A DNA stretch of 64,000 nt from Alphaproteobacteria bacterium (GTDB lineage Bacteria; Pseudomonadota; Alphaproteobacteria; Reyranellales; Reyranellaceae). A program made the position numbers and the translations under genes. Below are positions 1 through 64,000 of the stretch, one piece after another. The stretch covers positions 1-64,000 of the forward strand of contig VGCZ01000015.1 of NCBI GenBank assembly GCA_016869975.1, read 5' to 3'. Within the stretch, counting starts at the first letter, position 1. The number at the start of each line of letters is the position of its first letter. The notes under the pieces were generated by a model. The model was given only the letters and a program-made list of their open reading frames with translations, was not told where the DNA came from and ran no database searches.

Positions 1-387
1 GCTGCTGCGCACGTCGCCACCGACGCCGGCTTCCGTGGTCGCCGAGGCCAGCAGCAGCTGCTCGCCCACGAGCCGTTCCATAAGGCCGCGATGCCAGGCG
101 CTGGCCTCGCCGTGGCGCACGACGCAGGCGACCTGGATCTGGTGCATGGCGTAGATCATCGCTGTCGACGCGCAGTGCTGGCCCAAGGCATGGCAGATCG
201 CGACGATGTCGGCGATGGACGCGCCATCGCCGCCATGGGCGCGCGGCACCATGACGCCGAGCAGCTTGGCCTCTTTCAGGGCGCCGAAAGCCTCATGCGG
301 GAAGCGGGCGTCGCGATCGACGCTCTCGGCGTATCGCGCGGCGACCTCGGACCCTACACAACGCGCGCGCGCGAGCGTCGATGTCAT
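1..387 (-). CDS. Acyl-CoA dehydrogenase-like protein, N-terminal part (cut by window edge)
   Basis: The 129 visible codons read as the N-terminal helical domain of the acyl-CoA dehydrogenase superfamily: an ARYAESVDRDARFP-like opening, then the LGVMVPRAHGGDGAS segment and the IYAMHQIQ helix. The FAD-binding middle and C-terminal domains lie beyond the left edge. The ATG overlaps the stop of the upstream acyl carrier protein gene by four bases (ATGA), so the two are translated together. I infer that the substrate may be an acyl or aminoacyl group carried on that ACP rather than on CoA, as in ACP-linked dehydrogenases of specialised pathways. The substrate cannot be read from this fragment. Confidence 0.8.
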   Translation of the reverse strand, partial: MTSTLARARCVGSEVAARYAESVDRDARFPHEAFGALKEAKLLGVMVPRAHGGDGASIADIVAICHALGQHCASTAMIYAMHQIQVACVVRHGEASAWHRGLMERLVGEQLLLASATTEAGVGGDVRSS

Positions 388-650
388 GCCGCCTTCTTGG
401 TCGCCAACAGCTCGTTGACCGCGGCGCTGATCGCGTCGATGCTCTCGAAGGTGCGCCGCCGCAGCAGGCGGTCGGGAAACTCGACGTCGAAGCGCTCCTC
501 GAGACCTAGCATCAGATTGACCGTGGCATGCGAAGTAAGTCCCACCGCGTAGAGGTCGTCGCTGTCGTTGAGCGTCGTGGCGTCCACCGGCAGCGTGCCG
601 CCTTCGTTGAGGACAAGCCGAATCTGTTGGCTGAGCTCATTCATAATCAC
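384..650 (-). CDS. Acyl carrier protein
   Basis: This 88-residue acidic protein has the size and four-helix pattern of a carrier protein. The phosphopantetheine attachment site is Ser40 in the motif VGLTSHA, which replaces the usual GxDSL of fatty-acid ACPs; the variant is common in stand-alone carriers of secondary or lipid-modifying pathways. I chose the GTG at 650 because AGGGGA lies seven bases upstream; an ATG two codons later is the alternative. The gene overlaps the dehydrogenase-like gene downstream and has its own AT-rich promoter region. It is unlikely to be the housekeeping AcpP, because the fatty-acid synthesis genes are absent and the DSL motif differs. Confidence 0.85.
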   Translation of the reverse strand: MIMNELSQQIRLVLNEGGTLPVDATTLNDSDDLYAVGLTSHATVNLMLGLEERFDVEFPDRLLRRRTFESIDAISAAVNELLATKKAA

Positions 651-698
651 TAGCAGTTCCCCTGAAAATTATTTTTACGCCATCGCTTTAAGAGTTTG

Positions 699-727
699 AT
701 ATTACTTATTTTACACGCGAATTGCAA
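699..727 (-). promoter_or_regulatory. Probable sigma70-type promoter for the ACP operon
   Basis: On the minus strand TTGCAA (722-727) is followed after exactly 17 bases by TAATAT (699-704), a good match to -35 and -10 boxes. It lies about 50 bases upstream of the ACP start codon. The surrounding 651-771 gap is much richer in A and T than the rest of the window. No other candidate start signal competes in the gap. Confidence 0.5.
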
Positions 728-771
728 TGTCTACGCAAGAGTTTGGTTAGCTTACTGACTCCATTGAGACA

Positions 772-2217
772 TTAGATCGGCGGCACCGTGCCCGCCCGCG
801 GGTCGATCGGCAGGAGCAAGCTAAGTTCCGACAAGCGCTCGAAAACCGCCGCCGTGTGCAGGGCCAGCGCCTCCTGTCGGGCGGGGGCCACGATCTGCAG
901 GCCGACCGGCCGGCCGAAGCCGTCGAAGCCGCAGGGCACCGAGACGGCGGGGCAAGTGGTCAGCGTGATCGCCGAGGTCAGCGCGCTGCCGGCGATATAG
1001 TTGGTGAGCTTCACGCCATCGATCACGTCGCGGGCGCGCAGGGTGACGTCCCAGGCGGGGGTGGCGGCGCCCGGCGTGACCAGCACGTCGTAGCGGGTGA
1101 AGAACGCGGCGAAGCGGCGATAGAGGGCGGCGCGTTCGCGGTCGGCCTTGGCCAGCACGCTGGGCGATTGTTCAAGGGCGCGCTCGGTGTTCCAGATGAT
1201 GTCGGGCTTCAGGAGCGCGCGATGGGTTTGCAGTTGCAGCTCGCGGTCGACCAGGAAGACCTGCGAGCGCAGCGCGAGAAAGGTCTCGTCGACCGGGCCG
1301 AGTTCGGGGAAGGCCTCCTCGACAACGCAGCCGGCCTGCTCGAAGCGGCGCACCTCGCGGGCGCAGATCTCGCGTGTCTCGCGGTCGACCGGCAGGGCGC
1401 CGCCGAAATTGGTCGTGAAGCCGATGCGCAGCTTGCGTTGTGGCGCCTTCACCGCGTCGACGAAGGATACGGCCGGTGCGTCGAAAGTCAGCGGATCGAG
1501 CGGGCAGTAACCGGCCATTGTGTCGAGAAACAGCGCCAGGTCGGGGATGTTGCGTGCCATCGGCCCCTGCACCGACATCGGCGAGAACAGGTTGTTGCTT
1601 GTGCCGCGCGTGACACGGCCGGGCGAGGGCCGGATGCCGACCACCGAGCACAAGGTCGCCGGCCCGCGCAGCGATCCGCCATGGTCGGAGCCCTGCGCCA
1701 GCCAGGCCTCGCCAGTGGCCAGCGCCACCGCGCCGCCGCCGGTCGAGCCGCCGCAGGTCAGCGACGTGTTCCACGGATTGAGCGTGCGGCCGAAGACCTC
1801 GTTGAAGGTGTTGCCGCCGGCGCCGAACTCCGGCGTGTTCGACTTGGCGATCACCACGCCACCCTTGCGCTCGATGCGCTCGACCAGCGGGTGTGACTTG
1901 GTCGGCACGTGGTCCTTGAAGATCGGCGAGCCGTAGGTCGTGCGTACCCCGGCGACGTCGGCGAGATCCTTGATCGCCACGGGCAGGCCGGCGAGCCAGC
2001 CGGCCTCGCCTTCGGCTTCGCGGCCCTTGCCGGCCATCAACCGCTTGGCGTGATCGCGCGCGCGATCGAGGCACAGTGTCGGCAGCGCGTTGACCGCCGG
2101 CTCGACCGCGGCGATGCGTTTCTCGGCGGCGTCGATCAGCTCGAGCGGCGAGACCTCGCCCTTCTTCAACAGGCCCACCGCTTCTGTGGCGGTCAGGCGG
2201 ATGAGATCGGTGGCCAT
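772..2217 (-). CDS. Amidase (amidase signature family)
   Basis: This 481-residue enzyme carries the Ser-cisSer-Lys triad of the amidase signature family: Lys83 in PVAIKDLADVAG, cis-Ser158 in CGGSTGGG and the nucleophile Ser182 in GSDHGGSLRGPA. The Asp-His in that last motif replaces the usual Thr-Asp order (GTDxGGS) in part, a common family variation. Family members hydrolyse carboxamides, aryl amides or indole-acetamide to acid and ammonia; the substrate here is unknown. The gene stands alone between the ACP operon and the divergent carbonic-anhydrase-like gene. Confidence 0.9.
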   Translation of the reverse strand: MATDLIRLTATEAVGLLKKGEVSPLELIDAAEKRIAAVEPAVNALPTLCLDRARDHAKRLMAGKGREAEGEAGWLAGLPVAIKDLADVAGVRTTYGSPIFKDHVPTKSHPLVERIERKGGVVIAKSNTPEFGAGGNTFNEVFGRTLNPWNTSLTCGGSTGGGAVALATGEAWLAQGSDHGGSLRGPATLCSVVGIRPSPGRVTRGTSNNLFSPMSVQGPMARNIPDLALFLDTMAGYCPLDPLTFDAPAVSFVDAVKAPQRKLRIGFTTNFGGALPVDRETREICAREVRRFEQAGCVVEEAFPELGPVDETFLALRSQVFLVDRELQLQTHRALLKPDIIWNTERALEQSPSVLAKADRERAALYRRFAAFFTRYDVLVTPGAATPAWDVTLRARDVIDGVKLTNYIAGSALTSAITLTTCPAVSVPCGFDGFGRPVGLQIVAPARQEALALHTAAVFERLSELSLLLPIDPRAGTVPPI

Positions 2218-2313
2218 GAATCGACGCTCCTCGCGAACGGGACCAAGCCTAGCAAGACCGGCCCGGCAATGCTAAGGCGGCGGAGACCAAATCGAAGGGG
2301 ATCGGAGACGTTC

Positions 2314-2838
2314 ATGGCCATCTACAAGCTCGGCGAGCACGCGCCGGTGATCCATCCGACCGCCTGGGTGGCGCCGGAGGCGACCGTGATCGGCAAGGTC
2401 ACCCTGGCCGAGGGCGCCAGCGTGTGGCCGGGCGCCGTGCTGCGCGGCGACAACGAGCCGATCACCATCGGCAAGGGCAGCAACGTGCAGGAAGCGGCGA
2501 TCCTGCACACCGATCCAGGCTGCCCGCTGATCGTCGGCGCGGATGTCACCATCGGCCACCAGGCGATGCTGCACGGCTGCATCGTGCATGATGGCGCGCT
2601 GATCGGCATCCAGGCGGTGGTGCTGAACAAGGCGGTGATCGGCGCGCGCAGTCTCGTTGGCGCCGGCGCCGTCGTCACCGAGGGCAAGGAATTCCCCAGC
2701 GGCGTGCTGATCCTGGGCTCGCCGGCCAAGGTCGCGCGCGAACTGTCCGAGGACAACGCCAACCGCCTGCGCATGAGCGCACTGAGCTACGCCAAGCGCC
2801 AAGTACAGTTCCGCGAGACGATGGTCAGGATCGGTTGA
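2314..2838 (+). CDS. Gamma-class carbonic anhydrase-like protein (left-handed beta-helix)
   Basis: The 174-residue protein is built of hexapeptide repeats (for example VIGKVT, LIVGAD, IGARSLVG), the mark of a left-handed beta-helix trimer. The metal-binding His positions of the gamma carbonic anhydrase family are visible as LHTDPG, IGHQAMLHG. The closest described relatives are the YrdA/PaaY/CaiE-type proteins, some of which hydrate CO2 and some of which hydrolyse CoA thioesters. The ATG at 2314 is preceded by GGAG and starts at the normal family N-terminus, so the longer upstream reading frame is not part of the gene. It is divergent from the amidase and convergent with the formate dehydrogenase operon, whose product is CO2. 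Confidence 0.85.
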   Translation: MAIYKLGEHAPVIHPTAWVAPEATVIGKVTLAEGASVWPGAVLRGDNEPITIGKGSNVQEAAILHTDPGCPLIVGADVTIGHQAMLHGCIVHDGALIGIQAVVLNKAVIGARSLVGAGAVVTEGKEFPSGVLILGSPAKVARELSEDNANRLRMSALSYAKRQVQFRETMVRIG

Positions 2839-2878
2839 GTCTTCTTTGGTACCGCTGGCGAGACGCTGGCGGTCCCGA

Positions 2879-3100
2879 TCAGAGCGACTCCTTCTCTTTC
2901 AAGCCGCCGACCGCCTGTCGCACGATGGGATCGAGGCCCGCGCCGCCAGACTCGTAGTACGCAAGGATGGCGCGGCGCATCCGGGGATCCCAGTAGCGGC
3001 GCAGATGCGTGGCGACGCTCTGCGCCGCCTGCGCCTCGCCCTCGTGGGCGAAGAACTTGCCGATCTGGTTGGCCATGTGGACAAGCTTGTCAGGCGACAT
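2879..3100 (-). CDS. fdsD: Formate dehydrogenase, delta subunit
   Basis: This 73-residue protein has the family pattern [16 protein letters not shown] at the start and a following [11 protein letters not shown] segment typical of FdsD. FdsD is a small accessory protein needed for, or tightly associated with, the soluble NAD-dependent molybdenum formate dehydrogenase. It overlaps the end of fdhD by 11 bases and is the last gene of the operon, its usual place. Confidence 0.93.
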
Positions 3101-3920
3101 CGGCGATTGGTCCCGACACGATGCGTTCAGCGTGGCTGAAGATCTCGAAGCCGTCGTCGCGCGCCACGGCGATCAGTGTGATGCCGGCCGCCTCGGCGGC
3201 GCGCACGGCGAGAGCGGTCGGCACCGACACCGCTACGACGATAGGCGCGCCAATCGCGGCCGCCTTCTGCACCATCTCGATCGAGACGCGGCTGGTCAGG
3301 AGCAGCAGGCCATCACCGGCGCCGAGCGACTGTCGGGAAAGCGCGCCGGCGAGCTTGTCGACGGCGTTGTGGCGGCCGACATCCTCGCGCAAGGCGACGA
3401 GGCCGGCGTCCGGTGTCCAGAATGCCGCGCCGTGCACCGCGCGGGTCTGGCGGTTGATCGTCTGCGCCGATGGCAGGGTGGCGATCGCGCGGCACACGTC
3501 ATCGGCCGTCAGGCGTAGGTCGCTGACCACAACACGCGGCGGGCGCATGGCCTCGGCGAGGCTGTCCATGCCGCACAGGCCGCAGCCGGTCGGGCCGGCG
3601 AGATGGCGCCGCCGGTCGTGGAACGCCGCGCCGAGGTCCTCGCCGATCCACATCCTGAGTTCGATGCCGTTGTCGGACGGCACGACTTCGAGTTCCTCGA
3701 TCTCCGGCGGCCGCTCGACGATGCCCTCGGTCAGGCTGAAGCCGACGGCGAAATCCTCAAGATCGGCCGGCGTCGCCATCATCACCGCATGCGTCACGCG
3801 GTTGTAGGTGAGCGCGATCGCGGTCTCCTCGGGTACCATGCGCGTGCCTGCGGATAGTTCGCCGCCGGCCCAGGCGGTGCGGGCCACGCGTTGGACCGGC
3901 GGCGGTACGTCGGCTGTCAT
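3090..3920 (-). CDS. fdhD: Formate dehydrogenase accessory sulfurtransferase FdhD
   Basis: This 276-residue FdhD-family protein shows the conserved CGLCG motif that carries persulfide sulfur, and the later [14 protein letters not shown]-like stretch (here [14 protein letters not shown]). FdhD moves sulfur from a cysteine desulfurase to the molybdenum cofactor before it enters formate dehydrogenase. Its ATG overlaps the fdsA stop by four bases. In soluble formate dehydrogenase operons this position is often called fdsC. Confidence 0.95.
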
Positions 3921-6760
3921 TCGGCGGCGTCCGCTGGAACGATGCGACGCGAGCGGGCGGTGAGCGCCTCGTAGTCCTTCTGCCACTCGGTCGGCCCGTT
4001 CGACGGCGTGCATTGCACGGCGGTGACCTTGTACTCGGGGCAATTGGTCGCCCAGTCCGAGTACTCCGTCGTGACCACGTTGGTCTGCGTGTCGGGATGA
4101 TGGAAGGTCGTATAGACCACGCCTGGCGCGACGCGATCGGTGACCAACGCGCGCAGGCTGGTGGCGCCGACGCGGCTCTGCAGCTTGACCCAGTCGCCGT
4201 CGCGGATGCCGCGCTGCTCGGCGTCGTGCGGATGGATCTCGAGCCGGTCCTCCGTGTGCCACGCGACATTCGCGGTGCGCCGCGTCTGGGCGCCGACATT
4301 GTACTGGCTGAGGATGCGCCCGGTTGTCAGCAGCAGCGGGAAGCGCGGACCGGTGCGCTCGTCGGTGGGCACGTACTCGGTGATCATGAAGCGGCCCTTG
4401 CCGCGCACGAAGCGGTCGCGGTGCATGACCGGCGTGCCGTCCGGCGCCGCTTCATTGCATGGCCATTGGATCGAGCCCAGCGCGTCGAGCCGGGCGAACG
4501 ACACGCCGGCGAAGCTCGGCGTCAGCGCGGCGATCTCGTCCATGATCTCCGCGGCGTGATCGTAGTGGAACGGCAAGCCCATCGCCTTCGCGAGCGCCAG
4601 CGTGACCTCCCAGTCGGCCAGACCATTGCGCGGTGTCATCACCTTGCGCACGCGCTGGATGCGCCGCTCGGCATTGGTGAAGGTGCCGTCCTTCTCCAGG
4701 AAGGTCGAGCCCGGCAGGAAGATATGGGCGTAGTTCGCGGTCTCGTTGAGGAAGAGGTCGTGCACGACGACGCATTCCATCGCCGCCAGGCCCTCGGCCA
4801 CGTGCCGGGTGTCGGGGTCGGATTGCAGGATGTCCTCGCCCTGGATGTAGATGCCCTTGAACGAGCCATCGACCGCCGCGTCGAGCATGTTGGGAATGCG
4901 CAGGCCCGGTTCCCTGTCGAGCGGGACGTTCCACAGCGCCTCGAACATCGCGCGCGTGGCGTCGTCGGAGACGTGGCGGTAGCCGCTGAGCTCGTGCGGG
5001 AACGAGCCCATGTCGCAGGAGCCCTGGACGTTGTTCTGGCCGCGCAGCGGATTCACGCCGACGCCGGGGCGCCCGATATTGCCCGTCGCCATCGCGAGGT
5101 TGGCCAACGCCATGACGGCGGTCGAGCCCTGGCTGTGCTCGGTGACGCCCAGCCCGTAGTAGATCGCGCTGTTGCCGCCGGTGGCGTAGAGCCGCGCGGC
5201 GCCGCGGATAGTCTCGGCCGGTACGCCGGAAATCGCCGCCACCGCCTCCGGGCTGTTGCGCGGCTCGGCGACGAAGGCGGCCCAACGCTGGTACTCATCC
5301 CAATCGCAGCGTTCGCGAACGAAGGCCTCGTTGACCAAGCCTTCGGTGACGATAACGTGCGCCAATGAATCGAGGATCGCCACATTAGTGCCGGGCAGCA
5401 ATGGCAGATGATACGCGGCCTCGACGTGCGGCATGCGCACGAGGTCGATGCGCCGTGGATCGATGACGATCAGCTTGGCGCCCTGGCGCAGTCGCTTTTT
5501 CAGCCTCGACGCGAAGACAGGATGGCCGTCGGTCGGGTTGGCGCCCAGCACGATCATGACGTCGGCGTGCTCGACCGAATCGAAATCCTGCGTGCCGGCC
5601 GAGGTGCCGAAGGTGGTCGACAGACCATAGCCGGTCGGCGAGTGGCAGACACGCGCGCAGGTGTCGACGTTGTTGTTGCCGAAGCCGGCGCGCACCAGCT
5701 TCTGCACCAGGAAGGTCTCCTCGTTGGTGCAGCGCGAGGAGGTGATACCGCCGATCGCGCCGCGACCGTAGGTCGCCTGGAGGCGCTTGAACTCCGAGGC
5801 GGTATGGGAAAGCGCCTCGTCCCACGAGACCTCGCGCCAGGGATCGGTGATGCGCGCACGGATCATCGGCTTGAGGATGCGCTCCTTGTGGGTCGCGTAG
5901 CCCCAGGCGAAGCGGCCTTTGACGCAGGAATGGCCGCGATTGGCCTTGCCGTCCTTGAACGGCACCATGCGTACGACCTCCTCGCCGCGCATCTCCGCCT
6001 TGAACGAGCAGCCGACGCCGCAATAGGCGCAGGTCGTGACGACGGAGTGCTCGGGTTGGCCGATGTCGATGACCGACTTCTCCATCAAGGTCGCGGTCGG
6101 GCAGGCCTGCACGCAGGCGCCGCAGGAGACGCACTCCGAGTCGAGGAACTTCTCGTCGAGCCCGGCGGCGACCTTCGAGTCGAAGCCGCGGCCGTCAATG
6201 GTCAGCGCGAAAGTGCCCTGGACCTCCTCGCAGGCCCGCACGCAGCGCGAGCAAACGATGCATTTCGACGGATCGAAGGTGAAATAGGGATTCGACTCGT
6301 CCTTGGCCGCGCCGAGATGGTTCTCGCCGGCATAGCCGTAGCGCACCTCCCGCAGGCCGACGGCGCCGGCCATATCCTGCAGCTCGCAATCGCCGTTCGC
6401 CGCGCAGGTCAGGCAGTCAAGGGGGTGATCGGAGATGTAGAGCTCCATCACACCACGCCTGAGCTTCTTCAGCCGCTCGGTCTGGGTCGAGACGCGCAAG
6501 CCCGAGGCGGCCGGCGTCGTGCACGAGGCCGGCGTGCCGGTGCGACCCTCGATCTCGACCAGGCACAGGCGGCAGGAGCCGAAGGCCTGGACGGAATCGG
6601 TGGCGCACAGCTTGGGCACCTTGATGCCGGCCTCCATCGCCGCGCGCATGATGGAGGTGCCCTCGGGAACGGTGACGGCAACTCCGTCGATGGAGAGCGT
6701 GACGGTCTTGTCCGTTCTGGCGGGTGGCGTGCCGTAATCGGTTTCCTTGATCAGGGACAT
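3917..6760 (-). CDS. fdsA: NAD-dependent formate dehydrogenase, catalytic alpha subunit
   Basis: This 947-residue molybdoenzyme oxidises formate to CO2. The N-terminus is NuoG-like: [2Fe-2S] cysteines 52, 63, 66 and 80, then His112 with Cys116, 119 and 125. Two ferredoxin-type [4Fe-4S] sets follow at 167/170/173/177 and 210/213/216/220, and a fourth set at 244/247/251/279 begins the molybdopterin domain. Mo is bound by Cys372 in ARVCHSPT, so this is a cysteine and not a selenocysteine enzyme. A molydopterin-binding C-terminal domain ends the protein. It is followed by fdhD and preceded by fdsB after ten bases. Confidence 0.95.
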
Positions 6761-6770
6761 GGCCTCGACC

Positions 6771-8324
6771 TCAAGCCGGGACGGCGCCGTTTCGGGCGCC
6801 GAAATCCTCGGGGAAATAGCGCAGCGCGCTCATCACGGGGTAGGGCGTGAAGCCACCCAAAGCACAGAGCGAGCCGAATTTCAGCGTACCGCAGAGATCC
6901 TCGAGCAACGCGAGATTGGCCTCGCGCTTCTCGCCGCGCACGATGCGGTCGATCACCTCGACACCGCGCGTCGAGCCGATGCGGCAGGGCGTGCACTTGC
7001 CGCAGGACTCGATGGCGCAGAACTCCATGGCGAAGCGCGCCTGGTATGCCATGTCGACGGTGTCGTCGAACACCACGACACCACCATGGCCGATCAGCCC
7101 GTCGCGCTGGGCAAACGCCTCATAGTCGAACGGCGTGTCGAACAGCGCGCGCGGGAAATAGGCGCCCAGCGGGCCACCGACCTGCACCGCGCGCACAGGC
7201 CGCCCGCTCAGCGTGCCGCCACCGATATCGTCGACCAGTCCGCCCAAAGTCACGCCGAAAGCGGTCTCGAACAGGCCGCCGTAGCGCACATTGCCGGCGA
7301 GCTGGATCGGCATGGTGCCGCGCGAGCGACCCATGCCGAGATCGCGATAGGCATCAGCACCGTCGGCGAGGATGGTCGGTACTGCGGCGAGCGACAGCAC
7401 GTTGTTGACCACGGTCGGCCGGCCGAACAGGCCGCGATGCGCCGGTAGCGGCGGCTTGGCGCGCACCATGCCGCGCTTGCCCTCCAGGCTGTCGAGCAGC
7501 GCCGTTTCCTCGCCGCAGACATAGGCGCCGGCGCCGACGCGGATCTCGATGTCGAATGCGTGACCCGAGCCGGCGACATTGGTGCCGAGGCGGCCATCGC
7601 GTCGCGCGATCGCGAGCGCCGCTTCCATGGTGGCGATGGCGTGCGGGTATTCCGAGCGGATGTAGATGAAGCCCTTGGCGGCGCCGATGGCGATGGCGGC
7701 GATGGTCATGCCTTCGATCAGGCAGAAGGGATCGCCCTCCATGATCATGCGGTCGGCGTAGGTGCCGGAGTCGCCTTCGTCGGCGTTGCAGACGATGTAC
7801 TTGGGCTGACCGACCGCCTCGCGCGCGGTGCGCCACTTGATGCCGGTCGGGAAGCCAGCGCCGCCGCGGCCGCGCAGGCCCGACTCCACAACCGTCTCGA
7901 CAATCGCCGCCGGGCCGAGGCTGAGCGCCCGGTCGAGGCCGCGATAGCCGCCGGCGGCGCGATAGTCATGGAGCGACAGCGGGTCTGTGATGCCGCAGCG
8001 CGCGAAGGTCAGGCGCGTCTGGCGCTTGAGGAACGGGATCGCCTCGGTTGGGCCGAGTCGCAGCCGGTGCGGACCGCCGCCGGCGAGGATGGCGTCGAGC
8101 AGCGTCTCGGCGTCCGACGCCTCGACCGGCCCATAGGCGACGCGGCCCTCCGACGTGGCGACCTCGAGCATCGGCTCCAGCCAGAACAGGCCGCGCGAGC
8201 CGGTGCGGATGATCTCCAGGGTCACGCCGCGCCGCTGCGCGGCGGCGCTCAGCGCTTGGGCGACATCGTCGGCGCCAACGGCGAGCGCGGCGGCATCGCG
8301 CGGCAGATAGACCCGCGCGCTCAC
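6771..8324 (-). CDS. fdsB: NAD-dependent formate dehydrogenase, beta subunit (FMN, NAD site)
   Basis: This 517-residue NuoF-like subunit has an N-terminal thioredoxin-like ferredoxin segment, then the FMN/NAD-binding part (GLRGRGGAGFPTG) and a [4Fe-4S] site near the C-terminus (ESCGKCTPCRIG). It passes electrons from the alpha subunit to NAD. I chose the GTG at 8324 because it forms a GTGA overlap with the stop of fdsG; a longer in-frame extension lies inside fdsG and has no family similarity. Confidence 0.95.
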   Translation of the reverse strand: MSARVYLPRDAAALAVGADDVAQALSAAAQRRGVTLEIIRTGSRGLFWLEPMLEVATSEGRVAYGPVEASDAETLLDAILAGGGPHRLRLGPTEAIPFLKRQTRLTFARCGITDPLSLHDYRAAGGYRGLDRALSLGPAAIVETVVESGLRGRGGAGFPTGIKWRTAREAVGQPKYIVCNADEGDSGTYADRMIMEGDPFCLIEGMTIAAIAIGAAKGFIYIRSEYPHAIATMEAALAIARRDGRLGTNVAGSGHAFDIEIRVGAGAYVCGEETALLDSLEGKRGMVRAKPPLPAHRGLFGRPTVVNNVLSLAAVPTILADGADAYRDLGMGRSRGTMPIQLAGNVRYGGLFETAFGVTLGGLVDDIGGGTLSGRPVRAVQVGGPLGAYFPRALFDTPFDYEAFAQRDGLIGHGGVVVFDDTVDMAYQARFAMEFCAIESCGKCTPCRIGSTRGVEVIDRIVRGEKREANLALLEDLCGTLKFGSLCALGGFTPYPVMSALRYFPEDFGARNGAVPA

Positions 8325-8806
8325 GACGACACCTCGTCGAGCAGGCGGTCGAGACGCGCCGCGTCGAGCCGTCCGACCGGGCGGCCATCGATCAGGGCGG
8401 CCGGGCCGCTGGCGCAGAGGCCGAGGCAGAACACAGGCTCCAGCGTCACGCCGCCGTCGGCCGTCGTCCCACCCCAGGTGATGCCCAGCCGCGATTGACC
8501 GTGCGCAGCGAGGCGCTCGCCACCCAGCGCCTGGCAGGCCTCGGCCCGACACAGTTTCAGCACGTGCCGGCCGGCCGGTTCGCGCCGGAAGTCATGATAG
8601 AAGGTGACGATGCCGTGGACCTCGGCGCGCGTCAGGTTGAGCGCGTCGGCGACCAGCGCCACGGCCTCGTCCGAGATGAACCCGAATTCGCGCTGCAACG
8701 CGTGCAGGATGACGAGGGCCGGACCGTCGACGGTCCGGTGCGCCTCGATGATCTGCCGCGCACGCGCCTCTTGCCAGGCGGGCATGGGCCGCGCCTCCCA
8801 GAACAC
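8321..8806 (-). CDS. fdsG: NAD-dependent formate dehydrogenase, gamma subunit
   Basis: This 161-residue NuoE-like protein carries one [2Fe-2S] cluster with the ligands in LCRAEAC and later in CLGLCASGPAA. It is the first gene of the fdsGBA-fdhD-fdsD operon, the same order as described for Cupriavidus and Rhodobacter. The start at 8806 is possible, but the ATG seven codons later (MPAWQEARARQ) is an equally good choice. Confidence 0.93.
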   Translation of the reverse strand: MFWEARPMPAWQEARARQIIEAHRTVDGPALVILHALQREFGFISDEAVALVADALNLTRAEVHGIVTFYHDFRREPAGRHVLKLCRAEACQALGGERLAAHGQSRLGITWGGTTADGGVTLEPVFCLGLCASGPAALIDGRPVGRLDAARLDRLLDEVSS

Positions 8807-8868
8807 TGCCGTTTCGCCTGTCAGATTGAACGAGTGGAGCCGGCGATCAAGAAAGCGGTTCGGTCGCC

Positions 8869-8887
8869 TGATAGGAAATCGCTATCA
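8869..8887. promoter_or_regulatory. Candidate LysR-type operator in front of fdsG
   Basis: TGATAG, seven bases, CTATCA is a perfect six-base inverted repeat that contains the T-N11-A core recognised by LysR-type regulators. It lies 62 bases upstream of the fdsG start in the only gap (8807-8898) between the LysR gene and the operon. The position and form fit an activator site for the LysR protein encoded next to it; binding is inferred. Confidence 0.55.
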
Positions 8888-8898
8888 AACGGCTGCGC

Positions 8899-9792
8899 TC
8901 AGCCGGGCAGGGTCGCCGCCAGTCGCTTGGCCTCGGCCACGAGGGCGGCGGTCAGCGGGGTCATCGGCTCCCGGTCCGGGACGATCAGGCCGATGAGCGG
9001 ATCGGGCGTGTCGCTGACAATCGGGATCGCCCGGACCGTCTCCAGCAGGCCCAGCGTCTCGGCGACCTTGGCGGGCATGACGCTGGACCAGCGGCCGGTG
9101 CGGACGTGCGCGGCGAGCACGGTCATGGCGTTCGACTCCAGCGTCGGCGCCGGCTCGCAGCCCGCCGCGCGCAGCAGGCGGTCGATGATGCGGCGGCCCT
9201 GCATGTCGGGCGTCAGCAGGCACAGCGGTGTCTGGCCGACCTCGCGCCAGCCGACCTGCTCGCGATCGGCCAGCGGGCTTTCCGGCGTGGTCAGCAGCAC
9301 GTAGTGCTCGCGGTAGAGCGGCACGACCCGCACACGGCCGACCGGCTCGTTGTCGACGTAGCTGATTCCGGCGTCGATCTCGAGATTCTCGAGCTGCGAG
9401 AGGATCTCGACCGAGGTGCGCGACAGCACGGTGAACGACACGTCGGGATGGCGGGCGCGGAACGGTGTGGTCAACGAGGCGACCATGGCCAGGGTCGTCG
9501 GGATCGCGGCAATACGGAGGTGGCCGGCCAGGCCTTCGCGCAAGGTGCGGATTTCCGAGCGCATGGCGCGGGCGTCGCCGACGATGCGCCGCGCCCATTC
9601 CAGCACCCGCTCGCCCTCGGGCGTGAAGCCGATGAAGCGCGAACCGCGTTGGACCAGCAGCACGCCCAGCGTCTCCTCGAGCTGCTTGATCGCCGCCGAG
9701 AAGGTCGGCTGCGTCACACCGCTGGCCTCGGCGGCGTGGCCGAAATGCCGTTCGCGCGCCAGCGCGATGAGGAATTCCAGCTTGTCGATCAT
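8899..9792 (-). CDS. LysR-family transcriptional regulator (likely regulator of the fds operon)
   Basis: This 297-residue protein has the LysR winged helix-turn-helix at residues 4-60 (FGHAAEASGVTQPTFSAAI) followed by a periplasmic-binding-protein-like effector domain. The ATG at 9792 overlaps the stop of the amidase upstream by four bases and matches the normal LysR start MIDKLEF; an upstream in-frame ATG would lie inside the amidase gene. Regulators called FdsR occupy a similar position beside other fds operons. I infer control of fdsG-fdsD through the dyad at 8869-8887, perhaps with formate as effector. Confidence 0.92.
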   Translation of the reverse strand: MIDKLEFLIALARERHFGHAAEASGVTQPTFSAAIKQLEETLGVLLVQRGSRFIGFTPEGERVLEWARRIVGDARAMRSEIRTLREGLAGHLRIAAIPTTLAMVASLTTPFRARHPDVSFTVLSRTSVEILSQLENLEIDAGISYVDNEPVGRVRVVPLYREHYVLLTTPESPLADREQVGWREVGQTPLCLLTPDMQGRRIIDRLLRAAGCEPAPTLESNAMTVLAAHVRTGRWSSVMPAKVAETLGLLETVRAIPIVSDTPDPLIGLIVPDREPMTPLTAALVAEAKRLAATLPG

Positions 9793-11216
9793 GATCGCAT
9801 CACCGGCCGTTTGTCGGCCCAAGGCCGGACCTGCTCGAACAGGGCGGCGGCGCGCAGCACGTCGAGGTCGTGGCTCCAGCGGCCGACGATTTGCAGGCCC
9901 GTGGGCAGGCCGTCACTGGCGAAGCCCGAGGGCACCGAGATCGCCGGGTGGCCAGTGAGGTTGAAGGGGTACTGATAGGCGGTCCAGCTCTGCCGTGTGA
10001 TGCCGCAGGGCTGGTTCTCGATGATCACCTGTTGCGTGGCGTCGAAGCTGGCGTCGAGCGCGGTGCGCGCGGTGGTCGGCGAGACCAGGAAGTCGTAGCG
10101 CGCCAGCAGCTTCTGGATCCGCTGGTACAGGCCGGTGCGCGCGTATTCGGCGTTGCGCAGATCGTGCATCGAGAAGCCCTCGCCCCAATCGGCGAACTGA
10201 ACCATCGACTGGTCCATCTTGCCACGCCATTGCGCCATGCGCGGCTTCATGCGCGCGGCGATACCGGTCTGGTAGAGCACGCGGCCCTCGTACTCGATCC
10301 AGTCGATCGTGTCGCTCACCGGCTCGATCTCCGCGCCCAGCGCCAGCAGCGCCTTGAGCGACGCTTCGGTATTGGCGCGCACTTCGCGGTCGAGGACCTT
10401 GTTGGCCATCCTCTCGATGTAGCCGAAGCGCACGCCTGTCAGCCTCTGGCCCTGCAGCAGCGGCGACACCGGCTTCAACGCCGCGTTGAGCGACCAGGGA
10501 TCGCGCGCATCGGGGCCGACGATGGACGCGAACATCAGCGCCGCGTCGCCCACGGTGCGCGTCATCGGCCCGGCGAAGGAGTTGTTGGCGAAGACGTCGG
10601 CAGCCGTCTCCAGCGGCACGACGCCTAAGGTCGGTTTCAGTCCGACGATGCCGCAGGTCGCCGCCGGCCCGCGGATCGAGCCGGCGCCGTCGGTACCGAT
10701 CGCCAGCGGCCCGAGCCCGGCCGCGATCGCCGCCGCAGCGCCCCCGGACGAGCCGCCCGAGGTCCGATCGAGCCCCCAGGGATTGCGCGTGACGCCCTGC
10801 AGCGGGCTGTCGGTGAGGCCCTTGTGGCCGAACTCCGGCGTCGTCGTCTTGCCGATCAGGATCGCGCCCGCCGCGCGCAACCGTGCCGGGGTCACGCCGT
10901 CGGTCGCCGCGACATGGTCGGCAAAGATGTACGAGCCGTGCGTCGTGCGCACGCCGGCGACGTCGATCAGGTCCTTGATGCTGACCGGCAGGCCGTGCAG
11001 CGGGCCGAGCGCGCTGCCCTCGCGCACGGCGACCTCGGCCTTGCGCGCCGCCTCGCGCGCTTCCTCCGCCATCACGGTGACGAAGGCGTTGAGCGTGGGC
11101 TGGCTGCGCGCGATCGCGGCCAGCACGACCTCCAGGTAGTCCAGGGGCGAGAGCTTGCCGCGGCGGATCAGGCTGGCCGCCTCGACCGCTGGCATGAACA
11201 ACAGGTCCTCGCTCAT
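9789..11216 (-). CDS. Amidase (amidase signature family)
   Basis: This 475-residue enzyme has the full triad: Lys81 in PVSIKDLIDVAG, cis-Ser156 in SGGSSGG and Ser180 in GTDGAGSIRGPA. The start at 11216 follows a strong GGGGGAGAGG site. It is the first gene of a transcription unit that overlaps the LysR gene and runs toward the formate dehydrogenase operon. A link such as release of formate from a formylated amide is possible but only inferred from position. The product is distinct in sequence from the amidases at 772-2217 and 16808-17983. Confidence 0.9.
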   Translation of the reverse strand: MSEDLLFMPAVEAASLIRRGKLSPLDYLEVVLAAIARSQPTLNAFVTVMAEEAREAARKAEVAVREGSALGPLHGLPVSIKDLIDVAGVRTTHGSYIFADHVAATDGVTPARLRAAGAILIGKTTTPEFGHKGLTDSPLQGVTRNPWGLDRTSGGSSGGAAAAIAAGLGPLAIGTDGAGSIRGPAATCGIVGLKPTLGVVPLETAADVFANNSFAGPMTRTVGDAALMFASIVGPDARDPWSLNAALKPVSPLLQGQRLTGVRFGYIERMANKVLDREVRANTEASLKALLALGAEIEPVSDTIDWIEYEGRVLYQTGIAARMKPRMAQWRGKMDQSMVQFADWGEGFSMHDLRNAEYARTGLYQRIQKLLARYDFLVSPTTARTALDASFDATQQVIIENQPCGITRQSWTAYQYPFNLTGHPAISVPSGFASDGLPTGLQIVGRWSHDLDVLRAAALFEQVRPWADKRPVMRS

Positions 11217-11244
11217 CGCCTCTCCCCCTATACTCCCAGCCACC

Positions 11245-11718
11245 ATGCGCGATATCGAGATCTACGTCGACGGCGACGCCTGCCCGGTGAAGGCCGAAGT
11301 CTACCGCGTCGCGGGGCGTTACGGGTTGAAGGTCTTCGTCGTCGCCAACAGCTTCTTCATGGTGCCCGACGATCCGAGGATCGAACGGGTGATCGTCGAG
11401 GGCGGTTTCGACGCCGCCGACGACTGGATCGCCACCCGCGTTCAGCCCGGCGACATCGTCGTCACGGCGGACATCCCGCTCGCCGATCGTTGCTTGAAGG
11501 CCGGTGCGGCGGCGATCGGCAACACCGGCGTGCCGTTCACGGCGGATTCCATCGGCATGGCGCTGGCCAGCCGCGCGCTGATGGCCGATCTGCGGGCGAT
11601 GGGCGAGATCACCGGCGGGCCCAAGCCGATGGCCGGTCGCGACAAGTCGCGCTTCCTGTCGGCGCTCGACGAGACGATCGTACGGTTGCGACGAGCGCGG
11701 ACGACAGGCCGTCGTTGA
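11245..11718 (+). CDS. YaiI/YqxD family protein (UPF0178, DUF188)
   Basis: This 157-residue protein has the family opening DIEIYVDGDACPVK, the central SFFMVPDDPRIE and the end GGPKPMAGRDKSRFL. The family adopts a PIN-like fold and is thought to be a nuclease or NTPase-related protein, but no reaction is established. The ATG at 11245 is the family start; a longer reading frame into the divergent amidase is not used. The gene is divergent from the amidase with only 28 bases between starts. Confidence 0.9.
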   Translation: MRDIEIYVDGDACPVKAEVYRVAGRYGLKVFVVANSFFMVPDDPRIERVIVEGGFDAADDWIATRVQPGDIVVTADIPLADRCLKAGAAAIGNTGVPFTADSIGMALASRALMADLRAMGEITGGPKPMAGRDKSRFLSALDETIVRLRRARTTGRR

Positions 11719-11776
11719 CCGGCGGAGCGCCGGTTGTTACCGCTTGGGACGCAAGGAACAACACGAGGGAACACCC

Positions 11777-12388
11777 ATGAAGCTGCATACGTCGATCGGC
11801 CCCAATCCCGCGGTCGTGGCCATGTTCATGAAGGAGAAGGGCATCGAGCTGCCGTCGGTGCAGGTCGACATCAGGGGCGGCGAGAACCGCAAGGAGGCCT
11901 TCCTGAAGGTCAATCCGTCGGGCCAGAGCCCGGCGCTGGAGCTCGACGATGGCACGGTGATCAGCGAGATCACGGCGATCTGCGAGTATCTCGACGACGT
12001 CAACAAGAGCACGCCATCGCTGATCGGCAACACGCCACAGGAGCGCGCGGTCACGCACATGTGGGTCCGCCGCGTCGACCTCAACATCCTCGAGCCGATG
12101 GCCAACGGCTTCCGCTACAGCGAAGGCCTGAAGATGTTCGAGAGCCGCATGCGCTGCCTGCCCGAGGCGGCCGCCGGCTTGAAGGCCTGCGCCCAGGACA
12201 AGCTGAAATGGCTCGACGGACAGATGGTGGGCAAGACCTGGATCGCCGGCGATCGCTTCACGCTGGCCGACATCATGCTGTTCGTCTTCGTCAACTTCTT
12301 TGCCAAGGTCGGCCAGGCGATCGACCCGTCGCTGAAGAACATCGTCGCCTGGAACGAGCGCGTGAAAGCGCGGCCGAGCGCGGCCTAA
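11777..12388 (+). CDS. Glutathione S-transferase family protein
   Basis: This 203-residue protein has an N-terminal thioredoxin-like domain (KLHTSIGPNPAVVAMFMKE, NPSGQSPALELDDG with cis-Pro, and the ESI-like motif ISEITAICEYLD) and an all-helical C-terminal domain. The start at 11777 follows GAGG. The Ser at position 6-7 may be the glutathione-activating residue, as in beta- and theta-class enzymes. Substrate unknown. A palindromic repeat of family 1 follows its stop after six bases. Confidence 0.88.
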   Translation: MKLHTSIGPNPAVVAMFMKEKGIELPSVQVDIRGGENRKEAFLKVNPSGQSPALELDDGTVISEITAICEYLDDVNKSTPSLIGNTPQERAVTHMWVRRVDLNILEPMANGFRYSEGLKMFESRMRCLPEAAAGLKACAQDKLKWLDGQMVGKTWIAGDRFTLADIMLFVFVNFFAKVGQAIDPSLKNIVAWNERVKARPSAA

Positions 12389-12394
12389 GCTGCC

Positions 12395-12458
12395 TGTCAT
12401 CCCGAGCGTAGCGAGGGATCCAGGCCTCCTAGATTCCTCGCGTGCGCTCGGAATGACA
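12395..12458. repeat. Palindromic repeat, family 1 (degenerate copy)
   Basis: TGTCATCCCGAGCG with the sequence TAGCGAGGGATC forms the left arm and an imperfect inverted copy ending in GAATGACA forms the right arm. The right end contains an ATG that is in frame with the following arfB gene. Confidence 0.85.
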
Positions 12459-12467
12459 GAAACCACA

Positions 12468-12896
12468 ATGCCCCTGATCCGGATCAACCACCGCATCGCC
12501 ATCGACGAATCTGAGATCGTCGAGAGCTTCGTGCGCGCGTCGGGTCCGGGTGGTCAGAACGTCAACAAGGTGTCGACGGCGGTCGAGCTGCGCTTCGACG
12601 TGCGTGGCTCGCCGTCGTTGCCCGACGCGGTGAAGGCGCGGATGGAGAAGCTGGCCGGCCGCCGCCTGACGCGCGAGGGTGTGCTGGTGATCGAGGCACA
12701 GCGCTATCGCACGCAGGTGCGTAACCGCGAGGACGGCGTCGAGCGGCTGGTCGAGCTGATTCGCGAGGCGGCCGCGCCGCCGCCGCCGCCGCGCCGGCCG
12801 ACCAAGCCGACGCGCGCCTCGAAGGAGCGTCGCCTGGCCTCGAAGGAACGCCGCGGCCGCGTCAAGGCGCTGCGGCAATCCAGGCCGACGGATTAG
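12468..12896 (+). CDS. arfB: Alternative ribosome-rescue factor ArfB (YaeJ-type peptidyl-tRNA hydrolase)
   Basis: This 142-residue protein has the class I release-factor catalytic domain with the GGQ motif in RASGPGGQNVNK and a lysine/arginine-rich C-terminal tail (TKPTRASKERRLASKERR) that threads into the empty mRNA channel of stalled ribosomes. It frees ribosomes that have no stop codon. The family starts at MxxI near 12468; an in-frame ATG at 12453 lies in the palindromic repeat and would add five residues. The start is not settled because no strong ribosome-binding site precedes either codon. Its stop is two bases from the next gene. Confidence 0.93.
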   Translation: MPLIRINHRIAIDESEIVESFVRASGPGGQNVNKVSTAVELRFDVRGSPSLPDAVKARMEKLAGRRLTREGVLVIEAQRYRTQVRNREDGVERLVELIREAAAPPPPPRRPTKPTRASKERRLASKERRGRVKALRQSRPTD

Positions 12897-12898
12897 CG

Positions 12899-14086
12899 AT
12901 GGCATCCAACGACATCTACGGCGCACTGGGCGTGAGGCGGCGCATCAACGCCGCCGGCACGTTGACGCGGCTGGGCGGCGCGCTGATGGCGCCCGAAGTC
13001 GTCGCGGCGATGGCCGAAGCGGCGCGCTCCTCGGTCGACATCGCCGAGCTGCAATCCGCCGCCAGCGGCCAGATCGCCGACATCACCGGCGCCGAGGCCG
13101 GCATGGTCACGACCGGCGCGGCGGCGGCGCTGACGCTGGCGGCGGCCGCCAGCATGACGCGCTGGGACGTGGCGAAGATGGCGGCGCTGCCGCATGCCGA
13201 GGACTTCAAGCACGAGATCATCCTGCCGCGCACGCATCGCACCGGCTACGCGCACGCGCTGACCGCCGCTGGCGCGCGGCTGGTCGATATCGGCCACAAT
13301 GATCGCGGCACCGGTGCCGGCGTGCGCGGGCTGGAGGCCTGGGAGATCGAGGCGGCGATCACGCCGTGCACGGCGGCCTTCGCCTTCGCCGCCAATCCGC
13401 AGACCGTCGCCGATCTGCCGCTGGTCGCCTCGGTGTGCCGTCCCCGCGACATCCCCGTGATCGTCGATGGCGCGGCGCAATTGCCGCCCAAGAGCAATCT
13501 TCGCCGCTTCATCGAGCTGGGCGCCGATCTCGTCGCCTTCTCCGGTGGCAAGGCGATCGGCGGGCCGCAGGCCTCGGGCATCCTCGCTGGCCGACGCGAC
13601 CTCGTGGGCGCGGCGCTGGTGCAGCAGCTCGACATGGACGTGGCGCCGCAAACCTGGTCGCCGCCTGGCCTGATCGATCGCACGGCGATGAACGGCGTGC
13701 CGCATCACGGCATCGGCCGCGGCTTCAAGGCCGGCAAGGAGGAGATCGTCGGCCTGCTGGTGGCGCTCCGGCGTTTCGTCGAGACCGACGACGCGGCGGC
13801 CAACGCGGCGCTCGAATCGCGCCTGCGCGTCATCGCCGGCTTCCTCGGCGATGGCGTGACGTTGGTGCCGGCTGCGATCACGGGTCGTGTGCCGGTCCTC
13901 GAGATCGCCTGCGCCGATGCGGTCGCGACCAGTCGCGCACTTCTGGCCGACGACCCGCCCGTACACGTCTCCGAGCGCAAGGCGGCGCAGAACATCCTGA
14001 TCGTCGATCCGCAGGCGCTGGCGCCCGACGACGATCCGGCGCTCGCCACCGCCTTGCGTCGCTCCCTCTCCCCGCTTGTGGGATGA
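12899..14086 (+). CDS. SelA/DgaE-like PLP-dependent enzyme
   Basis: This 395-residue fold-type I PLP enzyme belongs to the group that includes selenocysteine synthase SelA and D-glucosaminate-6-phosphate ammonia-lyase DgaE. It opens with the family motif RRRINAAGTLTRLGG, and the PLP lysine is in AFSGGKAIGGPQ. It is unlikely to be SelA, because no selC, selB or selD is nearby and the size and N-terminus fit the DgaE side. It is probably a lyase or dehydratase of an amino acid or amino sugar. The stop codon lies in a degenerate family 2 palindrome. It starts two bases after arfB and precedes an M81 peptidase. Confidence 0.8.
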   Translation: MASNDIYGALGVRRRINAAGTLTRLGGALMAPEVVAAMAEAARSSVDIAELQSAASGQIADITGAEAGMVTTGAAAALTLAAAASMTRWDVAKMAALPHAEDFKHEIILPRTHRTGYAHALTAAGARLVDIGHNDRGTGAGVRGLEAWEIEAAITPCTAAFAFAANPQTVADLPLVASVCRPRDIPVIVDGAAQLPPKSNLRRFIELGADLVAFSGGKAIGGPQASGILAGRRDLVGAALVQQLDMDVAPQTWSPPGLIDRTAMNGVPHHGIGRGFKAGKEEIVGLLVALRRFVETDDAAANAALESRLRVIAGFLGDGVTLVPAAITGRVPVLEIACADAVATSRALLADDPPVHVSERKAAQNILIVDPQALAPDDDPALATALRRSLSPLVG

Positions 14087-14091
14087 GGGAG
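14062..14091. repeat. Degenerate palindrome, family 2
   Basis: CTCCCTCTCCCCGC is followed by a broken inverted copy ending in GAGGGAG. The TGA stop of the upstream PLP enzyme is inside it, at 14084-14086. Confidence 0.5.
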
Positions 14092-14130
14092 TCGGAGTAG
14101 CGTCGTATCACCAGCCCGAAGGTCGACCCA

Positions 14131-15600
14131 ATGCGCCTGTTCACCGCCACGCTCGCCACCGAGACCAACACCTTCTCGCCGATGCCCACTAGCCTCGACG
14201 GTTATCGCGAGAGCGTCTTCCTGCGGCCGGGCGAGCATCCGACCGACGCGCCGCGCATGTGCACCGCGCCGCTGTTCGTGGCGCGACGCCGCGCGGCGGC
14301 CGAGGGCTTCACCCTGATCGAGGGCAGCTGCTTCGCCGCCAGCCCGGCCGGCACCACCAATCGCGCCGACTACGAGTTCATGCGCGATGAGATTCTCGAT
14401 CAGCTCAAGGCGGCGATGCCGGTCGATGGCGTGTTGCTCGGCCTGCACGGCGCAATGGTCGCGCATGGCTACGACGACGTCGAAGGCGATATCATCGAGC
14501 GCGTGCGCGCCATCGTCGGGCCCAAGGTGGTGATCGGCGTCGAGCTCGATCCGCACTGCCATCTCACCCTGAAGCGGCTCTCTCTGGCCGACATCATCAT
14601 CTGCTACAAGGAGTTCCCGCACACCGACGTGGTCGAGCGCGCCGACGAAGTGCTGACCCTGGTGCTGCGTACCCTGCGCGGCGAGATCAAGCCCGTGACG
14701 TCGGTCTACGACTGCCGGCAGATCCAGAGCTATCCCACGACCCTGCCGCTGATGCGGGCCTTCGTCGACCGTCTGTTCGCGATGGAAGGCAAGGACGGCG
14801 TGCTGTCATTGTCGGTGGCACATTGCTTCCCCTATGGCGACGTCGCGGAGATCGGCACGCGCATGCTGGTGATCACCGACGGCGACAAGAAGAAGGCCGA
14901 CACGCTGGCGACCAAGCTGGGCGAGGAGCTGGTATCGATGCGCGGAAAGACCATGCCGCAATACCTCGACATCGCCGGCGGCGTCGCCGAAGGCCGTGCC
15001 TTCAACGATCTACCGGTCGTGATGGCCGATCCCGCCGACAACGCCGGCGGTGGCGCGCCGTCCGACAACACCACCATCCTGCGCCACCTGATCGAGCAGA
15101 AGGTCGAGAGCGCGGCGCTGGGGCCGATCTGGGATCCGATCGCCGTACGCTTGTGCTTCGACGCCGGGCTGAACGCGACCTTCCCGCTGCGCTTCGGCGG
15201 CAAGATCGGCGTGACCTCGGGCCAGCCGATCGACGCCGATGTCACGGTGACGGCGCTGGTGCGCGACGCCTGGCAGAGCTTCGGCCCGACGCGCGTGCCG
15301 CTGGGCGACTGCGCCGCCATCCGCATCGGCGGCGTCGAGGTGGTGCTGATCACCAATCGCACCCAGGCGCTGGGGCTGGAACTGTTCACCAATCTCGGCA
15401 TCGATCCGACGCAGCGCAAGCTGGTGGTGGTGAAGTCGACCAACCACTTCATGGGCGCCTACGGGCCGATCGCCAAGAAGGTGATCTACATCGAATCCGA
15501 CGCGCCGCTCAGCCGCGACTTCCGCAAGATCCCCTACACCAAGATCAACCGGCCGATCTATCCGCTGGACGCGGAGACGAAACCGGGTCTGATCTTCTGA
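14131..15600 (+). CDS. M81 family metallopeptidase (MlrC/microcystinase C-like)
   Basis: This 489-residue protein has the family opening RLFTATLATETNTFSP, the metal-site region GLHGAMVAHGYDDVEGD, the motif ELDPHCHLT and later FPHTDVVERADE. The best described member, MlrC, is a zinc peptidase that opens linearised microcystin; most members act on unknown small peptides or amides. It is preceded by the SelA/DgaE-like enzyme and the pair may handle the same substrate. The usual length is about 490-510 residues, so the gene is complete. Confidence 0.88.
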   Translation: MRLFTATLATETNTFSPMPTSLDGYRESVFLRPGEHPTDAPRMCTAPLFVARRRAAAEGFTLIEGSCFAASPAGTTNRADYEFMRDEILDQLKAAMPVDGVLLGLHGAMVAHGYDDVEGDIIERVRAIVGPKVVIGVELDPHCHLTLKRLSLADIIICYKEFPHTDVVERADEVLTLVLRTLRGEIKPVTSVYDCRQIQSYPTTLPLMRAFVDRLFAMEGKDGVLSLSVAHCFPYGDVAEIGTRMLVITDGDKKKADTLATKLGEELVSMRGKTMPQYLDIAGGVAEGRAFNDLPVVMADPADNAGGGAPSDNTTILRHLIEQKVESAALGPIWDPIAVRLCFDAGLNATFPLRFGGKIGVTSGQPIDADVTVTALVRDAWQSFGPTRVPLGDCAAIRIGGVEVVLITNRTQALGLELFTNLGIDPTQRKLVVVKSTNHFMGAYGPIAKKVIYIESDAPLSRDFRKIPYTKINRPIYPLDAETKPGLIF

Positions 15601-15605
15601 GTTGC

Positions 15606-15629
15606 TCCCTTCGAAGGCGGGGAGAGGGA
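15606..15629. repeat. Degenerate palindrome, family 2
   Basis: TCCCTTCGAAGGCGGGGAGAGGGA sits in the 39-base convergent gap between the M81 peptidase and the von Willebrand-type gene and may act as a terminator. Confidence 0.4.
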
Positions 15630-15639
15630 ATGGACTGTC

Positions 15640-16365
15640 CTAACGCGATGCGGTCCTGATCTCGACACGTGGCCCATTCAGCCCCGCGACCTCCCGCAGC
15701 AGCTTCGCGCGGATCGATTGGGCGAAGGCGCGGCGGCCATCGGCGACCATGACGAAGGCGCCGGGGCCGCCGATCACGTCGCGCTCGTAGTGGCCGATCA
15801 GGCCCTGGCCGCGCGGGCCGCTCATGCTCTCGTCGACGATCACCAGCGCGTTGATGGTGATGGCGCCGGCGACGGCGGCGTCGCGCGCCTCGTGCGCCGG
15901 GCGCCGGCCGCGCATGTCGGGGCCATCCCCCGACACGTCGATGACGCGACGCGTCGCCTGGTGCGGCGCCGCCGCTATCACGCGGATCGAGTGCTCGATG
16001 GCGTCGCCGATGGCGTTGTAGGTCTGGTGCGAGCGCGGCGCATCGATCAGCGCCTTCGCCAAAGCCTCGGCCGACGTGCGGTCGCGTACCAGCATCCAGG
16101 GCACCACGGTTGCGGCACCCATCGGCGAGCCCCATTCGACGACGGCTATGGCGGTGGCACGATGCTCGCCGTCGGTCATGGCGTCGATGATGCGCGGGTC
16201 GGCGATGGCGTCGGCATAGCCGCGCCGCTGCAGCTCGAATTCGCTCTGGTCGATGCTGCCCGAGGCGTCCATGCACAGCACCAGCAGCAGGTCGACCGCG
16301 GCCGCCTGCGCCGCGCGCGGCACCAGCAGCGCCAAGGGTAGCGCGGTGAGGCTACGGCGCCTCAT
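15640..16365 (-). CDS. DUF1194 secreted von Willebrand factor A-type protein
   Basis: This 241-residue protein has an N-terminal signal peptide of about 21 residues (MRRRSLTALPLALLVP with AQAAA cleavage region) and a VWA fold with the metal-ion-dependent adhesion motif DASGS at Asp33-Ser35-Ser37. The later SGDGPD stretch and the general spacing match DUF1194. The function of the family is not established; it is periplasmic. The ATG has an AGGAGG site, which is part of the neighbouring repeat. It follows the AtzH-like gene after 44 bases. Confidence 0.85.
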   Translation of the reverse strand: MRRRSLTALPLALLVPRAAQAAAVDLLLVLCMDASGSIDQSEFELQRRGYADAIADPRIIDAMTDGEHRATAIAVVEWGSPMGAATVVPWMLVRDRTSAEALAKALIDAPRSHQTYNAIGDAIEHSIRVIAAAPHQATRRVIDVSGDGPDMRGRRPAHEARDAAVAGAITINALVIVDESMSGPRGQGLIGHYERDVIGGPGAFVMVADGRRAFAQSIRAKLLREVAGLNGPRVEIRTASR

Positions 16366-16372
16366 ATGACCT

Positions 16373-16400
16373 CCTTCTCCCCGCCTTCGCGGAGAGAAGG
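16373..16400. repeat. Imperfect family 2 palindrome at the start of the VWA gene
   Basis: CTTCTCC with CGC pairs imperfectly with GCGG plus AGAGAAG. On the minus strand its purine arm runs into the GGAGAAGGAGG that serves as the ribosome-binding site of the 15640-16365 gene. Confidence 0.5.
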
Positions 16401-16409
16401 AAGATGCGC

Positions 16410-16811
16410 TCACCATGGCCGTTCGCTCACGACCGAGACGTGGGCGGCGATCACCTTCCAGCCGACATCGGGGAAGCGTACCCAGGTCTGGCTCTGGCGG
16501 CCGATCTGCTCCTTGCCGCGCACCTTGAATTCGAGATTCACCGTGGCGATGTCGCGGCCCAGGGTGAGGATCTCCAGCCGGATGCGCTTTTCCTTGAAGC
16601 CGGGCCCCGGCGGTCGCGCGACGCGATGGGCGTGGATCTCGTCGAAGCCGTAGCCGTTCTCGTGCAGTGCGTAACGGATGGTGCGCGGGCTGTTCCAGAA
16701 CGTGGCGTCGAGCACATCGACGTTCTTGTCGATCAGCGCCTGCTCGTAGCGCTCGAACAGCGCGCTGACTTCGGCTACGACTTCGGGGATATTCTCTCTC
16801 AGATCGGTCAT
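16410..16811 (-). CDS. AtzH-like protein (DUF3225, SnoaL-like fold)
   Basis: This 133-residue protein has the family sequence IPEVVAEVSALFERYEQAL and RFPDVGWKVIAAHVS. AtzH is described as a 1,3-dicarboxyurea amidohydrolase in cyanuric acid breakdown, but homologues occur widely with amidases of unrelated substrate. It overlaps the upstream amidase by four bases (ATGA), so the two proteins are coupled in translation and probably in function. Confidence 0.85.
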   Translation of the reverse strand: MTDLRENIPEVVAEVSALFERYEQALIDKNVDVLDATFWNSPRTIRYALHENGYGFDEIHAHRVARPPGPGFKEKRIRLEILTLGRDIATVNLEFKVRGKEQIGRQSQTWVRFPDVGWKVIAAHVSVVSERPW

Positions 16812-17983
16812 GCCACTTGCTCCATCGCGCGCGCCACGGCCACCAGTGTCGCGTCGGCGCCGCGCGCGCCGAGGATCGACAGGCCGATCGATGCGCCATC
16901 GACCGTCGCACCGGGGATGCTGACCTGCGGATGGCCGGCCAGCCCGCCATGCGCGCACAGGCAGGTGATGCGATCGCGCAGCGGATCGAGCGTCGCCAGC
17001 GGCAGGCCGCGCTTGGGCGCGGAGAAGGGCGTGGTTGGCATGCACAGGATGGTATCCGGCGGCAGCAGGTGGCGCAGCCTTCCGCGTACCTCCTGGCGCA
17101 TCAGGCTGGCCCAGCCGCGTTCGCTCTCGGGGATCATCGAGCCCAGCACCAGGCCGCGTGCGACGTTGAAGGCGAAGCGCGGGTTATCGCGATCGACCCA
17201 GGCCTTGAAGGTCTGCCACGCCTCGGCCGGCTGCAGGGTGCGCTGCGCGCGCGCCCAGACCGACAGCCCCTGCGGCGCCAGCAAGACCTCGCTCGGCGCG
17301 CCGATGAGTTGGGCGAGGCGGCGCACCATCGGCCGCAAGGCCTCGGCCGCATCGGGATCGGCGAAGCCGAAGGCGTCGGTGGCGATCAGCAGCTTTGACG
17401 GCAACGCGGTCGGAATCGTCTCGCCCAACATCACCGCGGAGACACGGGCGAAGGTCGCCGCATCGCGCGCGAACCAACCGGTCGTGTCGGAGGTCGGCGC
17501 CTGCGGCAGCATGCCGGTGAGATCGAGCCGGCCATGCGTCGGGCGGATGCCATGGAGGCCGCAGAAGCTCGACGGTACGCGCACCGAGCCGCCGGTGTCA
17601 GTGCCCAACGCCGTATCGCACAGGCCGGCGGCGACGGCGGCGGCCGAGCCCGAGGACGAGCCGCCGGGCACGCGGTCGGGCGCGGCGCTGTTGATCGGCG
17701 TGCCGTCGAATTCGTTCTCGCCCAGGATGCCCAGCGACACCTCGTCGGTGATGGTCTTGCCGATCAGTTCGGCGCCGGCGTCGAGCAGGGTCTGGACCGC
17801 CCACGCGTTGCGCGTCGGCACCGGGTTGAACGCTGCCCAATCCGGGTTGCCGCCGCCGGTGGGGTGGCCCGCGACGTCGAACAGGTCCTTCGCGGCGAAG
17901 CTTAGACCGGAGAGGGGGCCGCTGGGCTTGCCGGCGATCCGCACGGATGTGCCCACCACGAAGGCGTTGACGGTATCGCGCAC
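16808..17983 (-). CDS. Amidase (AtzE-like, amidase signature family)
   Basis: This 391-residue, rather short, amidase has Lys32 in AAKDLFDVAGH, cis-Ser109 in PGGSSSGSA and the nucleophile Ser133 in GTDTGGSVRVP. The start is the GTG at 17983, placed seven bases after GGAGGAG; upstream ATG codons lack a binding site. Together with the overlapping AtzH-like gene it resembles the AtzE-AtzH arrangement that cleaves carboxylated urea or biuret intermediates. No atzD, atzG or atzF gene is nearby, so a cyanuric acid role is not supported and the substrate is open. Confidence 0.87.
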   Translation of the reverse strand: MRDTVNAFVVGTSVRIAGKPSGPLSGLSFAAKDLFDVAGHPTGGGNPDWAAFNPVPTRNAWAVQTLLDAGAELIGKTITDEVSLGILGENEFDGTPINSAAPDRVPGGSSSGSAAAVAAGLCDTALGTDTGGSVRVPSSFCGLHGIRPTHGRLDLTGMLPQAPTSDTTGWFARDAATFARVSAVMLGETIPTALPSKLLIATDAFGFADPDAAEALRPMVRRLAQLIGAPSEVLLAPQGLSVWARAQRTLQPAEAWQTFKAWVDRDNPRFAFNVARGLVLGSMIPESERGWASLMRQEVRGRLRHLLPPDTILCMPTTPFSAPKRGLPLATLDPLRDRITCLCAHGGLAGHPQVSIPGATVDGASIGLSILGARGADATLVAVARAMEQVA

Positions 17984-18100
17984 GAGAATTCTCCTCCGCG
18001 GCTCGGCCGACGATCGCGCCGACCCAGCCATTCGAGATAGGCCATGGTGCGTCGCATTCGGCGGGCGGACAACTGTGCGATGTCTCGCCAGGAGGGTGCC

Positions 18101-19057
18101 GTGCGTCGTCGGTCGTTCGCAGCGGGGTTGGGGTCGATCGTTTGGGCGTCGTCGGCGCGTGCCGACACCTGGCCATCGAAGCCGGTCCGCGTCGTCGTGC
18201 CGTTCGCGCCCGGCGGCTCGGGCGACATCACCGCGCGGCTGATCGGCAGATACATGGAGGAGCAGACCGGCCAGTCCTTCATCGTCGACAACCGGCCCGG
18301 CGCCAACGGCATCATCGGCACCATGAACGTGCGGCAGGCGGCGGCCGACGGCTACACGCTGCTGCTGGCGACGACGACGGTGCTGGGCGCGAATCTCGCG
18401 CTCTACAAGAGCCTGCCCTATGACCCGCGCACCGACTTCCAGCTCGTCGGCACCTTCGGCTCGGGAGGTACGCTGCTGGTGGTGCCGCAGGACTCGCCCT
18501 TCAAGACGCTGCAGGACCTACTGGCCTATGCCAAGGCCAACCCGGGCAAGCTGTTCTATGGCCACTTCAACTCCTCGTCACTGGTGCCGGCCGAGCTGAT
18601 GGCGGATTGCACCAAGCTGTCGTGGACGGGCGTGGCCTACAAGCAGGTCGGCAACGCCACGTCGGACCTGCTGGGCGGCCAGATCCAGTTCGTCTTCATC
18701 GACAACACGGCGGCGCATGCGCTGCTGAGCGCCGGCAAGCTGCGCGTGCTGGCGGTGACGCGGCCCCAGCGCGACGCGACACGACCAGACGTGCCGGCGA
18801 TGTCGGAGATGTGCGCCGGCTTCGAGGTCACCGGCTATCTCGGCATCGCCGTGCGCACTGGTACGCCTCAGGAGATCGCGCGGCGTCTGAACCAGCTCGT
18901 CAACGACGGCATCTTCTCGCCTGAAATGAACAAGCGGCTCGCCGAGTTCGGCACCGTACCCGAACGCCTGACCCTGGAGCAGGCCGCCGCCGTGCAGAAG
19001 ATCCAGGCGGAGAAGTGGATCGCCTACGTGAAGATCGCGAAGATCGAGCCCCAGTGA
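18101..19057 (+). CDS. Bug-family (TctC-like) solute-binding protein
   Basis: This 318-residue protein has a short RR-containing signal peptide (MRRRSFAAGLG) and the Bug hallmarks: KPVRVVVPFAPGG, VDNRPGANGIIGT and the repeated AKANPGK. Such periplasmic proteins bind carboxylates or amides for tripartite tricarboxylate transporters, but many stand without transporter genes, as here. The GTG at 18101 follows AGGAGG at the right spacing; longer starts are unsupported. It is divergent from the amidase pair over 117 bases and may capture their substrate. Confidence 0.92.
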   Translation: MRRRSFAAGLGSIVWASSARADTWPSKPVRVVVPFAPGGSGDITARLIGRYMEEQTGQSFIVDNRPGANGIIGTMNVRQAAADGYTLLLATTTVLGANLALYKSLPYDPRTDFQLVGTFGSGGTLLVVPQDSPFKTLQDLLAYAKANPGKLFYGHFNSSSLVPAELMADCTKLSWTGVAYKQVGNATSDLLGGQIQFVFIDNTAAHALLSAGKLRVLAVTRPQRDATRPDVPAMSEMCAGFEVTGYLGIAVRTGTPQEIARRLNQLVNDGIFSPEMNKRLAEFGTVPERLTLEQAAAVQKIQAEKWIAYVKIAKIEPQ

Positions 19058-19064
19058 CCACCTC

Positions 19065-19159
19065 GTCGTCCTGAGCGCAGCGAAGGACCTCGCGGTATAG
19101 CGGCCATCTACGTCTGATCGGACTACCGCGAGATCCTTCGCTGCGCTCAGGATGACGAC
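19065..19159. repeat. Palindromic repeat, family 1 (long copy)
   Basis: The left arm starts GTCGTCCTGAGCGCAGCGAA and the right arm ends CTGCGCTCAGGATGACGAC, with CCGCGAG/CTCGCGG extending the stem. It fills the convergent gap between the Bug gene and the molybdoenzyme gene and may end transcription from both sides. Confidence 0.85.
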
Positions 19160-21484
19160 CTATTCCGCCGCCACCTTTGGCGCGCGAGGTATGAAGCGCG
19201 GCAGGTCGTGCGCCGTGACCGCCGGCGCCTCGCCATCGTAGCGCTCGACCTCGACAAGGCAGGTCTGCGCCGAGCAGCCCTGCGACAGCTGGGACGCGCC
19301 GATGTCGCGGGTGAGCGCGTTGGGGTTGCCGTGCTTTTCCAGCGGCCGGTTGGCGCCGCCGCCCGCCGGGTCGAACCAGGCGCCGGTCGACAGCCGCACG
19401 ACGCCGGCGCGGATACGCTCACTGACCTTGGCGGCGGCGAGGCAGGCGCCGCGCTCGTTGAACACGCGCACCAGATCGCCGTCGGCGATGCCGCGCGTCT
19501 TCGCGTCGGCGGCGCTGATGGTGATCGGCTGGCGGCCCTTGATCTTGGTCGCGGCGCTGTGCGGGCTGTGGTCGAGCTGGCTGTGCAGCTTGTCGGTCGG
19601 CTGGTCCGACAGCATGTGCAGCGGGTAGCGCCCGGCTTGCGCACCACCCAGCCACTCCGCCGGTTCCATCCACACCGGATGACCGGGGCAATCCTCGTAG
19701 CGGAACGAGGCGATGCGCTCGGAGAAGATCTCGATCTTGCCCGAGGGCGTCTTCAACGGATGATTGGCCGGATCCTCGCGGAACTTTGCCAGCATGATCG
19801 GCCGCTCGCCGGTATCCGGCACTGTGGCGAGGCCGGCCTGCCAGAAATCGTCGAAGGACGGCAAGTCGATCCCGATCTTCGCCGAACGCTCGCGACTCTC
19901 GCCGTAGAGCCGGCGCAGCCAGCCCATGGTGTCGAGGCCCTCGGTGTAACGCTCCTTCGCGCCCAGTCGTTCGGCGATGGCGCTGTAGATCGCGAAATCG
20001 TCGCGCGCCTCGCCCTCCGGCCCCTTCACCGCCTTCATGGCGATGATGTGCTTCTCGCGCGTCGCGGAGCCGATGTCGTCGCGCTCCAGCGAGGTCGTCG
20101 CCGGCAGCACGATGTCGGCCATCTTCGCCGCCGCCGTCCAGAACTGCTCGTTGACGACGACGGTCTGTGGTTTGCGCCAGGCCAGCTTCAGGCGGTTGAG
20201 GTCCTGATGGTGATGGAACGGATTGCCGCCGGCCCACATCACCAGCTTGATGTCGGGATAGGTGTGCGTGCCACCGTTGTACTGGAACGTCGCGCCGGGG
20301 TTCAGCAGCATGTCGGCGATGCGCGCGACCGGGATGAACGCCTTCACCGCATTGTCGCCCTGCGGAAGGGTGGCGCCGGGGATCCGCGCGTGCGGGCTGC
20401 CCATCAGGTTCGCCGCGCCATAGCCGGTGCCGAAGCCGCCGCCGGGCAGGCCGATCTGGCCCAGCATGCAGGCGAGCGCGATCAGTGCCCAGAAGGGCTG
20501 CTCGCCGTGATGCGAGCGTTGCAGCGACCAGGCGATGTTGAGCATCGAGCGGCTGGCCGCCAGCTCGCGCGCCAGCGCGGCGATGCGCGCCTCGGGCACG
20601 CCGGTGATCGCCGCCGCCCACGCGGGCGTCTTGGCGACGCCGTCGATCTCGCCGGTGAGATACGGCACATAGCGCTCGAAGCCGACGCAGCAGCGCGCCA
20701 GAAAGGCGGCGTCGTGCAGCCCCTCGGTGAAGACGACATAGGCCATCGCCAGCAGCATGGCGGTGTCGGTGTTGGGGCGGATGGCGATCCACTCATCCTC
20801 GCCGCCGGTGTCGAGATCGTCGGCCGTCGGCGTGATGTTGACGAAGCGCGTGCCCGAAGCGCGCATGCGGCGCAGGCCGTCGCGGATGCGATGCTCGCTG
20901 GGGCCGCCGGCGTTGACCTGCGCGTTCTTGTGCGGAACGCCGCCAAAGGTCACGAACAGCCTGGTGTGCTCGGCCATCACGTCCCAGCTGGTGTGGCTGG
21001 CGAACAGCTCGTCCATCGACATCACGACATGCGGCAACAATACGCGCGCCGCGCCGAGGCTGTAGGAATCGACGTGTCGGACATAGCCGCCGACGCTGTT
21101 CAGGAAGCGGTGGATGTGGCTTTGCGCGTGGTGGAAGCGGCCGGCGCTCGACCAGCCATAGGAGCCGCCGAAGATCGCCGTGTTGCCATGCGCCTTGCGC
21201 ACGCGATCGATCTCGCGCGCGACGAGATCGGACGCTTCGTCCCAGCCGACCTCGACGAACGGCTCCTCGCCGCGCAGCGCGCTGCGGACGCCGGGACCGC
21301 CCTCGAGCCAACTCTTGCGCACGGCGGGACGGCGTACACGCAGTCGCGCGACCTCGGGCGACAGCATGTGCAGGCCGATCGGCGAAGGATCGGGATCCTC
21401 GCGGAACGGCTTGAGCGCCGTGGCGCGCCCGTTCACCATCTCGACTTCGTAGACGCCCCAATGAGTCGAGGTCAGAACCGTCAC
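19160..21484 (-). CDS. DMSO-reductase family molybdoenzyme (biotin sulfoxide/TMAO reductase-like)
   Basis: This 774-residue molybdopterin guanine dinucleotide enzyme lacks N-terminal iron-sulfur cysteines, as in BisC and TorA. The Mo ligand is probably Ser in the motif FGGSYGWSSAGRFHHA, and the cofactor-binding C-terminal domain includes HMLSDQPTDKLHSQ. There is no signal peptide, so it acts in the cytoplasm, unlike TorA. The likely role is reduction of an S- or N-oxide, or a hydroxylation-type reaction. It is the last gene of an operon of five (24577 to 19160) and starts three bases after an SDR gene. Confidence 0.88.
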   Translation of the reverse strand: MTVLTSTHWGVYEVEMVNGRATALKPFREDPDPSPIGLHMLSPEVARLRVRRPAVRKSWLEGGPGVRSALRGEEPFVEVGWDEASDLVAREIDRVRKAHGNTAIFGGSYGWSSAGRFHHAQSHIHRFLNSVGGYVRHVDSYSLGAARVLLPHVVMSMDELFASHTSWDVMAEHTRLFVTFGGVPHKNAQVNAGGPSEHRIRDGLRRMRASGTRFVNITPTADDLDTGGEDEWIAIRPNTDTAMLLAMAYVVFTEGLHDAAFLARCCVGFERYVPYLTGEIDGVAKTPAWAAAITGVPEARIAALARELAASRSMLNIAWSLQRSHHGEQPFWALIALACMLGQIGLPGGGFGTGYGAANLMGSPHARIPGATLPQGDNAVKAFIPVARIADMLLNPGATFQYNGGTHTYPDIKLVMWAGGNPFHHHQDLNRLKLAWRKPQTVVVNEQFWTAAAKMADIVLPATTSLERDDIGSATREKHIIAMKAVKGPEGEARDDFAIYSAIAERLGAKERYTEGLDTMGWLRRLYGESRERSAKIGIDLPSFDDFWQAGLATVPDTGERPIMLAKFREDPANHPLKTPSGKIEIFSERIASFRYEDCPGHPVWMEPAEWLGGAQAGRYPLHMLSDQPTDKLHSQLDHSPHSAATKIKGRQPITISAADAKTRGIADGDLVRVFNERGACLAAAKVSERIRAGVVRLSTGAWFDPAGGGANRPLEKHGNPNALTRDIGASQLSQGCSAQTCLVEVERYDGEAPAVTAHDLPRFIPRAPKVAAE

Positions 21485-21487
21485 GCC

Positions 21488-22294
21488 TTACTCCCGCACC
21501 AGGTTCAGCAGCGCGCCGCCATCGACCGGCAGCGCCACGCCGGTGATGAAATTGGCCTCGTCGGAGGCCAGGAACAAGGCGGCGTTGGCGACGTCCCAGC
21601 CGGTGCCCATCTTGGCGCGCAACGGCACGCGCGAATCGCGCTCGGCGGCGATCTCGGCGCGACTGCGGTTGGTCTTGCGCGCGCGTGTATCGACCGCCAT
21701 CGGCGTGTCCATCAGGCCGGGCAGGATGCAGTTGGCGCGCACGCCGAAGGGCGCGTTCTGGATCGCCAGCTGCTCGGTGAAGGCGATCATCGCCGCCTTC
21801 GAGGTCTTGTAGGCGACATAGGGGTAGTTCGAGCCCGACGCCACCGAGGAGATCTGGATGATCACGCCCGATTTTTGCTCACGCATGATCGGCAGCACGT
21901 GCTTGCAGGCGATGACCGCGCCGCGCAAATTGATCGCGGTGACTCGGTCGAAGGCTTCCTCTGTGATCTCCGTCGGTGGCGCGTCGCCGCCGGCGATGGA
22001 GACGCCGACGTTGTAGTGCAGGATGTCGATGCGGCCCCAGCGGCGCATGGCGTCCTTCACCATGCCCTCGAGCGACGCTTCCTTGAGCACGTCGGCCTCG
22101 AAGGCCGCGGCGTGGCCGCTCTGCTTCTCGATCAGGTCCACCGTCTCCTGCGCCGAGGCGAGGTCGCGGTCGACGCACAGCACGCGCGCGCCTTCCTGGG
22201 CGAAGCGGATGGCGGTGGCACGGCCATTGCCCATGCCCTCGCCGGGACTCTGGCCGGCGCCGACGACGATGGCGATCTTGCCACTCAGACGCAT
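21488..22294 (-). CDS. SDR-family oxidoreductase
   Basis: This 268-residue short-chain dehydrogenase has the N-terminal glycine motif VGAGQSPGEGMGNG for NAD(P) binding and the catalytic Tyr and Lys in YVAYKTSK, with Ser in QISSVASG. The Gly-rich loop is longer than the classical TGxxxGxG. Substrate unknown. It lies in the five-gene operon between the CMD protein and the molybdoenzyme. A GAGGAG site precedes the ATG. Confidence 0.9.
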   Translation of the reverse strand: MRLSGKIAIVVGAGQSPGEGMGNGRATAIRFAQEGARVLCVDRDLASAQETVDLIEKQSGHAAAFEADVLKEASLEGMVKDAMRRWGRIDILHYNVGVSIAGGDAPPTEITEEAFDRVTAINLRGAVIACKHVLPIMREQKSGVIIQISSVASGSNYPYVAYKTSKAAMIAFTEQLAIQNAPFGVRANCILPGLMDTPMAVDTRARKTNRSRAEIAAERDSRVPLRAKMGTGWDVANAALFLASDEANFITGVALPVDGGALLNLVRE

Positions 22295-22309
22295 GATGCT
22301 CTCCTCGTC

Positions 22310-22861
22310 TCAGGCCTTCGGCAGCGGGAACTCGTCGAGGTATTTCTGGTACTCGGGCTCGACGTCGATCTGCATCGCGCCGAGGAAGCGCACCACGCCG
22401 TTGTAGAAGGCGATGGTGATCATCAGGTCGACGATGTGCTCCTCGCTCAGCGCTTTCTTCAGCTCGGCGAAGGTGGCGTCGGACACTTCCATCTTCACGC
22501 TCATCTCGCGCGCCGTGCGCAGCACGGTCTTGGCCAGTGGCTCGAGATTGTTTGGTTTGCCCTCGGTATCGGCGATCAGCGCCCTGATGTCGTCCTTGGT
22601 GACGCCGAAATCGTAGCCGATCTTGATGTGGTGCGAATACTCATAGGGCGCGCGCGCGAGGTAGCCGACCTGCAGGATGGCGAGCTCGCGCAGGCGGCCG
22701 TCGAGCTTGCTGCCGAAGCGGATGTAGCGACCCAGGGTACCGAAGGCGCGCGCGCCATCGGGGCTGTAGCTCAGGATGCGATAGAGCGCGATGTCGCGCT
22801 TCAGCAGATCCTTGTCTGCCGGCTTCAGGTCGTCGGGCGTGAGATAGGGCAGGCGGGCCAT
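22310..22861 (-). CDS. Carboxymuconolactone decarboxylase-family protein
   Basis: This 183-residue alpha-helical protein has the AhpD/CMD signature region LAILQVGYLARAPYEYSHHIKIG. The CxxC of peroxidase-type members is absent, so decarboxylase-like or unknown chemistry is more likely. The start at 22861 (MARLPYLTP) follows AGAGGAG; an ATG eleven codons upstream is possible but weaker. It sits between two SDR genes in the operon. Confidence 0.87.
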   Translation of the reverse strand: MARLPYLTPDDLKPADKDLLKRDIALYRILSYSPDGARAFGTLGRYIRFGSKLDGRLRELAILQVGYLARAPYEYSHHIKIGYDFGVTKDDIRALIADTEGKPNNLEPLAKTVLRTAREMSVKMEVSDATFAELKKALSEEHIVDLMITIAFYNGVVRFLGAMQIDVEPEYQKYLDEFPLPKA

Positions 22862-22909
22862 CGTGCGTGGTCTCCTCTCGTCATTCTCTGCCATCCCGAG
22901 CGCGGGGCA

Positions 22910-23713
22910 TCAGTGACCGTCGGATTCGCGCTCGGGCGCCACTAGCGTGACGCCGCCGTCGACCACCAATGTCTGGCCGGTGATGTAGCGCGCCTGGTCG
23001 GAGAGCAGGAAGCGCACGGCGTGGCCGATATCCCAGCCGGTGCCCTCGATCTTCAGCACCGAGGCGTTCTTGCGCTGCTCGCGCTGCTTGGGCGCCATGC
23101 CGTTGCGGATCACCATCGGCGTGTAGACCGGGCCGGGCGCCACGCAATTGACGCGGATGTTGTCGCGGCCGTGATCGACGGCCATCGCCTTGGTCAGCGC
23201 GATCACCGCGCCCTTGGACACGGAGTACGCGGTGAGCCCGCGTGGCCGCAGCGCGGAGATCGATGAGACGTTGACGATGGCGCCGCCGCCGGCCGTCCTG
23301 ATCATCGCCGGGATGGCGTACTTCGAGACCAGAAACATGGTCTCGACATTGACCTTCATCAGGTTGCGCCAGCTCTCCTGCGTCTCCTGCACGACGCTGC
23401 CGCGGCTGCCGATGCCGACGTTGTTGTCGAGCAGGTCGAGCCGGCCGAAGCGCGTCACTGTGGCCTCGATCAGCGCCTGGCACTCCGCCTCCGAGGTGAC
23501 GTCGGCGGCGCGGGCGTCGGCGCTGCCGCCCTCGTCGGCGATCATCCTGGCGGTGCGCTGGGCGAGCGCGATGTCGCGATCGACGACCATGACATGCGCG
23601 CCGGCGCGGCCCAGCAGGATCGAGGCCGCGCGGCCGTTGCCGATGCCGTCGCCTGCCGCGCCGCCACCGGAGACGATCGCGACCTTGCCTTTCAGGCCCA
23701 TGTCGTCGCTCAT
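22910..23713 (-). CDS. SDR-family oxidoreductase
   Basis: This 267-residue classical SDR has the NAD(P) motif SGGGAAGDGIGNG, NNVG, the catalytic Ser in NVSSISAL and the Tyr/Lys pair in AYSVSKGA. It is a paralogue of the SDR at 21488-22294 with the same extended glycine loop, suggesting related substrates. Start at 23713 is preceded by GGGAGG. It follows the lactonase-like gene after 12 bases. Confidence 0.92.
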   Translation of the reverse strand: MSDDMGLKGKVAIVSGGGAAGDGIGNGRAASILLGRAGAHVMVVDRDIALAQRTARMIADEGGSADARAADVTSEAECQALIEATVTRFGRLDLLDNNVGIGSRGSVVQETQESWRNLMKVNVETMFLVSKYAIPAMIRTAGGGAIVNVSSISALRPRGLTAYSVSKGAVIALTKAMAVDHGRDNIRVNCVAPGPVYTPMVIRNGMAPKQREQRKNASVLKIEGTGWDIGHAVRFLLSDQARYITGQTLVVDGGVTLVAPERESDGH

Positions 23714-23725
23714 CGCGTGTCCTCC

Positions 23726-24577
23726 CTATGGCAGGCCGGCGCCGGGTACATCGACGCGCATCGCCTCGATGCGGCCGGACTCAGCGGCGGCGACGTTGGG
23801 TCCGCTGGCGCTGTTGGTAACGACGTAGAGCGTGCGCCGATCGTCGCCGCCCAGCATGCAGGCATAGGCGCCGCGATCGACCAGCGGGATCGTGCGCTCG
23901 ACGCGCCCGCCCTCGAACACGCGTACGACGCGCCGGCCGCGCGGATCGGCGACCCAGATCGCGCCTTCGGCGTCGAGGCAGATGCCGTCGGGGAAGACGT
24001 CGCCGAATTGCGCCCAGGTGCGGCGGCTCGACAGCGTGCCGTCGGCCGCGATGTCGAACGCCGTCAACCGATTGCCGCGCGTCTCGCCGATCACCAGGGT
24101 GCGGCCATCGGGCGTGACGATGGTGCCGTTGGGAAAAGCGAGGTCGTCGGCGGCGCGCGTGACAGAGCCGTCGGGATCGACACGCACGACGCAGGTGCTT
24201 TTCGCGGCCTCGCCGCCGAACAGGTCGAAGCCGAAATTGCCGACATACGCGCGGCCCTTCGCGTCGACGACCATGTCATTGCAGGGGCCGACCGCGTGCG
24301 CCGACAAATCGGCATGCTCGATCAGCTTGCCGCCGACCAGCTTCATCAGCTTCTGATCGAGCATCGACACCACGAGCAGCATGCCGTCGGGCATCCAGCC
24401 CAGGCCGGAGGGCTGCCGGGGCACCGTCACCATAGTCTCGGTGCGGCCCGACGGGTCCATGGCGATCACGGCGTGAGTGTAGAAGTCGGAGAACCACAGC
24501 CGGCCGTCATGCCAGCGCGGGCCTTCGCCGAAGGTCAGGCCATCGAGAATCGTCTCCAGCGTGCCGGCGCCGGCCAT
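23726..24577 (-). CDS. SMP-30/gluconolactonase family protein
   Basis: This 283-residue beta-propeller protein shows the family metal-site sequences FGEGPRWHDG, PCNDMVVDAKG and PDGICLDAEGAIWVAD, where Glu, Asn and Asp bind a divalent metal. Members open lactones or act as phosphotriesterase-like enzymes. It is the first gene of the five-gene operon and has an AGGAGG site. A lactone-forming oxidation followed by ring opening is a reasonable guess for the pathway. Confidence 0.9.
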   Translation of the reverse strand: MAGAGTLETILDGLTFGEGPRWHDGRLWFSDFYTHAVIAMDPSGRTETMVTVPRQPSGLGWMPDGMLLVVSMLDQKLMKLVGGKLIEHADLSAHAVGPCNDMVVDAKGRAYVGNFGFDLFGGEAAKSTCVVRVDPDGSVTRAADDLAFPNGTIVTPDGRTLVIGETRGNRLTAFDIAADGTLSSRRTWAQFGDVFPDGICLDAEGAIWVADPRGRRVVRVFEGGRVERTIPLVDRGAYACMLGGDDRRTLYVVTNSASGPNVAAAESGRIEAMRVDVPGAGLP

Positions 24578-24774
24578 GCGCTTCCTCCTCGCGCCGCGAG
24601 CCGGCGTCGTGTCGCGGCGGAGGTTAGGGGGCCGGCGGCTTCATCGGCAAGCGGGCGCGGCGCAAGGGTGGCGTGCGCTTCGAACGCAAACGGCGCCGAC
24701 CTGGCCATCGGCATGGCCCTGTCGACGCCGTTGTGATGCCAGAGCCGGCCGCAGGAGCGGCGCGGCCGAATGGA
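24578..24774. other. Intergenic region, nothing recognised
   Basis: These 197 bases lie upstream of the lactonase operon and downstream of the HU gene. They must hold the operon promoter, but no clear -10/-35 pair, operator or hairpin with a T run stands out. Confidence 0.4.
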
Positions 24775-25086
24775 TCAGATGGCTTCCTTGAGATCCTTGG
24801 CGACGCGGAAGGCGACCTTCTTCGACGCCTTGATCTTGATCGCCTCGCCGGTCGCCGGGTTGCGGCCCATGCGGGCGGCGCGGCGGCGGACCTGCAGGAT
24901 GCCCAGGCCGGTGATGCGCACCTTGTTGCCCTTCTTGAGGTGCTTGACCGTGAGCTGCACGAACTCGTCAAACAGGCCGGCGACGGCCTTCTTCGGCATG
25001 TCGCTCTTCTCGGCGAGCTCGGCGATCATCTTCGACAGCGGGACGGTCGGGGCGGTCGGAGCCTTGGCGGGAGCCTTGTCGCTCAT
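24775..25086 (-). CDS. HU-family DNA-binding protein
   Basis: This 103-residue protein has the HU/IHF fold: helices around AELAEKSDMPKKAVAGLFDE, then GLGILQVRRRAARMGRNPATGE, the beta-arm that grips the DNA minor groove. An Ala/Pro/Lys-rich N-terminal extension (APAKAPTAPTVPLSK) of about 15 residues is added to the usual 90. It follows GAGG at the start 25086. It probably acts as an architectural nucleoid protein. Confidence 0.92.
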   Translation of the reverse strand: MSDKAPAKAPTAPTVPLSKMIAELAEKSDMPKKAVAGLFDEFVQLTVKHLKKGNKVRITGLGILQVRRRAARMGRNPATGEAIKIKASKKVAFRVAKDLKEAI

Positions 25087-25264
25087 GTTGAATCCTCGGT
25101 TGTTTGTTGTGCACCCGTGTCCGGAGGGGGCAGCGGGAGGCACAAATTACACCGTTTTTCCGCGCTCGCCCACGCCGAACATGGGTTTTTTCGTGATTTT
25201 CCGGGGTTTTTTCACAGGCTGGTGCGTTTCAGGCCCGAAAATCGGGGCTTTTCCACCGCGGTGC
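25087..25264. promoter_or_regulatory. AT-richer intergenic region upstream of HU
   Basis: This 178-base gap between greB and the HU gene contains several runs of six T on the plus strand (A runs read from the HU side) and a GGCCCGA-AAA-TCGGGGC hairpin followed by TTTT near 25231-25255. The hairpin could end greB transcription; the A tracts are probably part of the HU promoter. No exact promoter can be placed. Confidence 0.35.
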
Positions 25265-25834
25265 TCAGTCGGCCGTACCGGGATAAGCGATGCTGAGCAC
25301 CTCGATCTGCTCGACGCCGTGTGGCGTGCGCACCGCCACCGTGTCGCCGACGCGGGCTTTCAGCAGCGCGCGCGCCACCGGCGAGACCCAGCTCACGCGG
25401 CCGGCGCTCGAGTCGACCTCGTCGACGCCGACGATGGTGATGGTGTGCTCCTCGTCGCGCATGGTGGCATAGCCGACCGTGGCGCCGAAGAACACCTGGT
25501 CGCGCCTGACCTGCCGCGCCGGGTCGACGACCTCGGCGCTCTCCAGGCGCTTGCCGAGGAAGCGCAGGCGGCGGTCGATCTCGCGCAGCCGGCGCTTGCC
25601 GTAGAGATAGTCGCCATTCTCCGAGCGATCACCGTTGGCCGCGGCCCACGACACCACCTTCACCACCTCCGGCCGCTCGACGCGCACCAGCCGCTCGCGC
25701 TCCTCGCGCAAGGCGGCGAAGCCCCGCGGCGTGATGTAGTTCTTGGTGCCTGCCGGCAGCGCCGGCGCGACGTCTTCGTTGGCGCCATCGTCGTCGACGC
25801 CGCCAGCGTCTTCCTTCATGAACGCCTTGCTCAT
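25265..25834 (-). CDS. greB: Transcription elongation factor GreB
   Basis: This 189-residue protein has an N-terminal coiled coil (YITPRGFAALREERERLVRV, then NGDRSENGDYLYGKRRLREI) with acidic tip residues and the C-terminal FKBP-like domain (ISWVSP-like VSWVSPVARALL). It restarts backtracked RNA polymerase by stimulating transcript cleavage. The GKRRLREIDRRLRFL segment is more typical of GreB than of GreA. The start at 25834 follows GGAGG; about 30 acidic residues precede the Gre domain. Confidence 0.93.
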   Translation of the reverse strand: MSKAFMKEDAGGVDDDGANEDVAPALPAGTKNYITPRGFAALREERERLVRVERPEVVKVVSWAAANGDRSENGDYLYGKRRLREIDRRLRFLGKRLESAEVVDPARQVRRDQVFFGATVGYATMRDEEHTITIVGVDEVDSSAGRVSWVSPVARALLKARVGDTVAVRTPHGVEQIEVLSIAYPGTAD

Positions 25835-25916
25835 GGCCTGCCTCCGCGGCCCGGCCCCATAACGCACGACGCGGCCCATGGGGCCGCGTCGCCGAAGAAA
25901 GCCGGACGGACTTGGA

Positions 25917-27386
25917 TCAGCGGAAGATGCGGATCATGTCGCGTACGGTGCCGACGCCGTCGATCACGTCGCGGGCCGTGGTCGTCGGACGCTGCGCCGG
26001 CTGACCAGTCGGTGCCGGCTGAGCCGTCGGCTGCGGCGCGGTCTGTACCGGCGCAGGCGGCGGGACGGCGGCGGCGCGGGCGCGCTCGCTCGCGAGCCAG
26101 TTGGCGTAGGCAGTCTCGGTCTGACCGATCAGCGCGCCGTACTGGTCGCGGTTGAGGAAGCCCGAGGGCTGGAAGCCGCGCGACGTCTGCCAGTTGGTGA
26201 TCGCGCGGCGCGTGCCGGGGCCGAACGATCCATCGACGCCGTTCGGATTGAAGCCGGCGAGCAGCAGACGGCGCTGGATGCCGACGCGGTCGTTCGCGGT
26301 CAGGCCGATCGCCAACTCCGACGCTTCGTCGGCGTTCTTCGCAGGTGCGCCGGCGTCGACCGAACGGCCCTGGCCCTGATCGGTGGACGCGGTGCGCGGC
26401 GCGTCGGGCTTGTTCTTCAGCGCCTCCAGGCGGTTCTTCGCCATGCCGGCGAACTGGCCGCGGGGGTAGCGCTTGAGATACTCCTCGTAGTCCGCCGCCG
26501 TGCCGCTCTTGTCGGCCGACTGCCAGAAGGCGAGCTCCATCTGACGCTCGTCGAAGCCGCTGGGCGCTGGCGGAATGGCGCCAGCCGTCGGGGCCGGCGC
26601 CGGTGTCGCACCGGGCTCGCCGGGCTTCATGTAGAACTCGCCGGTCAGCGAGGCGTTGGTCCACGGACGCTGCTTCTCGCGGGTGCCCTCGAAGACGTCC
26701 TTGGTGACACGGCGCATCATCAGGCCGATCTCGACGCCAGGCGTTTCGATATGGCGCAGCAGCGCTTCGGTGAACGGGCTGTGCTTGCCGTCGCCATCGA
26801 GCGCCACGTCGCCCGGATCGGTCGCGAAGGCGATGATCGAGCCGCCGGCGGTGTTGATCTCGGCCAGGCCCTTCTTCAGCGCTGCCGAGCGGGTCTTGCC
26901 CATGCTGCGCGACAGCTGCTTCTCGAACGGGTTGTCGCGGCAAGCGTCGAGCATGACGATCTTGATCTTGGTCTCGCGATCCATCTGGCGCGACACCAGG
27001 TCCATCTTCACCGCGTTGAAGTCGAGGTCGGCCTCGGTCTGGATCGCGGCGTCGACCGGGATCAGGTAGTTCTCGCCCGAGACCTGCAGGCCGTGGCCGG
27101 CATAGAAGAAGAGCGCGACATCGGCGCCGGCGAGCTTGTCGGCGAAACTGCGCACGGTCTTGCGCAGGTCCGCGTTGCTGAGGTCGAAGCCGGAAACGAC
27201 ATCGAAGCCGAGCCGCTCGAGCGCGGCGGCCACCGCCTTGGCGTCGTTGGCCGGGTTGGCCAACGGCGGGGCGTGCTTGTAGGCGGCATTGCCGATGACC
27301 AGGGCGACGCGACGCTCGGCCGAAGCCGTCGTGGCGAAAGCCACGAGGCCGACTGCGAGGGCGAACAGAGCCAATATCCGACGCAT
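25917..27386 (-). CDS. Secreted caspase-like protein with C-terminal peptidoglycan-binding domain
   Basis: The 489-residue protein has a signal peptide of 23 residues (cleavage at TASA-ER), a peptidase C14 domain with His98 in FFYAGHGLQ and Cys149 in LDACRDNP, then a segment with TPR-like YEEYLKRYPRGQFA, and a peptidoglycan-binding-like domain near residues 370-430 (GIQRRLLLAGFNPNGVDGSFG). The C-terminus is a low-complexity Pro/Ala/Gln stretch. Such metacaspase-like proteins are Arg/Lys-specific; the role in the periplasm is unknown. The ATG at 27386 follows GGAGG. Confidence 0.88.
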   Translation of the reverse strand: MRRILALFALAVGLVAFATTASAERRVALVIGNAAYKHAPPLANPANDAKAVAAALERLGFDVVSGFDLSNADLRKTVRSFADKLAGADVALFFYAGHGLQVSGENYLIPVDAAIQTEADLDFNAVKMDLVSRQMDRETKIKIVMLDACRDNPFEKQLSRSMGKTRSAALKKGLAEINTAGGSIIAFATDPGDVALDGDGKHSPFTEALLRHIETPGVEIGLMMRRVTKDVFEGTREKQRPWTNASLTGEFYMKPGEPGATPAPAPTAGAIPPAPSGFDERQMELAFWQSADKSGTAADYEEYLKRYPRGQFAGMAKNRLEALKNKPDAPRTASTDQGQGRSVDAGAPAKNADEASELAIGLTANDRVGIQRRLLLAGFNPNGVDGSFGPGTRRAITNWQTSRGFQPSGFLNRDQYGALIGQTETAYANWLASERARAAAVPPPAPVQTAPQPTAQPAPTGQPAQRPTTTARDVIDGVGTVRDMIRIFR

Positions 27387-27500
27387 AGGTGCCTCCATAG
27401 GCGAAGTACGCTTACGTGAATACCACCACTATCAGAAATGAGTGACTGCTCGTCAATGGGAAAGTGCGATCACGCCTGCGCTTTTCACGTTTCCGGTGGA

Positions 27501-28280
27501 CTACCCCAGCCAATCGAGAATCGCCTCGGCGACGGCGTCCGGCTGATCGAGATCCGCCAGGTGGCCCGCTTTGGGGATCGTCTTGATGATCGTCTTGCCC
27601 TTGATTCCGCTGGCGAATGTCTTGGCATAGGACGGTGGCTGGATGCGGTCCTGATCGCCCCAGACGATTAGAGTCGGAGCCTCGATCAGCGGCAGTCGCT
27701 TGGCCAGCTGGGTGTTGCCCAGCGGCCAGAAGGCGCGGGCAGCGGCTTCGGCGGCCCGCGTCATCTCGATCGGCCACTCGATCGAATTGGCGCCCTCTGG
27801 CGGCGCCACGAGCGATTTCCATTTCTCCGGATCGGCGCACATCAGGCCGGCGACATTGTCGTTGCGCTGCGCCCAGGGATCGGTCGGCGGATCCTTCTCG
27901 TCGAACAGACCGAACGGCGCCAGCAGCACCAGTCGCTTCACCGAGGCGGGGAAGATGGCCGCCATCTCGGCGGCGAAGCTGCCGCCGACCGAGGCGCCAC
28001 CAAGGTCGGCGCCGTCGAGCCCCGCCTTGGCGAGCAACCCGCGCACCGCGACGATCCAGTCCAGGTGGTTGTCGAGGAGGGTGTGGCCGGTGGCGCCCGG
28101 GAAGCCGGGCAGCGACGGCACGATCACGCTGCGTTTCTCGGCCAGCCGGTCGAGGAATGGTGTCCAGCGCGGCAGGCCGCCGAAGCCGGCGAGCCAGCCC
28201 AGCACCGGGCCGCTGCCCTTGCGCCATACGCGACAGGGAAAGCCGTTGACGTCGACCGTCAGCGTCTGCGGTTCACTCAC
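27501..28280 (-). CDS. Alpha/beta-hydrolase
   Basis: This 259-residue enzyme has the fold of alpha/beta hydrolases, with the nucleophile elbow GGASVGGSF and a late Asp in WGDQDRIQPP and His in AGHLADLDQP, the usual triad order. It begins at a GTG with a weak binding site and follows the LLM gene after 18 bases. It may hydrolyse the product of the flavin oxidoreductase. Substrate unknown. Confidence 0.88.
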   Translation of the reverse strand: MSEPQTLTVDVNGFPCRVWRKGSGPVLGWLAGFGGLPRWTPFLDRLAEKRSVIVPSLPGFPGATGHTLLDNHLDWIVAVRGLLAKAGLDGADLGGASVGGSFAAEMAAIFPASVKRLVLLAPFGLFDEKDPPTDPWAQRNDNVAGLMCADPEKWKSLVAPPEGANSIEWPIEMTRAAEAAARAFWPLGNTQLAKRLPLIEAPTLIVWGDQDRIQPPSYAKTFASGIKGKTIIKTIPKAGHLADLDQPDAVAEAILDWLG

Positions 28281-28298
28281 GGGAAACCCTATGGCTTG

Positions 28299-29570
28299 TT
28301 ATTCGGCGGCGATGCGCGGCTGGAAGGCGGGGATCGATGCGCGCTCCGCGCGTTTCATCGGCTTGGGCCACCACTTGTCCTCCCAGTCGGAGAACAGGTC
28401 CTTCACCTTCGGCATCACCTTCTCGGCGAACAGTCTGGTGTTGTACTGCGTCGTGGCCTTGCTCATGTTGCCGTACTGCAGCAGCAGCATCAGATGGCCG
28501 ACATTGAGGCTGGTGGCGACGTGGCGGATCTGCTCGACGACCTCGTCGGGCGAGCCGATGATGACATAGCCGCCGTCGACGATGTCCTTCATGTTGGTCG
28601 CCTTCATGCTGAGCTTGGACTGATAGCTCGCCGTGTTGGCGGCGCGCGCCACCATGCTCTGGATGCCGGCGCGTTGCGTTGCCTCGGTCGTGTAGCCCGG
28701 CGGCGTGGCGAAGCGCGCGTCGACGTGCAGGCAGCGGCCGTAGAAGTACTCGGCCGGCTCGGTATAGAGCTCCAGCGCCTGCTCGCGGCTCTCGGCGACA
28801 CCGACGAACTGCAGGAAGCCGGCGCGGTAGGGGTTCCGGTCCTTGCCGAGCTTCTCCATCTCCTTCCAGAAGCCCTGCATGGTCGTGAGCCCGGCCTTGT
28901 AGCCGTAGTAGGACAGGTAGCAGTAGACGTAGTCCATCTCGGCGCACCAGCGCCACGTCTCTATCGAGCCGCCACCGGGAATCCAGATCGGCGGATGCGG
29001 ATCGTTCTGGATCGGTCGCGGCCATATGTTGACGTAGCGCTGCTGGTTGAAGCGGCCGTTGAACGCGAACGTCTCCTTCTCGGTCCACGCCTTCTTCACC
29101 AGGTCGTGCGCCTCGTAGTAGCGCTCGCGCAGCATCGAGGGGTTCTGGCCGTAGGCGTAGCAGGTGTCCATCGGCGAGCCGACCGGGAAGCCGGCGATCA
29201 GTCGTCCACCCGAGATGCAGTCGATCATCGCGAACTCTTCGGCGACGCGCGTCGGCGGGTTGTAGAGCGCCAGGCTGTTGCCCATGACGCACAGCGCCGT
29301 GTCGGTCGTGCGCCGGGCCAGCGAGGAGGCGATGAGATTGGGCGACGGCATCAGCCCGTAGCCGTTGGAGTGGTGCTCGTTGACGCAGACGGCGTCGTAG
29401 CCGCACTCGGCGGCGAACTCGAGCTCGTCCATGAAGTCGTTGTACATGTGGTGCGCGCGCTTCGGATCGAAGAGCGAGGAATGGATGTCGACCCAGACGC
29501 TGGGATGCTTCTGGTTGAAGTCGTCCGGCAGCTCCGTGTAGGGCATCAGGTGGAACCACATGAGCTTCAT
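28299..29570 (-). CDS. LLM-class flavin-dependent oxidoreductase
   Basis: This 423-residue member of the luciferase-like monooxygenase family has VCVNEHHSNGYG near the N-terminus and a TIM-barrel pattern with SGGRLIAGFPVG. It is likely a flavin-dependent monooxygenase needing reduced FMN from a partner reductase. It is the first gene of an operon with the alpha/beta hydrolase; GAGGG precedes the ATG. The family 1 palindrome lies upstream. Relatives are involved in breaking down sulfonates, alkanes or terpenes; the substrate here is not evident. Confidence 0.88.
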   Translation of the reverse strand: MKLMWFHLMPYTELPDDFNQKHPSVWVDIHSSLFDPKRAHHMYNDFMDELEFAAECGYDAVCVNEHHSNGYGLMPSPNLIASSLARRTTDTALCVMGNSLALYNPPTRVAEEFAMIDCISGGRLIAGFPVGSPMDTCYAYGQNPSMLRERYYEAHDLVKKAWTEKETFAFNGRFNQQRYVNIWPRPIQNDPHPPIWIPGGGSIETWRWCAEMDYVYCYLSYYGYKAGLTTMQGFWKEMEKLGKDRNPYRAGFLQFVGVAESREQALELYTEPAEYFYGRCLHVDARFATPPGYTTEATQRAGIQSMVARAANTASYQSKLSMKATNMKDIVDGGYVIIGSPDEVVEQIRHVATSLNVGHLMLLLQYGNMSKATTQYNTRLFAEKVMPKVKDLFSDWEDKWWPKPMKRAERASIPAFQPRIAAE

Positions 29571-29692
29571 GGCGGTGTCCCTCAGTCCATATGAACGGGC
29601 GTTTAGTCTGACGCGATAAGACTTGGCCCGCGGTCACCGTGTCAATCGGCAAGGACCGCAGTGCGACGCTTCGTTGGAGCGTCAATCGTCTC

Positions 29693-29756
29693 TGTCATCC
29701 CGAGCGCAGCGAGGGATCTAGGCGGTTCGGGATCCCTCGCTGCGCTCTGGATGACA
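29693..29756. repeat. Palindromic repeat, family 1
   Basis: TGTCATCCCGAGCGCAGCGA begins the left arm and TGCGCTCTGGATGACA ends the right arm; GGATC marks the centre. It lies between the LLM gene and the ThDP enzyme gene on the minus strand. Confidence 0.88.
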
Positions 29757-29767
29757 GGAGACGCCAA

Positions 29768-31393
29768 TCACTTCCGGGCGCGGCCCAGCGCGACGTGCTT
29801 CCAGGGGTCCGGCATCTGACCCACCGGCACCTCGATCAGCACCGGCGCCTTGCGCGTGAAGGCTTTCTCGATCGTGGTCTTCAGCTCGGCCGGCGAGTGC
29901 GCGCGCATGCCCTCGACACCGAAGCTCTCCGCCATCTTCACGAAGTTCGGGTTCTTCAAGTCGGTGGCGATGGTGCGGTTGCTGAACTGGTCCTGCTGGA
30001 TGCGCTTGACGTTGCCGAAGGCGCCGTCGGCGAACACCACGGCGACCAGCGGGATGTTGTGCTGCGCGGCGGTGGCCATCTCGTTGGCGGTGAACAGGAA
30101 GCCGCCATCGCCGTTGATCGACAGCACCGGCGTGTCGGGCATGGCGATCTTCACGCCCAGGCCCGTGGCGTAGCCCCAGCCCAGGGTGCCCTGGTAGCCC
30201 GTCGTGATGAAGGTGCGCGGGCGATAGGTCTTGTAGGCGAGGCGCGCGACATAGCCGACCTGCGTGAGCTCGTCGACGAAGATGCCGTCCTCCGGCAGCG
30301 CGGCGCGGATCGCCTCCAGATAGTCGAGCTGTGGCCGCAGGCCGTCGATGCTCGCCATCACTTTCGCTTTCACCTCCCGCACCTCCTCGCCGCGGTCGGC
30401 GCGCTTGGCGTTGTGCTTGCCCAGTTGCTCGGCCAGCGCCTTCAGCACCAGCGCCGAGTCGCCGACGATGCCGATGTCGGGCGCGCGCTGGCGCACGATC
30501 TCCTCGGGATCGGTATCGACGCGGATGATCTTCAGGTCGGAGTCGACGCCCCATTGCGCGAGCTGGGTCATCAGCCGCGTGCCGACCGCGAGCACGACAT
30601 CGGCGTTGGCCCAGAATTTGTGGCCGGCGAGGCTGTTGATCGACAGCGGATGGCGGCAGTCGATCGCGCCGTGGCCCATGCGGGCGGCCATGACCGGCGC
30701 CTGCAGCGCTTCGGCGACCGCGCGCAACGCCTCGCCCGCGTGCAGGGCGCCGCCACCGACGCAGATCAGTGGCCGCTTGGCGTTGCCCAGCAGCTTGGCC
30801 GCCGCTTCGACCGCATCCTCGTCGACGGGCACGATGTCGGGCGAGGCGCCGTCCGGCGGCATCGCCACCGTCGCCTTGCGCGCCCAGGTGTCCATCGAGC
30901 ATTCGAGACCGACCGGACGCGGGCGACCCGATCGCATGATTCGAAAGGCGTCGTTGACCAGGCCGGGCGCCTCGGCGGCGCCCTTGATGCGCGCCGACCA
31001 TTTGGTCAGGCCGCGCATGATCGAGAGCTGGTCGGGCAGCTCATGGAGCTGGCCGAGATTGCGGCCCACCAGACCCAGCGGGATCTGGCCCGACAAGGCC
31101 ATGACAGGCGCGTTGCAGGCATAGGCCGTCGACAGCGCCGCCGTGGTGTTGAGAAAGCCCGGGCCGGGCACCACGGCGTAGACCTGCGGCTTGCCGGTTG
31201 CCATCGCCGCGCCGAGCGCCATGTAAGCGCAGCCCTGCTCGTGGCGCGCGTGGATCGGGCGGATCGCGTTGGTGTTGTCGTACAGTGCGTCGAAGAACGG
31301 ATCGTTCTGCACGCCGGGCAGGCAATAGATCGTGTCGATGCCGTTGCGTCGCAACGTGCCGACGACGGCCTGCGCGGTGGTCATGCGTTCCAT
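29768..31393 (-). CDS. Thiamine-diphosphate-dependent enzyme (acetolactate synthase-like)
   Basis: This 541-residue enzyme has the N-terminal Pyr domain with the catalytic Glu region ARHEQGCAYMALG, a central domain, and the PP domain with the ThDP/Mg motif NGDGGFLFTANE. Homologues include acetolactate synthase, benzoylformate decarboxylase and oxalyl-CoA-type enzymes. No ilvN or ilvC gene is adjacent, so a role as catabolic decarboxylase or carboligase is as likely as branched-chain amino-acid synthesis. ATG 31393 follows GGAGGG. Confidence 0.88.
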   Translation of the reverse strand: MERMTTAQAVVGTLRRNGIDTIYCLPGVQNDPFFDALYDNTNAIRPIHARHEQGCAYMALGAAMATGKPQVYAVVPGPGFLNTTAALSTAYACNAPVMALSGQIPLGLVGRNLGQLHELPDQLSIMRGLTKWSARIKGAAEAPGLVNDAFRIMRSGRPRPVGLECSMDTWARKATVAMPPDGASPDIVPVDEDAVEAAAKLLGNAKRPLICVGGGALHAGEALRAVAEALQAPVMAARMGHGAIDCRHPLSINSLAGHKFWANADVVLAVGTRLMTQLAQWGVDSDLKIIRVDTDPEEIVRQRAPDIGIVGDSALVLKALAEQLGKHNAKRADRGEEVREVKAKVMASIDGLRPQLDYLEAIRAALPEDGIFVDELTQVGYVARLAYKTYRPRTFITTGYQGTLGWGYATGLGVKIAMPDTPVLSINGDGGFLFTANEMATAAQHNIPLVAVVFADGAFGNVKRIQQDQFSNRTIATDLKNPNFVKMAESFGVEGMRAHSPAELKTTIEKAFTRKAPVLIEVPVGQMPDPWKHVALGRARK

Positions 31394-31461
31394 TCTTCCC
31401 TCCGTCGTCCCAAGCGATGCGCCACAGGCGCAGATAAGGGACCTTGCTCCAGCAGTTTTCC

Positions 31462-31528
31462 GTCGTCCCGAACGTAGCGAAGGGGATCTTTCGGCAGCAT
31501 GAAGATCCTTCGCCGCGCTCAGGATGAC
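31462..31528. repeat. Palindromic repeat, family 1, overlapping a stop codon
   Basis: GTCGTCCCGAACGTAGCGAA and the matching CGCCGCGCTCAGGATGAC form the arms. The TGA stop of the TPR gene lies in the right arm at 31519-31521. Confidence 0.85.
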
Positions 31529-32880
31529 AGTTGGGAATAGCGCTTCGCCGCTTCGGCGTAGCCGATGCGTCTCTCCGGCGGCAGTTCGGGGTAGCGCGTG
31601 CGCAGATGCGCCAGCATCAGGCGCACGTCGCTCGCGCGGTCGGCCCGCACCGCCGAGTCGATGAACATCTGCTTCAACACATCCTGCTGCGCGTGGCTGC
31701 CGCCCAGGCGGTACATCTCCGACAGCACCGGGCGCATCGCGTCGAGCGCGGCGCGGTGCTCGCCCTTGCGATGGGCGATCACCGCTTCGCAGATCGGCAC
31801 CGCGACGCGGCCGACGATCGGCGCCGCCGTGCCTCCGCCGCGACCGAACTCGCGCATCTCGCGAAGCATCATATCGGCGGCGCCAAAGCGCCCGGTGGCG
31901 CTCAGTGCCATCATCCAGTGCGGCAGGGTGAAGGCCGACAGGCAGTCGCCGATGCGCTGCTCGGCCTTGTCGGCGATCTCGACCCAGCGATTGCCGACCT
32001 TCACGCCGTGGCGTTCGAGTCGAAACAGCATCGAGGCGGCGTTCTGCACGTCGATGTAGACGTCGGGTTGTGCTTTGGTCAGCGGCGAGTCGAAATTGCG
32101 GAAGCCGCGGTCGTAGAGTTCCAGCACCTTGTCGGTCTCGCGCCGCTCCAGATGGAACATCGCGCGGTGCCACCAGAGGTGATGCTTGAGGTTGTTGCCG
32201 CCTTCCCAGTGCTTTTCCAGCCCGTCGAGCCAGGCGATGCCGTCCGCGTGGCGGCCCTGCATCTCCATGACATGCGCCACGGCGTGCGTGCCCCACAGAT
32301 CGCCGGGATCGATGTCGATGGCAGCGCGGCCAGCCGGCTCGGCCTCGTCGTAATTGCTGGTCTCCTCGTGCGCGAAGCACAGGCAGGACAGCAAGGTGGC
32401 GTAGCCCGGCAGCTCACGCCCCCAGTGCTCGGCGATGCGCGCGACCGAGTCGCGCATGGTGCGCGCGCGGCCGAGCCAGAAATAGTTGAAGTGCGACAAC
32501 CTGAGCGCCAGCACGTCGGTGGGGCTCTCGGCCAAGATCATCTCCCAGGTCGCCAGCGCACCATCGAGGTCGCCGGCGACCCACTGGTCGAGCGCGTCGA
32601 TGTGCTGGATCTCGCGCCGGCTCGCGCGCTTGGCGCCGGCACGCGCCGCCTGAGCTGCCTCGCGCGCCGTCGGTACATTCGCTTGCTTGTACGACAGCAT
32701 GGCGAAGTAGCCCTTCAGGCACTGCGCCAGCGCGAAGTGCGGATCGGCGGCGAGCGCGGCGGCGAGATGCTGGGGCGTGTCCAGGCGGTACTTGATGTAG
32801 CCCAGCGCGGCGCGGTTGAAGGCGTCGGCGGCTTCGGCCGACGCGCAGGTCAGCGTCAGGCCGTGCAGGTCTTGTGGCAT
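31519..32880 (-). CDS. Tetratricopeptide-repeat protein, TTC38-like
   Basis: This 453-residue, all-helical protein contains repeated helix pairs such as LAAALAADPHFALAQCLKG and the family stretch HAVAHVMEMQGRHADGIAWL, which matches the TTC38 group of tetratricopeptide proteins. Members are conserved from bacteria to humans, but no role is established. There is no signal peptide. I chose the ATG at 32880 because the family N-terminus begins there; the binding site is weak. Its last residues are encoded by a palindromic repeat. Confidence 0.85.
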   Translation of the reverse strand: MPQDLHGLTLTCASAEAADAFNRAALGYIKYRLDTPQHLAAALAADPHFALAQCLKGYFAMLSYKQANVPTAREAAQAARAGAKRASRREIQHIDALDQWVAGDLDGALATWEMILAESPTDVLALRLSHFNYFWLGRARTMRDSVARIAEHWGRELPGYATLLSCLCFAHEETSNYDEAEPAGRAAIDIDPGDLWGTHAVAHVMEMQGRHADGIAWLDGLEKHWEGGNNLKHHLWWHRAMFHLERRETDKVLELYDRGFRNFDSPLTKAQPDVYIDVQNAASMLFRLERHGVKVGNRWVEIADKAEQRIGDCLSAFTLPHWMMALSATGRFGAADMMLREMREFGRGGGTAAPIVGRVAVPICEAVIAHRKGEHRAALDAMRPVLSEMYRLGGSHAQQDVLKQMFIDSAVRADRASDVRLMLAHLRTRYPELPPERRIGYAEAAKRYSQLSS

Positions 32881-33035
32881 GGTGGTGTCGTTCAATGTCC
32901 CTTTGTCGCGACCCTCCCGCGCGCGCCGCATGAAGTCAAACGGATGATTGTGCTAGGCTCGCGGCTACCACGAATCACGGGGCCGCTCGCGCTCGCGCTC
33001 ATGCCCCGGCCGCGTCGCCTGACAGGAAGCGCCCG

Positions 33036-34409
33036 ATGCCGATCCGATTGATGCACGATGTCCTGACGCTCGCTGGACGCATGCCGCGCGCCGACGACGA
33101 TGTGCGTTTCAGCGGTGGCGATCCGGTGTTCCCGACGCCTTTCGCGATCGGCTCCGCCGGTGCCGCCGCCCTGGGCGCGATTGGCGTGGCGGCGAGCGAC
33201 TTGTGGCGGCTGCGCACCGGGCGCGGCCAGACGGTGGCGGTCGATTTGCGCGCGGCGGCCGCGTCGCTTCGCTCCAACACCTACGTCCTGCGCGACGGCC
33301 AGAAGCCGGTGAGCTGGGATCCGTTGGCGGGTCACTACGCCACGTCGGATGGCCGGCACATGTTCCTGCACACGAACCATCCGCACCACCGTGCTGGCGC
33401 GTTGCGGGTCGCCGGCGCTCAGAGCGAGGATCGCGCCGGTCTCGCCGCCGCCGTGGCAGAGTGGAAGGGCCAGGACATCGAGGATGCGATCGCCGCGGCG
33501 GGCATGGTCGGCGGGCTGACGCGCACGCAGGCCGAATGGGCGGCGCACCCGCATGGCCAGGCGGTTTCCAGGCTGCCGCTGTTTGAGATCGTGAAGATCG
33601 GCGAGGCGCCGCCGGAGACCCTGCCCGCAGGTGACCGGCCGCTCGCCGGCATCCGCGTGCTCGACCTGACGCGCGTGCTGGCTGGGCCGACCTGCGGACG
33701 CATGCTGGCGGAGAACGGCGCCGACGTGCTGCACATCGCCGCCGAGCATCTGCCGTACCAGACCGACCTGCTGATGGACACCGGCCACGGCAAGCGCGGC
33801 GCCTATCTCGACCTGCGCGAGGCCGCGAATGTCGAGAGGCTCAAGGCGCTGGTGAAGGGCGCGCATGTCTTCAGCCAGGGCTATCGCCCCGGCACCTTGG
33901 CCGCGCGCGGCTTTTCATCCGAGGCGCTGGCCGCGATGCGGCCGGGGATCGTGTGCCTCAGCCTCTGCGCCTATTCGCACGCCGGGCCATGGGCCGACCG
34001 GCGCGGCTTCGACTCTATCGTGCAGAATGTCACGGGCATGGCGGTCGCCGGCAGTTCGCTCGACAAGCCACGCAACATGCCGGTGCAGGCCAATGACTAC
34101 ATCGCCGGCTATATCGGCGCGCTCGGCGTGATGCTGGCGCTGCACAAGCGCGCGACCGAAGGCGGCTCGTGGCTGGTGCGCCTGTCGCTGGTGCAGGTCG
34201 CGCACTGGATCGGCGGGTTGGGCACTGTCGATGCGTCGAGCGCCAAGGCCGAGCTCGCCGAAGAAGAAATCGCGGCGATCACCATGGAGACCATTGGTCC
34301 ATTCGGCCGCCTGCGCCACCTGCGGCCAGTGGTCCAGCTTTCCGAGACGCCAGGCTTCTACGCTCGCCCCGCCGAGCCGCTGGGCAGCTCGAAGCCGGAG
34401 TGGCTTTGA
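33036..34409 (+). CDS. CaiB/BaiF family CoA-transferase, two-part arrangement
   Basis: This 457-residue protein belongs to the type III CoA-transferase family. Unusually, the typical N-terminal motif LAGIRVLDLTRVLAGPTCGR appears at residue about 205 and not at the start. The first 200 residues instead resemble a C-terminal part (RLRTGRGQTVAVDLRAAA, a small domain). The order is therefore permuted or two halves fused. The catalytic Asp is probably in the segment LMDTGHGKRGAYLDL. Start at 33036 follows AGGAAG. The 3' end overlaps the convergent isomerase gene by 52 bases. Confidence 0.85.
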   Translation: MPIRLMHDVLTLAGRMPRADDDVRFSGGDPVFPTPFAIGSAGAAALGAIGVAASDLWRLRTGRGQTVAVDLRAAAASLRSNTYVLRDGQKPVSWDPLAGHYATSDGRHMFLHTNHPHHRAGALRVAGAQSEDRAGLAAAVAEWKGQDIEDAIAAAGMVGGLTRTQAEWAAHPHGQAVSRLPLFEIVKIGEAPPETLPAGDRPLAGIRVLDLTRVLAGPTCGRMLAENGADVLHIAAEHLPYQTDLLMDTGHGKRGAYLDLREAANVERLKALVKGAHVFSQGYRPGTLAARGFSSEALAAMRPGIVCLSLCAYSHAGPWADRRGFDSIVQNVTGMAVAGSSLDKPRNMPVQANDYIAGYIGALGVMLALHKRATEGGSWLVRLSLVQVAHWIGGLGTVDASSAKAELAEEEIAAITMETIGPFGRLRHLRPVVQLSETPGFYARPAEPLGSSKPEWL

Positions 34410-35065
34410 GCTGGGACCGCTCCTTGTTCCCTCCCCGCAGATGAGAAGAGGGAGGAAGAGTGGCGCCACTGGTCAATGGCGCGGTCGAGGAAGTCGAGGC
34501 GGTCCTGGCCCCAGAAGCGCTCACCTTCGAAGATGAAGGTGGGCGTGCCGAAGACCCCGGCGGCGATGGCCTGGCGCTCGTGTGACTTCCAGTCGGCGAA
34601 GACCTCGGCGCTGTCGGCGACGGCGAGCAGCGCTTGGCCGTCGAGGCCATGGCGGTTCGCCAGCTCGATACGCACGGCGGGGTCGAGGATGTCGCGTTCG
34701 TCGGCCCAGATCGCCGCCAGTACGCTTTGCGAGAAGTCGAGCAGCGTCTCGACGCTGGCACCCGCGCGCATACCGGCGATCACCATACGTGCCGCCGGGC
34801 GCGGGTCGGTGGGGTAGTGCTTGGGCCGCAGGTTCAGCTTCAGCCCGAGGTAGTGCCGCCAGCGATCGAGCTCGGTCTCGTGATAGTCCTGCCGCGGCTG
34901 CGGACGCGAGCGCAGCGGGATGCCGCCATTCTCCTGCACCACGACGATGGGATGCAGCACGATGCGCGCGCCGTGACGCGCGACGATGGCGCGGAACTTG
35001 GTCAGCCCGAGATGCGCCCAGGGCGAGGACAGCGAGAAGAAAAGCTCCACGACCGGCTGGGTCAT
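34358..35065 (-). CDS. DsbA-family protein (2-hydroxychromene-2-carboxylate isomerase-like)
   Basis: This 235-residue protein has a thioredoxin-like fold with an internal helical domain; the opening VELFFSLSSPWAHLGL has Ser in place of the CxxC of disulfide isomerases, as in kappa-class GST and NahD-type isomerases. FGTPTFIFEGERFWGQDRL near the end carries the cis-Pro. The last 35 residues read through a degenerate palindrome and into the 3' end of the CoA-transferase, so the natural end may have been lengthened. Its start overlaps the second isomerase by four bases. Confidence 0.85.
   Translation of the reverse strand: MTQPVVELFFSLSSPWAHLGLTKFRAIVARHGARIVLHPIVVVQENGGIPLRSRPQPRQDYHETELDRWRHYLGLKLNLRPKHYPTDPRPAARMVIAGMRAGASVETLLDFSQSVLAAIWADERDILDPAVRIELANRHGLDGQALLAVADSAEVFADWKSHERQAIAAGVFGTPTFIFEGERFWGQDRLDFLDRAIDQWRHSSSLFSSAGREQGAVPAQSHSGFELPSGSAGRA
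34423..34458. repeat. Degenerate family 2 palindrome inside the 3' end of a coding region
   Basis: CTTGTTCCCTCCCCGC faces AGAAGAGGGAGGAAGAG. It falls within the C-terminal reading frame of the isomerase-like gene and just behind the CoA-transferase stop. Confidence 0.45.
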
Positions 35066-35709
35066 TGCGCGTCGGCGCCTTCAACGTCGCGCGCGCGGAT
35101 GCGCGCGAGCGTGCGGTCGAGGAAATCGAGCCGGTCCTGGCCCCAGAAACGTTCGCCCTCGAGCACGAAGGTCGGCGCGCCGAATACGCCGAGCTTCTCG
35201 GCCTCCGCGCTGTACTGGCGATAGAGCGCCTGCACGGGCTCGCTGGTCTCGGCCGACACCAGCTCGGCGCCAGGCAGGCCATTCTCGTCGGCGACGGCGC
35301 GACGCACATCGGCTTGCGCGGTATCGCGCTCCTCTGCCCACAACGCACGCAGCAGGGCGTGGCTGAGGCGGAAAGCGTCGAGGCCGCGCATCTGGGCGGC
35401 GATCACCGTCCAGCCCGGCCGCTTGTTCCAGTCCGGGTCGGTGACGATCTCCGGGTAGTGTTTCGGCTTCAGTACCATCGGCATGCCGAGATGGCGGCGC
35501 CAGCGATCGAGCTCGAGGTCGTGGTAGGTGCGGCGCGGTTGCGGGCGCGTGCGCAGCGGCACGCCGCCGGTCTTCGGCACCACGACCTGGAAGTCGTATG
35601 GTTTGAGCACGAGGCGCAAGCGATGGCGGCGCACGATATCCTGCAGCCTGGGGCCCATGAAATACGCCCAGGGCGACGACAGGCTGTAGAAGCAGGCCAG
35701 CTCGATCAT
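35062..35709 (-). CDS. DsbA-family protein, paralogue of the previous gene
   Basis: This 215-residue thioredoxin-like isomerase has the same layout: YSLSSPWAYFMGPRL at the start and FGAPTFVLEGERFWGQDRL near the end. It is related to the downstream gene (34358-35065), implying a tandem duplication. I chose ATG 35709, which follows AGGAG and matches the family start MIELACFYS. The same frame stays open upstream into a carboxyltransferase remnant, so a longer fusion protein is possible in principle. Confidence 0.85.
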   Translation of the reverse strand: MIELACFYSLSSPWAYFMGPRLQDIVRRHRLRLVLKPYDFQVVVPKTGGVPLRTRPQPRRTYHDLELDRWRRHLGMPMVLKPKHYPEIVTDPDWNKRPGWTVIAAQMRGLDAFRLSHALLRALWAEERDTAQADVRRAVADENGLPGAELVSAETSEPVQALYRQYSAEAEKLGVFGAPTFVLEGERFWGQDRLDFLDRTLARIRARDVEGADAQ

Positions 35710-35927
35710 GCGACTGCTCCTGACATGGTCGATGGCGCTCTGCGTGCCGGCATAGATCGTGTAGTCGTGCAACAGCAGGTCGACCGGTCTTCCCTCGACC
35801 CGCGCCACGCCCATGACGATGCCGTCGGCCGCGCCGCCGCCCTGGGCCGCGCCGCGTCGAGCGTCTCGGCATGGGTGTCAAGGACGGCCCGCGGATCGGG
35901 CCTGAGCGATGGCGCGCTGTCGGTCAT
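35710..35927 (-). pseudogene. Remnant of an acyl-CoA carboxylase carboxyltransferase (beta) subunit
   Basis: Reading down the minus strand, one frame gives TDSAPSLRPDPRAVLDTHA and ETLDAARP, then about 50 residues of the family are missing, and a second frame gives ADGIVMGVARVEGRPVDLLL and HDYTIYAGTQSAIDH. The second part resembles the family core around the GxVNG and DYTVLAGTQG stretch. The two pieces are in different frames and the downstream two thirds of the gene is absent. The frame of the second piece runs directly into the isomerase gene. A frameshift and large deletion are the simplest explanation. Confidence 0.6.
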
Positions 35928-35934
35928 GTCCGGT

Positions 35935-36909
35935 TCAGTCGATCGAGGCTCCGACCTGCTTGACGACCTCCGCCCAGCGGGCGCGGTTCTCCTTCACGGT
36001 CTGGCGGAACTGCTCGACGGTCTCGATCCGGGGCGCGCTGCCGAGATCGGTGATGCGCTTGGCGATATCTGGCGACGCCAGCACCTTGTTGGTCGCCGCG
36101 TTGAGCCTCGCGGCAATCGCCGGATCGAGGCCCTTGGGGCCGAAGAAGGCGAACCAGATGTAGCTCTCGAAGCCGGGGACGCCGGACTCGGCGATGGTCG
36201 GGATGTCGGGCACGGCGACGACGCGTCGGGCGGTCGAGACGCCCAGCAGGCGCACCTTGCCGGCGCGCCACTGCGCCTGGACCGTCTGCACCAGGTTGAA
36301 GATGCAGCAGGTCTGCCCGGTGATCACCGACTGCAGTGCCTCCGGCCCGCCCTTGTAGGGCACGTGCACCATGTCGAGGCCGGCGCGGGCGTTGAACTCG
36401 GCGAAGGCGAGATGCGTGCCGGTGCCGTTGCCGGTCGAGGCGAAATTGTACTTGCCCGGCGCCGCCTTGACCTTGGTGATGAAATCCTGGACCGAGCTCG
36501 CGTCGATGATCTGCGGGTTGATCGTCAGCACGTTCGAGACATCGACCAGGGTGGCGATCGGCGTGAAGTCGGCCTCGACGTCGAAGGGCAGGCGCTTGTA
36601 GAGCGCGGCGTTGACGCCGTGCGTCGCGGCGGTGCCCAGCAGGATCGTGTAGCCGTCGGGCTTGGCGCGCGCCACCAGCTCGGAGGCGACGTTGCCGCCG
36701 GCGCCGGTCTTGTAGTCGATCACGATCTTGGTGCCGAGCTCCTTCTCCAGCGGCTCCTGCAGCATGCGTGCGATCACGTCGACGCCCGAGCCGGCGGGGA
36801 AGCCCATGTAGATCGTGATCGGCTTGGCCGCCGGCCAGTCCTGCGCCCCGGCTGGCGCGACGAGGCCGAGCGCCGCGAGCGCGGCGACGACTCGGAAAAG
36901 AGTTCTCAT
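35935..36909 (-). CDS. Bug-family (TctC-like) solute-binding protein
   Basis: This 324-residue protein has a signal peptide ending about APAGAQD and the Bug motifs KPITIYMGFPAGSG, YKTGAGGNVASE and HVPYKGGPEALQ. It is periplasmic and presumably binds an organic acid. The transporter subunits TctA and TctB are not nearby. It lies upstream, on the same strand, of the carboxyltransferase remnant and the isomerase pair, which may once have formed one operon. Confidence 0.92.
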   Translation of the reverse strand: MRTLFRVVAALAALGLVAPAGAQDWPAAKPITIYMGFPAGSGVDVIARMLQEPLEKELGTKIVIDYKTGAGGNVASELVARAKPDGYTILLGTAATHGVNAALYKRLPFDVEADFTPIATLVDVSNVLTINPQIIDASSVQDFITKVKAAPGKYNFASTGNGTGTHLAFAEFNARAGLDMVHVPYKGGPEALQSVITGQTCCIFNLVQTVQAQWRAGKVRLLGVSTARRVVAVPDIPTIAESGVPGFESYIWFAFFGPKGLDPAIAARLNAATNKVLASPDIAKRITDLGSAPRIETVEQFRQTVKENRARWAEVVKQVGASID

Positions 36910-36962
36910 GGCGAGGATTCTCCGGTTGGCCTATTTGGACCACATCGTGCTGCGATTTCGCT

Positions 36963-37880
36963 TCATGCGGCAAGGCGCAGAATGCGCGCGGCGAGGCGCT
37001 CGCGATCCTCGGCGGTAAACGGCGCGATCTTGCGGATGCGCTGGTCGAACAACACGCCAACGCCGTCGGCCACCGCCGCCAGCTCGCCGCTATCGGCGTC
37101 GAACAGGAAGTGGGCGAGGTGCATGGTCTTGTCGCTCGCCGCCAGCATGCCGCTCATCACCACAGTCAGCGCGCCGGCGCGTAGTGGCCGGCGGATCTCG
37201 TTGCGCAGCTCCAGCACCACGGTGCCTTGCTGGCGATCGCGCATGCTGAGGCGATCGAAGCCCATGGCCTGCCAGAAGCCCGGCGCGCCGTCGGAGTAGC
37301 GGCCGAAATGGAAGCGCGGCAGCAACGCGCCATCGGCGTCGCATTCCTCCGGCTGGACCACGCCCTGCACGATCGTCACGAGACCCGCCGCCGCCGCGCG
37401 ATCGAGCGTCAGGTCGGGCAGGGATCCGAGCGAGCCTGCGGTGCGGGGCTGGGCGTTGGCCGGCAGCGTCACGCGCGTCGCTTTGGCGTGCGTGCGAAAG
37501 GCCGGCGGCCACGCCGCCGCCTTGCCGCCGCCATCGACGCAGCGCGTCACCTGGCGCACGGTGCCGGCCACCTCGCCGCTGAGCGCGTTGCGGATCTCGT
37601 GATAGGCGACCAGGGTCGATTCGCCGATCTCGACCGGGCCGGAGGCGACTTCCCAGGCGTCGGCGGCGAACATCTCGCGGTGATAGCGGATGTGATCCTC
37701 GACCGTGCGCACCTTCAGGCCGGCGGCGGCAAGCGCGCGCGGCCCAAGGCCGAGCACCGCCTCGAGGTGGCGCGCGCCGTCCCAGGCGAAGGCCGGGAAA
37801 TACTGGACGTTGAGGTGTTCGTTCTCGTCGCACTGCCAGGTGTTGACGCAGCCGCGCGCGGTGGGGATCAGGTCGGTCAT
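36963..37880 (-). CDS. Acyl-CoA thioesterase-like double hotdog protein
   Basis: This 305-residue protein consists of two hotdog-type halves: the first with CVNTWQCDENEHLNVQYFPA and the second with RFHFGRYSDGAPGFWQAM and KTMHLAHFLFDADSG. The catalytic Asp/Asn of 4-hydroxybenzoyl-CoA-type thioesterases is likely the Asp or Asn in the first motif. The pairing suggests a pseudodimer. The ATG at 37880 is chosen over a longer start. Substrate unknown, perhaps a CoA ester made by neighbouring enzymes. Confidence 0.8.
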   Translation of the reverse strand: MTDLIPTARGCVNTWQCDENEHLNVQYFPAFAWDGARHLEAVLGLGPRALAAAGLKVRTVEDHIRYHREMFAADAWEVASGPVEIGESTLVAYHEIRNALSGEVAGTVRQVTRCVDGGGKAAAWPPAFRTHAKATRVTLPANAQPRTAGSLGSLPDLTLDRAAAAGLVTIVQGVVQPEECDADGALLPRFHFGRYSDGAPGFWQAMGFDRLSMRDRQQGTVVLELRNEIRRPLRAGALTVVMSGMLAASDKTMHLAHFLFDADSGELAAVADGVGVLFDQRIRKIAPFTAEDRERLAARILRLAA

Positions 37881-37960
37881 GGCCGGCGCCTGTAGCATCG
37901 CCTCGACCGCGACGCCATCGCGGCGCTAGGATCGCGCCGCCATGCGAACGGGAGATGACG

Positions 37961-38275
37961 ATGATCTACGAACTGCGCACCTACAACGTGAAGCCGGAAC
38001 ACGCTGGCGAGGTCGTCGCGGTCTACGAGCAGTACGGCTGGCCGCAACTCAAGAAGTGGCGCAAGAACCTGGTCGGCTACTTCATCTCCGACATCGGCCC
38101 GCTGCACCAGATCGTCCATCTCTGGAAGTTCGCCGACCACGATGCGCGCGACCACCAGTGGACCTCGCTGCGCGCCAATCCCAAGTTCGTCGATTTCGGC
38201 CGCCGCATCCGCCCGATGCTGGCCTCGCAGGAGAACAAGATCCTCAAGGCCGCGCCGTGGAGCCCGAAGGTCTAG
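37961..38275 (+). CDS. NIPSNAP family protein
   Basis: This 104-residue protein shows the NIPSNAP pattern: IYELRTYNVKPEHAGEVV at the start and VHLWKFADHDARDHQWTSLR later, giving a ferredoxin-like dimer. The function of bacterial members is unknown. I prefer ATG 37961, six bases after GGGAG; ATG 37955 touches the site directly. Its TAG is adjacent, without a gap, to the TAG of the convergent molybdoenzyme gene (TAGCTA). Confidence 0.85.
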   Translation: MIYELRTYNVKPEHAGEVVAVYEQYGWPQLKKWRKNLVGYFISDIGPLHQIVHLWKFADHDARDHQWTSLRANPKFVDFGRRIRPMLASQENKILKAAPWSPKV

Positions 38276-40633
38276 CTACACCTTCTTGGCCGCTTGAATC
38301 GCCTGCCACACCCGCATCGGCGTGGCCGGCATGTCGATGTGGGTGACGCCCAGCGGCAGCAGTGCGTCGACCACGGCGTTCATGACGGAGGGCAGCGCGC
38401 CGGCGCAGCCGGCCTCGCCGCAGCCTTTGGCGCCCAGCACGTTGGTCGTCGCCGGCACGGGGTGGAAGTCGCCCGCGAAGAACGGCGCGTCCGAGGCGCG
38501 CGGCAGCGCGTAGTCGGTGTAGGAGCCGGTGAGGAACTGGCCGTCCTCGCTGTAGACCGTGCGCTCGAGCAGCGCCTGGCCGATGCCCTGCACGATGCCG
38601 CCATGCGCCTGGCCGGCGACCAGCATCGGGTTGATGACCGTGCCGAAGTCGTTGACCATCGCGTACTTCACCACCTCGACCAAGCCGGTCTTGGGATCGA
38701 CCTCGACCTCGCAGACGTGGCAGCCATTGGGATAGGCCGACGGCGCCGCTTCGTGCACGTGCTTCACATCGAGCGAGGCGGGCGTGCCCTCCGGCAGCTT
38801 CAGCCCGCCGCGCAGCCTCTCCGCCAGCTCCATGATGCCGATGCCGCGATCGGTGCCGACGATGGCGAAGCGGCCGCGCTGGAACTCGATGTCGGCCACC
38901 GCCGCCTCGAGTACCACCGAAGCGATCTTCTTGCCGTTGTCGACGACCTTCTCGCTGGCTTCGACGATCGCCGCACCACTGGCCATCATCGACTTCGAGC
39001 CGCCAGTGCCGCCGCCGGCGATCAGCTCGTCGCTGTCGCCCTGTAGCAGGCGGATCCTGTCAAACGGGATGCCGAGACGATCACTCAGCACCTGGGCGAA
39101 GGGTGTGGCGTGGCCCTGACCATAGTCGAGCGTGCCGGTGATGATGGTGACGTCGCCATTGGCCTCGAAGCGGATGCCGCCCATCTCCTTGGTCGGCGGC
39201 GCGGTGACCTCAAGGAAGTCGCCGATACCGATGCCGCGCAGCCTGCCGCGCCGGGCGCTCTCGCCCTTGCGCGCGGCGAAGCCGCCCCAGTCGGCGAATT
39301 TCAGCGCCTTGTCCATCAGGATGGAGAACTCGCCGCTGTCGTAGGTGGTGTTCGACGCGGTCTTGTAGGGCATCTCCTCGGGGCGGATGTGGTTGCGTCG
39401 GCGCAGCTCGATCTGGTCGATACCCATCTCGCGCGCCGCCGTGGTGATCAGCCGCTCCATGAAGTAATTGGCCTCGGGCCGGCCGGCGCCGCGATAGGCG
39501 CCCACTGGCGAGGTGTGGGTGAAGGCGACCTTGGTCGAGACCTCGATCAGCGGTGTGCGATAGACGGCGGCGAGGTTGCGCGTCACGCCCATCGAGCCCA
39601 TCAGCGGTCCGACATTGGCGAGATAGCCGCCGACATTGGCGTAACCGGTCAGCCGTACCGCGAGGAATCGTCCATCCTTGTCGAGCGCCAGCTCGCCCAT
39701 AAAATCGTGGTCGCGGCCGTGCTGGTCCGACACGAAGCTGCCCGAGCGCTCGTCGGTCCATTTGACCGGCCGGCCCAGCAGCTTCGACGCATGGAACAGC
39801 CCGGCGTATTCGGGAAAGGGCGAGCCCTTCATGCCGAAGGATCCTCCGACGTTGCCGGTCAGCACGCGTACCTTGTCGGGCTTCACGTTCAGCAGCTGCG
39901 CCATCTGGTGCTTCAGCCCGAACGCGCCCTGGTTGCCGGCGTGGAAGGTGTAGCGGTCCGTAGCCGGGTCGTAATTGCCGATAGCCGAGCGCGGCTCCAT
40001 CGCGCTGACGACGATGCGGTTGCTGACCAGCGACAGGCGCGTGACATGCGCCGCGCCGGCGAAGGCCTCCGCGACCTTCGCCGCGTCGCCGGCGTGGAAA
40101 TCGAGACAGACATTGCCGGGCACGTCGTCGAAGACCAGCGGCGCGCCCGGCAGGGTGGCGGCGCGCGCGTCGGTCACCGCCGGCAGCGGATCGATGTCGA
40201 CTGCGACGGCCTCGGCTGCGTCCTTGGCCTGGGCGATAGTCTCGGCGACGACGAAGGCCACCGGGTCGCCGACGAAGCGCACCTTGTCGGTGGCCAGGGA
40301 ATGGCGCGTCGGCGTCTTCATCGGCGTGCCGTCGCGATTGGGCACGATGATCATGGTCTTCAACGCGCCATAGCCGGCGGCGTCGAGATCGGCACCGGTC
40401 CACACGCCCAGCACGCCGGGCATCGCCCTCGCCACGCCGGTATCGATGCCCTTGATCACGCCGTGCGCATATTGGCTGCGCACCATCACGCAATAGGCCT
40501 GGTTCGGCAGGTTGATATCGTCGGTGTAGCGGCCCTGGCCGCGCAGCAGGGTAGGATCCTCCTTGCGCGTCACCGGCTGGCCGACGGCGAATTTCAAGGA
40601 GCCAAGCTGGTTCGCGTCCGCGTGCATGGTCAT
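38276..40633 (-). CDS. Xanthine dehydrogenase family, molybdopterin-binding large subunit (CoxL-like)
   Basis: This 785-residue protein has the N-terminal a/b hammerhead domain (GQGRYTDDINLPNQ, residues about 20-130) and the cofactor domains, with GAYRGAGRPEANYF at the active site loop. The CO dehydrogenase signature AYxCSFR is absent, so this is a general aldehyde, aromatic or N-heterocycle hydroxylase, not a CO oxidiser. The iron-sulfur (CoxS) and FAD (CoxM) partners are not in the adjacent genes. They may be encoded elsewhere, or this subunit may use another partner. Confidence 0.9.
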   Translation of the reverse strand: MTMHADANQLGSLKFAVGQPVTRKEDPTLLRGQGRYTDDINLPNQAYCVMVRSQYAHGVIKGIDTGVARAMPGVLGVWTGADLDAAGYGALKTMIIVPNRDGTPMKTPTRHSLATDKVRFVGDPVAFVVAETIAQAKDAAEAVAVDIDPLPAVTDARAATLPGAPLVFDDVPGNVCLDFHAGDAAKVAEAFAGAAHVTRLSLVSNRIVVSAMEPRSAIGNYDPATDRYTFHAGNQGAFGLKHQMAQLLNVKPDKVRVLTGNVGGSFGMKGSPFPEYAGLFHASKLLGRPVKWTDERSGSFVSDQHGRDHDFMGELALDKDGRFLAVRLTGYANVGGYLANVGPLMGSMGVTRNLAAVYRTPLIEVSTKVAFTHTSPVGAYRGAGRPEANYFMERLITTAAREMGIDQIELRRRNHIRPEEMPYKTASNTTYDSGEFSILMDKALKFADWGGFAARKGESARRGRLRGIGIGDFLEVTAPPTKEMGGIRFEANGDVTIITGTLDYGQGHATPFAQVLSDRLGIPFDRIRLLQGDSDELIAGGGTGGSKSMMASGAAIVEASEKVVDNGKKIASVVLEAAVADIEFQRGRFAIVGTDRGIGIMELAERLRGGLKLPEGTPASLDVKHVHEAAPSAYPNGCHVCEVEVDPKTGLVEVVKYAMVNDFGTVINPMLVAGQAHGGIVQGIGQALLERTVYSEDGQFLTGSYTDYALPRASDAPFFAGDFHPVPATTNVLGAKGCGEAGCAGALPSVMNAVVDALLPLGVTHIDMPATPMRVWQAIQAAKKV

Positions 40634-40884
40634 GGGTCGGTCCGGGGTTCGATGGTGTGTGACAGAGATGCACGGATCATACCGCGCGCTCCAGGCATCG
40701 GAAGCCGCCGCATGTCCGCATTGCTTCATGTTCCTCTCTCCCGCAAGGGGAGAGCGGGGTCATTGCGGACGTCATCTCGTGCAAACCAGACCCTTCCGCA
40801 GCGCGGACCCGTGTGTCTCGACCGCGCGCGGGAAATCCACCACCATGCGCGCCGCTTGCGACGAGACGAGGGAGAGCCGGCCGC
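40634..40884. promoter_or_regulatory. Divergent intergenic region with a hairpin
   Basis: This 251-base gap separates the molybdoenzyme and thiolase-like genes. CTCTCCC-GCAA-GGGGAGAG at 40736-40754 forms a family 2-like hairpin, and the flanking GTCCGCA and TGCGGAC extend the stem. The two promoters must be here, but no reliable boxes can be placed. Confidence 0.45.
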
Positions 40885-42060
40885 ATGAGCATCAAGGGCA
40901 AGGCCTATATCGGGGGCATCTACGAGCACCCCACGCGACTGGCCACCGACAAATCGCTGGCGATGATCCACGCCGAGGTTGCCAAGGGCTGTCTCGAGGA
41001 CGCCGGCCTGAGCAAGGACGACGTCGACGCCTATTTCTGCGCCGGCGATGCGCCCGGCTTGGGGCCGATGTCGATGGCCGACTACATGGGCCTGACCAAG
41101 CTCAAGCATTTCGACTCCACCGACGTCGGCGGCTCGTCCTACGTCGTGCATGTCGGCCACGCCGCCGAAGCCATCGCGCTGGGCAAGTGCAAGGTGGCGT
41201 TGATCACCTTGGCTGGCCGCCCGCGCGCCGAAGGCATGGCCACCGGCACGGTGCCGCGCAGCCGCGGCGGCTCGCCGACGCCGGACGAGCCTTTCGAGTT
41301 CCCCTACGGCCCGACCGTGGTGAACATGTACGGCATGGCCGCGATGCGGCACATGCACGAATTCGGTACGACCAGCGAGCAGCTCGCCTGGATCAAGGTC
41401 GCCGCCTCGCACCACGCGCAGTACAACGAGCACGCATTGCTGCGTGACGTGGTGACGGTACAAGACGTGGTCAATTCGCCGATGATCTCCGATCCGCTGC
41501 ATCGCCTGGATTGCTGCGTGATCACCGATGGCGGCGGCGCGATCCTCGTCGTGGCGCCCGAGATCGCCCGCAGCCTCAAGCGGCCCAAGGTGAAGATCAT
41601 CGGCGCTGCCGAGACGACCAAGAACCAGATGGGTGGCGCGGTCGACCTGACCTACACCGGCGCGCGCTATACCGGCCCAGCGTCCTTCGCCGAGGCCGGC
41701 GTAAAGCCCTCCGACATCAAGTACGCCTCGATCTACGACAGCTTCACCATCACCGTGCTGATGCAGCTCGAGGATCTTGGCTTCTGCGAGAAGGGCAAGG
41801 GCGGCGCCTTCGTGTCCGACGGCAATCTGATCTCGGGCACCGGCAAGCTGCCGTTCAACACCGATGGCGGCGGCCTGTGCAGCAACCACCCCGGAAACCG
41901 CGGCGGCCTGACCAAGGTGCTCGAAGCGGTGCGCCAGGTGCGCGGCGAGGCGCATCCCAAGGTGCAGGTCAAGAACTGCGATCTCGCGCTTGCGCACGGC
42001 ACCGGCGGCTCGCTGGGCAGCCGGCATGGCAGCGGTACCGTCATCCTGGAGAGGGAGTAA
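40885..42060 (+). CDS. Thiolase-like protein, SCP2/Ltp2 type
   Basis: This 391-residue protein has the thiolase fold (GGIYEHPTRLATDKS; GAAETTKNQMGG; HGTGGSLGSRHGS). The nucleophilic Cys is absent: the equivalent region is DVGGSSYVVHVGHAA with Ser84 or Ser85. It resembles SCP2/Ltp2 proteins, some of which act with DUF35 proteins as retro-aldolases. The DUF35 gene follows after six bases. ATG 40885 has a GGGAGAG site. Confidence 0.88.
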   Translation: MSIKGKAYIGGIYEHPTRLATDKSLAMIHAEVAKGCLEDAGLSKDDVDAYFCAGDAPGLGPMSMADYMGLTKLKHFDSTDVGGSSYVVHVGHAAEAIALGKCKVALITLAGRPRAEGMATGTVPRSRGGSPTPDEPFEFPYGPTVVNMYGMAAMRHMHEFGTTSEQLAWIKVAASHHAQYNEHALLRDVVTVQDVVNSPMISDPLHRLDCCVITDGGGAILVVAPEIARSLKRPKVKIIGAAETTKNQMGGAVDLTYTGARYTGPASFAEAGVKPSDIKYASIYDSFTITVLMQLEDLGFCEKGKGGAFVSDGNLISGTGKLPFNTDGGGLCSNHPGNRGGLTKVLEAVRQVRGEAHPKVQVKNCDLALAHGTGGSLGSRHGSGTVILERE

Positions 42061-42066
42061 GCGATC

Positions 42067-42459
42067 ATGGCTGAGAAAGAACGCAAGCTCCCCGCGGCGG
42101 TGACCAGCCCGGAGACCGAGGAGTATTGGGCGGCGGCCAAGGAGGGCAAGCTGCTGGTCAAGAAGTGCAAGTCCTGTGGCAGGACGCACCACTATCCGCG
42201 GAGCCTCTGCCCGTATTGCTTCAGTGACAAGACGGAGTGGACCACGGCGTCGGGCAAGGGCGTGCTCTATTCCTACAGCGTCATGCGCCGCGCGCCGATT
42301 CCCTATGCACTGGCCTATGTCACCTTGGCCGAAGGCCCGACGATGATGACCAACATGGTCGATTGCGACTTCGACAAGCTGAAGGTCGGTCAGGCGGTGA
42401 AGGTGGTGTTCAAGCCCACCGAGGGCGGCGGCGCGCTGCCCTGCTTCACGCCGGCTTAG
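42067..42459 (+). CDS. DUF35 OB-fold protein with zinc ribbon, partner of the thiolase-like protein
   Basis: The 130-residue protein begins with a rubredoxin-like zinc ribbon (Cys34, Cys37, Cys48, Cys51) and ends in an OB fold (VLYSYSVMRRAPIPYALAYV). In steroid side-chain degradation such a protein (ChsH2) docks onto a thiolase-like Ltp2 and creates the aldolase active site. The close coupling here supports a similar heterodimer, with substrate unknown. Confidence 0.92.
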   Translation: MAEKERKLPAAVTSPETEEYWAAAKEGKLLVKKCKSCGRTHHYPRSLCPYCFSDKTEWTTASGKGVLYSYSVMRRAPIPYALAYVTLAEGPTMMTNMVDCDFDKLKVGQAVKVVFKPTEGGGALPCFTPA

Positions 42460-42486
42460 GGACATCTGGCGGTAGACCACATCACC

Positions 42487-42554
42487 TGTCATTCCGAGCG
42501 TAGCGAGGACTCTTTCAGCAAGACCAGAGATCCCTCGCTACGCTCGGGATGACA
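42487..42554. repeat. Palindromic repeat, family 1
   Basis: TGTCATTCCGAGCGTAGCGA and TCGCTACGCTCGGGATGACA are the arms. It follows the DUF35 gene by 27 bases. Confidence 0.88.
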
Positions 42555-42563
42555 CCGAGGTTT

Positions 42564-42585
42564 CTTCCCCCGCCAACGGGGGAAG
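42564..42585. repeat. Palindrome, family 2
   Basis: CTTCCCCCG and CGGGGGAAG form perfect arms with a short loop, ten bases behind the family 1 copy. Confidence 0.8.
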
Positions 42586-42622
42586 GTATAAGTAACCTTC
42601 GATCTCCGGGAGCATCCGCGTC

Positions 42623-43819
42623 ATGGCGCACAAGGGTTTGATCTTCGGCATCTTCCTGGCGCCGTTCCACCGCGTCGGCGACAACCCGACGTTGGCCATC
42701 GCGCGCGACATGGAGCTGATCCAGTGGCTCGACCATCTGGGCTACGACGAGGCCTGGATCGGCGAGCACCATTCCGCCGGCTGGGAGGTGATCGCCTCGC
42801 CTGAGCTGATTATCGCCGCCGCCGCCGAGCGCACGCGCAACATCCGGCTCGGCTCGGGCGTCACCAGCCTGCCCTATCACCACCCGCTGATGGTGGCGAA
42901 CCGCTTCGTGCAGCTCGACCACATGACGCGCGGCCGCGCTATGCTGGGCGTCGGCCCCGGCGCGCTGGTGTCGGACGCCTACATGCTGGGCATCGCCCCG
43001 GACACACAGCGCCGCCGCATGGACGAGTCGCTCGACGCGATCACCCGGCTGCTGGCCTGCGAGGAGCCGGTGACGATGAAGACCGACTGGTTCGAGATGA
43101 ACCAGGCGCGCCTGCATCTGGCGCCCTACACCTATCCGCGCTTCCCGATCGCCGTGGCCAGCACGCTCACGCCGGCCGGCATGCAGGCTGCCGGCAAGTA
43201 CGGCCTGGGCGTGCTGTCGCTGGGCGCCGGCCTGCCCGGCGGCGCCGACGCGCTGGCCAACCAGTGGAAGATCGCCCAGGACGAGGCGGCCAAGGTCGGC
43301 CGCACGATGAACCGCAAGGATTGGCGCCTGGTGATCAACATGCACACCGCCGAGGACGACGAGCTGGCGATCGAGCAGGTCAAGATCGGCGAGCGGATCG
43401 AGACCGTGACCTATTTCGAGGACACGCTGGGCCGCCCGCCGGGCCGCGCCGACGATCCGCTGCGCGACGGCGTGAAGATGGGCACGACGCTTGTCGGTTC
43501 ACCCGATACGGTGAGCCGTGGCATCGAGCGGCTGATCGAGAGCAGCCAGGGCGGCATCGGCGGCGTGATGTTCCGCGCCCATGAATGGGCCGATCGCGAT
43601 AAGACGATGAAGAGCTTCGAGCTCTTCGCGCGCTGGGTGATGCCGCGCTTCCAGGGCTCGCTTGACACCGTCGTCGCCTCGCGCGAATGGGCCAAGGCCA
43701 ACCGCCGCACGATCTTCAGCCCCAACGTGGCGGCGATCGCCAAGGCCTATACCGACGCCGGCAAGCCGATCCCCGAGGAGTACAAGACCCGCCTCACCGG
43801 CGCGCGCGATTCGGATTGA
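42623..43819 (+). CDS. LLM-class flavin-dependent oxidoreductase (limonene/alkanal-type)
   Basis: This 398-residue monooxygenase-like protein has IGEHHSAGWEVIASPELI and GRAMLGVGPGALVSDAY near the N-terminus, typical of the limonene and alkane monooxygenase side of the LLM family. It probably needs reduced flavin from a separate reductase. GGGAG precedes the ATG. No reductase gene is nearby. It is distinct from the LLM proteins at 28299-29570 and 53166-54296. Confidence 0.9.
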   Translation: MAHKGLIFGIFLAPFHRVGDNPTLAIARDMELIQWLDHLGYDEAWIGEHHSAGWEVIASPELIIAAAAERTRNIRLGSGVTSLPYHHPLMVANRFVQLDHMTRGRAMLGVGPGALVSDAYMLGIAPDTQRRRMDESLDAITRLLACEEPVTMKTDWFEMNQARLHLAPYTYPRFPIAVASTLTPAGMQAAGKYGLGVLSLGAGLPGGADALANQWKIAQDEAAKVGRTMNRKDWRLVINMHTAEDDELAIEQVKIGERIETVTYFEDTLGRPPGRADDPLRDGVKMGTTLVGSPDTVSRGIERLIESSQGGIGGVMFRAHEWADRDKTMKSFELFARWVMPRFQGSLDTVVASREWAKANRRTIFSPNVAAIAKAYTDAGKPIPEEYKTRLTGARDSD

Positions 43820-43830
43820 TCAGGCACGAA

Positions 43831-43860
43831 CTACCTTCCCCCGCCAGCGGGGGAAGGTAG
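43831..43860. terminator. Bidirectional hairpin between convergent genes (family 2 repeat)
   Basis: CTACCTTCCCCCGC and GCGGGGGAAGGTAG are perfect 14-base arms with a CA loop. It lies between the LLM stop (43819) and the threonine ammonia-lyase stop (43864). There is no T run, so it would act as a repeat or a rho-type stop rather than a classical terminator. Confidence 0.6.
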
Positions 43861-43863
43861 GGT

Positions 43864-45102
43864 TCAGCCCTCCGCCGTTCCTTCCAGCAGCTTGACCTTG
43901 AATTGCCGGCTGAGCGCGTTGACCAGCTCGCGCACGTGCGCCGCGTCGCGGGTCTCGACCAGCAACTCGAGTGTCGCGCTCTTGGCGGCCACGCCGCCGA
44001 ACAGGCGCTGATGCTGGACCTCCAGGATGTTGCCGCCGGCCTCGCCGACGATGCCGGCGACGCGCGCGAGCTGGCCGGGCGCGTCGGTGATCTTCACCCG
44101 AAGCCGCACGACACGGCCATCGCGCACCAGTCCGCGCATCAGAATCGAGGCGAGCAGGCGGGTGTCGATATTGCCGCCGCACAGCACGACGCCCACCGCG
44201 CGACCGGCGAAGCTCTCGCGATGCGCCAGGATCGCGGCCAGGCCGGCGGCGCCGGCGCCTTCGGCCACGGTCTTCTCGACCTCCAGGAACAGCACGATGG
44301 CGCGCTCAATGTCGGTCTCGTCGACCAGCTTCACCTCGGCGACCAGCTCGCGGCAGACCGCCAAGGGCAGCACGCCGGTGTCGCGTACGGCGATGCCCTC
44401 GGCGATGGTCTCGCCGCCCACCTGGACCGGCTCGCCGTGCAGGATCTGGTACAGCGCGGGATAGCCCGTGGTCTCGACGCCGATGACGCGGATATCGGGC
44501 TTCAGCGCCTTGGCCGCGATGGCGATGCCCGAGATGAGCCCGCCGCCGCCCACTGGCACGACCAGGGTGTCGAGATGCGGCGCGTCCTGCAGCATCTCCA
44601 GCCCCACCGTGCCCTGGCCGGCGATGATCGCGGCATCGTCGTAGGGATGCACGAATGTCAGGCCCTCGGCCTCGGCGATGCGCCGTGCTTCGGCGCCGGC
44701 TTCCGATAGCGAGTCGCCGTGCAGCACCACGCGGGCGCCGTGATCGCGCGTGTGCTTGACCTTCACGAAGGGCGCGAAGGCCGGCATGACGATGGTCGCG
44801 GGAATGTCGAGTCGGCCGGCGTGGTAGGCCACGCCCTGCGCATGGTTACCGGCCGACATGGCGATCACGCCGCGGCCGCGCTGCTCGCGCGACAGCGTCG
44901 AGAGCTTGGTCAGCGCGCCGCGTTCCTTGAACGAGGCGGTGAACTGCAGGTTCTCGAATTTCACCCAGACATCGCAGCCGCAGACACGCGACAGCGTGCG
45001 GGAGTGCAGCATGGGCGTGCGCGCGACCTGGCCTTGCAGCAATCGGGCGGCGGCCTCGACGTCGGCGAGGGTGACGGGCAGGGTGGATGTGGGCGCGTTC
45101 AT
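43864..45102 (-). CDS. ilvA: Threonine ammonia-lyase (biosynthetic or catabolic)
   Basis: This 412-residue enzyme deaminates threonine to 2-oxobutanoate. The PLP Lys59 lies in QFTASFKERGA, and the glycine phosphate loop is GGGGLISG. An ACT-like regulatory domain occupies residues about 330-412 (VRLRVKITDAPGQLARV). The size and single ACT domain suggest a short-form enzyme, related to TdcB and some IlvA. ATG 45102 has a weak binding site. The DMT exporter gene is upstream with a gap of 20 bases. Confidence 0.93.
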   Translation of the reverse strand: MNAPTSTLPVTLADVEAAARLLQGQVARTPMLHSRTLSRVCGCDVWVKFENLQFTASFKERGALTKLSTLSREQRGRGVIAMSAGNHAQGVAYHAGRLDIPATIVMPAFAPFVKVKHTRDHGARVVLHGDSLSEAGAEARRIAEAEGLTFVHPYDDAAIIAGQGTVGLEMLQDAPHLDTLVVPVGGGGLISGIAIAAKALKPDIRVIGVETTGYPALYQILHGEPVQVGGETIAEGIAVRDTGVLPLAVCRELVAEVKLVDETDIERAIVLFLEVEKTVAEGAGAAGLAAILAHRESFAGRAVGVVLCGGNIDTRLLASILMRGLVRDGRVVRLRVKITDAPGQLARVAGIVGEAGGNILEVQHQRLFGGVAAKSATLELLVETRDAAHVRELVNALSRQFKVKLLEGTAEG

Positions 45103-45122
45103 CGCGGTCTTGTAGCACGGTG

Positions 45123-46040
45123 TCAGGCGTGCGGCCGCCGGCTCTCGTAGCGCGCGATCCACACCGTGGCGCCGCAGATCACCGCGCCGCCAGCGAGGGT
45201 CCAGACGGTCGGGATGTGGCTGAAGACGAGGAAACCGGCGAGCGAGGCGTAGAGCAGGTCGACGAAGCGCACCGACTGCACGGCGCCGACATCGGCGATG
45301 CGGAAGGCGCGCGTCATGCAGTAATGCGCCGCCGAGCCGATCAGGCCGCACGAAGTGAGCAACGCCCATTCCACCGGCGTCGGCCAGCGCCAGTCGATCA
45401 GGGCGAAGGGCAGGCTGAGCACCGTCATGAGCAGGCCGAGCCAGAAGACGATGGCGTCTGGTCGCTCGACGCGGGTCTGTACCTTCGACATCAGGAAGGA
45501 GATCGAGGTGATCGGCGAGCACAGCACCAGCAGCAGCAGGGCCCAGGCCGGGCTGTCGCCGGCAGCGAACAAGCCCGGCGCCAGCACGATCAGCACGCCG
45601 GCGAAGGCGACGAGGACGGCGATCCAGCGCGCCGCGTACATGCGCTCGCCGAGGAACAGCGAGGCGCCCAGCATCATGTAGATCGGGCCGGTAAAGCCGA
45701 TCGCCGAGGTCTCGGCGAGGCCGACAAAGGGCAGGGCGATGAACCACAGCATCGAGCCCGCCGCGTGGAAGACGCTGCGCACCGCCATGAACCCTGGGCG
45801 GCGCGGCCGGTAGGCCGCCCAGCCGGCGTGGATCGCGAACGGCAGCAGGATGATCGAGCCGGTGAGGTAGCGCAGGCAGACCACCTGTGGCGGGTACATG
45901 TCGTGCGTCAGGACCTTCTGCTGCGCGTTGAGCGCGGCGAACAGCAGGCCGGCGGCGAGCATCCACAGGATGCCGCGCACCGACGGCGTCAGCCGCGCCC
46001 AGGCCGCGGGTCCAGCGGAGGATCCGGGAGGGCTGTTCAT
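45123..46040 (-). CDS. DMT-family (EamA) inner membrane transporter
   Basis: This 305-residue membrane protein has about ten hydrophobic segments and two EamA repeats (GILWMLAAGLLFAALNAQQK and LLLVLCSPITSISFLMSKVQ). Such carriers usually export amino acids or metabolites. It lies immediately upstream of ilvA, suggesting threonine or a branched-chain related export, an inference only. A family 2 palindrome is ten bases upstream of the start and supplies purine-rich sequence at the binding site. Confidence 0.92.
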   Translation of the reverse strand: MNSPPGSSAGPAAWARLTPSVRGILWMLAAGLLFAALNAQQKVLTHDMYPPQVVCLRYLTGSIILLPFAIHAGWAAYRPRRPGFMAVRSVFHAAGSMLWFIALPFVGLAETSAIGFTGPIYMMLGASLFLGERMYAARWIAVLVAFAGVLIVLAPGLFAAGDSPAWALLLLVLCSPITSISFLMSKVQTRVERPDAIVFWLGLLMTVLSLPFALIDWRWPTPVEWALLTSCGLIGSAAHYCMTRAFRIADVGAVQSVRFVDLLYASLAGFLVFSHIPTVWTLAGGAVICGATVWIARYESRRPHA

Positions 46041-46049
46041 GCTTCTTCT

Positions 46050-46075
46050 CTTCTCCCCGCTTGCGCGGGGAGAAG
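46050..46075. repeat. Palindrome, family 2, at a ribosome-binding site
   Basis: CTTCTCCCCGC and GCGGGGAGAAG with a TTGC loop. On the minus strand the purine arm lies just upstream of the DMT transporter start. Confidence 0.8.
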
Positions 46076-46089
46076 GAAAGACAGCGGCG

Positions 46090-47199
46090 TCAGCGCAGCA
46101 CCGTGACGGTCTTGCGCTTGATGAGCTCGAAATCGATCGGCGCGCCGATTCCCGGGCCGGTCGGCGCGTGCACGAAACCGTCCTTGTCAGGGTCGATGTC
46201 GGGGTTCAGCCCGTACTTCTGCGCGCCGGATGGCAGCAGTACCTCGAAGAACTCGGTGTTGCGGATCGCCATGGCGACATGCAGCTGGGCGAAGTTGTTG
46301 TGCGAGTTGCCGCCGTGGTGGATCTCGTAGGTCATGCGGAAGGCCTCGGCGAGATGCGCCGTCTTCATGAGCGTCGTGATGCCGCCCTTCACCGCGATGT
46401 CGCCGCGCAGATAGTCGGTGGCGCGCTCGACGATCCACGGCGCGTAGCTCTCCAGGCCGCTGATCGGATACTCGGTGGCGAGGATCGGGATCTTCAGCAG
46501 CTGCTTGAGCTTGACGTAGCCGTAGAGGTCCTGGTCGTGCAGCGGGTCTTCGTACCAGTGGAAACCCAGCTCCTCGACCGCCTTGCCCACGCGCAGCGCC
46601 TCGGGGAAGGCGTAGCTCCAGGTCGAATCGAGCATGATGGTGTAGTCGTCGCCGACCGCGCGGCGCACCGCCTCGCAGACCTTGATGTCCTCGCGCCAGC
46701 GGGTCGGCGGATGGATCTTGTAGGCCGCCCAGCCGCCCGCCTTGTATTGCTGCGCCTCGGCGGCGTAGGCCTCCACCGAACTCAGCACGGCGGAGCTCGC
46801 GTAGGCCGGGATCTTGGTCCTGTACGTGCCGAGCAGGCGATGGACAGGCTGGTTCGCCGCCTTGCCGGCGATGTCCCACAGCGCCACGTCGCAGGCGCCG
46901 ATGCAGCGCACGGTCGACGCGCGCACACGCCGCCACAGATCCTGATTCAGCCGCTCGCGATCGAGCGGATCCTGGCCCATCAGCATCGGCTTGAGGTGGC
47001 GGATCAGGCCCGGCCCGTCGGTCGAGGCCGGGTTCATCGCCGAGCCGAGGAAGGCGTGGCCCGTGACGCCCTGGTCGGTGATCACGCTCAGCAGCCCAAG
47101 GTCGCTGCTACCCGCCGAGCGCGCCGAATGGCCGCCATAGGTGGTCGCCGGGATGTCGTCCCAGGCGAACAGCGTCAAGGTGACGTCGGTGATCTTCAT
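46090..47199 (-). CDS. Enolase-superfamily enzyme (mandelate racemase/muconate lactonising enzyme type)
   Basis: This 369-residue protein has a capping domain at both ends and a (beta/alpha)7-beta barrel. The Mg ligands are Asp in MLDSTWSY, Glu in WYEDPL and Glu in LATEYPIS; Lys in AAYKIHPP and His in EIHHGGNS are the likely base/acid residues. The Lys-x-Lys of mandelate racemase is replaced, so it is probably a sugar-acid dehydratase type of unknown substrate. It is divergent from the RAYT element. Confidence 0.9.
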   Translation of the reverse strand: MKITDVTLTLFAWDDIPATTYGGHSARSAGSSDLGLLSVITDQGVTGHAFLGSAMNPASTDGPGLIRHLKPMLMGQDPLDRERLNQDLWRRVRASTVRCIGACDVALWDIAGKAANQPVHRLLGTYRTKIPAYASSAVLSSVEAYAAEAQQYKAGGWAAYKIHPPTRWREDIKVCEAVRRAVGDDYTIMLDSTWSYAFPEALRVGKAVEELGFHWYEDPLHDQDLYGYVKLKQLLKIPILATEYPISGLESYAPWIVERATDYLRGDIAVKGGITTLMKTAHLAEAFRMTYEIHHGGNSHNNFAQLHVAMAIRNTEFFEVLLPSGAQKYGLNPDIDPDKDGFVHAPTGPGIGAPIDFELIKRKTVTVLR

Positions 47200-47335
47200 G
47201 GTTCCCTCCCGCGATCCGAGCAGCCTAGCCGCCCGTGCCCCGACGCGGAACGGCCGGCCACGCCGACCTGCTATTCGCCGGACGAGGGCGCTCGCGGCCC
47301 CTTCGACCGGCGACGGCGGCCTTCGACGACGCCAT

Positions 47336-47374
47336 AACGCAAGCCTGACACCATGCTGGTGTCAGGCTTGCGTT
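47336..47374. repeat. REP-type hairpin left of the RAYT gene
   Basis: AACGCAAGCCTGACACC-ATGCT-GGTGTCAGGCTTGCGTT is a perfect 17-base inverted repeat with a five-base loop. Confidence 0.9.
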
Positions 47375-47418
47375 CTCACGTTGTTTGAAGGAGGATGGTG
47401 GCGTCCGGAGGATCCGTG

Positions 47419-48393
47419 GTGCCCCGCAAGCCCCGCCTGCATGTCGATGGCGCGATCTACCATGTGACGCTGCGCGGCGACGCCGGGCGGCCGATCTTCG
47501 CCGACGACGCCGACCGGTCGCGCTGGGAGGGGCTGCTCGCCGAGGGCGTGGCGCGCCACGGCCACCGGGTGTTGGCCTATTGCTGGATGGGCGACCATGT
47601 GCATCTGTGCCTGCGCGTCGCCGAGGCGCCGCTGTCGCGCATCATGCAGCAGCTCGTCTCGCGCTACGCCCGTGCCTTCAACCGCCGGCACGGCCGCGTC
47701 GGCCATGTCTTCCAGGGACGCTTCCGGGCGATGCTGGTCGGCGACGATGCCTATCGCCTGGGCCTCCTGCGCTACATCCACCGCGATCCCGTGGCGGCCG
47801 GGCTGGTGCGCGACCCGCGCCGGTATCGCTGGTCCAGCCATGGCGCGCTCTGCGGCGCGGCGCGGTCGCCGGCGTGGCTGGACCACACCGGGACGCTTGC
47901 GCTGTTCGCGCGCGACGCGAAGCTGGCGCGGCGGCGGCTGCATGCCTTCGTGATGGGGGCGGCCGGCGGGCGGGCGGCGGTCGACGAGTCCGCGATTTGG
48001 GCCGAGATCGAGGCGGCGATCGCCTCGCCCTCGGTTGCGACGCTTGGCAAGCCGCCGCGCGGCACGCGGCGCCAGGGCGCGCGACGAGAGCTGGCGCGCC
48101 CGCCCAGATTGGCGGCGGTGATCGACGCCGCGGCGCGGCTGGCGGGCGTCGAGCGGCGCGCGCTAGTTGGTCCGACGCGGGCGCGGGCGGCGTCGCGGGC
48201 GCGCGGCATCGCCGGGCTGCTGGCCCAGGCGACGGGTGCGGCCTCGCTGTCGGCGCTGGCGCGCGCCACCGGGCGCGATCCCGGCTCGATCAGCCGGGCA
48301 GTCGAGGCGGCGCGTCGTCAGGCGGCGACCGATGGCGGCCTGGCGCGGCGGTTGGCGGCGGCGCGCCGGGCACTGATGCAGAAAACGCGATAA
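47419..48393 (+). CDS. REP-associated tyrosine transposase (RAYT, Y1/HUH type)
   Basis: The 324-residue protein has the RAYT domain: PRKPRLHVDGAIYHVTLRG at the start, the His-x-His metal motif in WMGDHVHLCL and the catalytic Tyr in SRYARAFNRRHGR, followed by RYIHRDPVAAGLV. A C-terminal extension of about 150 Ala/Arg-rich residues ends with a helix-turn-helix-like segment (LARATGRDPGSISRAVE). I chose GTG 47419 because GGAGG lies seven bases upstream and it matches the family N-terminus; ATG 47395 is adjacent to its site. The TAA stop is provided by the REP copy at 48390-48407. Confidence 0.85.
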   Translation: MPRKPRLHVDGAIYHVTLRGDAGRPIFADDADRSRWEGLLAEGVARHGHRVLAYCWMGDHVHLCLRVAEAPLSRIMQQLVSRYARAFNRRHGRVGHVFQGRFRAMLVGDDAYRLGLLRYIHRDPVAAGLVRDPRRYRWSSHGALCGAARSPAWLDHTGTLALFARDAKLARRRLHAFVMGAAGGRAAVDESAIWAEIEAAIASPSVATLGKPPRGTRRQGARRELARPPRLAAVIDAAARLAGVERRALVGPTRARAASRARGIAGLLAQATGAASLSALARATGRDPGSISRAVEAARRQAATDGGLARRLAAARRALMQKTR

Positions 48394-48407
48394 CGCAAGC
48401 CTGACAC
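48390..48407. repeat. Right-hand REP copy, overlapping the RAYT stop
   Basis: The 18 bases are identical to 47334-47351. The TAA at 48391-48393 ends the transposase gene. The sequence lies 18 bases upstream of the next start codon. Confidence 0.9.
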
Positions 48408-48425
48408 TGCGGGTCCAGAGTTCGT

Positions 48426-49565
48426 ATGAAGATCACCGACATCGTCTGTCATGTACTGCAGAGCAAGGTCGAGAGGCCGTTCGTCTCGGCGCGCGGCTGG
48501 GTGTATGCGACGCGCTCCTCCTGCGTGGTCGAGATCACGACCGACGCGGGCCTCACCGGCTGGGGCGAGTGCTACGGCCCTTCGGCGGTCGCCAAGGCGT
48601 TCATCGAGACGCAGTATCGCGCGCGCCTGATCGGGCGCGATCCGTTCGACGTCGAGGTGATCTGGGAGGACCTCTACAACCGCATCAAGGATTACGGCAC
48701 GACTGGCATGGCGATCTCGGCCATGTCGGGCATCGACATCGCGCTCTGGGACATCATGGGCCGCGCGGTGAACAAGCCGGTGCACAAGCTCATCGGCGGT
48801 GCCTACCGCAACTCGGTGATTCCCTACGCCACCGGCCTGTACTTCATCGACATGGACCGGCTGGTCGAGGAAGCGGTCGAGGAGGCGCTGGAATTCAAGG
48901 CGATGGGCTTCCGCGCCATCAAGATGAAGATCGGCCTGGGCGATCTGCAGCGCGACGCCGCCCGAGTTGCCGCCGTCCGGGAGGCGATCGGCCCCGAGAT
49001 CAAGCTGGCGGTCGACGCCAACCACTGCTTCTCCGTCCCCAACGCCATCAAGCTCGGCCGCATGCTGGAGGAGCATGATATCCTCTGGTTCGAGGAGCCG
49101 ATCAGCCCCGAGGATCATGACGGTTACGTTGAGGTAACCAGATCCCTCGACATGGCCGTGGCTGGCGGCGAGAACGACTTCACCCGCTGGGGCTTCCGCG
49201 ACATCATCGCGTCCAAGGCGATGGACATCGTGCAGCCCGACCTCTGCGCCGCCGGCGGTTTCTCGGAGTGTCGCAAAATAGCCGCCCTCGCCTCCGCCTT
49301 CGGCGTCGAGTGTGTGCCGCACGCCTGGGGCTCGGCGATCGGCCTGGCTGCCACGGTGCAGTTCCTCGCCGCCCTGCCCGATCAGCCGCCGGCCTTCCGG
49401 CCGATGCCGCCGATGCTGGAGTTCGAGCAGACGCCCAATCCGCTGCGCGACCATCTCGCCACCGTGCCGATCGAGCAGAAGGGCGGCGCCGTGGCGGTGC
49501 CGGACGGGCCGGGCCTGGGCATCGAGATCGATCGCGCGGTGCTGGCGAAGTACAAGGTGGCGTGA
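48426..49565 (+). CDS. Enolase-superfamily enzyme (mandelate racemase subgroup)
   Basis: This 379-residue protein has Lys-x-Lys in AIKMKIG, metal ligands Asp in AVDANHCF, Glu in WFEEPIS and Glu in AGGENDFT, and His in PHAWGSAIG with Asp in QPDLCAAGG. This set fits the mandelate racemase subgroup, whose members racemise or dehydrate acid sugars. It is the first gene of a run of six on the plus strand. The binding site is weak and lies beside the REP copy. Confidence 0.92.
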   Translation: MKITDIVCHVLQSKVERPFVSARGWVYATRSSCVVEITTDAGLTGWGECYGPSAVAKAFIETQYRARLIGRDPFDVEVIWEDLYNRIKDYGTTGMAISAMSGIDIALWDIMGRAVNKPVHKLIGGAYRNSVIPYATGLYFIDMDRLVEEAVEEALEFKAMGFRAIKMKIGLGDLQRDAARVAAVREAIGPEIKLAVDANHCFSVPNAIKLGRMLEEHDILWFEEPISPEDHDGYVEVTRSLDMAVAGGENDFTRWGFRDIIASKAMDIVQPDLCAAGGFSECRKIAALASAFGVECVPHAWGSAIGLAATVQFLAALPDQPPAFRPMPPMLEFEQTPNPLRDHLATVPIEQKGGAVAVPDGPGLGIEIDRAVLAKYKVA

Positions 49566-49567
49566 GC

Positions 49568-50734
49568 ATGAAGATCACTGCCATCCGCGGCACCTGGGTG
49601 CACGTGCCGATCCCCGAGGCGGGCCAGCACGTCAGCAATTTCGGCCGCGTCGCCTCCTTCGATTCGGTGATCGTGCGCGTCGACACCGATGCCGGTATCT
49701 CCGGCTGGGGCGAGGCCAAGGCCGGCGTCGGATCGGCGGCGTCGTGCGCCGGCTTGGCGGCGATGGTCAATCTCGACCTCGCGCCGATGCTGGTGGGCCA
49801 GGACCCGCGCGACATCTCCAGGCTGTGGGACGTGATGTACAACAACCAGCGCGAGGGTCATGCGATCGCGCGTGGCCATGGATTGCCGCAACTCGGACGG
49901 CGTGGCCTGACGATCAGCGCCATCGCCGGCATCGACATCGCGCTGTGGGACATTCTGGGAAAGTCGCTCAACGCGCCGGTTTGGCGGTTACTCGGTGGTC
50001 GCAGAGCCGAGCGCATGCCGGCCTATGCCTCGGGCGGTTGGGCCGACGCCGCCAATATCGGCAAGCAGCTGCTGGGCTACATCGAGAGAGGCGGCTTTCG
50101 CGCGGTGAAGATGCGCGTGGGCGTGATGGACGGCACGCCGGCGCGCTCGGCCGCGCGGGTCAAGGCGGCACGCGCGGCGCTGGGACCGGATATCGGCCTG
50201 GCCTGCGACGCGCACGGCACCTTCTCCGTCGCCGAGGCCAAGGCCTTCGCGCGCATGGTCGAGGACTGCGACCTGATGTGGTTCGAGGAGCCGGTGTCGG
50301 GCGACGACAAGAGCGGCATGGCCGAGGTGCGCCGTTCCGCGTCGGTGCCGATCAGCGCCGGCGAGAGCGAGTTCACGCGCCATGACTTCCGCGACCTCGC
50401 CGAATTGCGTGCCGCCGACATCCTGCAGCCCGACCTCGCCATCGCCGGCGGCATCACCGAAGGCGTGCGCATCGCCGCCATCGCCTCGGCCTTCAACCTG
50501 CGCCTGGCGCCGCATCTGTGGTCGGGCGCGCCGGGCTTCGCCGCGGGCCTGGCGCTGGCGGCGACCTCTTCCGCCGGCTTCGTTCTGGAGTACTCTCTGG
50601 GCAGCAATCCGATGCTGCAGGAGCTGGTGCGCGAGAAGTTCCCGGTCGAGGGCGGTATGGTCGAGATCCCCGACCGGCCGGGGCTCGGCATCACAGTGGA
50701 CGAGACCTTCGTGGAGAAGTACGCGCGGCGCTGA
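49568..50734 (+). CDS. Enolase-superfamily enzyme (mandelate racemase subgroup), paralogue
   Basis: This 388-residue protein has Lys-x-Arg in AVKMRVG, Asp in CDAHGTF, Glu in WFEEPVS and Glu in SAGESEFT, plus His in APHLWSGA. The second Lys of the KxK motif is Arg here, so the chemistry may be one-sided (dehydration rather than racemisation). It starts two bases after the previous stop, so the two are co-expressed; the pair could act on opposite epimers of one acid sugar. Confidence 0.92.
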   Translation: MKITAIRGTWVHVPIPEAGQHVSNFGRVASFDSVIVRVDTDAGISGWGEAKAGVGSAASCAGLAAMVNLDLAPMLVGQDPRDISRLWDVMYNNQREGHAIARGHGLPQLGRRGLTISAIAGIDIALWDILGKSLNAPVWRLLGGRRAERMPAYASGGWADAANIGKQLLGYIERGGFRAVKMRVGVMDGTPARSAARVKAARAALGPDIGLACDAHGTFSVAEAKAFARMVEDCDLMWFEEPVSGDDKSGMAEVRRSASVPISAGESEFTRHDFRDLAELRAADILQPDLAIAGGITEGVRIAAIASAFNLRLAPHLWSGAPGFAAGLALAATSSAGFVLEYSLGSNPMLQELVREKFPVEGGMVEIPDRPGLGITVDETFVEKYARR

Positions 50735-50749
50735 CGCGAGGAGGCGATC

Positions 50750-51145
50750 ATGTCGGCCGAACCCAAACCCGCCCCCATGCTGGTTGGCGCCGCCACGGTC
50801 TTCACCGTGCGCGACATCGCCGCCAGCCGCGACCACTTTCGCGACGCGCATGGCTTCGCCATCACCTTCGAGTGGGGTACGCCGCTTCATTATATCTGCA
50901 TGTGTCGCGACGAGGTGCAGTTGCATCTGCTGTCGGCCGCCCAGACCGAGCGTCGGCCGGGACAGTCGGGTCTCTGCATCTTCGTGCGTGACGTCGACGC
51001 GGTGTACGAGGATCTCAAGGCGCGCGGCGCCAAGATCGTGAAGCCGCCGGAAACCTACGCCTACGGCATGCGCGACTTCGACGCGCTGGATCTCGATGGC
51101 AACCAGATCACGTACGGCATGGGTGTGAACGAAACCGAGAAGTGA
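50750..51145 (+). CDS. VOC-family protein (glyoxalase/dioxygenase fold)
   Basis: This 131-residue single-domain protein has the VOC beta-alpha-beta pattern (VFTVRDIAASRDHFRDAHG and FDALDLDGNQITYG). Possible metal ligands are His in LHYIC or LHLLS and Glu/Gln near the C-terminus. It is probably an isomerase, epimerase or lyase. A good AGGAGG site precedes the ATG and the gene lies within the enolase-superfamily operon. Confidence 0.88.
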   Translation: MSAEPKPAPMLVGAATVFTVRDIAASRDHFRDAHGFAITFEWGTPLHYICMCRDEVQLHLLSAAQTERRPGQSGLCIFVRDVDAVYEDLKARGAKIVKPPETYAYGMRDFDALDLDGNQITYGMGVNETEK

Positions 51146-51160
51146 AACAGGGAGTGTGTG

Positions 51161-52132
51161 ATGCTGAGACGGACAGCGATGACAGGCGCCGCGGGAATGG
51201 CGGCGGTGGCGGCCATGGGCGGGCCGGCGAGCGCGCAGCTCAAGGGCGACGTGCGCATCTTCTGCGGCTTTCCGCCGGGCGGCACCGCCGATTTGCTGTG
51301 CCGGCTGCTCGCCGACGCGACCGGCCCGGTCGTCGGCCAGAAGATGATCGTCGAGACCAAGACCGGCGCGAGTGGCTTCATCGCCAACGAGGCGGTGGCC
51401 AAGTCGCCGCCCGATGGCCAGACCATCCTGCTCGCCGCCATGGCCGCGTTTTGCGTGGCACCCGTCATGCCCGGCCAGAAGCTGCCGATCGACGTCGACA
51501 AGGATCTGACGCCGATCATCAACATCGCCGGCGTCTACAACATGCTGGTGGTCGGCAAGCACGTCACACTGCGCACCGTCCCCGAGATCATCGACTTTGC
51601 CAGGAAGAACCCCGGCAAGCTCAGCTACGCCTCGGCCGGCAACGGCACGTCGCAGCACCTCGCCGGCGAGATGTTCAAGCGCATGGCCGGCGTCGACCTG
51701 CTGCACATCCCCTATCGCGGCGGCGCGCCGGCGATCCAGGACATGGTCGCCGGCAATGTCGATCTGATGTTCGGCAACATGCCGGAGTTCCTGGGCCAGA
51801 TTGGCGGCAAGAATTTGATCCCGATCGCCTTCGGCGCGCCCAGGCCGTCGCCGATGTTCGCCGACCTGCCGACCATCTCCAAGACGGTGCCGGGCTTCGA
51901 GGTCGTCAACTGGTTCGGCATCTTCGGCCCCGGCGGCGTGCCCAAGCCGATGATCGAGTACTGGAACAAGTCGCTGACCGCAGCCGTCGCCAAGCCCGAC
52001 ATGCAGAAGCGCTTCCTCGAGAACGGCATGGAGACGCTGACCGGCCCGACCGAGCAACTCGCGGCCATGATCGCCAAGGATCGCGCCAAGTGGAGCGAGG
52101 TCATCAAGGCGGCGGGCATGCGCGCCGACTGA
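51161..52132 (+). CDS. Bug-family (TctC-like) solute-binding protein
   Basis: This 323-residue periplasmic protein has a signal peptide (MLRRTAMTGAAGMAAVAAMG, cut near ASAQ) and the motifs DVRIFCGFPPGGTADL, ETKTGASGF and IPYRGGAPAIQD. It is encoded in the operon with two acid-sugar enzymes, so I infer that it binds their substrate. AGGGAG precedes ATG 51161. Confidence 0.93.
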   Translation: MLRRTAMTGAAGMAAVAAMGGPASAQLKGDVRIFCGFPPGGTADLLCRLLADATGPVVGQKMIVETKTGASGFIANEAVAKSPPDGQTILLAAMAAFCVAPVMPGQKLPIDVDKDLTPIINIAGVYNMLVVGKHVTLRTVPEIIDFARKNPGKLSYASAGNGTSQHLAGEMFKRMAGVDLLHIPYRGGAPAIQDMVAGNVDLMFGNMPEFLGQIGGKNLIPIAFGAPRPSPMFADLPTISKTVPGFEVVNWFGIFGPGGVPKPMIEYWNKSLTAAVAKPDMQKRFLENGMETLTGPTEQLAAMIAKDRAKWSEVIKAAGMRAD

Positions 52133-52152
52133 CGACGGAAGGGGCAATCGGC

Positions 52153-52665
52153 ATGGGTCTGTTCGACTGGCTGACCGGCACGAAGAAGCCGCCGGCGGGC
52201 GTCGTCGCCAGGACGCCGGCCGAGGTCCATGCCGCGATCCTCGCGGTCAACCGGCCGACCGCGCCGTTCGTCGTGCGCGACGGCGCGCCGGAGCAGGTCG
52301 ACCTGGTCGCGGAGTGGCGCATCGTCGATGCCCAATGGTACGAAATCTTCGCCAAGTCAGGCCTGACCAAGGTGTTCAAGGTGCTGATGCGGCTGGATCC
52401 GCAGAAGCGCGAGGTGCGCGCCGTCGACCAGGAATGGACGGTCGAGTGGCGCCTGGGTATTCCCTCGCTGTCGCTATCGGCCGAAGCGTTCCGCGGCCAG
52501 AAGGTGGCGATCGAATTCGGCACCGCCTATGCGTTCACAGAGCAGGGCAGCTACGGACAGGTCTACCACTACAAATTCGCCACGTCGGAGATCAAGAAGC
52601 CGCTGCAGGACGCGGTCGCCGCCGCGGGGTGGACGTGGCGCGGCGTGTCCTTCGGCAAGCTGTAG
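52153..52665 (+). CDS. Conserved protein of unknown function
   Basis: This 170-residue protein has no signal peptide or transmembrane segment. It starts MGLFDWLTGTKKPPAGVV and contains a mixed alpha/beta part with many Trp, Tyr and Phe (EWRIVDAQWYEIFAKSG, FATSEIKKPLQDAV). I do not recognise a named family. It lies 20 bases after the Bug gene and 9 bases before a secreted protein gene. Confidence 0.7.
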   Translation: MGLFDWLTGTKKPPAGVVARTPAEVHAAILAVNRPTAPFVVRDGAPEQVDLVAEWRIVDAQWYEIFAKSGLTKVFKVLMRLDPQKREVRAVDQEWTVEWRLGIPSLSLSAEAFRGQKVAIEFGTAYAFTEQGSYGQVYHYKFATSEIKKPLQDAVAAAGWTWRGVSFGKL

Positions 52666-52674
52666 GAGGTCGTC

Positions 52675-53085
52675 ATGCGTCGCATCGCGTTCGCCCTCGC
52701 CGCCGCGCTGTTCATACTCGGCGACTCCTCACCCGTGCGGGCCTACAGCGACGCCGAGATCAGTCAGTTCCTGATGAGCAGCCCGTGGTGCCATTTCCGC
52801 TACAACTCTGCCGGCGGCTCGACGACGACACGGCGAGGCCAATTCGGCGGCAACGGCGTTCTGACCGTGCGCAGCGGCCGCGAGGTCTACTCCTCAGGCC
52901 CGGGCGGCACCTATTCCGGCGGCTCGCAGGGCGGCGAGCAGTATTACTGGCGGGTGCAGAACGCGATGCTGCTGCTGTCGCAGGACGGCGTGAACTGGCA
53001 GCCCTACAGGCTCGACGCCTATCGCAATTCCAGCGGCTATCCGATCCTCGTCGTCGATGGCGACGAGTACTCGATGTGCAATTGA
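52675..53085 (+). CDS. Small secreted protein of unknown function
   Basis: The 136-residue product has a signal peptide (MRRIAFALAAALFILG, cut near VRA-Y) and a mature part rich in Gly, Ser, Tyr and Trp. It has one Cys near the N-terminus (SSPWCHF) and one at the C-terminus (YSMCN), which could form a disulfide. The central motif NSAGGSTTTRRGQF and the beta-rich pattern suggest a small lipocalin-like or sheet protein, not proven. AGGAGG precedes the start. Confidence 0.75.
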   Translation: MRRIAFALAAALFILGDSSPVRAYSDAEISQFLMSSPWCHFRYNSAGGSTTTRRGQFGGNGVLTVRSGREVYSSGPGGTYSGGSQGGEQYYWRVQNAMLLLSQDGVNWQPYRLDAYRNSSGYPILVVDGDEYSMCN

Positions 53086-53093
53086 AGCTCCGT

Positions 53094-53157
53094 TGTCATC
53101 CCGACGTAGCGAGGGATCTAGGCTGACCCGAGATCCCTCGCTACGCTCGGGATGACA
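53094..53157. repeat. Palindromic repeat, family 1
   Basis: TGTCATCCCGACGTAGCGAG begins the left arm and CTCGCTACGCTCGGGATGAC ends the right arm. It lies between convergent genes and may end transcription. Confidence 0.88.
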
Positions 53158-53165
53158 GGCGACGA

Positions 53166-54296
53166 CTAGTCCGCGAACTTCGGCATCACCTTGGTCGCCA
53201 TCAACTCGAGTGACTGGAGGATGCGGCCGCGGTCGTGCAGGCCTTGCGGAATCAGCAGAACGCATTCGTCAATCGGCACGCGCTTGCTGACCTCGTCGAG
53301 GCGTCGCGCGATGGTGTCGGGCGAGCCGACCAGCAGTTCCGGCACGCCCTGGCCGAAGGGGATCGCCCAGCGCTGCCAGAACCACATCATGTCCTCGAGC
53401 CATTCCTTGGCCTGTGCGTCGGTGGGCGCGCAGATGAAGACGCCGCCCCAGGCCGCCTGGTGGCCGTTCTTCACCACGCGGCCGTGCTTCTCGGCCTCAC
53501 GCGTGTAGCCGGCGCACAGACTGGAGAAGAAGTCGATGTTGTCGGTCAGCACGATCGGCCGCCCGCCATAGCGCGCCCAGAACAGGGCGGTGCGCATGGA
53601 GGCGGCGAAGCCGCCATAGAGCGGCGGGTGCGGGCTCTGCAGCGGCCGGGGCGCAATGCCGACCTCGCTCACGGCCATGTTCGCCGCGACGCCCTGGCCG
53701 AACTCGGTGTAGACGCCGTGCGGGTGCGGGTTGACGAAATCCCTGGGCGGGAAGTTCCAGTACTTGCCGCGATGCTGGAACGTATCGTGGGTTAGCGCCT
53801 TGACCACGACGTCGACAAACTCTGTGAAGTACTCGCGGTTGGCCGTGTCGGCCGGCGAGTCCTTGTTCCACGGGCCCACGGCGTTGAGATCGTCGCGCAC
53901 CTTGAAGTTCTCGACCCAGCGCGCCTGGTAGCCGCGCACCAGGCCGACGCCGAAGCGGCCGCCCAGCATATTGTCCATGGTGGCGATGTCCTCGGCCACG
54001 CGCAGCGGGTTGTGCGTGGTCGAGACGAAGCCGCAGGTGATGACGCGCAAGCGCTTGGTGTGCTGGCCCAGCCACATGCCCATCAGGCGCGGATCGTTGG
54101 AAATCTCGAAGCCTTCGATCTGCAGGTGATGCTCGGGATGGCCGAAACCGAAATAGCCTGCATCGTCGGCGAAGCGCGCGTACTCGGCGATCTCGTCGAG
54201 CATCCGCTGGTAGAGCTCGGGCTTGCGGCCCGCCATGCCGGCTTCGAGCTCGTGGCGCCGGCCGACGGTGCAGTACATGAACAGGCTGAACTTCAT
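53166..54296 (-). CDS. LLM-class flavin-dependent oxidoreductase
   Basis: This 376-residue protein has FGFGHPEHHLQIEGF and NMLGGRFGVGLVRGY, typical of LLM flavin monooxygenases; HPEHH may be the flavin or catalytic site region. It follows the OYE gene after 10 bases on the same strand, so the two flavoenzymes are likely co-expressed. AGGAG precedes ATG. Confidence 0.9.
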   Translation of the reverse strand: MKFSLFMYCTVGRRHELEAGMAGRKPELYQRMLDEIAEYARFADDAGYFGFGHPEHHLQIEGFEISNDPRLMGMWLGQHTKRLRVITCGFVSTTHNPLRVAEDIATMDNMLGGRFGVGLVRGYQARWVENFKVRDDLNAVGPWNKDSPADTANREYFTEFVDVVVKALTHDTFQHRGKYWNFPPRDFVNPHPHGVYTEFGQGVAANMAVSEVGIAPRPLQSPHPPLYGGFAASMRTALFWARYGGRPIVLTDNIDFFSSLCAGYTREAEKHGRVVKNGHQAAWGGVFICAPTDAQAKEWLEDMMWFWQRWAIPFGQGVPELLVGSPDTIARRLDEVSKRVPIDECVLLIPQGLHDRGRILQSLELMATKVMPKFAD

Positions 54297-54306
54297 CGCT
54301 CGGCTC

Positions 54307-55458
54307 CTATTCCGCCGCTTTCGGCAACACCAGCGTCTTCGACCGCTTCTCCAGCCACCAGCCGTACTCCGCTGGCCACATCGCGAAGCCGGGATCGCAG
54401 CCCAGCTCCTGCGCCGCGTGCAGCGCCCAGAACGGATCGTAGAGCGCCTGTCGTCCGACCGCGATCAGGTCGGCGTGGCCGTCGCGCAGCACCGCCTCGG
54501 CCTGCCGGCCGTCGAGGATCAGGCCCACCGCCATCGACTTCACGCCACCCTGGTTGCGCACCGCCGAGGCGAAGGGCACCTGGAAGCCGGGATAGCGCGG
54601 GATCGGCGCGGCGGTCGCCGTACCGGTGAGACCACCGGACGAGCAGTCCACCACATCGACGCCGCATTCCTTCAGCGCCTGCGACAGCGCCACCGTGTCG
54701 TCGAGGTTCCAGCCATCGGCGCCATCGAGCGCCGAGACACGGAAGAACAGCGGCTTGTGCTGGGGCCACGCGGCGCGCACCGCGCGCGTGATCTCCAGCG
54801 CGATGCGCATGCGCCCGGCACGATCGCCGCCATAGGCGTCGTTGCGCGTGTTGCTGATCGGCGAGAGGAACGAAGCGATCAGATAGCCGTGCGCGCCATG
54901 CACCTCGCAGATGTCGAAGCCCGCCGCGTCGGCGCGCTTCGCGCCGATCGCGAAGGCCGTGACGATATCGCCGATCTCGGCGACCGAAAGCTGGCGTGGG
55001 ATCAGCCAGCCCGGCGCCACCGGCTCGGTCGTCGGTCCGACGACCTCCCACGCCTTGCGACCCTTGGCGAAGTCCTGCGCGTTAAGCGGGCCGTTACCTT
55101 CGGGCGCCGGCTGCGTCGCGCCCTTGCGCCCGGCGTGCGCCAGCTGCATCGCCGCCTTGGCGCCTTCGCCATGGATGAAGTCGACGACGCGGCGGAAGGG
55201 CGCGATGTGGGCGTCGTCCCAGATACCGGTGTCGAGCTCGGTGACGCGACCGCGTGCCTCGACGGCCGTGCCTTCGCTGAACACCAGCCCGGCGCGCCCG
55301 CGCGCGAAGCCGCCGAGATGCACCAGATGGAAGTCGTTCGCGAAGCCGTCCTTGGCGTGATACTGCACCATCGGCGAGATCACGACGCGGTTGGGCAGCG
55401 TGACGCTCCGGATGGTCAGCGGCGTGAACAGCAGCGGCCGGGACTCGGGCGCGGACAT
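54307..55458 (-). CDS. Old yellow enzyme-type NADH:flavin oxidoreductase
   Basis: This 383-residue FMN enzyme has HGEGAKAAMQLAHAGRKG, the catalytic His pair region CEVHGAHGYLIASFLSPISN and GRQALYDPFW. It resembles YqjM-type ene-reductases that reduce alpha,beta-unsaturated carbonyls. The ATG at 55458 follows GGGGAG; a TTG ten codons upstream is unlikely. A possible partner reductase for the LLM protein downstream, though OYE itself is a substrate reductase. Confidence 0.93.
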   Translation of the reverse strand: MSAPESRPLLFTPLTIRSVTLPNRVVISPMVQYHAKDGFANDFHLVHLGGFARGRAGLVFSEGTAVEARGRVTELDTGIWDDAHIAPFRRVVDFIHGEGAKAAMQLAHAGRKGATQPAPEGNGPLNAQDFAKGRKAWEVVGPTTEPVAPGWLIPRQLSVAEIGDIVTAFAIGAKRADAAGFDICEVHGAHGYLIASFLSPISNTRNDAYGGDRAGRMRIALEITRAVRAAWPQHKPLFFRVSALDGADGWNLDDTVALSQALKECGVDVVDCSSGGLTGTATAAPIPRYPGFQVPFASAVRNQGGVKSMAVGLILDGRQAEAVLRDGHADLIAVGRQALYDPFWALHAAQELGCDPGFAMWPAEYGWWLEKRSKTLVLPKAAE

Positions 55459-55558
55459 CGACGGCGTCTCCCCAAAGGTCGTGTTCAATCGATCATAACC
55501 CTACGCGGGGGCGGAACTTGCCGCTAGGCTGCGCTCGACGCAAGCGAGAGGGGCGGTC

Positions 55559-56737
55559 ATGCGCATCGTTGCCATCGAGGATCTGCACTGCGACGCCGGC
55601 TGGCGCGTGTTCTCGTTCCTCAAGGTCACCACCGACGAGGGGCTCGTCGGCTGGTCGGAGTACAACGAGAGCTACGGCAGCGGCGGCCTGACCGCGGTGA
55701 TCAAGCGCCTGACGCGTCACCTGATCGGCCAGGATCCGCGGCCGGTCGAGCGGATCAGCTCGCAGCTCTACGCCATCACCCGCCAGGCGCCCGGCGGCAT
55801 GAACGCCCAGGCGATCGCGGCGATCGAGAACGCGCTGCTCGACGTCAAGGCCAAGGCGCTGGGCGTGCCGGTCTACGCCCTGTTCGGCGGCCCGGTGCGC
55901 GATCGTCTGCCGCTCTACTGGTCGCATTGCGGCAGCTATCGCCTCAACAACGCCGAGGTGATGGGACTTGAGCCGGTGCGTGGCTACGACGATCTGGTGA
56001 CGCTCGGCCGGCATGTGAAGGAGCGCGGCTTCAAGGCGCTGAAAACCAACATCTTCATGTTCGACCGCGACAAGCCTTACATGCATCAGCCCGGCTTCGG
56101 CCGCAACGCGGGCTGGCCCGAGCTCAACGTCGACAACCGTATCCTGGGCGCGATCACCGACGGCTTGGCTGCCTTCCGCCAGGGCGGCGGCAAGGAGATG
56201 GGCATCCTTCTCGACACCAATTTCAACTTCAAGACCGACGGCTACGTGAAGGTGGCGCGCGCTGTCGAGCCCTACGACCTGTTCTGGCTGGAGATCGACA
56301 CCTACGATCCCGAGGGCCTCGCCTACATCAGGCGTAAGGCCAACATGCCGATCGCCTCCTGTGAGTCGCTGTTCGGCCGCCGCCAGTTCCGCTTCTTCTT
56401 CGAGAACCGGTCGATGGACACCGCGATCGTCGACGTGCCGTGGAACGGGCTGCTCGAGTCGGTGAAGATCGCGGCGATGGCCGAGGCCTACGAGATCAAC
56501 TGCGCGCCGCATAATTTCTACGGCCACATGTCGACCCTGATGAGTGCGCATTTCTGCGCCGCCATCCCCAATTTCCGGGTGATGGAGATCGATATCGACG
56601 ACGTGCCGTGGAAGGACGATCTCGTCACCCATCCGCCAGTGATCGAGAACGGCGAGCTGATCGTGCCGACGCGCCCCGGCTGGGGCGCCGACGTCAACGA
56701 GGAAGCCGTGCGCGCCCATCCCGCGCGCACCGGCTGA
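55559..56737 (+). CDS. Enolase-superfamily enzyme (mandelate racemase/muconate lactonising type)
   Basis: The 392-residue protein has the capping and barrel domains. Metal ligands are Asp in LLDTNFNF, Glu in WLEIDTYD and Glu in SCESLFG; Lys in KALKTNIF and His in APHNFYGH are the active site acid/base candidates. It lies outside the six-gene run at 48.4-53.1 kb but near it. It is divergent from the OYE gene over 100 bases. Substrate unknown. Confidence 0.9.
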   Translation: MRIVAIEDLHCDAGWRVFSFLKVTTDEGLVGWSEYNESYGSGGLTAVIKRLTRHLIGQDPRPVERISSQLYAITRQAPGGMNAQAIAAIENALLDVKAKALGVPVYALFGGPVRDRLPLYWSHCGSYRLNNAEVMGLEPVRGYDDLVTLGRHVKERGFKALKTNIFMFDRDKPYMHQPGFGRNAGWPELNVDNRILGAITDGLAAFRQGGGKEMGILLDTNFNFKTDGYVKVARAVEPYDLFWLEIDTYDPEGLAYIRRKANMPIASCESLFGRRQFRFFFENRSMDTAIVDVPWNGLLESVKIAAMAEAYEINCAPHNFYGHMSTLMSAHFCAAIPNFRVMEIDIDDVPWKDDLVTHPPVIENGELIVPTRPGWGADVNEEAVRAHPARTG

Positions 56738-56773
56738 CGCAGGGCGCGTTGATCTCCGGTGATGCGTGCGCAT

Positions 56774-56803
56774 CCACCTTCCCCCGCTGGCGGGGGAAGG
56801 TGG
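56774..56803. repeat. Palindrome, family 2 (left member of a pair)
   Basis: CCACCTTCCCCCGC and GCGGGGGAAGGTGG with a TG loop; followed by a GCGCGAAGCGC mini-hairpin. It forms one composite unit with the copy at 56901-56926. Confidence 0.85.
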
Positions 56804-56900
56804 CGCGAAGCGCCGGATCGGGGTGGTTCTCGCGGTCAGGCGTGGTCTTCGAAAGACATTGCCTTCGTCTTCGACAGCCACCTCCATCCGCCCTTCGGGC

Positions 56901-56926
56901 ACCTTCCCCCGCGAGCGGGGGAAGGT
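56901..56926. repeat. Palindrome, family 2 (right member of a pair), at the LptD start
   Basis: ACCTTCCCCCGC and GCGGGGGAAGGT with a GA loop. GGGGGAAGG in the right arm is nine bases upstream of the proposed GTG start of the lptD-like gene. Confidence 0.85.
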
Positions 56927-56934
56927 ATTGGTGG

Positions 56935-59109
56935 GTGGCGCTTCTTCTATCGCTGCTCGCCTGGTGTGGCGCGGCGCAGGCGCAGACGGCGGCGACGCGG
57001 GGTGGTGGCGAGACCTTGGTGCTGGCCAACGAGGTGATCCGCGAGGCGGGCGGCCGGCGTCTGATCGCCCGCGGCATGGTCGAGGTGCGGCGTGGCGCGC
57101 GCGCGATCATGGCCGACGAGGTCACCTACGATTCGAACACCGATCGCCTGCGCGCCGCCGGCAATGTCGCGGTGGTCGACGATAACGGCGAGGTGGTGTT
57201 CTTTTCGGAGGTCGATGCCGACGCCGCCTTCACCGACGGCGCCGGGCGCGATATCCGCATGGTGCTGCGGCGCAACTGGCGGGTACGTGCCAGCGATGGC
57301 CAGTTAAGTACCAAGGACGGTCGCCAGTTCGCGTTGCGGCACGCCCAGGCGTCGCCCTGCGACGAATGCGCGAAGGACCCCGATCGCCCGCCGGTGTGGC
57401 GCATTACGGCGCGCCGCGTCGTGGTCGACGAGGCGTCGCAGGATTTCATCTACAACAACGCGGCGATGGAGATCTTCGGCGTTCCGGTGGCCTACACGCC
57501 GTATTTCACGCACCCCGCGCCCGACGTGCGCCGGCGCACCGGGCTGGTTTCGTTCAACGTCGGCCGCAGCTCGGTGCGCGGCTTCTACGGCGAGCCGCAG
57601 TATTTCATCGCGCTCGACGACAGCGCCGACCTGTCGCTGCGCCCGCGTCTCTACTTCCAACGGCCGACACGGCCGTTGTTCGACGTTGAGGCGCGCAAGC
57701 GCGGCGACACGTTCGATGTCTCGCTGCGACCGCGCTTCGCCTATGACGGAGGTCGCCTGCGCTACCTCCTTCGCGGCGCGCTGAATTGGGATATCGACCA
57801 GAATTGGCGCGCAGTGGCCGACGCCGATTATTCCGGAGACCGCGCCTTCCACGAGGATTTCGGCATCGCCCGCCAACCCTTCGCCCGTTCGGTGGCGGCC
57901 GTCGAGCGCTTCGCCGCGCAATCCTTCGTGCAGTTCCGCGCCGCGCACTATCAGGACCTCCATCTCGACAACTTCGCCGGCCATGTGCCGACCGCCGGCT
58001 TCCACGCGCTGTCGCATCAGCGCATTCCGGTACCCGAATTGGGCGGCACCTTGGAGTTGCGCACGCTCCTGCGCGAGACACTGCGCGAGCGCGGGCCCTC
58101 GACCAGCAGCGCGATCCAGATCGTGGAGTGGCAGCGCCGCGCGCTGATCGGCGGTGGCCAGGTCGTGGGCTTCGGCGCGCAGCTGATGGGCCGGCTGGAC
58201 CGCACCACGTCGGGGCCGGTAGATATCGTCGATCCGTTGTCCAACGGCCTGCCGACCACCGCGCGCGGCTGGGCCTCGAGCGACGCGATCGGCTGGCTCG
58301 AATGGTCCTATCCCTTCGTCGCACCGGTCGGTGAGCGCGGCTCGTTGGTGGTAGAGCCCAAGGCGATGCTGATCGGCTCGGGCCGGATCGCCGGCGCGCG
58401 GCCGATGCTCAACGAGGACTCGCGCAGCCTGGAGATGGACTTCAGCTCGATCTTCTCGATTAGCCGCCATACGGGTTTCGACCGACGCGAGAGCGGGCTG
58501 CGCGTGGTCTATGGGCTGCGTTCGACGCTGGGCTTCGCCTCGGGCGAGCAGCTGACGGTCGAGGCCGGTCAGTTACGCTATCTCGTCGGTGACGACAATT
58601 TCGCCGGCCGCCTGCGCGCGCCCGGCGACAAGGCGTCGGACTGGGTGCTCGGCGTGCGCGCCGATATCGGCTATCCGCTGTCGCTCGACATGTATGGCCG
58701 CTTCGATGCGCGCGACTTCGGCGTGGTGCAGGCGTACGTTGCGCCCACCCTGCGACATCAGCTCTTTGGCCGCGAGGCGAGCCTGACGGTGGGCTACGCG
58801 CATGAGGGCCCGGCCAGCCCGCTGGGCCGCTATCCCGGCGCGCCGCCACCACGCGACTCCGTCATCGCGCTGGCGCGCCTGCCGATCGGCGAACATTGGA
58901 CTCTCGACGGCGGCGTTCGTTACGACGCCACCCGCCGCAACTTCACCGACTACCAAGCCGGCATCACCTACGAGGATGAGTGCTTCGTCGTCCGCGTGCT
59001 GGGCCAGCGCGGCCTCTATTTCGCCGGCATCAGCACCGAAGCTGCCGCGCGCGTCCTCGTGCAGGTGACGTTCAAGCAGCTCACGACCCTGGGCTTCCAG
59101 AACAACTGA
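56935..59109 (+). CDS. lptD: LptD-like outer membrane LPS-assembly protein
   Basis: The 724-residue protein starts with a short signal peptide (MALLLSLLAWCGAAQAQ), then an OstA/LptA-like beta-jellyroll domain to about residue 180, then the LptD beta-barrel to the C-terminus. Cysteines in ASPCDECAKDP lie in the linker position expected for the disulfides, and one more Cys (DECFVV) is near the end. It acts as the outer membrane pore of LPS transport. The GTG 56935 is inferred from the signal peptide; the start is not settled. The usual surA-pdxA neighbours are absent, so a second, canonical lptD may exist. Confidence 0.82.
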   Translation: MALLLSLLAWCGAAQAQTAATRGGGETLVLANEVIREAGGRRLIARGMVEVRRGARAIMADEVTYDSNTDRLRAAGNVAVVDDNGEVVFFSEVDADAAFTDGAGRDIRMVLRRNWRVRASDGQLSTKDGRQFALRHAQASPCDECAKDPDRPPVWRITARRVVVDEASQDFIYNNAAMEIFGVPVAYTPYFTHPAPDVRRRTGLVSFNVGRSSVRGFYGEPQYFIALDDSADLSLRPRLYFQRPTRPLFDVEARKRGDTFDVSLRPRFAYDGGRLRYLLRGALNWDIDQNWRAVADADYSGDRAFHEDFGIARQPFARSVAAVERFAAQSFVQFRAAHYQDLHLDNFAGHVPTAGFHALSHQRIPVPELGGTLELRTLLRETLRERGPSTSSAIQIVEWQRRALIGGGQVVGFGAQLMGRLDRTTSGPVDIVDPLSNGLPTTARGWASSDAIGWLEWSYPFVAPVGERGSLVVEPKAMLIGSGRIAGARPMLNEDSRSLEMDFSSIFSISRHTGFDRRESGLRVVYGLRSTLGFASGEQLTVEAGQLRYLVGDDNFAGRLRAPGDKASDWVLGVRADIGYPLSLDMYGRFDARDFGVVQAYVAPTLRHQLFGREASLTVGYAHEGPASPLGRYPGAPPPRDSVIALARLPIGEHWTLDGGVRYDATRRNFTDYQAGITYEDECFVVRVLGQRGLYFAGISTEAAARVLVQVTFKQLTTLGFQNN

Positions 59110-59118
59110 CCGCAAGAC

Positions 59119-59160
59119 TGTCATCCCGAGCGAAGCGAGGTCGCTGCGCTCGGGATGACG
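59119..59160. repeat. Palindromic repeat, family 1 (short copy)
   Basis: TGTCATCCCGAGCGAAGCGA, GG, TCGCTGCGCTCGGGATGACG. It lies between convergent genes. Confidence 0.88.
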
Positions 59161-59168
59161 CAAGCGAG

Positions 59169-59966
59169 CTACGCGCCCACCACCAAGGTCGAGGCGAGCT
59201 GGCGTACGGTCTTGACCAGCGCCATGGCGACGATGCGGCCGGTCTTGCGATTCTCGGCGCTGACGGCGACGTCCTCCATGAAGGTGAAGCGGCCGAAGGC
59301 GCCGACGGCCTCGACCTCGACGACGTGGGTGGCGATGGTGGGGTCGGCGACGATCACCACGCGGGTGCGATCAAGCCCGATGCCGGCCAGCGCCACGGCG
59401 GCTGAGATATTGACGTTCTGCGGATAGAGCCGCGCACCCTCGCGCACCGGCCCGTCGAACACGATGTGCGGCTTGGTAAGCGAGTCGAGATCGACGAGGT
59501 CTTGCGCCGCCGTGCCTTTCCACGCCGAGGGATCCTTGCGCACGGTCACGGTTACCGAGTCGAGCCCGCCCACAGCCGCCGCCGAGAGGATATCGATGGC
59601 GCCAATGCCGGCCGACGGCAGGATCAGCCGCTTGCCGTTGCGCCGGGCGGCCGTCAGTACGCGCTCGTACAGCGCTGTGTCGGTGAAGGCACCGACCGAG
59701 GTCACCAGCAGGTCCATGCCGTTGTCCAGCACGCGCTCGGCGTGGGCGCGCACCGCGTCGTGGCCGGCGCACTCGACGACGACGTCCATGCCGTAGCCGA
59801 AGAAGCGGTCGGGATCGTGAGTGATGTCGGGCCGGGTGGTGACGTCCTCGCGCGGCCGGCGCACCAGAGCGGCGCGCAACTCGACGCCCTCGATGCTTCC
59901 GGCCGCCATCGCCTCGCGTACATGCAGTCCGATGGCGCCATACCCGATCAGTCCCAGACGCAGCAT
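59169..59966 (-). CDS. nadX: Aspartate dehydrogenase
   Basis: This 265-residue protein has the Rossmann motif GLIGYGAIG, a central VVVECAGHDAVRAH stretch and the family sequence LPSAGIGAIDILSAAAVGG, followed by YPQNVNISAAVALAG. It catalyses NAD(P)-dependent deamination of aspartate; in NAD synthesis it can supply iminoaspartate instead of NadB. No nadA or nadC gene is adjacent, so a catabolic role is possible. It is divergent from gnd. Confidence 0.88.
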   Translation of the reverse strand: MLRLGLIGYGAIGLHVREAMAAGSIEGVELRAALVRRPREDVTTRPDITHDPDRFFGYGMDVVVECAGHDAVRAHAERVLDNGMDLLVTSVGAFTDTALYERVLTAARRNGKRLILPSAGIGAIDILSAAAVGGLDSVTVTVRKDPSAWKGTAAQDLVDLDSLTKPHIVFDGPVREGARLYPQNVNISAAVALAGIGLDRTRVVIVADPTIATHVVEVEAVGAFGRFTFMEDVAVSAENRKTGRIVAMALVKTVRQLASTLVVGA

Positions 59967-60007
59967 GGAGCGTTTCCCTTCATGGTCTTCCTTCGGATGC
60001 GAACTCC

Positions 60008-60037
60008 ATACCTTCCCCCGCTGGCGGGGGAAGGTAT
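60008..60037. repeat. Palindrome, family 2, in a divergent promoter region
   Basis: ATACCTTCCCCCGC and GCGGGGGAAGGTAT with a TG loop, 14-base arms. It sits between the aspartate dehydrogenase and gnd starts. Confidence 0.85.
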
Positions 60038-60119
60038 CTCATCTGTGATTGCACTGCCCCCGGGCGAAGGGAGCGGCGAGGCTTTACCGAGCCGTCCCCG
60101 GCACGCTATCACGACTGTT

Positions 60120-61547
60120 ATGCGATCGTCGGCATTGGGCCTGATGGGCCTCGGCGTCATGGGCGCCAATCTCGCACGTAACCTCGCCCGCAACGGCGCG
60201 CGGTTGGCGTTGTTCGACACGGCGTCCGGCGTCGCAGAGCCGCTGGCCAAGGACATCGGCGCGGGCGCGGTCGGCGCCGACGATATCGCCGGCCTGATCG
60301 CCGCGCTGCCGGCGCCGCGCAGCGTCATGCTGATGGTGCCGGCCGGTCAGCCGGTCGACGACGCGCTCGAGGCGCTGCGCCCGCATCTGGGCGCCGGCGA
60401 CATCGTCATCGATGGCGGCAATTCCTTCTATCGCGACACCCAGCGCCGGCAGATCGAGTTCGCGCGCCAGAGCGTGCACGTGCTGGGCTTCGGTGTCTCC
60501 GGCGGCGCCGAAGGCGCGCTTAGGGGCCCGGCGATCATGGCGGGCGGCGAGACCGCCGCCGTCGCGTCGGTCGCGCCGTTGTTCGAGGCGATCGCGGCGG
60601 ACGCGCCCGATGGCTCGGCCTGCTTCGCGCGCGTCGGCGCCGGCGCTGCCGGCCACTTCGTGAAGTCCGTGCACAACGGCATCGAGTACGCCCATATGCA
60701 GCTGATCGCCGAGACTTGGCATCTGCTGCGCCGCATGGTCGGCATGAGCCACGAGGAGGCGCGCACCATCTTCGCGCGCTGGGCCGAGGGCGAGTTGTCG
60801 TCCTTCCTGATGGAATGCGCGGTGCAGGTGCTCGACACGCGCGATCCCGAGAGCGGCGTGCCGATGATCGAGCGCGTCGTCGACACGGCGGAGCAGAAGG
60901 GCACCGGCCAGTGGACCGCCAACGCCGCGCTGGCCTATGGCGTGGCCGCGCCGACGCTCGCCGAGGCGGTGCATGCGCGCTGCCTCTCGGCGCTCAAGAG
61001 CGATCGCCTGGCCAACGAGACGGCGCTGGGGCCCTCGACCATGGCCTTCGCCGGCGATCGCATGGCGCTGACCGCCGCGCTGGGCCGCGCCCTGCTCGCC
61101 GCCAACATCGCGGTGCTGGCGCAGGGCTTCGCGCTGATGCGCGCGGCCGACCAGGAAGAGGGCTGGGGCGTCGACCTCGCGACCGTGGCGCGGGTCTGGC
61201 GTGGCGGCTGCATCGTGCGCTCCGAACTGCTCGAGCCGATCGCCGAGGCCTGCGCCGCGCTGCCGGCGGGCACCAACCTGCTGCGCGCGCCGGCGCTCTG
61301 GCGCATGGTCAGCGCCGGCGACGCCGCGTGGCGCCAGGTCGTGGTGACGGCGATCGCGCATGGCGTGCCGGTGCCGGCCTTCGCCTCGTCGCTGTCCTAT
61401 GTCGACGCGCTGCGCACCGGCCGGCTGTGGGCCGACATGATCGCGGCCCAGCGCGACGTCTTCGGCCAGCACGGTTTCACGCGCCTCGACAAGCCGGGCC
61501 GCCACCACGCCGATTGGGCGCCCTACACCGGCGCAGACAAAGGCTGA
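60120..61547 (+). CDS. gnd: 6-phosphogluconate dehydrogenase, decarboxylating
   Basis: This 475-residue enzyme oxidises 6-phosphogluconate to ribulose-5-phosphate. It has the N-terminal NADP motif GLMGLGVMGANLARNLA, the substrate signature DGGNSFYRDTQRR, the catalytic VKSVHNGIEYAHMQL and the C-terminal HADWAPYTG. ATG 60120 has no strong binding site; the start fits the family. The TGA overlaps the ATG of the gluconokinase gene (TGATG). Confidence 0.95.
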   Translation: MRSSALGLMGLGVMGANLARNLARNGARLALFDTASGVAEPLAKDIGAGAVGADDIAGLIAALPAPRSVMLMVPAGQPVDDALEALRPHLGAGDIVIDGGNSFYRDTQRRQIEFARQSVHVLGFGVSGGAEGALRGPAIMAGGETAAVASVAPLFEAIAADAPDGSACFARVGAGAAGHFVKSVHNGIEYAHMQLIAETWHLLRRMVGMSHEEARTIFARWAEGELSSFLMECAVQVLDTRDPESGVPMIERVVDTAEQKGTGQWTANAALAYGVAAPTLAEAVHARCLSALKSDRLANETALGPSTMAFAGDRMALTAALGRALLAANIAVLAQGFALMRAADQEEGWGVDLATVARVWRGGCIVRSELLEPIAEACAALPAGTNLLRAPALWRMVSAGDAAWRQVVVTAIAHGVPVPAFASSLSYVDALRTGRLWADMIAAQRDVFGQHGFTRLDKPGRHHADWAPYTGADKG

Positions 61548-62044
61548 TGCCCGTCCATGTCGTGATGGGCGTGTCGGGCTGCGGCAAGTCGACGGTCGGC
61601 ATGCTGATCGCCGGCAAGCTGAGGGCGCGCTACGCCGAGGGAGACTCGTTTCATCCGCCGGAGAACGTCGCGAAGATGCGCGGCGGCCAGCCGCTCGACG
61701 ATGACGACCGCGCGCCCTGGCTGTCGGCGATGGCCCAGGCGATCCGCGACTGGAACGCCAAGGGCGAGACCGTCGTGCTCGCCTGCTCGGCGTTGAAGCG
61801 CCGCTATCGCGATGTGCTGCGCGGCGGCGGCGATGTGCGTTTCATCCATCTCGCCGGCGACAAGGCGGCGATCGCCGCGCGGCTGGCAGCGCGCACCGGC
61901 CACTACATGCCGACGACCCTGCTCGACAGCCAGTTCGCCACGCTCGAGCCGCCCGGCGACGACGAGGCGATCACCGTGAGCATTGAAGGCGCGCCGGCGG
62001 AGATCGCGCAGCGCGCCATCGACGCTCTGTCATCCCGAGCGTAG
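61547..62044 (+). CDS. gntK: Gluconokinase
   Basis: This 165-residue kinase has the P-loop GVSGCGKST, GDSFHPPENVAKM and the lid/substrate region CSALKRRYRDVLR. It phosphorylates gluconate, giving the substrate of the upstream gnd product. The two genes overlap by one base and form a gluconate-to-pentose-phosphate unit. Its last four codons (SSRA) and TAG come from a family 1 palindrome, so the natural C-terminus may have been changed. Confidence 0.95.
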   Translation: MPVHVVMGVSGCGKSTVGMLIAGKLRARYAEGDSFHPPENVAKMRGGQPLDDDDRAPWLSAMAQAIRDWNAKGETVVLACSALKRRYRDVLRGGGDVRFIHLAGDKAAIAARLAARTGHYMPTTLLDSQFATLEPPGDDEAITVSIEGAPAEIAQRAIDALSSRA

Positions 62045-62095
62045 CGAGGGGATCTAGAGAAACTGCCTGGTTCCCTCGCTGCGCTCGGGATGACA
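62028..62095. repeat. Palindromic repeat, family 1, carrying the gntK stop
   Basis: TGTCATCCCGAGCGTAGCGA and CGCTGCGCTCGGGATGACA form the arms. The TAG at 62042-62044 ends gluconokinase. Confidence 0.9.
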
Positions 62096-62103
62096 GTCAT
62101 CAT

Positions 62104-63285
62104 TCAATGTCCAGCGCGACTCGCCAGCCCGCGCGCCAGGCTCCAGCGGTGGACCTCCGACGGGCCATCGTAGATGCGGAAGGCGCGGATCTCGCGGAAG
62201 ATGCGTTCGACCGGCGTGTCGCCGGTGACGCCCAGCCCGCCCAGCACCTGCACGCAGCGATCGGCGACGCGGAACAGCGCCTCCGACACCGCGACCTTGG
62301 ATGCGCTGGATTCGAAACGCGCGTCGCGGCCCTGGTCGAGCACCCAGGCGCAATGCCAGATCGCCAGCCGCGCCAGGTGCAGGTCGATCAGATTGTCGGC
62401 GAGCTGGAAGCCCACGCCCTCGTGCTCAATCAGGGTCTTGCCGAAGGCCTTGCGGCGGTTGGCGTACTCGACCGCGATGTCGTGCGCGCGCCGCGCCGCG
62501 CCCAGCCAGCGCATGCAATGGGTCAGCCGCGCCGGCGCCAGGCGCACCTGGGCGTAGCGGAAGCCGCGGCCGACCTCGCCCATCACGTCGTCCTTGTGCA
62601 CGCGCAGATTCTCGAAGCGGATCGCGGCGTGGCCACCGGTCATCGATTCCTCGATGGTGTCGATCACCCGCTCGGTGACGATCGCTTTGTTGGGCAGGTC
62701 GGTCATGAACATGGTGGCGCCCTTGTCGGCGCCATCGATCAGGGTGCGCGCCATGATGATCATCACGCCAGCGCCGTCGGCGCCGGTGATCAGCCACTTG
62801 GTGCCGTTGATCACGAAGTGATCGCCGTCGGGCACGGCGGTGGTGTTCATCGCCGAGGGATCGGAGCCGGCGCCCGGCGGCGGCTCGGTCATGGCGAAGC
62901 AGGAACGGATGTCGCCGTTGGCCAGCGGCTTCAGCCAGCGATGCTTGTGCGCCTCGGTCGCGACGGCTTCGAGCATGTGCATGTTGCCCTCGTCCGGCGC
63001 CATGCAGTGCATGGCGATCGGGCCGAGCAGCGAGTAGCCCGCCTCCTCGAAGACGATGGCGCGCTCGCGATGCGTCAGCCCCAGCCCGCCATACTCCGCC
63101 GAGCATTGCGGAGACAGCAGCCCGGCCTGGCGCGCCAACGCGTTGAGCTCGCGCCTGAGCCCGTCGCTGGGGCCGTGCGGCGACTGACGCGGGTCCTTCT
63201 CGCGTGGGATGATCGTCTCGCGAATGAAGGCGCGCGTGCGCTCCTGTAGCTCGCGATCGCGGTCGGTGAAGGCGAAATCGATCAT
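62104..63285 (-). CDS. Acyl-CoA dehydrogenase
   Basis: The 393-residue enzyme has the three domains of the family: helical N-terminus, FAD segment with CFAMTEPPPGAGSDPS and the C-terminal RIFREIRAFRIYDGPSEVHRW containing the family FAD and catalytic base region. It oxidises an acyl-CoA at the alpha-beta position. No electron-transfer flavoprotein gene is adjacent. It follows the right-edge gene after 15 bases. Confidence 0.93.
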   Translation of the reverse strand: MIDFAFTDRDRELQERTRAFIRETIIPREKDPRQSPHGPSDGLRRELNALARQAGLLSPQCSAEYGGLGLTHRERAIVFEEAGYSLLGPIAMHCMAPDEGNMHMLEAVATEAHKHRWLKPLANGDIRSCFAMTEPPPGAGSDPSAMNTTAVPDGDHFVINGTKWLITGADGAGVMIIMARTLIDGADKGATMFMTDLPNKAIVTERVIDTIEESMTGGHAAIRFENLRVHKDDVMGEVGRGFRYAQVRLAPARLTHCMRWLGAARRAHDIAVEYANRRKAFGKTLIEHEGVGFQLADNLIDLHLARLAIWHCAWVLDQGRDARFESSASKVAVSEALFRVADRCVQVLGGLGVTGDTPVERIFREIRAFRIYDGPSEVHRWSLARGLASRAGH

Positions 63286-63300
63286 GCGGGGTACTCGGGT

Positions 63301-64000
63301 TTAGGGTGACGAACGGGACGGCGCGAGCTCGTAGTACCGACTCCAGAACGCCTCGCGCCGGTGATAACGCAGCTGCAGCTTGTCGAGCCAGGTGTCGTGG
63401 TCCTCGCCATCCGTTGGTGGCGGCAGATCTCGGCTTTCGACGATCGCGCGCGCCAGCCCGGTGTAGCTCGCCGCATAGCCGTATTCGAGCACCTGCGGCG
63501 CGGCGGCGCGCAGCAGGGCGACGGACTGCGCGGGATGGCGCTCGCGCAGCCGTGTGACGGCGTCGAGAAGCAGGCCGGGCGGCGCTGGCCTTAAATCGGA
63601 GAGGCGACGGTCGACCAGCGCTGCGGCAGCGTCATCGTCGGGCCAGGCGACGAAGAAGCGCAGCGCTTCGCCGGCCGAGCGGTGTTGCGCGACCTGTTCG
63701 ACGATACGCCGTCTCGCCTGGTCGTCCTCGAAGTCAGGCAACCGCCGGAGATAGGCGTGCAGCATCGGCACATCGAGGGTTCGCTCGAAGGTCGCGAGGC
63801 GAAGTGCTTGGGCGTCGTCGCGGCGGCCCAACGCCTCGAGGACGTCGAGGCGCACCTTGGTCGCGTTGCGCAGGGAATGCTCGAAGCGCGGATCGTCGAG
63901 CCATTCCCAGGCCTCCTGCGCGCGTCCTGCCTTCAGCAGCCGGGCGGCGATACCCGCCGCCTCGATCTCGGTGGGGTGAAACGCGCGCTCGACGGCGATG
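63301..64000 (-). CDS. Helical-repeat-like protein, C-terminal part (cut by window edge; unrecognised)
   Basis: The frame is open to the right edge; 232 complete codons are visible and the start lies outside. The sequence is Arg-, Leu-, Ala- and Asp-rich, all-helical in appearance, with repeats such as AAGIAARLLKAGRAQEAWEW and EALGRRDDAQALRLATFERT. The tail ends with YHRREAFWSRYYELA. I do not recognise the family with certainty; it resembles large DUF6880-type proteins in its tail. It is probably co-transcribed with the acyl-CoA dehydrogenase. Confidence 0.6.
   Translation of the reverse strand, partial: IAVERAFHPTEIEAAGIAARLLKAGRAQEAWEWLDDPRFEHSLRNATKVRLDVLEALGRRDDAQALRLATFERTLDVPMLHAYLRRLPDFEDDQARRRIVEQVAQHRSAGEALRFFVAWPDDDAAAALVDRRLSDLRPAPPGLLLDAVTRLRERHPAQSVALLRAAAPQVLEYGYAASYTGLARAIVESRDLPPPTDGEDHDTWLDKLQLRYHRREAFWSRYYELAPSRSSP

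Follow-up and report, generated by a model that had tools for sequence, protein, structure and literature searches.

A probable TIRtron in Reyranellaceae: a long-resident Y1 transposase gene and its dispersed 28-nucleotide terminal inverted repeats

Introduction

Tyrosine transposases with terminal inverted repeats (TIRs), many of which carry the motif GGGGWSAS, are named TIRYTs and their elements TIRtrons (Di Nocera et al. 2013, PMC3733652). It has been suggested that the TIRYTs are TnpA_Y1 subclass 2.1, a group of long proteins that have Bac_DnaA_C, HTH_23 or HTH_28 domains and are without REPs (Quentin et al. 2018, PMC6006769). RAYTs have been characterized biochemically; for the equally widespread subclass 2.1, the literature searched offers descriptions by bioinformatics alone and no consensus on a target DNA.

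Here we analysed a window, the whole stretch of 64,000 nucleotides from contig VGCZ01000015.1 (assembly GCA_016869975.1), of a Reyranellaceae genome that is called G000 below. An initial annotation of this DNA had described a REP-RAYT unit that by itself separates two enolase-superfamily genes. Our analysis indicates that the element is probably a TIRtron: one TIRYT (TnpA_Y1 subclass 2.1, with a Bac_DnaA_C-like C-terminal domain) with 28-nt TIRs, long resident at its site in the genus, in which an HUH domain would act on the outer part of each TIR and a DnaA-like domain on inner boxes, and whose TIRs would also serve as promoter part and gene end. It is a well-supported addition to a little-studied known class, for which the label REP-RAYT is a mislabel.

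Results

Repeat units around the transposase gene

The features of the locus, in window coordinates, are as follows.

46090..47199, minus strand: enolase-superfamily gene 1 (MLE1), the divergent left neighbour, conserved in the family
47325..47352, plus strand: outer TIR unit of the left dimer, GACGACGCCATAACGCAAGCCTGACACC, with 3 mismatches to the genus consensus
47358..47385, minus strand: inner left TIR unit, adjoining the gene and pairing with 47336-47352 as a perfect 17-bp hairpin
47368..47373, plus strand: candidate -35, TTGCGT, inside the left TIR, its position predicted for the window copy from the family pattern
47391..47396, plus strand: weak candidate -10, GAGGAT (3/6 to TATAAT), predicted, after a 17-bp spacer
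47419..48393, plus strand: TIRYT, a Y1/HUH transposase of 324 aa with a GTG start
48381..48408, plus strand: right TIR unit, holding the TAA stop of the transposase (48391-48393)
48426..49565, plus strand: enolase-superfamily gene 2 (MLE2), the right neighbour

As first annotated, the 18-base sequence ATAACGCAAGCCTGACAC is found at 47334-47351 and again, identical, at 48390-48407, on either side of the transposase gene. Its left copy extends into a perfect 17-bp inverted repeat, AACGCAAGCCTGACACC-ATGCT-GGTGTCAGGCTTGCGTT (47336-47374), with a DNA fold of -23.4 kcal/mol (z -9.2; 0 shuffles equally stable), and its right copy contains the TAA stop of the Y1 transposase; the following ATG, at 48426, comes 18 bases after the end of this copy. 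The 18-base identity stands, but the repeat unit extends over 28 nt, with the consensus AACAACGCAATAACGCAAGCCTGACACC from copies in three genomes (G000, G001 and G003), and consists of two AACGCAA boxes with 1 base between them, followed by GCCTGACACC. Read from left to right, the locus shows unit(+), unit(-), gene and unit(+), which puts the gene between units in inverted orientation. A lone unit is predicted to be unfolded as DNA (MFE 0 kcal/mol), the hairpin being formed by two inverted units. The inner left unit has 3 mismatches to the consensus, and its second inner box is damaged. Within the window, a 16-mer core has 3 exact occurrences and, with up to 3 mismatches, 4 matches against 0.45 expected.

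The window also contains repeats of other kinds. A dispersed palindrome of about 70 bp, GTCATCCCGAGCG.AGCGAGGGATC ... GATCCCTCGC..CGCTCGGGATGAC, is unrelated to the TIRs and is present at least 4 times in the window, and many copies also occur in the genomes of the genus; small G+C-rich hairpins of the types CTTCTCCCCGC...GCGGAGAGAAG and CCTTCCCCCGC...GCGGGGGAAGG, with matches in relatives, lie at 16365-16410 and 56770-56935.

12385-12465, 29685-29765, 53085-53165 and 62018-62100: copies of the ~70-bp palindromic repeat

The transposase and its class

The conserved start of the protein is the GTG at 47419 and not the ATG at 47395. Its N-terminus belongs to Y1_Tnp (Pfam PF01797, 5.7e-12), and its C-terminus resembles Bac_DnaA_C (3.7e-5) at 24 bits, under that profile's own curated cut-off of 31.5; the NCBIfam equivalog for REP_Tyr_transpos (NF047646) scores 66.3 bits, below its cut-off of 80. 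A search with the single protein sequence against PDB and PHROGs gave no match. In an AlphaFold2 model built with 52 homologs (mean pLDDT 86.7), the first half has 4er8 (TnpA_REP) as its best fold match (TMt 0.75) and also matches the TnpA of IS608 and ISDra2. The C-terminal part of the model resembles the DNA-binding domain of Mycobacterium tuberculosis DnaA bound to a DnaA box (3pvp; TMt 0.80-0.82, E ~0.008), and as modelled this domain is DnaA-domain-IV-like. The Pfam profile of the homologs (HTH_23, HTH_28 and Bac_DnaA_C) matches the description of subclass 2.1 (PMC6006769), and the combination of a DnaA_C-type C-terminal domain with inverted repeats places the element in the TIRYT class, that is, TnpA_Y1 subclass 2.1.

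Dispersal of the repeats with the gene

The initial annotation had made its reading depend on further repeat copies in the genome and on empty sites in relatives. Pattern searches for a 15-mer core (up to 1 mismatch) gave 12 matches in G000 and none for the reversed control. For the three genus members that have the gene, the counts of this core are 12, 24 and 24; in 38 other genomes of the family, which lack the gene, they are 0-2, and those of the reversed control 0-1. The gene itself is single copy in G000, G003 and G001 (the last matches a Reyranellaceae MAG, contig JALHMM010000030, which assigns the window to this family), and no match comparable to the transposase gene was found in the other family genomes searched. 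In the three genomes, the dispersed copies occur singly, as inverted dimers of both arrangements, and in clusters. The inverted repeats of the G003 ortholog match at 30/30 bases; the TIRYT of G001 is broken across two contig ends (L072 1 and L073 1, C30:1 and C24:1), with about 50 codons missing between them.

Two of the dispersed sites deserve separate mention. The match on contig C62, one of the 12 in G000, is without an inner box, lies in seemingly coding sequence and is probably due to chance. On C37, a TIR common to G000 and G001 (L078 4773, G000 C37; L203 4469, G001 C26) lies at the 3' end of a 584-aa frame, which by its sequence may resemble an adenylate/guanylate cyclase and which in G000 ends ...NNATTQA*, the TGA stop being supplied by the TIR. 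Dispersed sites other than those on C37 and C49 could be aligned on one side only.

A canonical REPtron, that is, a RAYT with GTAG-type REP or REPIN repeats, would account for several of these observations, as TnpA_REP is the best fold match of the HUH-Y1 protein, the repeat occurs in monomers, inverted dimers and clusters, and a single gene correlates with the repeats. To this extent the earlier REP-RAYT label was justified: the transposase is related to IS200/IS605 and the repeat is dispersed. The lone unit, however, forms no hairpin, its consensus has no GTAG-type foot, the NCBIfam score of 66 falls short of 80, and the protein has the traits of subclass 2.1, namely a large DnaA_C-like domain in a group reported without REPs (PMC6006769). 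We therefore consider a REPtron unlikely. The unit itself was rejected as a canonical REP, since its MFE is 0 kcal/mol and AACAACGCAATAACGCAAGCCTGACACC has no 5' GT[AG]G tetranucleotide.

Alternatively, the protein might act in the host as a regulator or DNA-repair nuclease for which the repeats are mere operators, and something else would have spread the repeats; the protein's DNA-binding C-terminal domain, the promoter-proximal TIR and the stable site would suit such a role. We regard this as rather improbable, because the full HUH-Y catalytic set is kept across phyla and the repeats are numerous only in genomes with the gene.

Conservation and selection

The HUH motif (H60-V61-H62) and the catalytic Y119 are present in all but a few of 102 homologs, across phyla. 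The window's protein carries the substitutions N59D and N123D at positions where 98/102 and 100/102 homologs, respectively, have asparagine. N119 of Escherichia coli TnpA_REP has been named essential in vivo (Quentin et al. 2018, PMC6006769), and we read position 123 (Y+4) as its counterpart. The dN/dS is 0.26-0.43 for the transposase and 0.07-0.13 for MLE1; the transposase is thus under purifying selection, weaker than that on MLE1.

Both substitutions raise the question of whether the transposase and TIRs of the window are losing function in this lineage. A decaying relic would also be consistent with the gene-flanking TIRs, which have 3-4 mismatches in G000 against 0-1 in G001 and G003, and with about half the genomic copy number (12 versus 24). 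Nevertheless, the frame is intact, dN/dS is 0.29-0.43, the excess of changes over the G001 transposase (21 versus 16) is not significant, and aspartate is also able to bind metal. Decay is accordingly a substantial possibility for the window's copy, albeit not the one that we favour.

History of the locus

Empty arrangements of the kind that the initial annotation had called for exist in two other genera, where MLE1 and MLE2 lie side by side, divergently oriented, with gaps of 181 bp (G004) and 199 bp (G013). A base-precise empty site was not obtained in the genomes compared, and transposition itself is presumed. Within the genus, with gene names taken from translations, the order in G001 is MLE1 - TIRYT - TIR - SGNH/GDSL-like gene - MLE2 - MLE3 (over two contigs), and that in G003 is the same except that MLE2 is absent. 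G002 has the order MLE1 - secDF-like gene - substrate-binding protein - SGNH/GDSL-like gene - MLE2, and the TIRYT was not found in its assembly, which is 67% complete.

The locus is therefore not a simple insertion, and the view that the unit alone separates the two enolase genes was too simple. Because G001 is the genome closest to G000 by DNA identity, loss in G000 of the SGNH/GDSL-like gene before MLE2 is the most economical and, from the gene orders, the most likely reading. Such a loss would have brought the right TIR to its present 18 bases from MLE2, a distance that would then most likely be the product of a deletion and not the sign of a precise insertion into an enolase promoter. The 18 bases before MLE2 were also considered as a remnant of the end of the lost SGNH/GDSL gene; the alignment was suggestive, with P of 0.10-0.69, and the candidate was rejected. 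G003 has lost MLE2, apparently through a deletion from the start of this gene to that of MLE3, the two starts being near-identical (ATGAAGATCAC; L071 (G003) 9320-9400 compared with L073 (G001) 1582-2724). The two losses adjoining the right TIR, MLE2 in G003 and the SGNH/GDSL-like gene in G000, would be independent.

These data bear on the idea of an ordinary mobile insertion sequence that arrived recently between two enolase genes. Such an arrival would agree with the 181-bp and 199-bp gaps without the unit in G004 and G013 and with the lack of a comparable match in the other family genomes searched. It is nonetheless very improbable, given that there is a single copy per genome at the same locus in G000, G001 and G003, that these copies differ by about 15-18% in DNA, that dN/dS is below 0.45, and that no target duplication or clean junction was seen. 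A second position, on G000 C49, was compared across the orthologous gap: G000 holds a single TIR there and G001 has five matching units, and in G003 none was seen; this intergenic DNA is too diverged for a precise empty site and contains another repeat family.

The right repeat and the stop codon

We compared about 125 relatives overall, in a first sample of 99 homologs with usable flanks and a second sample of 27. Inverted repeats scoring at least 13 (threshold 13; shuffled maximum 11) flank 67/99 homologs of the first sample, and in 43 of these 67 the right repeat overlaps the stop codon; in the second sample, an inverted repeat was found in 19/27, with stop overlap in 16/19. The stop also lies within the right TIR of the G003 and G001 orthologs. 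The consensus unit has stops in two frames (TAA and TGA) in the sense direction and none in antisense. What is new here is the frequency of the overlap; the overlap itself is already marked for some members in PMC3733652.

A predicted promoter in the left repeat

With the G of the left-TIR GTCA as the reference point for offsets, TTG occurs at offset 8 in 25/45 left TIRs, and similarity to TATAAT has a sharp peak at offset 31 (z 5.0-5.9). No such peak was seen at offset 31 when the right TIR was read inward (z 0.8). In the second sample the TATAAT-like peak is at offset 30 (z 4.9); the offset had been chosen post hoc on the first sample, with which the second agrees only within one base. These positions are a lead to a predicted promoter, with the left TIR placed as the -35 box and a -10-like box 16-17 bp on. 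In 24/45 the start codon lies 42-46 nt from GTCA, near the expected transcription start, and only 2/24 of these short-spaced starts have a Shine-Dalgarno-like motif, so that a near-leaderless mRNA is predicted in many members. The window's genus has a longer leader with a GGAGG-type site, and the pattern of a start codon near the transcription start is inapplicable there; its candidate -10 (GAGGAT) is weak, and the G001 ortholog has GAGAAT at that position. Searching the literature for promoter features or leaderless transcripts in elements of this kind gave no relevant result.

Tandem inner boxes

The 57 distinct TIRs are self-similar at lag 7 (z 8.2) and at lag 8 (z 3.1), as in CGGGATA-CGGGATA (L112) and TTGCCTT-TTGCCTT (L093). 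In the second sample, 16 distinct sequences that are mostly of one family, the peak is at lag 8 (z 5.0). Since this sample is 1 nt off in both signals (lag 8, offset 30), the boxes and the spacing are not fixed. The boxes agree within one TIR and vary between clades, and from this arrangement we read them as two putative binding boxes for the DnaA-like domain. In a Mantel analysis, inner-TIR distance correlated with C-terminal-domain distance when N-terminal distance was held (partial r 0.21, permutation P 0.0005) but not with N-terminal distance when C-terminal distance was held (r -0.03, P 0.66), although this could mean only that the faster C-terminal domain tracks phylogeny better.

Discussion

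If the element is a TIRtron, as we think probable, a mechanism can be proposed in which the HUH-Y domain would nick and rejoin single-stranded DNA at the TIRs through their conserved outer part (CCTGACACC here and CCTGACCCC elsewhere), and the DnaA-domain-IV-like domain would bind the two tandem inner boxes (here AACGCAA-T-AACGCAA). Together, these activities could spread TIR monomers and dimers over the genome. The transposase gene would take the -35 region of its promoter from the left TIR, and it has its stop codon in the right one. The repeats may accordingly act both as substrate and as regulatory or coding boundary, and binding at the TIRs could autorepress the gene. The data establish the anatomy, the class, the gene-linked spread of the TIRs, the age of the insertion, the purifying selection and the family-wide statistics on stop overlap, tandem boxes and -10-like position; cleavage, the binding roles, autorepression and mobility are inferred. 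For the family as a whole, it is conceivable, at somewhat less than an even chance, that TIRYT ends are composite, with an outer cleavage motif and two clade-specific 7-8-nt boxes read by the DnaA-domain-IV-like domain, the left end acting as -35 (often with a predicted nearly leaderless mRNA) and the right end as stop, in which case the identity of the element, its autoregulation and the coding boundary would evolve in concert.

This case ties a subclass 2.1 gene to dispersed repeats that are present or absent together with it within one genus, and it yields a concrete target model, an outer motif for the HUH domain and tandem inner boxes for the DnaA-like domain. If the model is true, the substrate specificity of a large class of domesticated transposases becomes directly testable, and a short mobile repeat can double as promoter part and gene end.

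Among the known systems, the TnpA of IS200/IS605 (IS608, ISDra2) shares the catalytic fold and motifs of the present protein; multiple full copies with subterminal hairpins were not found here, where the gene is single copy, its ends are inverted repeats that are unfolded when alone, and no TnpB adjoins. RAYTs and REPtrons (TnpA_REP, PDB 4ER8) are alike in the HUH-Y1 domain and in a single-copy gene flanked by and linked to dispersed extragenic repeats, but the GTAG foot and the single-unit hairpin are absent here and a large DNA-binding domain is added. Subclass 2.1 (PMC6006769) agrees in the long protein, the HTH C-terminal domain (Bac_DnaA_C, HTH_23, HTH_28) and the lack of REPs; that study reported no REP-like sequences near the genes and left the identity with TIRYTs for confirmation, whereas we find TIRs in 67/99 homologs. 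The TIRYTs and TIRtrons (PMC3733652) likewise have a RAYT-related Y1 transposase, long flanking inverted repeats, repeats scattered as singles, dimers and clusters, and a 3' overlap of repeat and gene in some members. The text consulted gives no account of tandem inner boxes, of -35/-10 placement or of the frequency of stop overlap, and the present element is a Reyranellaceae member. Its outer motif, GGTGTCAG, is 1 base off GGGGWSAS, and the nearest homolog outside the genus (L082), from an acidobacterial MAG with 44% identity (alignment A2), has GGGGTCAG for this motif and GGGGTCAGGCTTGCGTTGTTGCGT, which is almost the TIR of the window.
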